A stretch of 35,735 bases of DNA, taken from assembly GCA_031255755.1 (NCBI GenBank), contig JAIRRX010000015.1, positions 1-35,735 of the forward strand, written 5' to 3'. This DNA comes from Prevotellaceae bacterium (GTDB lineage: Bacteria; Bacteroidota; Bacteroidia; Bacteroidales; UBA932). The notes under the pieces were generated by a model. It ran no database searches. It was not told the DNA's origin and saw only the letters and a program-made list of their open reading frames with translations. Shown here piece by piece: positions 1-35,735 of this stretch. The translations under genes and the position numbers were made by a program. Positions within the stretch are counted from its first letter, which is position 1, and every line of letters starts with the position of its first letter.

Positions 1-2874
1 ATCAGTTCTATCGGTTATAAGACGCAGGAAATTGTTACAGGCAGCCGTAGTGTAATTGATGTTGCACTTGAACCGGATGTTGCTCAAATTGAAGAATCGT
101 TTGTTGTTGCTTACGGCACAGCAAGAAAAAGCACTTACACGGGTTCTGCAGCGGTAGTAAAAGCAGAGGCTATAAAGGATATGCCTAAAGCATCATTTGA
201 AACGGCTTTGGTCGGAACTGTTTCGGGTTTACAAATGACTCCGGGTTCGGGACAAGCCGGTTCATCTGTTAATATTCGAATAAGAGGTACTGGTTCTATG
301 AATGCATCTAATGAACCTTTATATGTAATTGACGGAGTTCCTATGAATAGCGGAGATTTGTCGAAATTAAACTATTCATCCAATAATGCTATGAATAGTA
401 TTAATCCTGCTGACATTGAGAGTATTACGGTGCTGAAAGATGCTGCCGCATCATCTCTGTATGGCTCGCGTGCCGCTAATGGTATTATTATGATTACTAC
501 AAAATCAGGGAAAAAAGGTAAAATGAATTTAAGTTTTAAAGCCAATGTTGGCTTTACTCCTTCGTTTGCTTACAACAACTGGGAAAAAGCATCTCCTCAA
601 GACCAAATTGATTATAGCCTTGAATTGTGGACTGCATGGAACATGAGGGATGAGCCGACTACATATCCTACATATGAATTAGCAAGAGCGCAGGCTGAAC
701 AGGATTACAAAAACCTGATTGGAGATGATCCTCGTGGCTTTTTCGATTGGGAAGATGCATTATTAAGAACAGCTACTTTTCAGAATTATGATTTAAGCGC
801 AAGCGGTGGTACAGAAAACAATACATACTATTTTTCGCTTGGATATACAAAAGAAAATGGACGTGTTTATGTTAACGACCTTTCTCGATATAGTGGACGA
901 TTAAATGTTACTCAAAAAATTACAAACTTTTTGGATATGACTTCAAATGTTTCTTTTTCATCCGTAGAAAAAAACGGTTTTAATGATGGTTACAATAACG
1001 GAGCGAACTATTTTTTGATGATACGTAATCTTCTGTTCGATAATTGGTGGCCAAAAAATGAAGATGGTACATGGCATACGGATCCATGGAGAACTTACGC
1101 ACAAAATGTATTGTATTATGATAATTACAGAGAAAATGTATCAAAAATTAACAGGTTCTCAATAAATGAATCATTAAAAGCTAATATTACTCCTGATTTA
1201 TCTGTAAAAACTATATTCAGTTACGATGAAACCAGGCTTGATGATTATGTATGGCGAGCAGCAAATCATTACGACCTTAGCGCTCGTTCAGTTAATGGCG
1301 TTGTTAGAAATATACATAATAAATGGTTAAAAATGGTTTCTACCAGTACCATAAACTATGATTATACATTTAAAGATGTACACAATATTGCATTATTGGC
1401 AGGTTTTGAGGTAGAAGATAATCAATTCAATTTAGTACGCGCAGAAGGAACAAACCTGCCATCCTTAACATCAAAAACAGTAGCAACGGCAGGAACAAAA
1501 ACATCAAACGCTTACTATTCGGGTAACAGTATGATGTCATTTTTGAGCAGGTTGGAATATAACTATGATAACAAATATTATTTTAGTGCAAGTTTCAGGA
1601 GAGATGGTTCATCTAAATTGTCGCCTTCAGTACGATGGGGTAATTTTTGGTCGGTTTCCGGCGCGTGGAAAATTAATAGCGAGAAATTCATGCAATCTGT
1701 CGAGTGGTTGTCAAATTTAAGAATTAAAACATCTTATGGAATAAATGGCACTATGCCCGAACCTAATTATGGACATATTGCTCTGTTTTCGTATTCTAAT
1801 TATACTTATGGCAATAATCCCGGAGGTAGAATTACTACAACAGCAGCTGAAACTCTTAAATGGGAAACTAACTATACTCTTAATCTTGGCGTAGAAGCTG
1901 GATTTTTTAATAACAGACTTAATATTAATCTTGAATATTATGACAGAGTATCAAAAAATCTGTTGCAAGATGCGCCAATATCACGCATAACGGGATTTAA
2001 TAGTATTCTTCAAAATATCGGAGCAATGGATAATAGCGGATTTGAAATAGAAATAGGAGGAGATATTATAAAAAGAAATGATTTTAGATGGAATATGAGT
2101 ATCAACGGGGCAACATTACGCAGCAGGGTTACCAAACTTTATGAAGGCGCTGATATTATTTGGTATGACCCAACTGGAGACGATAATCAAGCCAGATTTA
2201 TATATAGAGAAGGAAAATCGCCTAAATCATTTTATGGAAGAGAATGGGCAGGAGTTGACCCTGACAACGGAGAACCCATGTGGTACACCAACAACACAAC
2301 TACAACTCCATATAAAACTGTAAATGGCCGTCCTGTTACAAATTTATATGACCAGGCAAGTGATATAATAACGGGATGTGCAGATCCCAAATTGTTTGGA
2401 GGTATAAATAGTGATATTTCGTGGAAAGGTTTTAGCGTTTACCTAAATTTCTCTTATTCTCTTGGCGGAGATGTATATAATGCATTTGAAAGATATGTGA
2501 ATGACGACGGATACTTTACTACTCGTACACGAACAGAAAAAGCAATGGATTATTGGAAAAAACCCGGTGATATAACGCAAGCTCCACGCTTAGGGCTTGA
2601 TGAAAACACAAAAGCATTTAAAAGTCATCAAAGCAGATGGTTGTATAAAAACAATTATATACGCTTAAAAAATATTACAATATCATACAATCTACCGAAA
2701 AATATTGTAGAAAAGGTAAAATTAACAAACTGTCGCGTTTATTTTTCAGGTATGAATTTATTAACTTTTGCAAGTCAAAACTATTTTGACCCCGAAGTAA
2801 GCGTGTATGGAGTTAAAAGTTGGGAAATGCCTATTGGCAAAACATTTACATTTGGAATAGAACTTAATTTATAA
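1..2874 (+). CDS. SusC/RagA-family TonB-linked outer membrane transporter, 5' partial
   Basis: Outer-membrane TonB-dependent channel that imports oligosaccharides or peptides together with a SusD lipoprotein. The frame is open from base 1, so the listed Met at 181 is internal and the true start lies upstream of the window; 957 residues are visible. The first residues (ISSIGYKTQEIV) look like the end of the carboxypeptidase-regulatory-like domain that precedes the plug. The plug follows, with SusC signatures IRIRGTGS, PLYVIDGVPM, VLKDAAASSLYGSRAANGII and ITTKSGKKG. The remaining roughly 750 residues are aromatic-rich alternating strands typical of the 22-stranded barrel. The susD-like gene follows after 16 bases, as expected for a co-transcribed pair. 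The substrate cannot be read from the sequence. Family certain; specificity unknown. Confidence 0.95.
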   Translation: MSSIGYKTQEIVTGSRSVIDVALEPDVAQIEESFVVAYGTARKSTYTGSAAVVKAEAIKDMPKASFETALVGTVSGLQMTPGSGQAGSSVNIRIRGTGSMNASNEPLYVIDGVPMNSGDLSKLNYSSNNAMNSINPADIESITVLKDAAASSLYGSRAANGIIMITTKSGKKGKMNLSFKANVGFTPSFAYNNWEKASPQDQIDYSLELWTAWNMRDEPTTYPTYELARAQAEQDYKNLIGDDPRGFFDWEDALLRTATFQNYDLSASGGTENNTYYFSLGYTKENGRVYVNDLSRYSGRLNVTQKITNFLDMTSNVSFSSVEKNGFNDGYNNGANYFLMIRNLLFDNWWPKNEDGTWHTDPWRTYAQNVLYYDNYRENVSKINRFSINESLKANITPDLSVKTIFSYDETRLDDYVWRAANHYDLSARSVNGVVRNIHNKWLKMVSTSTINYDYTFKDVHNIALLAGFEVEDNQFNLVRAEGTNLPSLTSKTVATAGTKTSNAYYSGNSMMSFLSRLEYNYDNKYYFSASFRRDGSSKLSPSVRWGNFWSVSGAWKINSEKFMQSVEWLSNLRIKTSYGINGTMPEPNYGHIALFSYSNYTYGNNPGGRITTTAAETLKWETNYTLNLGVEAGFFNNRLNINLEYYDRVSKNLLQDAPISRITGFNSILQNIGAMDNSGFEIEIGGDIIKRNDFRWNMSINGATLRSRVTKLYEGADIIWYDPTGDDNQARFIYREGKSPKSFYGREWAGVDPDNGEPMWYTNNTTTTPYKTVNGRPVTNLYDQASDIITGCADPKLFGGINSDISWKGFSVYLNFSYSLGGDVYNAFERYVNDDGYFTTRTRTEKAMDYWKKPGDITQAPRLGLDENTKAFKSHQSRWLYKNNYIRLKNITISYNLPKNIVEKVKLTNCRVYFSGMNLLTFASQNYFDPEVSVYGVKSWEMPIGKTFTFGIELNL

Positions 2875-2890
2875 AATAAATAAAATTATT

Positions 2891-4426
2891 ATGAAAAAGA
2901 AAATATTTTTTACGCTTTTGGTGTCTGTTATTATAACTTTAAGCGTATCATCGTGTCAGGATTTTTTAGATAAATATCCATCGGAATCAGTTCCAGCAGC
3001 AATGGCAATAGGTAATGCCAACGATGCTGAAGTTGCAATCAATGGCGTATATCACGCCATGGCATCGTATGCTTATTATGGCCGCGATATGGTATTGTAT
3101 GCAGAATATAAAGGCGGTGATTTTGGTATTACAACTACAGGTATTTCAGGTGATGCTTTATACTTTTTTACTCATACATCAACCAGCGGTGCATATTCAG
3201 ACTTTTGGTCTCAATGCTATTTTGTGTTACTTCAGGTAAACAACATACTTGAATGTATTGAATCTGGTAAAGTAGATGCGCAAACTCCCGATGATATTGC
3301 AAAAGTAAATTCTGTTAAAGGACAGGCTTTGACAATAAGAGCGCTTGTTCATTTCGATTTGGCAAGATTATATGGTTATCCTTATCTTAAAGATAACGGA
3401 GCGAGCCTTGGCGCAGCTGTTGTTACAAACACATTGGCTGCAAGTTCCCAATTGAGACGTAATACTGTTGCCGAATGTTATGAGCAGGCAATAATCGATT
3501 TAACCGAAGTAATAAATTCTTCTTTGTTGCCTGTTACAAAAAAGAATGGCTATATAAACCAATATGGAGCTAAATCATTACTTGCAAGAATATATCTCTA
3601 CAAAGGTGAGTGGGAAAATGCTTACACAATGGCTAAAGATGTAATAGATAACGGAGGATATACTCCTTATACCGATGCAAATTGGGTAGATTCATGGAAA
3701 TCGCAATTCGGAACAGAATCTATTTTTGAATTGTTTGTTGTACCAAGCGAAACCGATTTGGGTAGCACTTCTCCATGCAGTTATTTTGCTCCAAGAAAAA
3801 ATCTTCCAGACAGAAGAGAACTTGGTCCAATTATGGTAAGCGACCAGTTTTTTGATATGTTTAAAGAATCTGTTCATGACACAGATGTACGTTGGGATGT
3901 TTTTGGAATAGATGAATTCGGACGCGAAGACCCTGCATCCAGTTTTTATATTCAAGATAGAAAAGGTTGGATGATGAAATACGAAGGAGATGGAAAATCA
4001 ACACGTTCAGCAGTAAACATTAAAATTATAAGATTAACGGAAGTTCTTCTAATTGGAGCAGAGGCGGCATTGAAGAAATCATCGCCAAACAAAACAGATG
4101 CTGCTTCTTGGATTAATATTGTAAGAAAAAGAAATCCTGCATTGACAGATTTAGATGGCAGCGAAAGCATCAATGTATTGTTAGATGAAGTTGCTTTGCA
4201 AAGACGTATTGACCTTATTGGCGAAGGTCATCGATATTTTGATGTATTGAGAACAGGAGGCACTATTTCATATACCGATGGAGGAGGTATTTTCCCTCAA
4301 CGGCAGGCTGGAGGTAGAGATGCCACTGTTGATTGGAATTTCAATAAGTGCGTACTCCCAATAGGTATTAATGAAATCAACGCCAATCCGGCAATCAAAG
4401 ATCAGCAAAATCCCGGATATAATTAA
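2891..4426 (+). CDS. SusD/RagB-family nutrient-binding outer membrane lipoprotein
   Basis: Surface lipoprotein that caps the SusC barrel and captures the ligand. The N-terminus is a signal peptide ending in a lipobox SVSSC with the lipidated Cys at residue 22, followed by QDFLDKYPSE, the usual start of mature SusD proteins (DFLD.xP). The ~511-residue length is typical. The middle part holds the TPR-like helices (GQALTIRALVHFDLARLYG, AKSLLARIYLYKGEWENA) and the C-terminus carries the family motifs RRIDLIGEGHRYFDVLRTG and LPIGINEINANPAIKDQQNPGY. It lies 16 bases after the SusC gene and ends at a strong bidirectional terminator, so the operon holds only this pair at its 3' end. No hydrolase follows. 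Confidence 0.95.
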   Translation: MKKKIFFTLLVSVIITLSVSSCQDFLDKYPSESVPAAMAIGNANDAEVAINGVYHAMASYAYYGRDMVLYAEYKGGDFGITTTGISGDALYFFTHTSTSGAYSDFWSQCYFVLLQVNNILECIESGKVDAQTPDDIAKVNSVKGQALTIRALVHFDLARLYGYPYLKDNGASLGAAVVTNTLAASSQLRRNTVAECYEQAIIDLTEVINSSLLPVTKKNGYINQYGAKSLLARIYLYKGEWENAYTMAKDVIDNGGYTPYTDANWVDSWKSQFGTESIFELFVVPSETDLGSTSPCSYFAPRKNLPDRRELGPIMVSDQFFDMFKESVHDTDVRWDVFGIDEFGREDPASSFYIQDRKGWMMKYEGDGKSTRSAVNIKIIRLTEVLLIGAEAALKKSSPNKTDAASWINIVRKRNPALTDLDGSESINVLLDEVALQRRIDLIGEGHRYFDVLRTGGTISYTDGGGIFPQRQAGGRDATVDWNFNKCVLPIGINEINANPAIKDQQNPGYN

Positions 4427-4443
4427 TTCTTGAATATCCCTAC

Positions 4444-4487
4444 ATAAAAAAACAACTGCTCAAAATTTCGAGCAGTTGTTTTTTTAT
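4444..4487. terminator. Bidirectional intrinsic terminator between susD-like gene and mdh
   Basis: Perfect 11-bp inverted repeat aacaactgctc (4451-4461) and gagcagttgtt (4470-4480) with an 8-base loop. A run of A precedes it and a run of T follows, so it can stop transcription from both convergent genes. Confidence 0.9.
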
Positions 4488-4506
4488 TATTAAAACGGAA
4501 TATAAA

Positions 4507-5451
4507 CTAAATCATTTTACTGTCAATCATGATTTGATTTACATTTCGCGTTGCCTCGGCTGATGCCTTGAATGCAATTTTTTCATCATCGTTAAGCGGA
4601 AAATCAACAATCTTTTCCCAGCCGCTTTCGCCAAGTACAACAGGAACGCCGATTGTAAGGTCATTTTCACCATATTCGCCTTCCAGAAGTACTGCACATG
4701 GAATAATACGTTTTTGATTTCGCACAATTGATTCAACCATAGATGCTGCCGCAGCTCCGGGTGCATACCATGCCGATGTGCCAAGCAGTTTGGTTAAAGT
4801 TGCTCCGCCGACTTTTGTTTCCGCAACAACTTCATCAAGTTTTTCTTTTGTCAAAAAGTTTGTTACGGCAACGCCTCTGCATGTTGCAAGCGATGTAAGC
4901 GGAACCATTGTTGTATCGCCGTGTCCGCCTATTACCGTAGCCTCAATATCTTTGGAGTTTGCTCCCAATGCTCGACTCAGATAATATTTGAATCGCGAAC
5001 TGTCCAGCGCTCCGCCCAGTCCCATTACTTTATTTCGCGGAAGTCCGGACGTTTTTACGGCAAGATGACACATTGCATCCATTGGATTGCTTACGATTAT
5101 AAGTATTGCATCAGGAGAATGTTTAAGAATGTTTTCAACTACATTTTTGACAATTCCTGCATTTACTCCTATTAATTCTTCGCGTGTCATTCCGGGTTTG
5201 CGCGGAATGCCCGATGTTATAACTACCACATTTGAATTTGCCGTTGCCGCATAGTCATTTGTTACGCCTTTCACGCAGCATCCGAATTCGGCAAGCGCTG
5301 CCGTTTGCATAATATCCATTGCTTTTCCTTCCGAAATGCCTTCTTTAATATCAAGAAGAATAATTTCGGATGCAATTTCGCGCGTTGCGAGTACATTGGC
5401 GCATGTTGCGCCTACATTTCCCGAACCGACTATTGTTACTTTTACTGCCAT
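4507..5451 (-). CDS. mdh: Malate dehydrogenase
   Basis: NAD-dependent oxidation of malate to oxaloacetate in the TCA cycle or its reductive branch, cytoplasmic. 314 residues, the normal length for LDH-like bacterial MDH. The Rossmann motif GSGNVG is at residues 9-14, the cofactor-ribose Asp is D34 (ILLDI), and the substrate loop PRKPGMTREEL carries R84 and R90. SNPMD holds N122, R153 follows in DSSRF, and the catalytic His is H177 in GGHGDTTMVP. An Arg at position 84, rather than Gln, supports malate rather than lactate dehydrogenase. It is transcribed alone, divergent from rfbA, with a TACCTTTG -7 element on its strand just upstream, and shares the terminator at 4451-4480 with the SusD gene. 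Confidence 0.95.
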   Translation of the reverse strand: MAVKVTIVGSGNVGATCANVLATREIASEIILLDIKEGISEGKAMDIMQTAALAEFGCCVKGVTNDYAATANSNVVVITSGIPRKPGMTREELIGVNAGIVKNVVENILKHSPDAILIIVSNPMDAMCHLAVKTSGLPRNKVMGLGGALDSSRFKYYLSRALGANSKDIEATVIGGHGDTTMVPLTSLATCRGVAVTNFLTKEKLDEVVAETKVGGATLTKLLGTSAWYAPGAAAASMVESIVRNQKRIIPCAVLLEGEYGENDLTIGVPVVLGESGWEKIVDFPLNDDEKIAFKASAEATRNVNQIMIDSKMI

Positions 5452-5502
5452 AATACTTTATGTTTTTAATAATTAAATATTTTATTTGAATGAAATTCGG
5501 CA

Positions 5503-5510
5503 CAAAGGTA
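5503..5510 (-). promoter_or_regulatory. Bacteroidota -7 element for mdh
   Basis: On the minus strand this reads TACCTTTG, matching TAnnTTTG, about 50 bases upstream of the mdh start. No well-spaced TTTG -33 box was found, so only the -7 element is called. Confidence 0.5.
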
Positions 5511-5734
5511 AAATTTAAAATCAAAAAGTTGAAATACATTAAACCTAATATGGATTATTTAACCTGAAAAACAAAAATGTATTGACTTATTTTAATTTAA
5601 TATTTAGTACAGTTATAAAAGTAATAAGCTGTCATTGCTTCATTTGTAATCACATAACTGCAAATAAAAATTGATAAAAAATGCATGATTTCAACCAATA
5701 TGAGTACAAAACTCCGCAATACTTTATTGTTGAA

Positions 5735-5766
5735 TTTGCCGTATCATCCTAAAATTTGTATATTTG
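5735..5766 (+). promoter_or_regulatory. Bacteroidota promoter for rfbA-rfbC
   Basis: TTTG at 5735-5738, a 20-base spacer, and TATATTTG at 5759-5766, a full match to TTTG-N19-21-TAnnTTTG. Its position downstream of the longer ORF-track start argues that translation begins at 5808. Confidence 0.7.
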
Positions 5767-5807
5767 CATTTTATACGATTTATGTATTAATAAATAAAAC
5801 ACAGACT

Positions 5808-6698
5808 ATGAAAGGAATCGTTTTAGCGGGAGGTTCGGGTACTCGGCTGTATCCGATTACAAAAGGCGTATCAAAACAAATGCTGCCGATATATGACAAG
5901 CCGATGATTTATTATCCTGTTTCGGTTTTGATGCTGGCGGGAATACGCGAAATATTAATAATATCAACTCCGCAGGATTTACCCGGATTTAAACGTTTGC
6001 TCGGCGATGGCTCCGATTACGGCGTTATATTTGAATATGCCGAACAGCCTTCGCCTGATGGCTTGGCACAGGCGTTTATTATCGGTGAAAATTTTATCGG
6101 CAACGATTCGGCCTGTCTGGTTTTAGGTGATAATATTTTTCAGGGAGCAGGATTTTCGTCAATGTTGAAAACAGCGGTACACGCAGCCGAACATGAAGCC
6201 AAAGCAACGGTTTTCGGCTATTATGTTAATGACCCTGAACGTTATGGAGTAGTTGAATTTGATGAAAACGAAACTGTAATAAGTATAGAAGAAAAACCGC
6301 AAAACCCAAAATCAAATTACGCTGTTGTAGGATTATATTTTTATCCTAACAGAGTTGTGGATATTGCAAAAAATGTAAAACCATCTGCACGCGGCGAACT
6401 GGAAATTACAACAGTCAATCAGGAATTTTTGAAAAGGCAGGAATTGAAAGTGCAGTTATTGGGTCGCGGATTTGCATGGCTGGATACAGGTACGCATGAT
6501 TCGCTTGCCGAAGCATCTATTTTTGTTGAAGTGCTTGAAAAACGTCAAGGATTGAAAATTGCGTGTCTCGAAGGCATTGCCTATAACAACGGATGGATTA
6601 CAAAAGAAAAACTGATTGCAACAGCGCAACCAATGATTAAAAATCAATATGGGCAATATTTGTTGAAAATAGCAAACGAAACAAAATCTGCAAAATAA
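5808..6698 (+). CDS. rfbA: Glucose-1-phosphate thymidylyltransferase
   Basis: Makes dTDP-glucose from dTTP and glucose-1-phosphate, the first step of dTDP-L-rhamnose and related sugar synthesis for surface polysaccharides. The start is the ATG at 5808 (MKGIVLAGG), not the ORF-track Met at 5685, because the family begins at this motif and the promoter lies between the two. The protein has 296 residues, standard for RmlA. Nucleotide-binding GGSGTR is at 8-13, the lysine-containing [11 protein letters not shown] at 22-32 and the metal/sugar Asp in GDN at 107-109. The stop overlaps the rfbC start by one base (TAATG), indicating translational coupling. The dehydratase rfbB and reductase rfbD are not in the window. 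Confidence 0.95.
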
Positions 6699-7246
6699 TG
6701 GAAGTAATAAAAACAAATATTGAAGATGTATTAATTATAAAACCCAAAATATTTGCAGATGCACGCGGGTATTTTTTTGAATCGTTTGTACAGAAAAATT
6801 TTGAAGAAAAAATCTGTAAAACAGTATTTGTTCAGGATAACGAATCAAAATCTTCGTATGGCGTTTTGCGAGGTTTGCATTATCAATTACCGCCTTTTGC
6901 TCAAGCCAAACTTGTTCGCGTTATCAAAGGCAGAGTTTTGGATGTAGCGGTTGATATCAGAAAAAATTCACCGACATTCGGAAAATATGCAGCAGTAGAA
7001 CTTACAGATGAAAATCATTTGCAACTGTTTATTCCACGCGGTTTTGCACATGGTTTTGCCGTATTAAGCAGCGAAACAATATTTCAATATAAATGCGATA
7101 ATTATTATTCGCCGCAAAACGAAGGCGCAATAATCTGGAACGATAAAACGATAGGTATAGACTGGCAAATTCCTGAAAAAGATATTATACTTTCCGAAAA
7201 AGATAAAAACCATCCAACGCTTGCAAATGCAAAGATGCTGTTTTGA
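6698..7246 (+). CDS. rfbC: dTDP-4-dehydrorhamnose 3,5-epimerase
   Basis: Cupin-fold epimerase acting on dTDP-4-keto-6-deoxyglucose at C3 and C5. 182 residues, normal for RmlC. The early DARGYFFESF matches the substrate-binding region, the catalytic His is H61 in LRGLHYQ, and the acid Tyr is probably Y131 in FQYKCD. PRGFAHGFAVLS is the conserved strand near the active site. It shares the base at 6698 with the rfbA stop codon and ends shortly before a strong terminator. Together the two genes form part of a dTDP-deoxysugar pathway whose other enzymes must lie elsewhere. Confidence 0.95.
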   Translation: MEVIKTNIEDVLIIKPKIFADARGYFFESFVQKNFEEKICKTVFVQDNESKSSYGVLRGLHYQLPPFAQAKLVRVIKGRVLDVAVDIRKNSPTFGKYAAVELTDENHLQLFIPRGFAHGFAVLSSETIFQYKCDNYYSPQNEGAIIWNDKTIGIDWQIPEKDIILSEKDKNHPTLANAKMLF

Positions 7247-7300
7247 TTGTATGTTTGCATAAATGTAAAAATCGTTCATGCGTTTGGCAAGTATAACAAT

Positions 7301-7332
7301 AAAAAAAGACTGCTGAATCAGCAGTCTTTTTA
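7301..7332. terminator. Bidirectional intrinsic terminator between rfbC and thioredoxin lipoprotein
   Basis: Perfect inverted repeat agactgctga (7307-7316) and tcagcagtct (7318-7327) with A and T runs on either side. It serves both convergent genes. Confidence 0.9.
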
Positions 7333-7350
7333 TGTTAAAAATCAGTCAAA

Positions 7351-8439
7351 TTATTTCAACAATTCTGCAAGTTTGTTTTTCAAGGCATCTCCGCGAAGAT
7401 TTTTTTCAATTATAATTCCTTGCGGGTCAATCAAAACAGTGTGAGGAATTGCGTTTACATTGTAAAGTCGCGCGCCTTCACTTTGCCATAATTTTATGTC
7501 CGACATGTGAACCCATGTAAGATTGTGTTCTTTTATTCCGTTCAGCCATTTTTCTTTGTCTCTGTCGAATGATACGCCTACGATTTCAAAGTTTTTGTTT
7601 TTATATTTTTGATAAACTTCGATAAGGTTCGGCATTTCGGCAATACAGGGTCCGCACCACGAAGCCCAAAAATCAACCAAAACGTATTTTCCTTTGCCTG
7701 CATAATCCGAAAGTTTCACATTTTCGCCCTGTGGATTCGGCATTTCAATATCCACAAAAGGTTGTCCGACTGCGACTGTTTTTGCGATTGCAACACGTTC
7801 CGAAAGTTTTTTAAATACATCTTTTTGTAATGTCTCTGCGCTGGCTAATGTCAGCAATTCTTCCATTTCTTCAACTCCCATTTGAGACGTTGCTCTTGAC
7901 AAAAAACATTCTCCCGCTTTATTGTTTATATTTTCTTTCACAAATGCAATACTCGAATTGATATATTCTTCGTACCATTTATTATAGTCGGAAGCGTCCA
8001 ATGCCGCATTAAGTTCTGCGTCTGAGACTCCTGCCGCAATCAAACTATCGGCTATTCTGTTGAGTTTTTCTTCTATCGCCGCAAGTTGCTTTAAATGCTG
8101 TGAAATCAAGTCGTTGAGTTCTGTGCCTGTAATTGTAACTTCGTTTTCGCCAATTATAATTTCTATCGGAACATTTTCAACAATAACTTCAAATACCTCC
8201 CTGCCTATTGTAACATAATAAATTTCAGGTTCGACAACATTTCCCGTAAAGGTAAATTTGCTGTCTTTAATTGTCGTTGAATCAATTGATACAAGTTTAT
8301 TTTCAATTCTTTTCCCCAAATAGACTGTTTGTCCGTTTAATCTTTCTAATTCAACGTTTCCGCTGATTGTGTAAGATTTTTTTTCGTTGCAAGCTAAGAT
8401 TGCAACTGCAATAAATGTAAGTAATAATAATTTTTTCAT
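7351..8439 (-). CDS. TlpA/ResA-like thioredoxin-fold lipoprotein with N-terminal DUF4369-like domain
   Basis: Probable periplasmic thiol-disulfide oxidoreductase, membrane-anchored. The signal peptide ends at lipobox AILAC with the lipidated Cys at residue 17. Residues about 20-110 (YTISGNVE, LNGQTVYLG) look like the DUF4369 domain that often precedes TlpA-like thioredoxins in Bacteroidota. A helical linker follows, and the thioredoxin domain starts near residue 225. The redox motif is WCGPC with C262 and C265 inside VDFWASWCGPC, and IPHTVLID supplies the cis-Pro loop. It lies 32 bases downstream of the deoxynucleoside kinase and is probably co-transcribed with it. The physiological partner is unknown; it could serve cytochrome maturation or general disulfide reduction. 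Confidence 0.9.
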   Translation of the reverse strand: MKKLLLLTFIAVAILACNEKKSYTISGNVELERLNGQTVYLGKRIENKLVSIDSTTIKDSKFTFTGNVVEPEIYYVTIGREVFEVIVENVPIEIIIGENEVTITGTELNDLISQHLKQLAAIEEKLNRIADSLIAAGVSDAELNAALDASDYNKWYEEYINSSIAFVKENINNKAGECFLSRATSQMGVEEMEELLTLASAETLQKDVFKKLSERVAIAKTVAVGQPFVDIEMPNPQGENVKLSDYAGKGKYVLVDFWASWCGPCIAEMPNLIEVYQKYKNKNFEIVGVSFDRDKEKWLNGIKEHNLTWVHMSDIKLWQSEGARLYNVNAIPHTVLIDPQGIIIEKNLRGDALKNKLAELLK

Positions 8440-8471
8440 ATTAGTATGTATTAAAATTTAAATTCATAATT

Positions 8472-9083
8472 CTAAAAAAGCCCGTAAAGTTCGGCATTTA
8501 TTTTGTCAATAACAATATTAAGGTCTTCTGTTTTTTTTGCAAAATTCGTTTTATCAACATCAATAATCAGTTTTCGTTCTTTATAGGAATCTATCCATTC
8601 TTCGTAAAGTTCGTTGAGATGAGTAAGATAATCAATTCGTATTCCTGCTTCATATTCTCTGCCCCGTTCCTGTATTTGCGCAACAAGAGTCGGTATTGAT
8701 GCTTTCAGATAAATAAGCAAATCCGGCGGAGTAACTAAATCCATCATTAAATTGAACAGCGATGTGTAATTTTCAAAATCACGCGATGACATCAATCCCA
8801 TTTTATGCAAATTCGGCGCAAAAATACATGCATCTTCATAAATGGTTCGGTCTTGAATTATTATATCATCGCTTCGTTTTATATCAATAATATTTTTAAA
8901 CCTGCGATTTAAAAAAAATATCTGAATATTAAACGCCCAACGTTGCATATCTTTGTAAAAATCGTTCAAATACGAATTGTCATCAACCTTTTCAAACTGA
9001 GGCGTCCATTTGAAATGTTGAGATAATAAATGCGTGAGAGTTGTCTTTCCGCTTCCGATGTTACCTGCTATTGCTATGTGCAT
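8472..9083 (-). CDS. Deoxynucleoside kinase (dNK family)
   Basis: Phosphorylates deoxynucleosides for nucleotide salvage in the cytoplasm. I start it at 9083 (MHIAIAGNIGSGKTT) because the family begins a few residues before the P-loop; the ORF-track start at 9122 adds 13 residues of unlikely sequence. This gives 203 residues, normal for bacterial dNK/dGK/dAK. The P-loop GNIGSGKTT is at residues 7-15, QDRTIYEDACIFA contains the DR motif, and ERGREYE is the LID-type arginine cluster. Base specificity cannot be settled by eye. A TTTG-N20-TAACTTTG promoter sits on the same strand just upstream, and the thioredoxin lipoprotein follows after 32 bases. Confidence 0.9.
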   Translation of the reverse strand: MHIAIAGNIGSGKTTLTHLLSQHFKWTPQFEKVDDNSYLNDFYKDMQRWAFNIQIFFLNRRFKNIIDIKRSDDIIIQDRTIYEDACIFAPNLHKMGLMSSRDFENYTSLFNLMMDLVTPPDLLIYLKASIPTLVAQIQERGREYEAGIRIDYLTHLNELYEEWIDSYKERKLIIDVDKTNFAKKTEDLNIVIDKINAELYGLF

Positions 9084-9123
9084 TATTTTTATTTTTTGAT
9101 ATGATAAACCAAATTCCCGCATA

Positions 9124-9155
9124 CAAAGTTAATAACTTTTTAATTATACATCAAA
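9124..9155 (-). promoter_or_regulatory. Bacteroidota promoter for dNK-thioredoxin operon
   Basis: On the minus strand, TTTG (9152-9155), a 20-base spacer and TAACTTTG (9124-9131). It overlaps the region just upstream of the longer ORF, which supports the shorter start at 9083. Confidence 0.7.
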
Positions 9156-9255
9156 AATATTTTAAAAAAATGTTAATTTTAACAGCATATTATTTTTGAT
9201 TTCAAATCAATATCTGATAAACAGAGTAATAACAATTATATAAACCTTATAAAAT

Positions 9256-9981
9256 TTAATCGTTAAACAATTCAATAAAAACTTTCAACGAGTTTATCGG
9301 ACTTAATTTTTCAAAATGATAATTATAAAAATCAAGCATAACTTTCAGAAAATCTTTGCGCTGTGTGCGATTTAATTCTATCTGACATATATTGCTGACC
9401 TGTATTTTCAACAGTTGTTGTAATATTTTCGTATTTGTTATATCAAAATACAGAGTATGTTTTGGTTGCAGAGGCGTTATACATCCGTTTTTGATGTCAA
9501 AAAATCCGTTTGCATCATAAATATCTTTTGGATAAAAACCAATATATTTTGACAAATTGGCAAGAAAATGAAGGTGAAAATTTTCAGCGCCCATGTCAAT
9601 TTTATCGAATATCAAAATAGAATTATAAATAAAATCGAACATTTTTTCGTTTGGTTCTTCTTCGCGAATTATTTTGTAAAGCACTTCGGCTATGAACATT
9701 GCAATGCTCGCTTTTTTTACATCAAACGGAATTGTGCGCAAAGGTTCTGCAAATTTACATTCTTTTATGCGCTGTATATTTGATGTTTGTTTATTATATG
9801 CCTCTAAATTCAGCAAAAACAGCGGTTGAAAAAGAGTTATTCTATTTTTGTTTTTTTGTGAATGTGAACAGTTTATGATATAAGTTTGCTTTCCGAATCT
9901 GTCGGTATAGGCATACACAATTAAACTGCTGTCGGTATGTTTTATTGTATGTAAAATTATGGCTTTTATTTTATAAATCAT
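9256..9981 (-). CDS. recO: DNA repair protein RecO
   Basis: RecF-pathway mediator that binds ssDNA and RecR and helps load RecA at gaps. Start chosen at 9981 (MIYKIKAIILHTIKHTDSS) rather than 10008, since RecO proteins begin with this strand and a TACATTTG -7 element lies at 9998-10005. The result is 241 residues, typical. The N-terminal OB fold runs to about residue 75 with KHTDSSLIVYAYTDRFGK and an LFQPLFLL strand. The C-terminal helical domain follows (SIAMFIAEVLYKIIREEEPN, FHLHFLANLSKYIGFYP). The zinc-binding cysteine cluster present in some RecO proteins is absent, as in many Bacteroidota. It appears to be transcribed alone. Confidence 0.9.
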   Translation of the reverse strand: MIYKIKAIILHTIKHTDSSLIVYAYTDRFGKQTYIINCSHSQKNKNRITLFQPLFLLNLEAYNKQTSNIQRIKECKFAEPLRTIPFDVKKASIAMFIAEVLYKIIREEEPNEKMFDFIYNSILIFDKIDMGAENFHLHFLANLSKYIGFYPKDIYDANGFFDIKNGCITPLQPKHTLYFDITNTKILQQLLKIQVSNICQIELNRTQRKDFLKVMLDFYNYHFEKLSPINSLKVFIELFND

Positions 9982-9997
9982 AAAAACAGATAATTTA

Positions 9998-10005
9998 CAA
10001 ATGTA
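9998..10005 (-). promoter_or_regulatory. Bacteroidota -7 element for recO
   Basis: Minus strand reads TACATTTG, matching TAnnTTTG, 17 bases upstream of the chosen recO start. It overlaps the upstream codons of the longer ORF, which would then not be transcribed. Confidence 0.5.
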
Positions 10006-10144
10006 CATGAAATATTTGAATTAATGTCGGCATATTGGAAATTTGCATTACAGAATATAATCTGAAAATGTCAAACGAAAATTTATTTAGTAACGCTTTG
10101 TCTTGTAACTCACAATAATGTTTACAACTTTTGAGACAGCATTT

Positions 10145-10930
10145 TTAAAATTCTATAATTCCCCAGCGTTCAGGAATGTGCATATTTATTCGCTTTTGAG
10201 GCGACCAAACCCAAAAATCCGATACTAATAATTTTCCATTTTCATCGGTTTTTTTTATGTATTTTTCATCAATAATATCAAAATTCCACTGGACTCTCAA
10301 AAGATTGAGTTTCCATTTATCTCCTTTATTCGGATGAGAATGTTTGCTGTCGGAATATTCATCAAAAGCGGAAAATGGAATGGCAAGTTCAACCGTCCAA
10401 AAACTGTCAATATCGGCAGGATTATTTAATGTTCCGTTCAAAAATACTGCTTTTTTCAAACCGTTAATATTCCAGCTACTGTTAAAATTTCCACCTTTGC
10501 TGTAAGGTTTATCCATTTGTAAATCCCAAGTAGCGCCGATTGCATTTATTTCAAATTCATAATAATTACAGGCATCTCCGTCAGGGTCAATAAACAGTTC
10601 AAAAGCGTTGTCAAGATAAATTTGCTGTTCGTTTTCGCTAATGTTTGCACAAATATGAGGCTCGTCAAATTTAACAGCCAAATATAAAAAATCGTTATCC
10701 CACAATATTTTTACACGTGTTTCATATTTCGGAAATCCGCCTCCGCGAATATCTTCAAAATCGTCAATCCAGTCGGTTTGCTGCCATGCAGGTTCGTCAA
10801 AATGTCCATCAATAATAATTTTTTCATCGATTTTACGGCAAATCGCATGTTTTACATTATCAGCATTTTGCGCTTTTACAGATATAAATATCAAAATAAT
10901 TGTTAAAAATGGCATCAATAATATTCTCAT
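10145..10930 (-). CDS. Secreted carbohydrate-binding family 9-like protein
   Basis: The N-terminus is a signal peptide with a likely cleavage after residue 20 (SVKA), so the protein is periplasmic or exported. The rest is a single CBM9-like beta-sandwich: IDGHFDEPAWQQTDW opens the domain, VKILWDNDFLYLAVKFDEP and LDNAFELFIDPDGD are the characteristic strands, and DSFWTVELAIPFSAF and WKLNLLRVQW complete it. 261 residues leave no room for a catalytic domain. Proteins of this type bind glycans or act as accessory domains of glycoside hydrolases, but no substrate can be inferred. It stands alone between recO and the divergent lemA operon, with an exact TAnnTTTG -7 box 23 bases upstream. Confidence 0.8.
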   Translation of the reverse strand: MRILLMPFLTIILIFISVKAQNADNVKHAICRKIDEKIIIDGHFDEPAWQQTDWIDDFEDIRGGGFPKYETRVKILWDNDFLYLAVKFDEPHICANISENEQQIYLDNAFELFIDPDGDACNYYEFEINAIGATWDLQMDKPYSKGGNFNSSWNINGLKKAVFLNGTLNNPADIDSFWTVELAIPFSAFDEYSDSKHSHPNKGDKWKLNLLRVQWNFDIIDEKYIKKTDENGKLLVSDFWVWSPQKRINMHIPERWGIIEF

Positions 10931-10944
10931 TATAATATTTTTAT

Positions 10945-10962
10945 TTATCTTTGCAAAGATAA
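10945..10962. promoter_or_regulatory. Palindromic -7 element (both strands) upstream of the CBM9-like gene
   Basis: An 18-bp perfect palindrome whose two halves each read TATCTTTG, a full -7 match on each strand. The minus copy (10954-10961) is well placed for the CBM9-like gene. The plus copy (10946-10953) faces lemA. Confidence 0.5.
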
Positions 10963-11023
10963 TTTTAATTTTTTATAATAAAAACAAAACAACATAATAA
11001 ACCGTAATAATAAAATAAATCAT

Positions 11024-11031
11024 TAACTTTG
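11024..11031 (+). promoter_or_regulatory. Bacteroidota -7 element for lemA-M48 operon
   Basis: TAACTTTG, an exact TAnnTTTG match, about 65 bases upstream of lemA. No clear TTTG -33 box is found at the usual distance. Confidence 0.5.
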
Positions 11032-11095
11032 CCAAAATTTTAAACAAAATATATTTCACAGAAAAAATATTACTAACAAATAAAAATTATAAAAG

Positions 11096-11659
11096 ATGAG
11101 TACAACTTGGATTATTGTAATTATTGTCGCAATTTTGATTATATTTATAATCTCGCTTTACAATCGCTTGGTTCGTTATCGCAACAACCGCGAAAATGCT
11201 TTTGCCGACATAGATGTTCAACTTAAACAACGCCACGACCTTATACCACAACTTGTTGAAACGGTAAAAGGTTATGCGAAACACGAAAGCGAAACTTTTA
11301 TGAAAGTTACGCATGCACGTACTGCCGCTATGGGCGCTCAAACTATTGACCAAAAAATAGATGCAGAAAATCAACTTTCATCGGTATTAAGCGGTTTGAA
11401 AATTCAACTGGAAGCGTATCCCGAATTGAAAGCCAATACAAACTTTTTGCAGTTGCAGGAAGAAATGTCGGATGTAGAAAATAAACTTGCAGCCGTGCGC
11501 AGATATTTCAATTCGGCAACAAAAGAATACAACAATGCCGTTGAAACTTTCCCTGCAAATATTATTGCAGGAATGTTCGGTTTCAAACGCGAAAAAATGT
11601 TTGATACAGGCGAACAGGAACGCATCAGACTTGACGAACCGCCAAAAGTAAATTTTTAA
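11096..11659 (+). CDS. lemA: LemA family protein
   Basis: Membrane-anchored LemA-family protein of 187 residues, the normal length. A single N-terminal membrane segment (about residues 4-24, WIIVIIVAILIIFII) is followed by an all-helical domain with the family signature QLKQRHDLIPQLVETVKGYAKHE, then VENKLAAVRRYFNSATKEYN and FPANIIAGMFGFK. The molecular function of LemA proteins is not established. It is followed after 34 bases by an M48 membrane metalloprotease, a conserved pairing that suggests they work together at the membrane. The start is the ATG immediately before the membrane segment. Confidence 0.93.
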   Translation: MSTTWIIVIIVAILIIFIISLYNRLVRYRNNRENAFADIDVQLKQRHDLIPQLVETVKGYAKHESETFMKVTHARTAAMGAQTIDQKIDAENQLSSVLSGLKIQLEAYPELKANTNFLQLQEEMSDVENKLAAVRRYFNSATKEYNNAVETFPANIIAGMFGFKREKMFDTGEQERIRLDEPPKVNF

Positions 11660-11693
11660 AAACAAAATTTAATGTAAAATAATTCGCATATAA

Positions 11694-12632
11694 ATGAAAT
11701 ACGTTGGAATACAGACACAAAAAAGAATTAACAACTTCAAATCTACATTATTATTAATACTTTTTCCGTGTATAATCCTTTTACTCGTTTGGGCTTTTTT
11801 TCAAATTATTTACGGTCAGTTTGATAATGATACCAATTATAATTTAACCCATGCAAACAGTATGTTTATTGAAACATTACCATGGGTTATCGGTATTTGT
11901 TTGCTTTGGTTTCTGATTGCATATTTTGCAAATACAACAATAATAAATATGTCAACAGGTTCACGCCCGCTTGAACGCAGAGACAATAAAAGAATTTATA
12001 ATTTGGTTGAAAATCTTTGTATTGCCAATAATATCAGTATGCCGAAGATTAATATAATCGACGATGATTCGCTTAATGCATTTGCAAGCGGAATAAATAA
12101 AAAAACGTTCACGGTAACGCTTTCGCGAGGTATAATAAACAAACTTAACGACCAGGAACTTGAAGGCGTGATAGCGCACGAACTTACTCACATTCGCAAT
12201 CGTGATGTAAAATTGCTGATAGTTTCCATTGTTTTTGTCGGAATATTTTCGTTTCTTACGCAAATGCTTTTTCGCACTTTGCTTTATGGAAATCATCGCC
12301 GAAGCGGAAACAATAAAGGCGGTGGCGCTGTTGTTGTTATTGTTGCTTTAGCGCTTGCCGTAGTTGGCTATTTAATAACTATCATGATGCGGTTTGCAAT
12401 ATCAAGAAAACGCGAATACATGGCAGATGCAGGCGGTGCGGAAATGACTAAAAATCCTTTGGCATTAGCTTCGGCGTTGCGCAAAATTTCAACAGATTCA
12501 CGAATTGAAACAGTAACACAAAAAGATGTTGCTCAACTGTTTATTGATAATCCGCTACAAAAAGGAATTGCAGGTTTGTTTTCAACGCATCCGCCAATAG
12601 AAAAGCGGATACAAATTCTTGAACAGTTTTAG
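11694..12632 (+). CDS. M48-family membrane zinc metalloprotease (HtpX-like)
   Basis: Integral membrane protease of the M48 family, likely in envelope protein quality control. The zinc motif HELTH is at residues 162-166 in VIAHELTHIRNRD, and the third ligand Glu is E241 in REYMADAGG. Hydrophobic segments lie at about 19-40, 62-80, 172-192 and 211-232, an HtpX-like arrangement with the active site on the cytoplasmic face. The C-terminus ends with FSTHPPIEKRIQIL, the usual last motif of the family. 312 residues is typical. It sits 34 bases after lemA, in the same operon. I call it HtpX-like rather than htpX because the LemA-linked branch is distinct from the heat-shock protease. Confidence 0.9.
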   Translation: MKYVGIQTQKRINNFKSTLLLILFPCIILLLVWAFFQIIYGQFDNDTNYNLTHANSMFIETLPWVIGICLLWFLIAYFANTTIINMSTGSRPLERRDNKRIYNLVENLCIANNISMPKINIIDDDSLNAFASGINKKTFTVTLSRGIINKLNDQELEGVIAHELTHIRNRDVKLLIVSIVFVGIFSFLTQMLFRTLLYGNHRRSGNNKGGGAVVVIVALALAVVGYLITIMMRFAISRKREYMADAGGAEMTKNPLALASALRKISTDSRIETVTQKDVAQLFIDNPLQKGIAGLFSTHPPIEKRIQILEQF

Positions 12633-12762
12633 TAATTTGGAATGTGTATAATTGTCATTCCGTAAAAATAAATTTGCCGAAAAATTAAGATTTAATACTG
12701 ACAATAGCGTATTTTGGGTTTGTTTTTAGGAAAATAAGTTGCAATTTTATTTGCATAAAATG

Positions 12763-12792
12763 TTTGTTAATAAAATAATTTTGTTATCTTTG
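12763..12792 (+). promoter_or_regulatory. Bacteroidota promoter for rplU-rpmA
   Basis: TTTG at 12763-12766, an 18-base spacer, then TATCTTTG at 12785-12792, one of the best consensus matches in the window, 64 bases upstream of the L21 start. Confidence 0.75.
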
Positions 12793-12856
12793 CAGTCCGA
12801 AAATTTATTATATAAAGACTAAAATAAAGATATTCAATATTATAAAATAAAAATTA

Positions 12857-13234
12857 ATGTACGTAATAGTAGAAATAGCAGGTCAACAATTTAAAGTTGA
12901 AAAAGATCAGAAACTGTTTGTCCACCGTCTCGAAGGCGCTGAAGGCGACCTCGTAAGTTTCGATAAAATTCTGCTGATTGATAATGACGGACAGGTACAA
13001 ATTGGCACACCTGTAATACAAGATGCCTCGATTAGTGCAAAAATTCTCAAACATCTTAAAGGTGATAAAGTTATTGTTTTTAAGAAAAAGAGAAGAAAAG
13101 GTTATGCTGTTAAAAACGGTCATCGTCAACAGTTTACACAAATTCAGATAGAAGAAATAAACATTGCCACAGAAAGCAAACGCGAAGAAAAGTCATCGGA
13201 CAGTGATCTTTCAACTAATGCTGAGGCTGTTTAA
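12857..13234 (+). CDS. rplU: 50S ribosomal protein L21
   Basis: Large-subunit protein that contacts 23S rRNA. The sequence begins MYVIVEIAGQQFKVEKDQ, the family N-terminus, and carries the basic signature KKKRRKGYAVKNGHRQQFTQIQIEEI near residues 74-100. The 125-residue length exceeds the usual ~103 because of an acidic, serine-rich C-terminal tail after residue 103. Such tails vary between species and are probably disordered. It is followed by rpmA after 43 bases, the universal bacterial pairing, under one strong promoter. Confidence 0.97.
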   Translation: MYVIVEIAGQQFKVEKDQKLFVHRLEGAEGDLVSFDKILLIDNDGQVQIGTPVIQDASISAKILKHLKGDKVIVFKKKRRKGYAVKNGHRQQFTQIQIEEINIATESKREEKSSDSDLSTNAEAV

Positions 13235-13277
13235 TACTTGATTAATTTTGATTTAGAAACAATAAAAATTTATAAAG

Positions 13278-13535
13278 ATGGCACATAAAAAAGGTGTAGG
13301 TAGTTCAAAAAACGGACGTGAATCACACAGTAAACGATTAGGAGTAAAATTATTCGGCGGACAATTTGCAACTGCAGGAAATATTTTGGTTCGCCAGCGT
13401 GGAACGGTTCATAATCCCGGCGAAAATGTAGGCATAGGCAGAGACCATACTCTTTATGCTTTGATTGACGGAATTGTTGTTTTTCGTCGTAAACGCAACA
13501 ATAAATCATTTGTTTCCGTAATCCAGCAAGCTTAA
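13278..13535 (+). CDS. rpmA: 50S ribosomal protein L27
   Basis: Large-subunit protein whose N-terminal arm reaches toward the peptidyl-transferase centre. 85 residues, standard. The N-terminus [19 protein letters not shown] is the unprocessed bacterial form, without the longer cleavable extension seen in Firmicutes. [16 protein letters not shown] and [18 protein letters not shown] are the conserved core. It closes the rplU-rpmA operon and is followed by a clear terminator. Confidence 0.98.
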
Positions 13536-13550
13536 GTTTTGCTATTGTAA

Positions 13551-13586
13551 TAATAAAAACATACGCTAAAGGCGTATGTTTTTTAT
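13551..13586. terminator. Bidirectional intrinsic terminator between rpmA and YggS-type gene
   Basis: Perfect 10-bp arms aaacatacgc (13557-13566) and gcgtatgttt (13572-13581) around a 5-base loop, with A-rich and T-rich flanks. It lies between convergent genes. Confidence 0.9.
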
Positions 13587-13607
13587 TTTAAAAAAATCAG
13601 AGAATTT

Positions 13608-14264
13608 TTATTTTGAATAATTTCTTTCGCCAAAAATAAGCGAACCTATACGAATTATCGTACTGCCTTCGCTTATAGCAATTTTGTAGTCATTGCTCAT
13701 ACCCATTGACAGTTCACAAAAATCAGAATTGCCGACAAATGTCGTTTTTTTCAATTCATCAAAAACTGTGCGTAACGTGTGAAATTCACTGCGTATTTGA
13801 TTTGTATTATCGGTAAAGGTTGCAATTCCCATAAGTCCGACAATTTTAACGAATGTGTGTGCCAGAAACTCTTTTGTTGATAAATATTCCTGTAATTCCT
13901 TGACGGAAAAGCCGAATTTTGTTTCTTCCATTGCAATGTGAAGCTGTAAAAGGCATTTTATTATTCTGTTCCGTTTTGCCGCTTCTTTGTTTATTTCGGC
14001 AAGCAATCGAGGCGAATCAACAGAATGTATAAGACTTACAAAGGGAACAATATACTTTATTTTATTTGTTTGCAGATGTCCTATAAAATGCCATTCTATA
14101 TCTTTGGGCAATTCATTATATTTTTTAACGAGTTCCTGAGGTTTGTTTTCTCCGAAAATACGCAAACCGCTGTTATATGCATGCTGAACGGTTTCACACG
14201 AATGTGTTTTTGAAACCGCAACAATCTTAATTTCGTTGGGAATGGATTTTATAAAACCGTCCAT
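13608..14264 (-). CDS. YggS/PLPBP-family pyridoxal phosphate homeostasis protein
   Basis: PLP-carrier protein of the alanine-racemase-like TIM-barrel fold, involved in vitamin B6 homeostasis and without known catalysis. The PLP Lys is K19 in VAVSKTH. Conserved elements are IFGENKPQELVKK, WHFIGHLQTNK, IHSVDS, ETKFGF, GLMGIA and LSMGMSNDYKIAISEGSTIIRIGSLIFG at the phosphate site. The N-terminus is slightly short compared with most homologues. The reading frame has a stop only five codons upstream and no other start, so the ATG at 14264 is the only candidate. It follows yidC after 53 bases and may be co-transcribed. It ends at the rpmA-facing terminator. Confidence 0.92.
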   Translation of the reverse strand: MDGFIKSIPNEIKIVAVSKTHSCETVQHAYNSGLRIFGENKPQELVKKYNELPKDIEWHFIGHLQTNKIKYIVPFVSLIHSVDSPRLLAEINKEAAKRNRIIKCLLQLHIAMEETKFGFSVKELQEYLSTKEFLAHTFVKIVGLMGIATFTDNTNQIRSEFHTLRTVFDELKKTTFVGNSDFCELSMGMSNDYKIAISEGSTIIRIGSLIFGERNYSK

Positions 14265-14317
14265 TGATTTTTGCTGTCAATATTTAACTGCGATAAAAAA
14301 TACTTTTATTTAAGTTA

Positions 14318-16192
14318 TTATCTTTTTCTTTTGTTTTTCTGCTGTAACTGTTGCTGCTGGCGTTGCATTTCTTCAAGTTTCATCTGAAATTTTGATTTTT
14401 TTATCGGCTGTTTTGCATGTTCCTGCATTTTTCTGAGCAAATCTTCATCTTTTACGATATATTTGCGTATAAACCACATTTGTCCTATGGTTATCATGTT
14501 AGACAATAAATAATAATAACTCAGTCCGCTTGAAAAATTATTACAGAAACACAACATCATTACTGGCATAAAGTATAATGACATAAATTTCATTCCCGGC
14601 ATTGAATTTTGGCTTTGCGACTGGCTTGACATTGTTATTTTTGTATAGAAAAACATCGATATTGCCATCAGCAAGGCAAAAAGACTTACATGGTCGCCAT
14701 AAAACGGAATGCTAAACGGTAAATTCAAAACAGAATCGAAGCCCGAAAGGTCGTCAGCCCAAAGAAATGCTTTTTGGCGCAATTCAAACGAACTTGGGAA
14801 AAAACGAAACATCGCAATAAGAATAGGAAACTGTAAAAGCATCGGCAAACAGCCTCCGAACATGCTTGCTCCGTTTTTTTTGTAAAGAGCCATTGTTTCC
14901 TGCTGTTTTTTCATTGCATCTTCCTTTTTTGGATATTTTGCGGCAATCTTGTCAATTTCTGGTTTAAGCAAACGCATTTTTGCCATCGATACATATGATT
15001 TTCGTGTAAACGGAAATATTATTAATTTTATTAAAACAGTCAGTATCAATATTATTATACCATAGTTGGAAATAAAATTCTCAAAGAAATTAAAAACAGG
15101 AATAATGATATATTTATTTATCAAACCATCGATGCCAATCCAGCTTATAGGTACAAGTTTTTCAAATTTCAATTCGTATGAATGTAATGTATTATAATGA
15201 TTTGTTCCCAGATAAAAACTCAACGCATAATCCTGATTTGCAACCATTGAATTGTAAGGAACCGTTGTATATGTTTCAAATCGTTTTACCAGACTGTCAA
15301 TATTTCTTTCATTATACGTTTTGAAACTTAATTCTGCTCCGTCAAAATTGTTTTTATTGATAAGAATTGCCGAAAAAAACTGTTGTTTATACGCAATCCA
15401 GTTAATTTTTACGCTTCGCAGTTTTTCCGATTTTTCGGCGCTCCTGCCAGAAAGTTTTTCTATTGATGTTTCATCTGGAAATCTGTATGCAAGATCTGTA
15501 TAATTATTTTCATTGCTAAAACCTTTTTCCTGCTGTGGAGAATTCATAGTCCACCGCAATCCCATGCTTGTTTCGCGTTTTTCTATGTAATCCTGCAATC
15601 CCACAAAATGCACATCAAGGTCAACAAGATATGAGCCTTGCCGTATTTTGTACACATATTCGATATATCCGTTACCCAATGCAAGCCGCAACGGAAAACT
15701 GATAACAGTGTCGGTTTCGTTCATTACAATCTGCGTTTCATTTACGGCAGGCTCGAAAGCCATTTTTGATGTTGATACTGCCTGATTTGCATAAAATTCA
15801 AACGAAAAATCATTATCTTTACCACTAAACAGGATTAACGGTTTTTTGCTGTATGTGAAAAAACCTTTAAGTTCTGCCGAATATATGCGTCCTCCGATAT
15901 TGGTTAACGTAAGTTTCAGCAAATCGTTTTCAATTGTATAAAATTCTTCATCTTTCTGTATAACTGCCTGTAAAACGGTATCCACAGTCGGTTGTAATGT
16001 GTCGCCTGTAAGAGTATTTAAACTGTCGGTAAGAAGCAGTTCCTGCCTGCTGTTGATTTCTCTGACATGAGAAATTGAATCCTGCACTCGTTTTTCTTCG
16101 TTGTATTTTGCTGCCTGCTTCGAATTAAAAATTCCGAATCCAATTATTATTGCAACAATAAGAACTAATCCTGTAACTGTATTTTTATCCAT
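14318..16192 (-). CDS. yidC: Membrane protein insertase YidC
   Basis: Inserts and folds inner-membrane proteins, alone or with Sec. I start it at 16192 (MDKNTVTGLVLIVAIIIGF), since the first membrane segment follows directly; the ORF-track start adds 37 residues of poor sequence. The result is 624 residues, normal for Gram-negative YidC with its large periplasmic P1 domain between the first and second membrane segments (about residues 30-370). The conserved insertase core follows: IILILTVLIKLIIFPFTRKSY, MKKQQETMALYKKNG, FGGCLPMLLQFPILIAMF, and later membrane segments with SSGLSYYYLLSNMITI. The tail is strongly basic (KNKRKR), suited to ribosome contact. A TATCTTTG -7 element lies 77 bases upstream. 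Confidence 0.95.
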   Translation of the reverse strand: MDKNTVTGLVLIVAIIIGFGIFNSKQAAKYNEEKRVQDSISHVREINSRQELLLTDSLNTLTGDTLQPTVDTVLQAVIQKDEEFYTIENDLLKLTLTNIGGRIYSAELKGFFTYSKKPLILFSGKDNDFSFEFYANQAVSTSKMAFEPAVNETQIVMNETDTVISFPLRLALGNGYIEYVYKIRQGSYLVDLDVHFVGLQDYIEKRETSMGLRWTMNSPQQEKGFSNENNYTDLAYRFPDETSIEKLSGRSAEKSEKLRSVKINWIAYKQQFFSAILINKNNFDGAELSFKTYNERNIDSLVKRFETYTTVPYNSMVANQDYALSFYLGTNHYNTLHSYELKFEKLVPISWIGIDGLINKYIIIPVFNFFENFISNYGIIILILTVLIKLIIFPFTRKSYVSMAKMRLLKPEIDKIAAKYPKKEDAMKKQQETMALYKKNGASMFGGCLPMLLQFPILIAMFRFFPSSFELRQKAFLWADDLSGFDSVLNLPFSIPFYGDHVSLFALLMAISMFFYTKITMSSQSQSQNSMPGMKFMSLYFMPVMMLCFCNNFSSGLSYYYLLSNMITIGQMWFIRKYIVKDEDLLRKMQEHAKQPIKKSKFQMKLEEMQRQQQQLQQKNKRKR

Positions 16193-16268
16193 GGTAAAAT
16201 TAGAAGTATTTATCTGTTTTATAATTATATTCATGTATAAAAATACATGAATTTTACTAATATGGCGG

Positions 16269-16276
16269 CAAAGATA
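16269..16276 (-). promoter_or_regulatory. Bacteroidota -7 element for yidC
   Basis: Minus strand reads TATCTTTG, an exact match. A CAAA (TTTG on minus) at 16301-16304 gives a 24-base spacer, longer than usual, so the -33 is uncertain. Confidence 0.5.
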
Positions 16277-16304
16277 ATATTTTAAAATAAAAATTCCGAA
16301 CAAA

Positions 16305-16514
16305 TATTGAAATTAATGAATAAAACGCAAAATAAATATAATGTTTTTGCCTGATATTAAACATCTTTGGAAAATCATTGATAATGTAATTTTCGCTATT
16401 AAAGAGGAGTGTAACGGAAAAACAGAAAACAATGCCGAAAGAAATTATTAAATTATGTAAATGAAAATCACTGTTCGGACAAACAAATTAGCAAATACAC
16501 AAAAATAATGTAAG
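16305..16514. other. Non-coding stretch upstream of purA
   Basis: Together with its flanks this forms a 489-base gap between yidC and purA. It is AT-rich, has no open frame of useful length on either strand, and shows no convincing hairpin. I see only promoter-like elements at its edges. Confidence 0.4.
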
Positions 16515-16547
16515 TTTGACATGTGTTTTTATTTTGCGGTATGTTTG
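16515..16547 (+). promoter_or_regulatory. Candidate promoter for purA
   Basis: TTTG at 16515-16518, a 21-base spacer, then TATGTTTG at 16540-16547. If used, it gives a leader of about 130 bases before purA. The -33 box itself overlaps a second TAnnTTTG match (TAAGTTTG), so the assignment is tentative. Confidence 0.4.
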
Positions 16548-16681
16548 TCAATATGTTTTATATCAACATAATGTAAAATGTAAATATTTTATCATGATAT
16601 TTTGTTGAAAAAAAAACAGTCATATTTACTTTCATACAAAAAAAAATATCTACATTTATAACCTCAAATTTATGTAAAAAT

Positions 16682-17941
16682 ATGAAAGCAGATGTAGTTT
16701 TAGGACTTCAATGGGGCGACGAAGGTAAAGGTAAAATTGTTGATTTTCTTACGCCTGATTATTATATGGTTGCCCGTTTTCAAGGAGGACCCAACGCCGG
16801 TCATTCACTTGAATTTAATGATAAAAAAATTGTGTTGCATACCGTTCCTTCGGGAATTTTTCGTGAAAACACTTTAAATTTAATAGGCAATGGCGTTGTT
16901 ATTGACCCTGTGATACTAATGGATGAAATCAACGCTATTGAGGCTATGGGTGTGAATGTAAAATCTAATTTAATCATATCAAAACGTGCGCATTTAATTT
17001 TGCCTACGCATAAACTTATAGATACGGCATCGGAATTATCAAAAGGAGAAACCAAAATCGGCTCTACGCTTAAAGGTATATGCCCTGCTTATATGGACAA
17101 AACAGGACGCAACGGATTGCGGATAGGTGATTTGTTATCCGATAAATTCCAAGAGCGTTATAATGCTTTGAAAAACGCGCATATAAATATTCTGAAACAT
17201 TTCGATTTCAAATATACAATAGAAGAGTCGGAATGGTTGCAGGCAATAGAACGCATTAAAACATTGAGACTTGTGGACAGCGAATACGAAATAAACAATT
17301 CTTTGGATTTGCATAAAAGAATTTTATGTGAAGGCGCACAAGGTTCATTACTTGATGTTGATTTCGGAACATATCCTTATGTTACTTCATCCAGTACAAT
17401 TTGTGCCGGAGCATGTACAGGCTTGGGAATTGCACCGTGCAGAATAGGAGAAGTTTTTGGAATTTTCAAAGCATACTGCACACGAGTAGGAAGCGGAGCG
17501 TTTCCTACAGAATTGCATGATGAAACAGGAGAAAAAATGCGGCGCACGGGACGTGAATTCGGCGCAACAACAGGACGACCGCGCCGTACAGGCTGGCTTG
17601 ACTTGCCCGCTCTTAAATATTCAATCATGGTAAATGGCGTTACGCAATTAATAATGATGAAAGCCGATGTACTTGATGATTTTGATACTATACGCATTGC
17701 CGTTGCATACAAAATAAACGGCAAAGTTTACGAAACTATTCCTTATGACATGAACCATACGGATATTGAAATTATATACAAGGATTTCGAAGGTTGGAAA
17801 ACAAAAATATCAAATTTTAAGTCGTACAAAAAACTACCGACAGCGTTTAAAAATTATGTTGATTTCATAGAAACGGCAACGGGACGCTCGCTGAAAGCAA
17901 TTTCTGTAGGACCAAACAGAGAAGAAACAATAATACGTTGA
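16682..17941 (+). CDS. purA: Adenylosuccinate synthetase
   Basis: Converts IMP, aspartate and GTP to adenylosuccinate, the committed step to AMP, in the cytoplasm. 419 residues, typical. The GTP/IMP motif QWGDEGKGKIVDFL gives catalytic D13, and GGPNAGHSL gives catalytic H41. Later come EGAQGSLLDVDFGTYPYVTSS, the IMP-binding GATTGRPRRTGWLDL, and the C-terminal guanine-binding SVGPNREETI. The start is the first ATG, immediately before the first beta-strand. Two MFS transporter genes follow at 38 and 31 bases, suggesting one transcript, which is not an obvious metabolic grouping. Confidence 0.97.
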   Translation: MKADVVLGLQWGDEGKGKIVDFLTPDYYMVARFQGGPNAGHSLEFNDKKIVLHTVPSGIFRENTLNLIGNGVVIDPVILMDEINAIEAMGVNVKSNLIISKRAHLILPTHKLIDTASELSKGETKIGSTLKGICPAYMDKTGRNGLRIGDLLSDKFQERYNALKNAHINILKHFDFKYTIEESEWLQAIERIKTLRLVDSEYEINNSLDLHKRILCEGAQGSLLDVDFGTYPYVTSSSTICAGACTGLGIAPCRIGEVFGIFKAYCTRVGSGAFPTELHDETGEKMRRTGREFGATTGRPRRTGWLDLPALKYSIMVNGVTQLIMMKADVLDDFDTIRIAVAYKINGKVYETIPYDMNHTDIEIIYKDFEGWKTKISNFKSYKKLPTAFKNYVDFIETATGRSLKAISVGPNREETIIR

Positions 17942-17979
17942 TAAACAATTAATAAAAGATAACTCACAAAATACTTATT

Positions 17980-19632
17980 ATGGAAAAAATTATTAAATTA
18001 ATGAAAGATGTACCGGCAATTCGCTGGACAGCGCTATTATTATTGGCATTTGCCATGTTTTGTTCCTATATCTTTATGGATATTCTTTCGCCTATCAAAG
18101 ATTTGATGCAATCAACTCGTGGCTGGGATTCAACCGCTTTCGGAACAATGCAGGGTTCGGAAACATTTTTAAATGTTTTTATTTTCTTTTTGATTTTTGC
18201 AGGTATCATTCTTGATAAAATGGGTGTTCGGTTTACCGCTATTTTATCTGGCATCGTAATGCTTGCAGGAGCGGCAATAAACTGGTATGCGGTAACCGAA
18301 GCTTTTCAAAATTCAGGTTTGCATACATGGTTTACAAATAATCTTAATTACATTCCCGGCTTTGATGAATTGGGTATTTCGCCGTTTTACGCGGGTATGC
18401 CCGCATCTGCCAAGTTTGCATCGGTTGGCTTTATGATTTTTGGCTGTGGCGTTGAAATGGCGGGAATTACAGTTTCACGCGGAATCGTAAAATGGTTCAA
18501 AGGCAAAGAAATGGCTTTAGCAATGGGGTCGGAAATGGCATTGGCGCGTTTGGGCGTTGCTACGTGTATGATTTTCTCTCCTGTATTTGCAAAATGGGGC
18601 GGAAATATTGATGTTTCGCGTTCGGTGGCATTCGGCGTAATACTTCTGATGATTGCTCTGATAATGTTTATAGCCTATTTCTTTATGGATAGAAAATTAG
18701 ATGCGCAGACAGGCGAAGCTGAAGAAAAAGACGACCCGTTCAAAATTAAAGATATTGGAAAAATACTTTCAAGCAGCGGTTTTTGGTTGGTTGCTTTGCT
18801 TTGTGTTCTTTATTATTCCGCAATTTTCCCATTCCAGAAATATGCGGTAAACATGCTGCAATGCAATTTGACATTTATTCCGCCTGCCGAAGGTTCTTTC
18901 TGGGCATCAAATTTATGTACGATAATTCAATATTTTATAATGTTGATGGTTGCTGCTGCTGCTTTTGCAAGTAATTTCAGTAAAAAAACATTAAAAATTG
19001 TATTATTGACGACATCTGTCGTATGCTTAATCATTTTCTGTGTTATGGGTTATATGCGTCAATCTGCCGAAACGATTTTTGCAGTATTTCCTCTTCTGGC
19101 AGTTGGAATTACGCCAATTATCGGAAAATATGTGGATACAAAAGGTAAAGCTGCATCAATGCTTATGATTGGTTCTATTTTATTGATTGCATGTCATTTG
19201 ACGTTTGCATTTGTTTTGCCGATGTTCAAAGGAAGCGCTATCGGCGGCATAATGGTTGCATACATAACAATTTTAGTACTTGGGTCATCATTCTCTCTTG
19301 TTCCGGCATCATTGTGGCCCAGCGTTCCGAAATTAGTTGATAACAAAGTTATCGGTTCGGCTTATGCGTTGATTTTCTGGATACAAAATATAGGTTTGTG
19401 GCTCTTCCCGCTATTGATTGGTAAAATTTTGGATGCATCAAATCCGACAGTTGTACAGCAATTAAAGGATAACCTGATTACACCCGAAGCGGCAGCTACT
19501 TCGTATGACTATACCAATCCGCTTTTAATGCTGGCTTGTTTGGGCGTTGCAGCGTTGATTTTAGGATTTTATCTTAAAGCCGTTGATAAACGCAAAGGTT
19601 ACGGACTTGAACTGCCTAACATCAAAAAATAA
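17980..19632 (+). CDS. MFS transporter, MFSD1-like (first of tandem pair)
   Basis: Inner-membrane major facilitator with about 12 hydrophobic segments over 550 residues. The first segment starts at WTALLLLAFAMFCSYIFMDI. The loop 2-3 motif is GIILDKMGVRF, the MFS motif-A region. The stretch KWFKGKEMALAMGSEMALARLG at residues 171-192 resembles the WFKGKELNLVFGLQLSMARIG segment I recall from animal MFSD1 lysosomal dipeptide transporters, which suggests a dipeptide-type substrate. That is inference by resemblance only. An extra loop of about 40 residues follows the third segment (FTNNLNYIPGFDELG). It is a clear paralogue of the next gene and follows purA by 38 bases. Confidence 0.85.
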   Translation: MEKIIKLMKDVPAIRWTALLLLAFAMFCSYIFMDILSPIKDLMQSTRGWDSTAFGTMQGSETFLNVFIFFLIFAGIILDKMGVRFTAILSGIVMLAGAAINWYAVTEAFQNSGLHTWFTNNLNYIPGFDELGISPFYAGMPASAKFASVGFMIFGCGVEMAGITVSRGIVKWFKGKEMALAMGSEMALARLGVATCMIFSPVFAKWGGNIDVSRSVAFGVILLMIALIMFIAYFFMDRKLDAQTGEAEEKDDPFKIKDIGKILSSSGFWLVALLCVLYYSAIFPFQKYAVNMLQCNLTFIPPAEGSFWASNLCTIIQYFIMLMVAAAAFASNFSKKTLKIVLLTTSVVCLIIFCVMGYMRQSAETIFAVFPLLAVGITPIIGKYVDTKGKAASMLMIGSILLIACHLTFAFVLPMFKGSAIGGIMVAYITILVLGSSFSLVPASLWPSVPKLVDNKVIGSAYALIFWIQNIGLWLFPLLIGKILDASNPTVVQQLKDNLITPEAAATSYDYTNPLLMLACLGVAALILGFYLKAVDKRKGYGLELPNIKK

Positions 19633-19663
19633 AACACAATTTTAATAATCAAAAATTATATAA

Positions 19664-21079
19664 ATGGTACAAAAATTACAATCTGTTTTACGCGACTCGA
19701 AAACCGCACGTTGGTGTGTATTGCTTTGTTTGTCGCTGCCAATGTTTGCATCGTATTTCTTCGATGATATTTTTTCTACGGTAAGTCAAATGTTTGACAA
19801 TCCCGCCTTGCTCGAATTAGGCTGGGATTCGGCAAATTATGGCGTATATGGTGGCGCTTATTCTTTATTGTGTGTATGGGGAGGACTTATTATATGCGGA
19901 ATCTTGCTTGATAAATGGGGCGTGCGTTTTACGGGAACATTATTTGTCATATTAATGGTTGCAGGGTCGTTAATTGTTGCTTACGCTTTATCTCCTGCAT
20001 TTAAAGACGGTTCGGTCGCCGCTTTTATAAGCAGTCTCGGATTTGCTAAACCTTCGCTTACACTTGCTACAGCAGGATGCGCCATCTTCGGATTAGGCAG
20101 CGAAATTGCAGGAGTTGCCGTAACCAAATCAATAGCAAAATGGTTCAAAGGCAGGGAAATGGCTTTGGCTATGGGATTACAGTTGGCTTTGGCTCGACTT
20201 GGCACCGCTACGGCAATGCTGATTGCTCCAATGGTTATTGCAACAAAAGGCGAAGTTCCGTTATCCGAATCAAATAATATGGCTGAAATAGGATTGTTTT
20301 TAATGATTATTGGAGTTGTTACATGGTTTGTATTTATTTCGTTTGATAAACGGTTGGATAAACAGGATGTTGAAGCTGCATCTGCAAATAGTGCAAAGAA
20401 AAGCGAAGATGATAAATTCAAATTTTCGGATATAGGAAAAATATTAACCAACAAAAATTTTATACTTATAGCGTTGTTGTGCGTATTTTTTTATTGCTGC
20501 ATAATTTCGTTCAAACGATTTGCAACATCAATACTTATTCCACGTTTCGGACTTGAAGACGATGTTGCTTCGTACATGGCAACTCTGCTTCCTTTTACTC
20601 CGATTATTTTTACACCTCTGTTCGGCTCGCTGGTTGATTTCAAAGGCAAAGCCACAACGTGGATGATAATAGGCGCTGTTATTGTTTTGATATCTCATCT
20701 TATTTTCGGATTTGCGCCAAGCGTATCAATATTCGGATTTATAAGTTTTGCACTGCTCGGAATAGGTTATTCGCTTGTGCCTGCAGCAATGTGGCAATCG
20801 GTACCGAAAATTATTCCCGAAAACAAATTGGGAACAGCATATTCATTAATTTACTGGATACAGAATATGGGAATGTTGCTTGTACCGATAGTTATTGGAA
20901 GTATTTTGAAAACAACAGATGAAGCAGATAATGCAACAAAAGTTGAAAATGCCGTAAATGCCGAATTGGTATTTATAGGTTTAGCCTGCATTGCGATAAT
21001 AGTTTCGTTGCTGTTGAAAAAATCATCTAACAATCATCCCGAATTGCGATTAGACGAACCGAATAAGATTAAAAAATAA
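19664..21079 (+). CDS. MFS transporter, MFSD1-like (second of tandem pair)
   Basis: Inner-membrane major facilitator of 471 residues, shorter than its neighbour. It shares order and motifs with it: RWCVLLCLSLPMFASYFFDDI, GILLDKWGVRFTG, then KWFKGREMALAMGLQLALARLG at 159-180, DIGKIL before the second half, and a later GIGYSLVPAAMWQSVPKI matching SFSLVPASLWPSVPKL in the first copy. The conserved WFKG-to-ARLG block is even closer to MFSD1 here, with GLQLALARLG. The pair arose by duplication and may form a heteromer or have diverged in substrate. A strong terminator follows. Confidence 0.85.
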   Translation: MVQKLQSVLRDSKTARWCVLLCLSLPMFASYFFDDIFSTVSQMFDNPALLELGWDSANYGVYGGAYSLLCVWGGLIICGILLDKWGVRFTGTLFVILMVAGSLIVAYALSPAFKDGSVAAFISSLGFAKPSLTLATAGCAIFGLGSEIAGVAVTKSIAKWFKGREMALAMGLQLALARLGTATAMLIAPMVIATKGEVPLSESNNMAEIGLFLMIIGVVTWFVFISFDKRLDKQDVEAASANSAKKSEDDKFKFSDIGKILTNKNFILIALLCVFFYCCIISFKRFATSILIPRFGLEDDVASYMATLLPFTPIIFTPLFGSLVDFKGKATTWMIIGAVIVLISHLIFGFAPSVSIFGFISFALLGIGYSLVPAAMWQSVPKIIPENKLGTAYSLIYWIQNMGMLLVPIVIGSILKTTDEADNATKVENAVNAELVFIGLACIAIIVSLLLKKSSNNHPELRLDEPNKIKK

Positions 21080-21094
21080 AAAACGATTATTGAC

Positions 21095-21135
21095 AATTAA
21101 AAAATCCTCGATGAAAAATCGAGGATTTTTTATTA
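21095..21135. terminator. Bidirectional intrinsic terminator between MFS gene and dual-membrane anti-sigma gene
   Basis: Perfect 12-bp arms aaaatcctcgat (21101-21112) and atcgaggatttt (21118-21129) with a 5-base loop and flanking A/T runs. Confidence 0.9.
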
Positions 21136-21213
21136 TATATGATAAAAATTGATATGGAAAAAGTCTTGTTTAAAATTCATAACTTATGAAATAGATTTTA
21201 TCAATTTAAAAAC

Positions 21214-22566
21214 CTAAAAATCATATTTCAAACCTATATTTAAGCCAAGATTGAACTGTTTTTCGGTTCTGAAACTTTGAGGCTGATTATTATCTTTTAT
21301 ATAATACACAACATTTGGCTCAATATAAATTCCCATGTTTTTTATAAAGTTATATGATACTCCCAAACCTGCATTTGTAGAAAACTGTATGCCGCGTACG
21401 CTTCTGTTTTCTATTGTGTAATATTTACTTTCGGAAATTTCCTGAACTGCTTTTATATAACTGTACGATACGCCTTTTTCTGCGGCAAATTCGCCTGTCA
21501 GATAAATATTGAAATTATTTTTTTTGAAAAATAAAAATTCAAATCCTACAGGTATTCCGACATAATGTATTTTTTGCTGAATCTTTTTACCTTCGGTACT
21601 GAATTCCGATAAAAAATATGAATATGAAAATCCTGTTTTTGCTATTATGTTTTTGTTGATATTTTTCTTAATGCGTATGCCGAAATTCAAAGGATGTTTA
21701 TGTTTCATATCAATTTTATCATCTGTTTTCAAACTTTCGGGCGATACAGTCGGAGTTGCCGACATAATTGGCATGTCTGCTATTGAAGATTGTGCATTAT
21801 GTGAATTTTTATTTGCGAAATCACGTACTATAGAATTGCTGCCTATGCTATTTCCGGATTCAAATGCAAATGTCCATGTATTTTTATTCTGTTCTTTTGG
21901 GGTTTCTGTTTCAAACTGATTCCACCATTCATCATTCGTGTTAATTTGTTTGATTTCCTGCTTGTTTTCCTCTATTGATTTTTGTTTATCTGTCGAATAT
22001 GACGATTCGGTTTGTTTTGTTATTGCAACTTTTGCAATAGTTCTTTCGACTTCATTCACAGATTTATCGGTTAAAATATCAATAAAGTTAAGAGTAAATT
22101 TATTGTAGTCAATTTTTTCTATTTTATCAACCGACCTGTTGATGCTTTCATCTGATTTTGTTTGTATTAATTCATTATTTTTATCATTGTTTGAATTATA
22201 TGCAATTTTGACATTATTGTCTGTATTTTCGCTTACAGGCTTGTTTGTCTGTGTATTCTGTTCTATATTTGCAATATGATTATTGCTATTATTTTCTGTT
22301 ATTGTATCACTTTTTCCCTTTTTTATGTCTGTTTGACTTATTGTAATATCAGGAATATCAATATTATCAGGTTTTATCAAAAACATTACAAGCAGTAGAG
22401 CAACAGCAATTCCTGTTGTACCGTAAAAATAAAATAAAGGAATGATTTTACGCTGACGTTTCTTTTGAATACGTTCACGTATAATCTCCCAATCCGATTC
22501 AAATATTTCGGATTCGTGATTATACAGTTTTTCGTGAAATAAATCTTTTAATTTATCATTACTCAT
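21214..22566 (-). CDS. Predicted dual-membrane anti-sigma factor with C-terminal outer-membrane beta-barrel
   Basis: A 450-residue protein in three parts. Residues 1-40 are charged and helical (KLKDLFHEKLYNHESEIF, WEIIRERIQKKRQRK) and resemble the cytoplasmic sigma-binding segment of Bacteroidota anti-sigma proteins. Residues 41-64 form one hydrophobic helix (FYFYGTTGIAVALLLVMFLI). Residues about 65-230 are rich in N, K, S, T, Q and E and look disordered, long enough to cross the periplasm. From about 231 to the end there are roughly eight amphipathic strands, among them NFGIRIK, IAKTGFSYSYFLSEF, YVGIPVGFEFLFF, FNIYLTGEFAA, IQFSTNAGLGVSYNF, GIYIEPNVVYYI and FNLGLNIGLKYDF, ending in the terminal Phe typical of outer-membrane barrels. 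It lies 13 bases after an ECF sigma gene. The architecture matches the Dma proteins described in Bacteroides thetaiotaomicron. Anti-sigma function is inferred. Confidence 0.75.
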   Translation of the reverse strand: MSNDKLKDLFHEKLYNHESEIFESDWEIIRERIQKKRQRKIIPLFYFYGTTGIAVALLLVMFLIKPDNIDIPDITISQTDIKKGKSDTITENNSNNHIANIEQNTQTNKPVSENTDNNVKIAYNSNNDKNNELIQTKSDESINRSVDKIEKIDYNKFTLNFIDILTDKSVNEVERTIAKVAITKQTESSYSTDKQKSIEENKQEIKQINTNDEWWNQFETETPKEQNKNTWTFAFESGNSIGSNSIVRDFANKNSHNAQSSIADMPIMSATPTVSPESLKTDDKIDMKHKHPLNFGIRIKKNINKNIIAKTGFSYSYFLSEFSTEGKKIQQKIHYVGIPVGFEFLFFKKNNFNIYLTGEFAAEKGVSYSYIKAVQEISESKYYTIENRSVRGIQFSTNAGLGVSYNFIKNMGIYIEPNVVYYIKDNNQPQSFRTEKQFNLGLNIGLKYDF

Positions 22567-22579
22567 ATTTCCACATTGT

Positions 22580-23122
22580 TTATTTATATCTTGATTCTAT
22601 TTTTTTCTGTAGTAAAATTCTTGCTTTGAAATAATTAGACCTTACCGCAGAAGGTTTAATTCCAAGTATTACTGCCACTTCATCATGAGAATAACCTTCG
22701 ATTGCATGAAGATTAAAAACGCTACGAAACGACATTGGCAATTCCTTTACTAAATTCATCAATTCGCCAACTCCAATTTGACTGTCGGTATCTGATATTG
22801 AACTGTCAACAAGTTGTAATTCATCATTATTACTGTTAATACTTTGGAACGTCATTTTCTTTACTTTCCGTAAATTTTCAAGACAGAGATTTACAAACAT
22901 TTTACGTATCCATCCTTCGAGCGATCCTTTTCGGTCAAACATTCCTATTTTATCAAACAGTTTTACAAATCCGTCATGCATGGTATCTCTTGCTTCATCT
23001 TCATCACACATATATCTCACACACACACTTAGCATTTTTTTTGCATAGCGTTCGTACAACTCTCGCTGGGCATTAATGTCTTTATTTATACAGCCTTCTA
23101 CCAAGTGTTGTTCTTCAGTCAT
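22580..23122 (-). CDS. ECF-type RNA polymerase sigma-70 factor
   Basis: 180-residue sigma factor with only regions 2 and 4. Region 2 covers about residues 15-85 (LYERYAKKMLSVCVRY, EARDTMHDGFVKLFDKI, GSLEGWIRKMFVNLCLENLRK). Region 4 covers about 125-178 (LPMSFRSVFNLHAIEGYSHDEVAVILGI then KPSAVRSNYFKARILLQKKI), the helix-turn-helix that reads the -35 element. The gene is followed after 13 bases by the predicted anti-sigma protein and is preceded at 79 bases by the C26-like lipoprotein. A weak TATTTTTG element lies at 23134-23141 on the same strand, so it may have its own promoter. Regulation by the downstream membrane protein is inferred from order and architecture. Confidence 0.93.
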   Translation of the reverse strand: MTEEQHLVEGCINKDINAQRELYERYAKKMLSVCVRYMCDEDEARDTMHDGFVKLFDKIGMFDRKGSLEGWIRKMFVNLCLENLRKVKKMTFQSINSNNDELQLVDSSISDTDSQIGVGELMNLVKELPMSFRSVFNLHAIEGYSHDEVAVILGIKPSAVRSNYFKARILLQKKIESRYK

Positions 23123-23201
23123 ATCGTTGTAAACAAAAATAATTTTACACTCAGCATTTATTGTAAGATGATTTTTTTAGTTAAAATGATGCAAAATATA
23201 T

Positions 23202-24305
23202 CTATTTTTTAATATAATTTAACCATTCTCCTATAATTTGCCAATATTTACGATGAAAATTTTCACCTTTTTCATCTGAATATAATGATAAAAAACTTTG
23301 ATTATCGCTGTCGTCATGTTTCAATTTGATTGTAAAATCTTTGTTATACAAACTTGTATGCTCGGGATGAAACTGAGTTCCTGCAACATGTTTGTATTTT
23401 TGATGAACAATTGCTTCAATAATTTTCCCATCCGGCGAAACTGCTGCAACATCAATATCTTTACCTGTTTTTTTTACTGCCTGATGATGCGAGCTTAAAA
23501 CATAAGGTTCGGTTTTGCCGATAATTTCAGAAAAAATATTTTCTCCTTGCGGCTTGATTTTGTGAAAATTATAACCTGTAAGTTCATCATCATAATCAAA
23601 ATACGAATTATAGTTTTTGTGCTGTGCATTCGGCGTATTCAGTACATCTTCCGCTGTTGCGATATTATAAACTTCCATTGGAATATCCTGAATCATTGTT
23701 CCGCCTGTTGCACAGTTCATTGTTTGCATGCCGAGACAGAAACCTATAACCGTATAATTCGGATTTTGTTCAAGTAATGCGACATGATTTTCATTTTGAC
23801 TTCCGCCAAGCAAATGAAACAAAAACGACAGTTCAAAAAAATGACGATACGGATCGGTAATTCCTGACATCAAATGCGTTTTTTCTCCAAAACATTCTGC
23901 CGGAATATCAGGACCGCCAAAGAAAAAAATACCTTCGGTTTGTTCAAATATTTCCTTAAAAATATTGCTGCAACCGTTTTGTTCATATATGTTTTTTGCC
24001 GACAGTTCGTTTTCGCATTTCACGAGTTTCATCATCAAATTATTTTCGTCTATATATTTTTGACTGCGTTCAAAATCATAATTTTGCCGTACATGATAAA
24101 TGCCTATCATTCCAAAACTGTCAACATTGGGAAGTATGTTATTATCAACCAAATATCTGAATGTTTTGATATTTGCAACCGTAGGGTTGACAATGGCAAC
24201 ATTGTATTGAGGCAACTGTTTTTCATGCTTTTCATCGTTTTTTTGCGGTTGCGAGCATGATATAATTGCAAATATAAATACAAACAGCGATAATATTTTT
24301 TTCAT
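23202..24305 (-). CDS. Class I glutamine-amidotransferase-fold (peptidase C26-like) lipoprotein
   Basis: Exported lipoprotein with lipobox AIISC and lipidated Cys at residue 17. The mature part has the class I amidotransferase fold: FFFGGPDIPAECFG near 127-140, nucleophile elbow IGFCLGMQTMN with C190, and GTQFHPEHT with H313 and E315 completing the Cys-His-Glu triad. This matches gamma-glutamyl hydrolase or gamma-glutamyl-GABA hydrolase-like enzymes (family C26), which cut gamma-glutamyl bonds. These are usually cytoplasmic in bacteria, so a lipidated, periplasm- or surface-facing form is notable. It lies 26 bases after the META lipoprotein and 79 bases before the sigma factor, all on one strand. 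The substrate is unknown. Confidence 0.82.
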   Translation of the reverse strand: MKKILSLFVFIFAIISCSQPQKNDEKHEKQLPQYNVAIVNPTVANIKTFRYLVDNNILPNVDSFGMIGIYHVRQNYDFERSQKYIDENNLMMKLVKCENELSAKNIYEQNGCSNIFKEIFEQTEGIFFFGGPDIPAECFGEKTHLMSGITDPYRHFFELSFLFHLLGGSQNENHVALLEQNPNYTVIGFCLGMQTMNCATGGTMIQDIPMEVYNIATAEDVLNTPNAQHKNYNSYFDYDDELTGYNFHKIKPQGENIFSEIIGKTEPYVLSSHHQAVKKTGKDIDVAAVSPDGKIIEAIVHQKYKHVAGTQFHPEHTSLYNKDFTIKLKHDDSDNQSFLSLYSDEKGENFHRKYWQIIGEWLNYIKK

Positions 24306-24331
24306 AATCAGTTATTTTTTATGATGATATT

Positions 24332-24829
24332 TTATTTGTCGGAACCTTCAAATGTTGCGATTTCTTTTCCCATTTGATTAAAAACAAGCTTGTTACCTAT
24401 AACAATACAGGCATCTACACGTGTAAGAACGGATGAAAATAAATTTTCGGGATTTTTATATAAACATGCTTTTTGAGTAGAAACAATGTTCTCTAATTTA
24501 AGAATATCTCCCGAAAGATAATATGACCCGCCAAAGTTATTGCAGCCTAATGAACCAGATATTTTGTCATCATCACTGAAAATGATATATGCAGGATTTT
24601 CAGGATGCATTTCAACTTCTTTACCATCAATGTTTTTCAAAATCCATTTGGTATTTTCAAAACTCATATCCTGTGTATTGTTTGAATTTTCGTGTTTTAC
24701 ATCTTTTTGCAGATTTTCTGTAGAATTTACGTTTGACTGTAAATCATTATCAGAATTTTTTTTCTTTTGAGAACTGCAAGCGGCTAATACACAAGCCGAA
24801 ACCGTAATAATAAACCAATACTTTTTCAT
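24332..24829 (-). CDS. META-domain lipoprotein (HslJ-like)
   Basis: 165-residue lipoprotein with lipobox VLAAC and lipidated Cys at residue 18, then an Asn/Ser/Lys-rich linker of about 40 residues. The META domain follows from about residue 60: FENTKWILKNIDGKEV, PAYIIFSDDDKISGSLGCNNFGGSY and LKLENIVSTQKAC, the latter two being its signature (GCNN.xGGxY and T.K.C). META/HslJ proteins are envelope stress-linked in other bacteria, but their biochemical role is unsettled. It is the first gene of the minus-strand run leading to the sigma/anti-sigma pair and is divergent from engB. Confidence 0.88.
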   Translation of the reverse strand: MKKYWFIITVSACVLAACSSQKKKNSDNDLQSNVNSTENLQKDVKHENSNNTQDMSFENTKWILKNIDGKEVEMHPENPAYIIFSDDDKISGSLGCNNFGGSYYLSGDILKLENIVSTQKACLYKNPENLFSSVLTRVDACIVIGNKLVFNQMGKEIATFEGSDK

Positions 24830-24856
24830 TTTTTATAGTTTTTCATTTTTTATTAA

Positions 24857-24864
24857 TAATTTTG
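24857..24864 (+). promoter_or_regulatory. Candidate -7 element for engB
   Basis: TAATTTTG matches TAnnTTTG and lies 17 bases upstream of the chosen ATG at 24882. No good -33 was seen in the short divergent gap. Confidence 0.35.
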
Positions 24865-24881
24865 TCAAAAATTTGTGTCCA

Positions 24882-25481
24882 ATGATAATCAAACAAGCCG
24901 ATTTTATATGCAGCAGCAGCAAAGTAGAACAGTGTCCGCAGAACAAATTACCGGAATATGCGTTTATTGGACGCTCAAATGTAGGAAAATCTTCGCTAAT
25001 AAACATGCTTACGGGCAAAAAAAAATTAGCCAAAGTTTCTTCTACACCCGGTAAAACACGGTTAATCAATCATTTCATTATAAATAATTCGTGGTATCTT
25101 GTTGATTTACCCGGATACGGATACGCAAAAGCCTCAAAAAACGACAGAAGCGGTTTTTCAAAAATAATTATTGATTATATCGAACGCAGAGAAGAAATGA
25201 CTTTGCTGTTTGTGTTAATTGACAGCAGACTTGAACCACAAAAAATTGATATTGCCTTTATAAATTTTCTCGGTGAATATGAAATTCCTTTTGCAATAAT
25301 TTTTACAAAAACAGATAAAACAGGCAGTGAAAAATTAAACAAAAACATCGAAGCATACAAGCAATTATTGTTTGAATCTTGGGAAGAATTACCGAATATG
25401 TTTTATACTTCATCCAAAACACAAGCAGGCAAGGATGAAATTCTCACTTACATTGATAATGTAAACGGTTCATTAAACTAA
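24882..25481 (+). CDS. engB: Ribosome biogenesis GTPase EngB (YsxC/YihA)
   Basis: GTPase needed for late assembly of the 50S subunit. Start placed at the ATG at 24882 (MIIKQADFICSSSK); the ORF track begins three codons earlier at a TTG that is close to a -7 element. The protein has 199 residues, normal. G1 is GRSNVGKSS at 30-38, G2 region STPGKT, G3 DLPGYGYAK from 75, G4 FTKTDK, and G5 is near SSKTQAG. It stands alone on the plus strand, divergent from the META lipoprotein and convergent with the RHH gene. Confidence 0.95.
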   Translation: MIIKQADFICSSSKVEQCPQNKLPEYAFIGRSNVGKSSLINMLTGKKKLAKVSSTPGKTRLINHFIINNSWYLVDLPGYGYAKASKNDRSGFSKIIIDYIERREEMTLLFVLIDSRLEPQKIDIAFINFLGEYEIPFAIIFTKTDKTGSEKLNKNIEAYKQLLFESWEELPNMFYTSSKTQAGKDEILTYIDNVNGSLN

Positions 25482-25612
25482 TATTTGAAATATTTTCAGT
25501 TGCATTGTCGCCATAATGCTAAACAGCAGAAAATAAAGGAAACAGACAGCGAAATTTATTACGCTTTATAATTGTGAAATCACGACACAGACAAGGTAAT
25601 AAATATAATTCC

Positions 25613-25646
25613 ATTTTCATTAAGCAATTATGCTTCTTATGAAAAT
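25613..25646. repeat. Imperfect hairpin between engB and RHH gene
   Basis: Arms attttcat (25613-25620) and atgaaaat (25639-25646), with a further agca/tgct pairing around an ATTA loop. It lacks a T run and so is a weak terminator candidate. The surrounding 285-base gap has no credible gene. Confidence 0.35.
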
Positions 25647-25666
25647 CATTTATAAATGCGTTTTTT

Positions 25667-25701
25667 CGTCATTGCCAATCCGTTAATGTAAAGCAATCGA
25701 A
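25667..25701. repeat. Probable degenerate copy of the CGTCATTGC palindromic repeat
   Basis: Starts cgtcattgcc and ends aagcaatcg, matching the outer arms of the repeat units at 35474-35696, while the inner stem has decayed. Confidence 0.35.
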
Positions 25702-25766
25702 ACGAAATATTTTAATATAGTCTATTTCTCAAAGAATTCCGTTTTTTCTGTTTATTGCAGCATAAG

Positions 25767-25970
25767 TTATTTAATATGAAGCAACTGTTTATCTCTTTTA
25801 TTTTTTGAAGGTAATCTGCCGCTTTTTTTCAAAGCGTTATTAAGCAAATAAAGTATTTGCCCGTTAACGCTGCGAAATTCATCACTTGCCCATTTTTCAA
25901 TGGCATTCATTGTGTCAATATCTATGCGTAATACAAAACTCTTATTTTTATTTTCCTTTTCTTTCGCCAT
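25767..25970 (-). CDS. Small ribbon-helix-helix (Arc-type) DNA-binding protein
   Basis: 67 residues with a basic N-terminus, a single strand SFVLRIDIDTMNAIEKWA and two short helices (FRSVNGQILYLLNNALKKSG), the order expected of a ribbon-helix-helix repressor of the Arc/MetJ type. The tail is basic. It is the third gene of a minus-strand run after the SPFH and two-helix membrane proteins, 35 bases from the latter, and may regulate that operon. No toxin gene accompanies it. The fold call is by pattern only. Confidence 0.7.
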   Translation of the reverse strand: MAKEKENKNKSFVLRIDIDTMNAIEKWASDEFRSVNGQILYLLNNALKKSGRLPSKNKRDKQLLHIK

Positions 25971-26005
25971 GAATTAAAATTAAACTTTCTTCCAATTATA
26001 CACTG

Positions 26006-26572
26006 TCATTCGTTGAATTTTCCGAGCTTTTTCAATATTTCCGTTAATTCTTCGGATTTATGCGTTCCTATCAGCAGTTTTGAACCGTCTGTAAATTCAA
26101 TCTGCAATCCCTTATTTCCCGATATGGACATAACTTCGCTGTTTTGTTTGCTAAACAATTTTTTGCTGTTTAAACAATATCGTATCCGTGTAATAAAAGA
26201 AAGCCTGAACTTAAACGTGTTTCGGCAACCCCAGCCTCCATATTCCACTAACGGACGATATTTTCTGATATATGCTTTTTGTATTTCATCCCATGTAAAA
26301 TATTGATATTTTCTGTTAAAAGGAAACATTTTTACATAAATGCCTTCGCTATTGATGACAGTTTTCATCGAAATGCAACATACAAAAACAATAATCAGCA
26401 AGGCAACGGCGCTCCATACAACAATTTCCAAAAACGAAAATTCTGCAGTCGTGTCGTATTTATATTTGAACATAAAAATCAAAACAACGGCAAATACCAA
26501 AAACGGAATAATTATTTTATTGCGCTGCACTTCGTAAAAAGCATCATTATTTTTTTTGTATCTGTGATTCAT
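26006..26572 (-). CDS. Two-helix membrane protein with PH-like C-terminal domain, function unknown
   Basis: 188 residues. Two hydrophobic segments lie at about 20-36 and 47-68, joined by a very short loop. The cytoplasmic part shows strands such as VINSEGIYVKMFPFNRKYQYFTWDEI, RNTFKFRLSF and KGLQIEFTDGSKLLIGT followed by a terminal helix SEELTEILKKLGKF, a pattern like bacterial PH-domain or YcxB/DUF6141-type proteins. The WDEIQKAYIRKYRP and GGWGCR stretches are typical of that group as I recall it. It sits between the SPFH protein and the RHH protein in one operon. I do not recognise a defined function. Confidence 0.7.
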   Translation of the reverse strand: MNHRYKKNNDAFYEVQRNKIIIPFLVFAVVLIFMFKYKYDTTAEFSFLEIVVWSAVALLIIVFVCCISMKTVINSEGIYVKMFPFNRKYQYFTWDEIQKAYIRKYRPLVEYGGWGCRNTFKFRLSFITRIRYCLNSKKLFSKQNSEVMSISGNKGLQIEFTDGSKLLIGTHKSEELTEILKKLGKFNE

Positions 26573-26623
26573 TGTGGTATTTGTTAGCCATTATTTGTTT
26601 GATAGTTGTATGGAAAAACTACA

Positions 26624-27586
26624 TTAATTATAAAGGGTGCCGGTATTTACAATCGGTTGAGTACGTTCGTCGCTGCAAAGCACAACAAGAAGATTTGAAA
26701 CCATAGCGGCTTTCTTTTCGTCATCAAGTTCGATAATTTCTTCTTCCGACAGTTTTGCAAGTGCATGTTTTACCATTCCTACTGCTCCGTCAACAATTTT
26801 TTCGCGCGCGCTTATTATTGCATCAGCCTGCTGACGCCGCAACATTACGGCTGCAATTTCAGGAGCGTAGGCAAGATAATTTACGCGAGCTTCCAAAACT
26901 TCAATTCCTGCTATTGCCAAACGTTCATCCAACTGTTTTTCCAGAATGTCGTTTATTTCTTCGCCGCCCGAACGCAAAGTGAGTTTTTCATCTTCATTGT
27001 CGGTATTGTCGTAAGCAAACGTTCCTGCGACATAACGCAAAGCCGCATCGCTTTGTACCTTAACAAAATGCTCGTAGGCTTTCATTTTTGAATTTAGTTT
27101 GTTGTGAAAACCGGAACTTGTAATTATTGGCATTGACGTATTGTCAATATCGAATGATGCTCTGTATGTGTCGGTAACTCTCCACACCAGCATCTGACCA
27201 ATCATAATCGGATTTCCGTTTTTGTCATTTACCTTTATCGGCTCGGCATCAAGATTACGGGCGCGCAAAGTGAGTTTTTTTCTTGTATAAAAAGGATTTA
27301 CCCAAAAGAAACCGTTTTCTTTGACAGTGCCTTCATATTTGCCGAAAAAAACTAAAACCTGCGCTTCGTTTGGTTCTATGCGAATAAATCCGCAATAAAA
27401 AATAATGTTGATAATAAACAGAATAATATCTGCTATAATTAACACCGCAAGCAGCGGCGATGAAAGATTGGCGCCGACAATCCATAAGAACGCCACAACA
27501 ATGGCTGCCAGAAATATAAGATTGAATATCAACATTCCTATTCCAGACAGTTTTACTTTTTCAAAATTTTCTTCCTGTTTTTTCAT
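26624..27586 (-). CDS. SPFH-domain (band 7/prohibitin-like) membrane protein
   Basis: 320-residue membrane scaffold protein. Hydrophobic segments at about 14-37 and 44-66 precede the SPFH domain, which begins IRIEPNEAQVLVFFGKYEGTVKENGFFWVNPFY, followed by LRARNLDAEPIKVNDKNGNPI and the later LAIAGIEVLEARVNYLAYAPEIAAVMLRRQQADAII. The C-terminal helix includes AREKIVDGAVGMVKHALAKL. Such proteins form oligomeric membrane microdomains and often control neighbouring proteases or transporters. It heads a three-gene operon with a good TTTG-N18-TACCTTTG promoter. No NfeD-like partner is present. Confidence 0.9.
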   Translation of the reverse strand: MKKQEENFEKVKLSGIGMLIFNLIFLAAIVVAFLWIVGANLSSPLLAVLIIADIILFIINIIFYCGFIRIEPNEAQVLVFFGKYEGTVKENGFFWVNPFYTRKKLTLRARNLDAEPIKVNDKNGNPIMIGQMLVWRVTDTYRASFDIDNTSMPIITSSGFHNKLNSKMKAYEHFVKVQSDAALRYVAGTFAYDNTDNEDEKLTLRSGGEEINDILEKQLDERLAIAGIEVLEARVNYLAYAPEIAAVMLRRQQADAIISAREKIVDGAVGMVKHALAKLSEEEIIELDDEKKAAMVSNLLVVLCSDERTQPIVNTGTLYN

Positions 27587-27628
27587 GATATTGAAATTTA
27601 AAATTAAAATGATATTAAAATAATATCA

Positions 27629-27658
27629 CAAAGGTAAACATTTTTTTTAACTTCCAAA
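27629..27658 (-). promoter_or_regulatory. Bacteroidota promoter for SPFH operon
   Basis: On the minus strand TTTG (27655-27658), an 18-base spacer and TACCTTTG (27629-27636), about 43 bases upstream of the SPFH start. Confidence 0.7.
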
Positions 27659-27817
27659 AAAAAATATGATTTTTTTCATTATATTTACAAATACAATTTC
27701 TGTTTTTGAAAAAATAATTGTATGACTGCGTTTTTGTTTTATTGACACAAACCCTTTCAAATCACACCTATATACATTTTGCCATTAAAAATATTTTTTA
27801 AAATCATATTTTATTTA

Positions 27818-27825
27818 TATCTTCG
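27818..27825 (+). promoter_or_regulatory. Candidate -7 element for asparaginase
   Basis: TATCTTCG, one mismatch from TAnnTTTG, 26 bases upstream of the ansA start. No -33 is evident. Confidence 0.3.
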
Positions 27826-27850
27826 CACTGTAAAATCGTCATAACACAAA

Positions 27851-28873
27851 ATGGACACATCGGTACTCGTAATCTATACAGGCGGAACAATAGGAATGAA
27901 ACGACACTCAACAACAGGAGCGCTTGTTCCATTTGATTTTAGCGAGATAGAAAAAGAAGTTCCGGAACTGAAAAAGTTCAAATACAAACTTGATACACAT
28001 TCATTTCAAAATCCTGTGGATTCTTCTGATATTAAGCCCGAATTTTGGGCAAATACGGCAAAAATTATAAAAGACAGTTATGATTTGTATGATGGATTTG
28101 TAATTTTACACGGAACTGATACAATGTCGTATTCGGCATCCGCATTGAGTTTTATGCTGGAAAATTTAAGTAAACCCGTAATTTTTACAGGTTCTCAATT
28201 ACCAATAGATTCATTGCGTACAGACGGAAAGGAAAATATTTTGTCGGCAATAGAAATTGCAGCATCTCAACACAATGGAAAGCCTGTGGTTCCCGAAGTA
28301 TGCATATTTTTTGAAGATAAACTGTTTAGAGGAAATCGGACAACAAAACACAGCGCCGAAAATTTTAATGCTTTCAGGTCGTATAATTATCCTGCGCTCG
28401 CAGAATCGGGTGTGGAAATTAAGTATAATTTATCTGCAATAGCAAAACCAAAATCAGGCAAAATATTAAAAATTCACACCGAAATGGATACTGCTGTTAT
28501 AGGATTAAAAATTTTTCCGGGAATAGATTGTGATTTTATTGATAATATATTGAATATAAAAGGATTAAAAGGAGTTATAATTGAAACATTCGGCTCCGGA
28601 AATACGCCTACAACCGAAAAATTTTTATCTAAATTCAGGACGGCAATTGATAAAGGTTTGATAGTACTAAACATTAGTCAATGTCAAGTAGGAAGCGTAG
28701 AGATGGAACGTTATGAAACAGGAATTTTATTCAAAAATACAGGCGTAATATGTGGAAAAGATATGACATTTGAAGCGGCAATAACAAAATTATCGTTTTT
28801 ATTAGCTAATAATAAGACGATTACAGAAGTTAAAGAGAACTTGCAAAAATCATTACGAGGAGAAATTTCTTAA
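27851..28873 (+). CDS. ansA: Type I L-asparaginase
   Basis: Hydrolyses L-asparagine to aspartate and ammonia. 340 residues without a signal peptide, consistent with the cytoplasmic type I enzyme. The first catalytic Thr lies in YTGGTIGM (T13), and the second motif HGTDTMSYSASALSFML holds T89-D90. FTGSQLPIDSLRTDGKENI carries the conserved Lys-containing element. The C-terminal half has IKGLKGVIIETFGSGNTP and NISQCQVGSV, also family-typical. It is followed by a 136-base gap before exbB and is likely monocistronic. Confidence 0.93.
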   Translation: MDTSVLVIYTGGTIGMKRHSTTGALVPFDFSEIEKEVPELKKFKYKLDTHSFQNPVDSSDIKPEFWANTAKIIKDSYDLYDGFVILHGTDTMSYSASALSFMLENLSKPVIFTGSQLPIDSLRTDGKENILSAIEIAASQHNGKPVVPEVCIFFEDKLFRGNRTTKHSAENFNAFRSYNYPALAESGVEIKYNLSAIAKPKSGKILKIHTEMDTAVIGLKIFPGIDCDFIDNILNIKGLKGVIIETFGSGNTPTTEKFLSKFRTAIDKGLIVLNISQCQVGSVEMERYETGILFKNTGVICGKDMTFEAAITKLSFLLANNKTITEVKENLQKSLRGEIS

Positions 28874-29009
28874 TATTTTGTTGTTATAATAATTTTTTTT
28901 TGTAATTTGGCAGCTTCAAATTGAACATAAAAATAGAAAAAGTAAATTTTAAAAATATTTGAACTTAATAAAAAATAAAAAAATTAAAAAAAATTAAATT
29001 TAAAGAGCC

Positions 29010-29723
29010 ATGAAAAAACTATTTATGTTTTTAGCAGCAACAGGAACGACCCTTGCTGCAAATTTAGCAATCGCAGAAGAAACAGTAGAAGCTACAGTTC
29101 CTTTGCATCAAACACTCAAGAAAAACTTTATTGATGGTGGTCCTCTGTTTATGACGCCGATTATTCTGTGTCTTATTCTTGGATTAGCATTTGTAATTGA
29201 AAGGATTATTTACCTGAACCTTGCAGATGTTAATACAAAAAAACTTGTTGATGATGTTGAAACAGCGCTGGCAAAAGGCGGCATTGAAGCAGCAAAAGAT
29301 TTGTGCCGCAATACACGCGGACCTGTTGCAAGTATTTTTTATCAAGGTCTTGACCGTGCAGGTGAAGGTGTTGAAATGGTAGAAAAAGCCGTTGTTAATT
29401 ATGGCGGAGTACAAATGGGTAAACTTGAAAGCAACCTTTCATGGATTGCGTTGTTTATTGCAATATCGCCTTCGTTAGGGTTCTTGGGAACAGTTATCGG
29501 CATGGTGGTGGCTTTCGACGCTATTGAAACTGCAGGACAGATTTCTCCGAGCGTTGTAGCATCAGGTATGAAAGTTGCTCTTATTACAACTGTTGCAGGT
29601 CTTATTGTAGCTATTGTTCTCCAACTTTTCTACAACTACATTCTTGCAAAAATTGATTCCATTGTTAATAAAATGGAAGATGCTTCAATTAGTCTTGTTG
29701 ATTTGGTTATAAAAAATAAATAA
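29010..29723 (+). CDS. exbB: MotA/TolQ/ExbB-family proton channel subunit
   Basis: Inner-membrane subunit of the proton-driven complex that energises TonB-dependent transport. 237 residues. An N-terminal hydrophobic signal-like segment (LFMFLAATGTTLAANLAIA) precedes the core, which has membrane segments at about 48-68, 140-165 and 180-210. The core motif LGFLGTVIGMVVAFDAIE and the final ISPSVVASGMKVALITTVAGLIVAIVLQ are the conserved ExbB/TolQ elements. It is the first of four closely spaced genes: a small membrane protein 3 bases later, then two ExbD proteins. The SusC transporter elsewhere in the window is of the class such a complex powers. Confidence 0.93.
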   Translation: MKKLFMFLAATGTTLAANLAIAEETVEATVPLHQTLKKNFIDGGPLFMTPIILCLILGLAFVIERIIYLNLADVNTKKLVDDVETALAKGGIEAAKDLCRNTRGPVASIFYQGLDRAGEGVEMVEKAVVNYGGVQMGKLESNLSWIALFIAISPSLGFLGTVIGMVVAFDAIETAGQISPSVVASGMKVALITTVAGLIVAIVLQLFYNYILAKIDSIVNKMEDASISLVDLVIKNK

Positions 29724-29726
29724 ATC

Positions 29727-30179
29727 ATGTCGAGAAAAACATTAAACATAGTAACAATAATCCTGTTTATCGTTTCTATTATTGTGGGCATATTTACATT
29801 TGCCAATGCAACTGCAATACAAAACGGAGAATCGGGATTAGTAAATCCGTTGTTTTACTGGACAAGTTTATTACTCATTATTACAGTGATATTGGCATTA
29901 TTAATGCCGCTTCCTTCAATACTGAAAAATCCGAAAGCAATAAAACGAACACTGTTTATTATTGTGGGAATTGCCGTTGCTTTTGGGCTGGTTTATGTTT
30001 TATCCCAAGGTAAACCCGATGGGGAAGCAATAATGAGTACTTTGACTCCGATACAACAGAATGAATATACGGACAATTCCGTTATTGCAAATATGAACAT
30101 AATTGCAGTTGAAATTGCTTTGCTGCTCGCAGTTGTAGCAGTTTTGGCATCCGCAGTTAAAGGTTTTGTAAAGAAATAA
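29727..30179 (+). CDS. Small membrane protein within exb cluster, function unknown
   Basis: 150 residues with four hydrophobic segments at about 8-27, 42-61, 71-91 and 122-146. No catalytic motif is visible. It starts 3 bases after exbB and ends 22 bases before the first exbD, so it is translated as part of the same operon. A protein of this size in this position is common in Bacteroidota exb clusters. I infer a structural or assembly role only from position. Confidence 0.75.
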   Translation: MSRKTLNIVTIILFIVSIIVGIFTFANATAIQNGESGLVNPLFYWTSLLLIITVILALLMPLPSILKNPKAIKRTLFIIVGIAVAFGLVYVLSQGKPDGEAIMSTLTPIQQNEYTDNSVIANMNIIAVEIALLLAVVAVLASAVKGFVKK

Positions 30180-30201
30180 TTTTTGTAAAAAGCAAACAGA
30201 T

Positions 30202-30786
30202 ATGGCAAGAAAAAAGAAAGAAATGCCCGAACTGAACGGAGCCGGTATGTCCGACATATCGTTTCTTTTGCTTTGCTTCTTTTTGATGACATCCAGCATG
30301 GATGAGAGTATGGGTATAAGCCGTCAGTTGCCGCCGATACCACCGGAAGACCAACAGATACAGATTGACATCAAGCAACACAATGTGTTGCAGGTATTGG
30401 TTGACGGGCAAGACAGACTCTCTGTAAACCAAAGGCAAATGGATATAAAGGATTTGAAGGATGCGACTAAGGAATTTATCCTGAACCCGACAAATGACCA
30501 GACAAAATCAAGCAAAAAGGAAGAAGATATACCGGGCGTAGGAAATGTTATGATATCGGAGGCAGTGATTTCGTTGCAAAATGTGCGCAGTACAAGTTAT
30601 GAAGTATATTTACAGGTACAAAACCAACTTACTGCGGCATATAACGAGTTGCGTAATGAAGAATCCGTAGCAAGATTCGGAAGAAAATTTGCTGACTTGG
30701 ATGAAATTCAACGCGAAGCAATTACAAAAATTTACAGGCAAAGAATATCGGAATCACCTCCGAAAGACACACGTAAAAAGAAATAG
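30202..30786 (+). CDS. exbD: ExbD/TolR-family biopolymer transport protein (first copy)
   Basis: Inner-membrane ExbD subunit, 194 residues. A short basic N-terminus is followed by one membrane helix, MSDISFLLLCFFLMTSSM, with the proton-carrying Asp at D18. The periplasmic domain is longer than in proteobacterial ExbD (about 140 residues) because of an insert with a Lys/Ser/Asp-rich segment (TKSSKKEEDIPGVG). It ends in a basic tail. A second, shorter exbD follows after 11 bases, so the complex may contain two different ExbD chains. Confidence 0.92.
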   Translation: MARKKKEMPELNGAGMSDISFLLLCFFLMTSSMDESMGISRQLPPIPPEDQQIQIDIKQHNVLQVLVDGQDRLSVNQRQMDIKDLKDATKEFILNPTNDQTKSSKKEEDIPGVGNVMISEAVISLQNVRSTSYEVYLQVQNQLTAAYNELRNEESVARFGRKFADLDEIQREAITKIYRQRISESPPKDTRKKK

Positions 30787-30797
30787 GAGATAATACA

Positions 30798-31262
30798 ATG
30801 GCAAAATTTACAGGAAAAAAAGGAAAAAAACTTGCAGGTTTTAGCACCGCTTCAATGGGCGATATTGTATTTATTCTGTTATTCTTTTTTATGGTAACTA
30901 CTACAATGCGCGAAACGGAAGTAAAAGTAAGAACCGATGTTCCAAAAGCATCGGAAGTTACCAAACTTGAACGTAAAGATCTTACCGTTTATATTAATAT
31001 AGGACCTCCTATTGCGTCCGAACAGGCAAGATACGGTACGGATGCGTGTATTCAGCTAAACGATTCGTTTAAAACAGTTGACGATATTCGTAACTTTATA
31101 GCATCATTCCGTGAAGGTTTGGCGGAAGCAGACCGTCCGTACATGACAACTGCCCTTAAAATAGACAAGGAAACAAGAATGGGCATAGTGTCTGATGTGA
31201 AAGAAGAATTGAGGCGATGTCAGGCGTTAAAAATTATGTACAATGCTATCAAAGCCGAATAA
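30798..31262 (+). CDS. exbD: ExbD/TolR-family biopolymer transport protein (second copy)
   Basis: 154-residue ExbD paralogue. A basic N-terminus (KFTGKKGKKLAGF) precedes the membrane helix with the conserved Asp at D22 (SMGDIVFILLFFFMV). The periplasmic domain contains DLTVYINIGPP and KIDKETRMGIVSDVKEELRRCQALKIMYNA, typical of the C-terminal ExbD fold. It has no insert like the first copy, so the two copies are clearly diverged rather than a recent duplication. No tonB gene follows. A hairpin with A/T flanks ends the operon. Confidence 0.92.
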   Translation: MAKFTGKKGKKLAGFSTASMGDIVFILLFFFMVTTTMRETEVKVRTDVPKASEVTKLERKDLTVYINIGPPIASEQARYGTDACIQLNDSFKTVDDIRNFIASFREGLAEADRPYMTTALKIDKETRMGIVSDVKEELRRCQALKIMYNAIKAE

Positions 31263-31273
31263 TAATATCAAAT

Positions 31274-31314
31274 AAAGAAAAAGGGGTGCTTTTATGCACC
31301 TCTTTTCTTTTTAA
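31274..31314 (+). terminator. Intrinsic terminator after exb operon
   Basis: Stem ggggtgc (31283-31289) with gcacctc (31296-31302), one G-T pair, extended by A/T flanks and followed by a T-rich run. Confidence 0.75.
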
Positions 31315-31329
31315 TTTATAAAAATAAAA

Positions 31330-32538
31330 ATGAAAAAAATTTTATCCACAGTTTTATGCATTGTAGTGCTTTTCAGTGCATGTTCTGTACAAAACAGTAA
31401 AAAAGCCAAATACATTTTTCTTTTCGTAGGCGATGGAATGGGAATTGCTCACGTTACGCTTACGGAAGCATATTTGGCAGATAAAGCAGGAGAAATAGGA
31501 AGCGAATATTTATCGTTTTCAAAATTTCCATACACGGGATTTGTAACAACATATTCGGCAAGCCATTTTACAACATGTTCATCCGCATCGGGAACAGCAT
31601 TTTCAACAGGATATAAAACAAAAAATCACATGCTTGGAATAGCTCCGGATTCAATTACAAAATTAAAAAGCGTTACGTATAAACTTAAAGAAAACGGATT
31701 GAAAATAGGAGTAAGTTCAAACGCAGGAATAAATCATGCAACACCGGCTTCATTCTACGCAAGCAACATCAGCCGCACGGCTTATTATGACATAGGTCTT
31801 CAACTTTGGCAAAGCGGATTTGATTTCTTCGGAGGCGGAAGTTTTATACAGGATAAAGGTAAAACCAAAGACCTGCAATCATTGGAAGAAATAACAAAAA
31901 ATAATGGTTATACGGTTACGCGCGGAATAAAAGAAATAAGTGATGTTTCTGAAAACACAAGCATAGATAAAGTTGTCGCCTTTTTTAATGAAAGTGATGA
32001 TGTACAAAACTTATCGTATGCAATCAACAGGAAACCGGGTGAAGCCAAACTTTCGGACATTATAGAAGCCGAAATAAAATTCCTTAAAGCAAGAGAAAAT
32101 AAAGGATTTTTTATAATGGCAGAAGGAGGAATTATTGACTGGTGCGCACATGACAACGATGCGGCAGGAGTTGTTAAGGAAGTTATTGATTTGTCGGAAG
32201 CAGTGCAGATTGCCGTTGATTTTTACAATAAATATCCTGACGAAACGCTTATACTTGTTACTGCCGACCATGAAACAGGAGGTTTAATATTGAGAAACAG
32301 TAACGGTTATGCAAGTTTTGACGGACAAGCAGGCTCGGTAGGAACATTAGGAGAAAACGGCAAGGAAATTTGCGATTCGATAAACAAGGAAGCAGGAGTT
32401 CGTTTTGGCACAAAAGGACACACGGGAATCGTTGTACCGATGTATGCAATTGGAGCAGGAGCAGAATTATTTACAGGCAAATTCGATAATACAGACATTC
32501 CACGCAAAATAATGCAAGCAGCAGGATTTGAATTTTAA
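31330..32538 (+). CDS. Alkaline phosphatase-family lipoprotein
   Basis: Exported phosphomonoesterase, 402 residues, with lipobox LFSAC and lipidated Cys at residue 18, so anchored in the envelope. Metal site VGDGMG gives D35. The nucleophile region reads TTCSSASGTAFSTG, which aligns with the PhoA TDSAASATAWSTG block and places the nucleophile at S84, with Cys where PhoA has Asp101. Later motifs are FIMAEGGIIDWCAHDND, LILVTADHETGG and KGHTGIVVPMYAIGAG, the remaining metal ligands. It follows the exb terminator and precedes gpmI. Expected role is phosphate scavenging from organic phosphates; no phosphate-starvation operator was identified. Confidence 0.9.
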   Translation: MKKILSTVLCIVVLFSACSVQNSKKAKYIFLFVGDGMGIAHVTLTEAYLADKAGEIGSEYLSFSKFPYTGFVTTYSASHFTTCSSASGTAFSTGYKTKNHMLGIAPDSITKLKSVTYKLKENGLKIGVSSNAGINHATPASFYASNISRTAYYDIGLQLWQSGFDFFGGGSFIQDKGKTKDLQSLEEITKNNGYTVTRGIKEISDVSENTSIDKVVAFFNESDDVQNLSYAINRKPGEAKLSDIIEAEIKFLKARENKGFFIMAEGGIIDWCAHDNDAAGVVKEVIDLSEAVQIAVDFYNKYPDETLILVTADHETGGLILRNSNGYASFDGQAGSVGTLGENGKEICDSINKEAGVRFGTKGHTGIVVPMYAIGAGAELFTGKFDNTDIPRKIMQAAGFEF

Positions 32539-32561
32539 ATCGGTTGTTTTATCTAAATATA

Positions 32562-32602
32562 AAAACGGTTGGCTTTGTTTTTGTCCATCCGTTTTTTGTT
32601 TT
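32562..32602 (+). terminator. Candidate terminator between phosphatase and gpmI
   Basis: Arms aaaacggttgg and ccatccgtttt with one mismatch and a T-rich tail. It is weaker than the other terminators in the window. Confidence 0.5.
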
Positions 32603-32629
32603 CTTTCTCTGTGTTAACTGATTTATTAT

Positions 32630-32637
32630 TAACTTTG
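32630..32637 (+). promoter_or_regulatory. Bacteroidota -7 element for gpmI
   Basis: TAACTTTG, an exact match, 34 bases upstream of the chosen ATG. It lies inside the longer ORF-track frame and so supports the later start. Confidence 0.5.
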
Positions 32638-32670
32638 CAAATTATTTGTAAAACAAAATATTTAAATAAA

Positions 32671-34185
32671 ATGAACAAAAAAGTAGTATTAATTATCCTC
32701 GATGGATGGGGAATAGGAAAAAACGACTCAACAAACGCCATTTTCACACAGGGCGAACCATATATTGACCTGCTTAAAAAAAAATATAAAAATTCACAGC
32801 TTGCCGCCTGCGGAATTGATGTCGGATTGCCGGAAGGGCAAATGGGAAATTCGGAAGTCGGTCATTTGAATATTGGCGCAGGACGAATTGTTTATCAGGA
32901 TTTGGTAAAAATCAATCTGGCTTGCGCCGACAATTCTATAATGCGGAATACGGAAATAATAAATGCCTTTTCGTATGCGCAAAAAACAGGAAAATCAGTG
33001 CATTTTTTGGGTTTGGTCTCGGATGGCGGTGTTCACAGTTCGCTTGAACATCTGTTTAAACTTTGCGACATATCACAGGAATACAATATCAAAAATTCTT
33101 TTGTTCACTGCTTCATGGACGGCAGAGATACAGACCCGCACAGCGGTAAAAATTTTATTGTTGAACTTTTAAATCATACCAAAAATACAAATGTAAATAT
33201 TGCAAGCATCACCGGTCGCTACTATGCAATGGACAGAGATAAACGCTGGGAACGAATAAAGGAAGCATACAATCTGCTTGTAAACGGAAAAGGTAAAGAG
33301 TTTACCGATATGGAAGCAGCAATGCAGCAGTCGTATGATGATGGCATTACAGACGAGTTTGTGAAGCCGATAGTAAACACATGCGTTGACGGGCGCATCA
33401 AAGAAGGAGATGTTGTTATATTTTTCAATTTCCGCAATGACAGAGCCAAAGAGCTTACGTTTGTTCTTACTCAGCAAAATATGCCCGAATATGGAATGTC
33501 AACCATTAAAAATCTTCAATATTACTGCATGACGCCTTATGATGCATCATTCAAAGGTTTGCATGTTATATTCGACAAGGAAAATGTAACAAATACGCTT
33601 GCCGAATATTTCCGCTCAAAAAAAATCAAACAGTTACACATAGCCGAAACCGAAAAATATGCTCACGTAACATTCTTTTTCAACGGAGGACGTGAAATGC
33701 CTTTCGATGGCGAAGACCGTATTCTCATTAATTCGCCAAAAGTTGCAACCTACGACCTCAAACCTGAAATGAGTGCGTATGAAGTGAGAGATGCTTTGGT
33801 TGAACAAATCAAAGCCAACAAATACGAATTTATTGTCGTAAATTTTGCCAACGGCGATATGGTTGGACATACAGGCATTTACGAGGCAATTCAAAAAGCG
33901 GTTTTTGCTGTCGATAACTGCGTAAAAGATGTTGTTGAAACGGCAAAGCAAAATGATTATGAAATAATAATAATCGCCGACCACGGCAATGCAGACAATG
34001 CGGTAAACGCCGACGGCACGCCGAATACCGCACATTCGCTTAATCCTGTTCCGTTCATAGTTGTGAGCGACAGAATAACCGAAATAAAATCAGGAAGGCT
34101 TGCCGATGTTGCGCCATCTGTGCTTACGCTTATGGGGCTTGAAATCCCAAAGGAAATGAAAGGCGAAAGTTTGATAAAACTGTGA
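32671..34185 (+). CDS. gpmI: 2,3-bisphosphoglycerate-independent phosphoglycerate mutase
   Basis: Interconverts 3- and 2-phosphoglycerate in glycolysis and gluconeogenesis, with two manganese ions. Start at the ATG at 32671 ([16 protein letters not shown]), because the family begins here and a -7 element lies just upstream; the ORF-track start at 32569 precedes the promoter. 504 residues, typical. D11 lies in ILDGWG, the phosphoserine is S61 in [14 protein letters not shown], then [13 protein letters not shown], and the second metal set is in [14 protein letters not shown] and [10 protein letters not shown]. The next genes (DUF3109 and an acidic protein) follow closely, so they are probably in one transcript. 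Confidence 0.96.
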
Positions 34186-34218
34186 TGAAAAAACATAAAT
34201 TGATAAATTCACAAAACT

Positions 34219-34806
34219 GTGATAATAGATATTGATGATAAATTGTTGAGTTCGGATTTGTTTACCGAATGTTTTTGTTGCGATTATGAAAGTTGTGGCG
34301 GAATTTGCTGTGTTTACGGCGACAGCGGAGCGCCTTTGGAAGAAAAGGAAACAGAAATTATCAAACAAAATATTGCTGAAATTTTACCCTATATGAAGCC
34401 CGAAGGAAGACAAACTGTTGAAAAAAACGGCGTTGGCGTGCTTGACGCAGATGGCGATCTGGTAACTCCGCTTATAAACGGAGAAGAATGTGCCTATTCG
34501 TTTTACGACGAAAATGCAAACTGTTTTTGCAGCATCGAACGCGCATATATAGACAAAAAAATAAATTTCAGAAAGCCCGTTTCGTGTCATTTGTATCCTG
34601 TGCGCGTCAAAAATGCCAACGGAACTGCCATGCTGAATTATGACAGATGGAGTATTTGTCAGTGCGCTCGCGATAAAGGCGAAAATGAAAAAATTTATGT
34701 TTATCAATTTTTGAAAGATGCTATAATAAGATGTTTCGGAAATGAATTTTACGCTAAACTTGAAAATATTGACAAATTAATTAAAACAACAAAAAATATT
34801 GAATAA
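34219..34806 (+). CDS. DUF3109-family cysteine-rich protein
   Basis: 195 residues with a cluster of cysteines: C18, C20, C21, C26, C30 and C31 in TECFCCDYESCGGICC, then NCFCSIE, CHLYPVR and CQCAR. The pattern suggests metal or Fe-S binding, like related YkgJ-type proteins; the ligand is inferred. VYGDSGAPLEEKE is the family core. The start is GTG at 34219: an in-frame stop at 34204-34206 excludes any earlier start, and no ATG fits. It begins 33 bases after gpmI and directly abuts the following gene. The function of DUF3109 is not established. Confidence 0.85.
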   Translation: MIIDIDDKLLSSDLFTECFCCDYESCGGICCVYGDSGAPLEEKETEIIKQNIAEILPYMKPEGRQTVEKNGVGVLDADGDLVTPLINGEECAYSFYDENANCFCSIERAYIDKKINFRKPVSCHLYPVRVKNANGTAMLNYDRWSICQCARDKGENEKIYVYQFLKDAIIRCFGNEFYAKLENIDKLIKTTKNIE

Positions 34807-35427
34807 ATGAAACAGGAAAATAATTACAGTGAAGTCGATGCTGCTATTTTTGTTCACAGTTACATCTCTCCGCAAATGCAGCAAAAATATAATATTGAGC
34901 AAACAGAATATTTGCTTGATATGGTGTATGAATATTATGATACGATTGATGAAATTGAAGAGAATATCGGTGTTAATATTATGAAAATGACTTCCTTCAT
35001 TAATCAAAATATCGACATAAGCATTTGCAGCCCGATTAGACACAGAGAAACAGGAATGCTTTTGGACGCAGATAATGCATACATGGAAAGCATAGGAATA
35101 CATGAAGAAAATGATTTGACTGATGAAAATATGAGCATTGAAGAGGTCAGTAACGGCGTTTATGCATTACTGCCGCAAAAAATGAAAGACAGATATGAAA
35201 TCGATGATATTTTTACTGTCATTTGTGTAGAGTACGCTTATCTTATGGAAAGTGAATTTGAAGGTGAGATGTACGAATATATTCAGCAACACGCCGCCGA
35301 TAATGGCGTAAAAATATCAATTATCGACATACAAAACATTTTAAATGCCGAATTATATTTTTTAGATGGTTATGATCTTGAAGATGAAGACGAATATTTT
35401 AGTAACGACTTTAGCTTCCGCGAATAA
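34807..35427 (+). CDS. Acidic hypothetical protein downstream of DUF3109
   Basis: 206 residues, strongly acidic (Asp and Glu runs such as EYYDTIDEIEENIG and GYDLEDEDEYF at the C-terminus) and rich in Tyr and Ile. No signal peptide, membrane helix or catalytic motif is visible, so it is likely a soluble cytoplasmic protein. Two halves with similar helical flavour (KYNIEQTEYLLDMVYEYYD; DRYEIDDIFTVICVEYAYL) may be a repeated fold. The ATG abuts the DUF3109 stop codon, implying coupled translation. I do not recognise the family. Confidence 0.75.
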   Translation: MKQENNYSEVDAAIFVHSYISPQMQQKYNIEQTEYLLDMVYEYYDTIDEIEENIGVNIMKMTSFINQNIDISICSPIRHRETGMLLDADNAYMESIGIHEENDLTDENMSIEEVSNGVYALLPQKMKDRYEIDDIFTVICVEYAYLMESEFEGEMYEYIQQHAADNGVKISIIDIQNILNAELYFLDGYDLEDEDEYFSNDFSFRE

Positions 35428-35473
35428 ATTTTAGGCGTCCCCAACGAAAAAGGGAAGTTCCCCAAAAACAAAC

Positions 35474-35696
35474 CGTCATTGCGAGGCGGAACAAAACAAC
35501 AGCCCGTCATTGCGAGGGCAAAGCCCGAAGCAACCCAAAGGCAGCACGTCATTGCGAACCGCGAAGCGGTGAAGCAACCCAAAGGCAGAACGTCATTGCG
35601 AACCGCGAAGCGGTGAAGCAACCGAAGCGCAGCGGAGTTCGGCGTTAGCCAATCCAGAAAACCGTCATTGCGAGGCGAAACGCCGAAGCAATGACG
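35474..35696. repeat. Cluster of five CGTCATTGCG palindromic repeat units
   Basis: Units begin cgtcattgcg at 35474, 35505, 35547, 35591 and 35663. Most continue with an inner hairpin and end in gaagcaa. Units three and four are a 44-bp near-perfect tandem. Unit five (35663-35696) is a 34-bp palindrome, cgtcattgc to gcaatgacg. The first unit is degenerate. The block is GC-richer than the genome around it and holds no gene; the minus-strand ORF over it is an artefact. Similar intergenic repeats are common in several bacterial groups, but I cannot place this family from memory. Confidence 0.8.
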
Positions 35697-35735
35697 CACT
35701 GCAACATTATAAATATTTTCCGCGTTGACAATGAT

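Follow-up and report, generated by a model that had tools for sequence, protein, structure and literature searches.

The DNA stretch analysed here (the window, 35,735 nucleotides from a Prevotellaceae genome) ends in a cluster of CGTC-tagged REPs, a kind of repeat that is already known and that is organized in a Bacteroidales genus as REPIN-like doublets and tandem arrays. Taken as a whole, the cluster probably derives from REPIN-like inverted doublets copied in trans by an enzyme other than a Y1 transposase, of which the window retains a decayed half. Across the copies collected, a unit comprises the tag CGTC, an outer stem ATTGC/GCAAT, a constant GA/GAA internal loop and a variable self-complementary hairpin, usually followed by the tail CCAG. 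Two unlike units flank a short spacer common to the copies, one inverted relative to the other, with the tags on the outside and the tails next to the spacer. Further units are added on the outside in head-to-tail tandem, and orthologous sites in sister species differ in whether a unit is present. Such a doublet would not be autonomous: an enzyme acting in trans would copy it, recognizing the tag, the outer stem and the internal loop in folded single-stranded DNA, and the inner stem could then drift provided that folding is retained. In the lineages examined, this enzyme would not be a Y1 (RAYT) transposase. The window array would correspond to a decayed, tandemly expanded left half, the right half having been lost or lying past the contig end.

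Anatomy of the window array

Five short head-to-tail repeats, each starting with CGTCATTGCGA, lie within the final 262 bases of the window (Table 1). Palindromic repeats with differing inner hairpins in units two to five had been listed in an earlier sequence-only reading, and all of them were recovered at their positions. The four folding units have in common the tag CGTC, an outer stem (A)TTGC/GCAA(T) and the GA/GAA internal loop, and their inner stems differ, each being self-complementary. The outer arms had also been called nearly constant; this holds for the common tag and outer stem, but complementarity of the arms is incomplete, as the GA (5') and GAA (3') between the outer and inner stems form an unpaired internal loop in every unit, and units 2 to 4, with the outer stem TTGC/GCAA and the tail GCAAC, end in C and not in T. 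Unit 5 is a 34-nt palindrome except for its GA/GAA loop, and is the only unit in the sampled DNA to be tagged at both ends. Since units 3 and 4 are a tandem duplication (98% identical), the window offers three independent inner stems only. All window units lie in one orientation, and the array is not an intact doublet.

Table 1. Coordinates of the repeat units, the extension module and the preceding gene in the window.
Feature	Position	Strand	Description
Upstream gene, 206 aa	34807..35427	+	No NCBIfam match; stop codon 46 bp before array start
Unit 1, degenerate	35474..35504	+	CGTCATTGCGAGGCGGAAC without 3' arm; beginning of a unit of the GGCG-GAA-CGCC type; no stable fold
Unit 2	35505..35533	+	Tag CGTC, TTGC/GCAA, GA/GAA loop, inner stem GGGC-aaa-GCCC
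Unit 3	35547..35577	+	Inner stem ACCGC-gaa-GCGGT
Unit 4	35591..35621	+	Inner stem ACCGC-gaa-GCGGT; tandem duplicate of unit 3, 44-bp period, 98%
34-nt module GAAGCGCAGCGGAGTTCGGCGTTAGCCAATCCAG	35624..35657	+	After unit 4; 3' end is the standard REP tail CAATCCAG; recurrent REP extension in own genome
Unit 5	35663..35696	+	Inner stem GGCG-aaa-CGCC; tail CCAG changed to GACG, giving a CGTC tag at both ends

Sequences matching CGTCATTGCG with at most one mismatch occur 8 times in the window; the expectation is 2.2, and the highest count among 100 shuffles is 6. The hairpins predicted for units 2 to 5 as single-stranded DNA reach -5.8, -7.2, -7.2 and -12.9 kcal/mol, respectively (z -2.1 to -5.1). 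Among 100 units listed from the own genome, 7 are of the unit 2 type and 11 are exact copies of unit 3, and the 34-nt module is found in 19 copies with at most 4 mismatches in a 517 kb sample of that genome, mostly directly 3' of a REP unit. The presence in the window of SusC/RagA, together with a weak SusD match, points to a Bacteroidota genome. A structured RNA family was considered and rejected, as the Rfam search of the window gave no match at the gathering score (HOTAIR_3 appeared once at chance level, E 0.15, far under the cut-off).

Copy number and doublet organization

The own genome is available as 161 contigs (1.83 Mb, 83% complete) and contains 273 exact occurrences of CGTCATTGCGAR, versus 0 for the reversed control; a stricter pattern retrieves 126 complete units. 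Counts of exact units range from 0 to 158 per genome across the genus, with 94 in the own genome (G000), 158 in G007, 102 in G008 and 66 in G009. A scan of the phylum (396 genomes) found exact units in 25 genomes and ten or more of them in only four, among them a complete single-contig relative, G062, with 180 units. Identical 31-nt units are present in named MAGs assigned to Dysgonamonadaceae and Prevotellaceae and, outside these, in Pseudomonas sp. MYb185, Halopseudomonas xiamenensis and one more gammaproteobacterium. From their isolate names, the unit-carrying Bacteroidales MAGs are presumably of termite gut origin. In Pseudomonas sp. MYb185 (L074:7560-7961), the ACCGC-gaa-GCGGT unit is identical to that of the window and alternates regularly with a second, inverted type. 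Close relatives of the units are carried on plasmids of Methylosinus, Methylocystis, Novosphingobium, Legionella, Halomonas and cyanobacteria. The 36-nt consensus of congener units matches a Novosphingobium aromaticivorans plasmid with 100% coverage and 89.5% identity, with an inverted partner at 84 bp, and alphaproteobacterial plasmids, that of N. aromaticivorans included, follow the same heterodimer plan (a long GA-type unit plus a short type, 81-84 bp, tail CCAG). A literature search by repeat sequence returned unrelated sequence matches only.

Array architecture was sampled in the same 517 kb of the own genome, where 213 units (at most one mismatch in the 11-nt core) fall into 85 arrays. 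Neighbouring units are arranged plus-minus in 48 cases versus minus-plus in 7, besides 73 tandem neighbours, and a typical array consists of runs of plus units, a spacer and runs of minus units, with the tags outward. The tail follows this layout, TCCA being present in 60 of the 96 inner, spacer-adjacent units versus 6 of the 68 outer tandem units; TCCAG is the commonest tail of the sample (69 cases). The units have an outer stem of 4-5 bp, the GA/GAA internal loop, an inner stem of 2-5 bp and a terminal loop of 3-4 nt. Many contigs of the own genome (L049, L041, L050 and others, as well as that of the window) have first or last stretches of about 400 bases that are or adjoin REP arrays. The assembly is probably interrupted by the repeats, which would leave intact arrays under-represented.

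In the congeners G003 and G006, doublets mostly measure 78-90 bp, 86 bp being the commonest length, and their spacers are homologous within each doublet type (e.g., TCCATAAAGAGTTTTATCTGTAATTTT..GGA and TCCGGTTGCCATGTTCTTTTATAGA), which indicates that the doublet is the copied unit, as in REPINs. This conserved-spacer plan is clear in G003 and G006 and looser in the own genome; there, one and the same spacer type is flanked by arms in several combinations, which suggests that arms are exchanged. The subfamilies go back to a small number of founders, each represented by many identical copies. Inverted neighbours of one and the same type are missing from the own genome (0 of 135 versus 4.3 expected, P 0.009) and from five congeners (0 of 43 versus 9.6 expected, P 0.0002), the pairs not being independent in either set. 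Counter-selection of long palindromes was rejected as the cause of this avoidance, since doublets are copied whole and the P values are thus overstated; homotypic pairs are present in other Bacteroidales MAGs (L080, L090), and the avoidance is no rule of the class. Between two REP pairs of the own genome (contig C22, L042:9204-9290) lies a second palindromic repeat, GCCCTTTCAGGGC ... CACAGGGCGTTGCCCTGTG ... AAGGGCTTCGCCCTT, and about 200 bp around it recur at 84-98% identity in many contigs of that genome.

Inner-stem covariation and its possible causes

Covariation was tested on distinct sequences and not on copies. Within the own genome, 55 of 80 pairs form in the inner stretches of 13 nt, versus 39.5 when their 3' halves are redealt, and 1 of 20,000 shuffles reaches the observed value; pairing of the 11-nt stretches is also above that of redealt 3' halves (456 of 20,000 shuffles reach it), and the 8-nt and 12-nt classes are uninformative in this test. 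For a set of 45 distinct 13-nt sequences drawn from genus and phylum, the covariation score is 0.201 versus 0.085 when shuffled (0 of 500 shuffles) and at most 0.095 in a control with slid partners, and changes on both sides fill 36 cells versus 9.6. The covarying inner pairs are the first (G-C/A-T), the fourth (G-C/A-T/C-G) and the fifth (C-G/T-A/G-C). Compensatory change of the inner stem, for which the sequence-only reading had proposed a statistical test over collected copies, is real and above chance. That reading had further taken it to suggest selection on the folded form. The excess stands, but as proof of folding selection it is too strong a reading, because a major subfamily is non-complementary at inner pairs two and three and because template switching is possible. 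Standard pairing is missing at these two pairs in 32 of the 45 distinct sequences, and the large subfamily (18 of 41 distinct 13-nt stretches) shows there a tandem G-A mismatch, 5'-GA-3' opposite 3'-AG-5'. The same motif can be drawn in the outer internal loop, and sequences bearing it recur in other families of the phylum.

Template switching during replication, which would improve imperfect palindromes by altering both arms together, could generate covariation by mutation, without selection on the fold, since it can create and maintain hairpins with compensatory changes in a single event (PMC8794818). The tail of unit 5, changed from CCAG to GACG, lengthens the palindrome up to the tag as such a process might, and subfamilies made of few founders with many identical copies are in keeping with it. 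However, the GA/GAA loop, an obvious target of correction, is almost never corrected: GAA is kept in 106 of 123, 40 of 45 and 31 of 32 units having the outer 3' arm, without conversion of the loop to its complement, and the tag, the ATTGC stem and this non-complementary loop are the most constant parts of the unit. The tandem G-A mismatch likewise persists, in other families of the phylum too. A mutational origin of the covariation is regarded as rather improbable. TnpA-REP of E. coli depends for its activity on a mismatch conserved in the REP stem (PMC8266576); this parallels the GA/GAA loop in its working and is not taken as evidence of kinship. In repeats such as these, compensatory hairpin changes are thus not in themselves proof of selection.

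The fold could also be kept by selection on gene expression, the hairpins terminating or protecting transcripts at the 3' ends of mRNAs, and the genomic sites of the arrays bear on this reading. With simple ORF calls, 17 of 46 arrays lie in convergent gaps versus 17.5-21% expected (P 0.001-0.01), the window array begins 46 bp past a stop codon, and annotated plasmid copies lie 13-20 bp past gene 3' ends; a similar argument is made by Di Nocera et al. (2013; PMC3733652). A preference for gene 3' ends, the object of another check proposed by the sequence-only reading, is thus borne out by the convergent-gap enrichment, but it is modest: 12 of the 46 arrays lie between divergent genes, an avoidance that is not significant, and the 31 arrays at edges split into 16 facing a gene 3' end and 15 facing a 5' end. 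Half-changes of the G-T and A-C kinds are similarly few (5 versus 4) and show no trace of strand-specific selection on RNA, and no Rfam match was found in the window. Against a role at this particular 3' end, the gene preceding the window array (34807-35427) has orthologues in 10 of 10 congeners, and in none of them is a unit present at its 3' end. A function in RNA would also leave the tag-outward inverted plan and the common spacers without a function, and this explanation is considered unlikely.

Multi-unit arrays are intergenic with one exception; called ORFs contain eight one-mismatch hits or arrays, most of which are isolated hits and probably chance matches. G003 and G006 (91.3% identity across 3.6 kb) differ at several sites in whether a unit is present, with flanks too divergent for exact insertion boundaries. 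Neither a transposition event nor an intermediate was observed. Near the 3' end of one gene, the two genomes carry different REP doublets (L188:17526-17606 and L221:9569-9654), which suggests independent insertion or replacement at a favoured spot.

Mobilization and relation to known REPs

For doublets copied in trans, the first candidate mobilizer is a RAYT/TnpA-REP-type transposase, as anticipated by the sequence-only reading, and Y1_Tnp (PF01797) was searched for in the own genome, in congeners and in REP-rich relatives. None was found in G000, G007, G008 and G009, with 66-158 exact units each, nor in the complete genome of G062; from the stated completeness, the chance that the first four merely miss a single-copy gene is about 0.0005. 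Some congeners do have Y1_Tnp genes, among them G004 and G010, with 0-1 units. At the 12 Y1_Tnp loci examined from relatives, no CGTC unit was nearby in 10 cases, a degenerate unit in one and an intact pair in one (L110). RAYT was hence rejected as the mobilizer, there being no correlation with copy number and no gene in the richest genomes. It is very improbable that a Y1 HUH transposase moves these units as it does GTAG REPs, even though their anatomy (a tetranucleotide tag, an imperfect hairpin and a conserved mismatch) resembles that of E. coli REPs (PMC8266576), the tag being CGTC and not GTAG.

Two further enzyme types were considered. IS91-type Y2 transposases (PF04986) are absent from all 11 genomes of the genus. 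IS110/Piv is the system used by Neisseria phages targeting dRS3; it is not required here, PF01548 being absent from G000, G001 and G007. In G062, two IS110-type elements (L170:2490 and L174:2490) are each followed, at an identical distance, by a REP unit tagged GTTC and not CGTC, as if the element inserted into the CGTC REP tag. It is possible, and put forward tentatively, that CGTC doublets form their own kind of mobile element, with unlike hairpin arms as left and right ends, moved across several phyla by a single-strand DNA enzyme that is neither Y1 (IS200/RAYT), Y2 (IS91) nor IS110-type and for which the CGTC tag, ATTGC stem and GA/GAA loop would be the recognition features.

High copy number, compensatory change and arrays of inverted pairs support the REP/BIME-type assignment made by the sequence-only reading. 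More closely, Di Nocera, De Gregorio and Rocco (2013; PMC3733652) describe a super-family of REPs with an unpaired CGTC (or TGTC/CCTC) at one end, including dRS3 of Neisseria and RPE-4/RPE-6 of Rickettsia; CGTC REPs are already reported there in Bacteroidetes, and Novosphingobium aromaticivorans, whose plasmid copy is akin in sequence to the units studied here, is named as a carrier. Window-type units, too, have an unpaired CGTC at one end, AT as the first stem bases (ATTGC/GCAAT) and a tail fitting CCA, the window itself departing from this with GCAAC in units 2-4 and GACG in unit 5. Further common features are subfamilies with alternative complementary stems, inverted dimers with the tags outside (named HH), high copy number, an intergenic location, mostly in gaps between convergent or co-directional genes, and no dedicated unit-flanked transposase; unlike partners are common in several of the published families. 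The absence of Y1 from REP-rich genomes agrees with Di Nocera et al., who detected no dedicated transposase for CGTC REPs. In contrast, the constant GA/GAA loop appears to differ from the published description, which gives plain stems of 8-9 bp and loops of 4-5 nt, and the many inner-stem types per genome, the long head-to-tail runs and the 34-nt extension module likewise set the present repeats apart from what is described there.

REPINs are inverted REP doublets with compensatory hairpin changes (Bertels and Rainey, 2011; PMC3116915). The doublets studied here resemble them in their inverted arrangement, set-length spacer, copying as a unit and compensatory changes, but differ in that no RAYT was found, the REPs are tagged CGTC and are not GTAG-type, and the arms are of unlike type. 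With E. coli BIMEs made of y and z REPs they have in common mosaic arrays of unlike REP types and a conserved stem mismatch, but not the tag (CGTC instead of GTAG), the sequence or a TnpA-REP, none having been found here. The present data newly establish the doublet as the copied unit in a Bacteroidales genus and the clear absence of Y1 from REP-rich genomes; the internal-loop anatomy, combined with many types of inner stem per genome, is probably new as well.

The 2013 description of CGTC REPs left the spreading agent as an open question. With exact units ranging so widely in number between its members, doublets with common spacers, and REP-rich genomes without Y1, one complete relative included, this genus offers a test bed for it. 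The question of the missing mobilizer can now be tested by comparison of gene content, and CGTC REPs are set apart from the RAYT paradigm.
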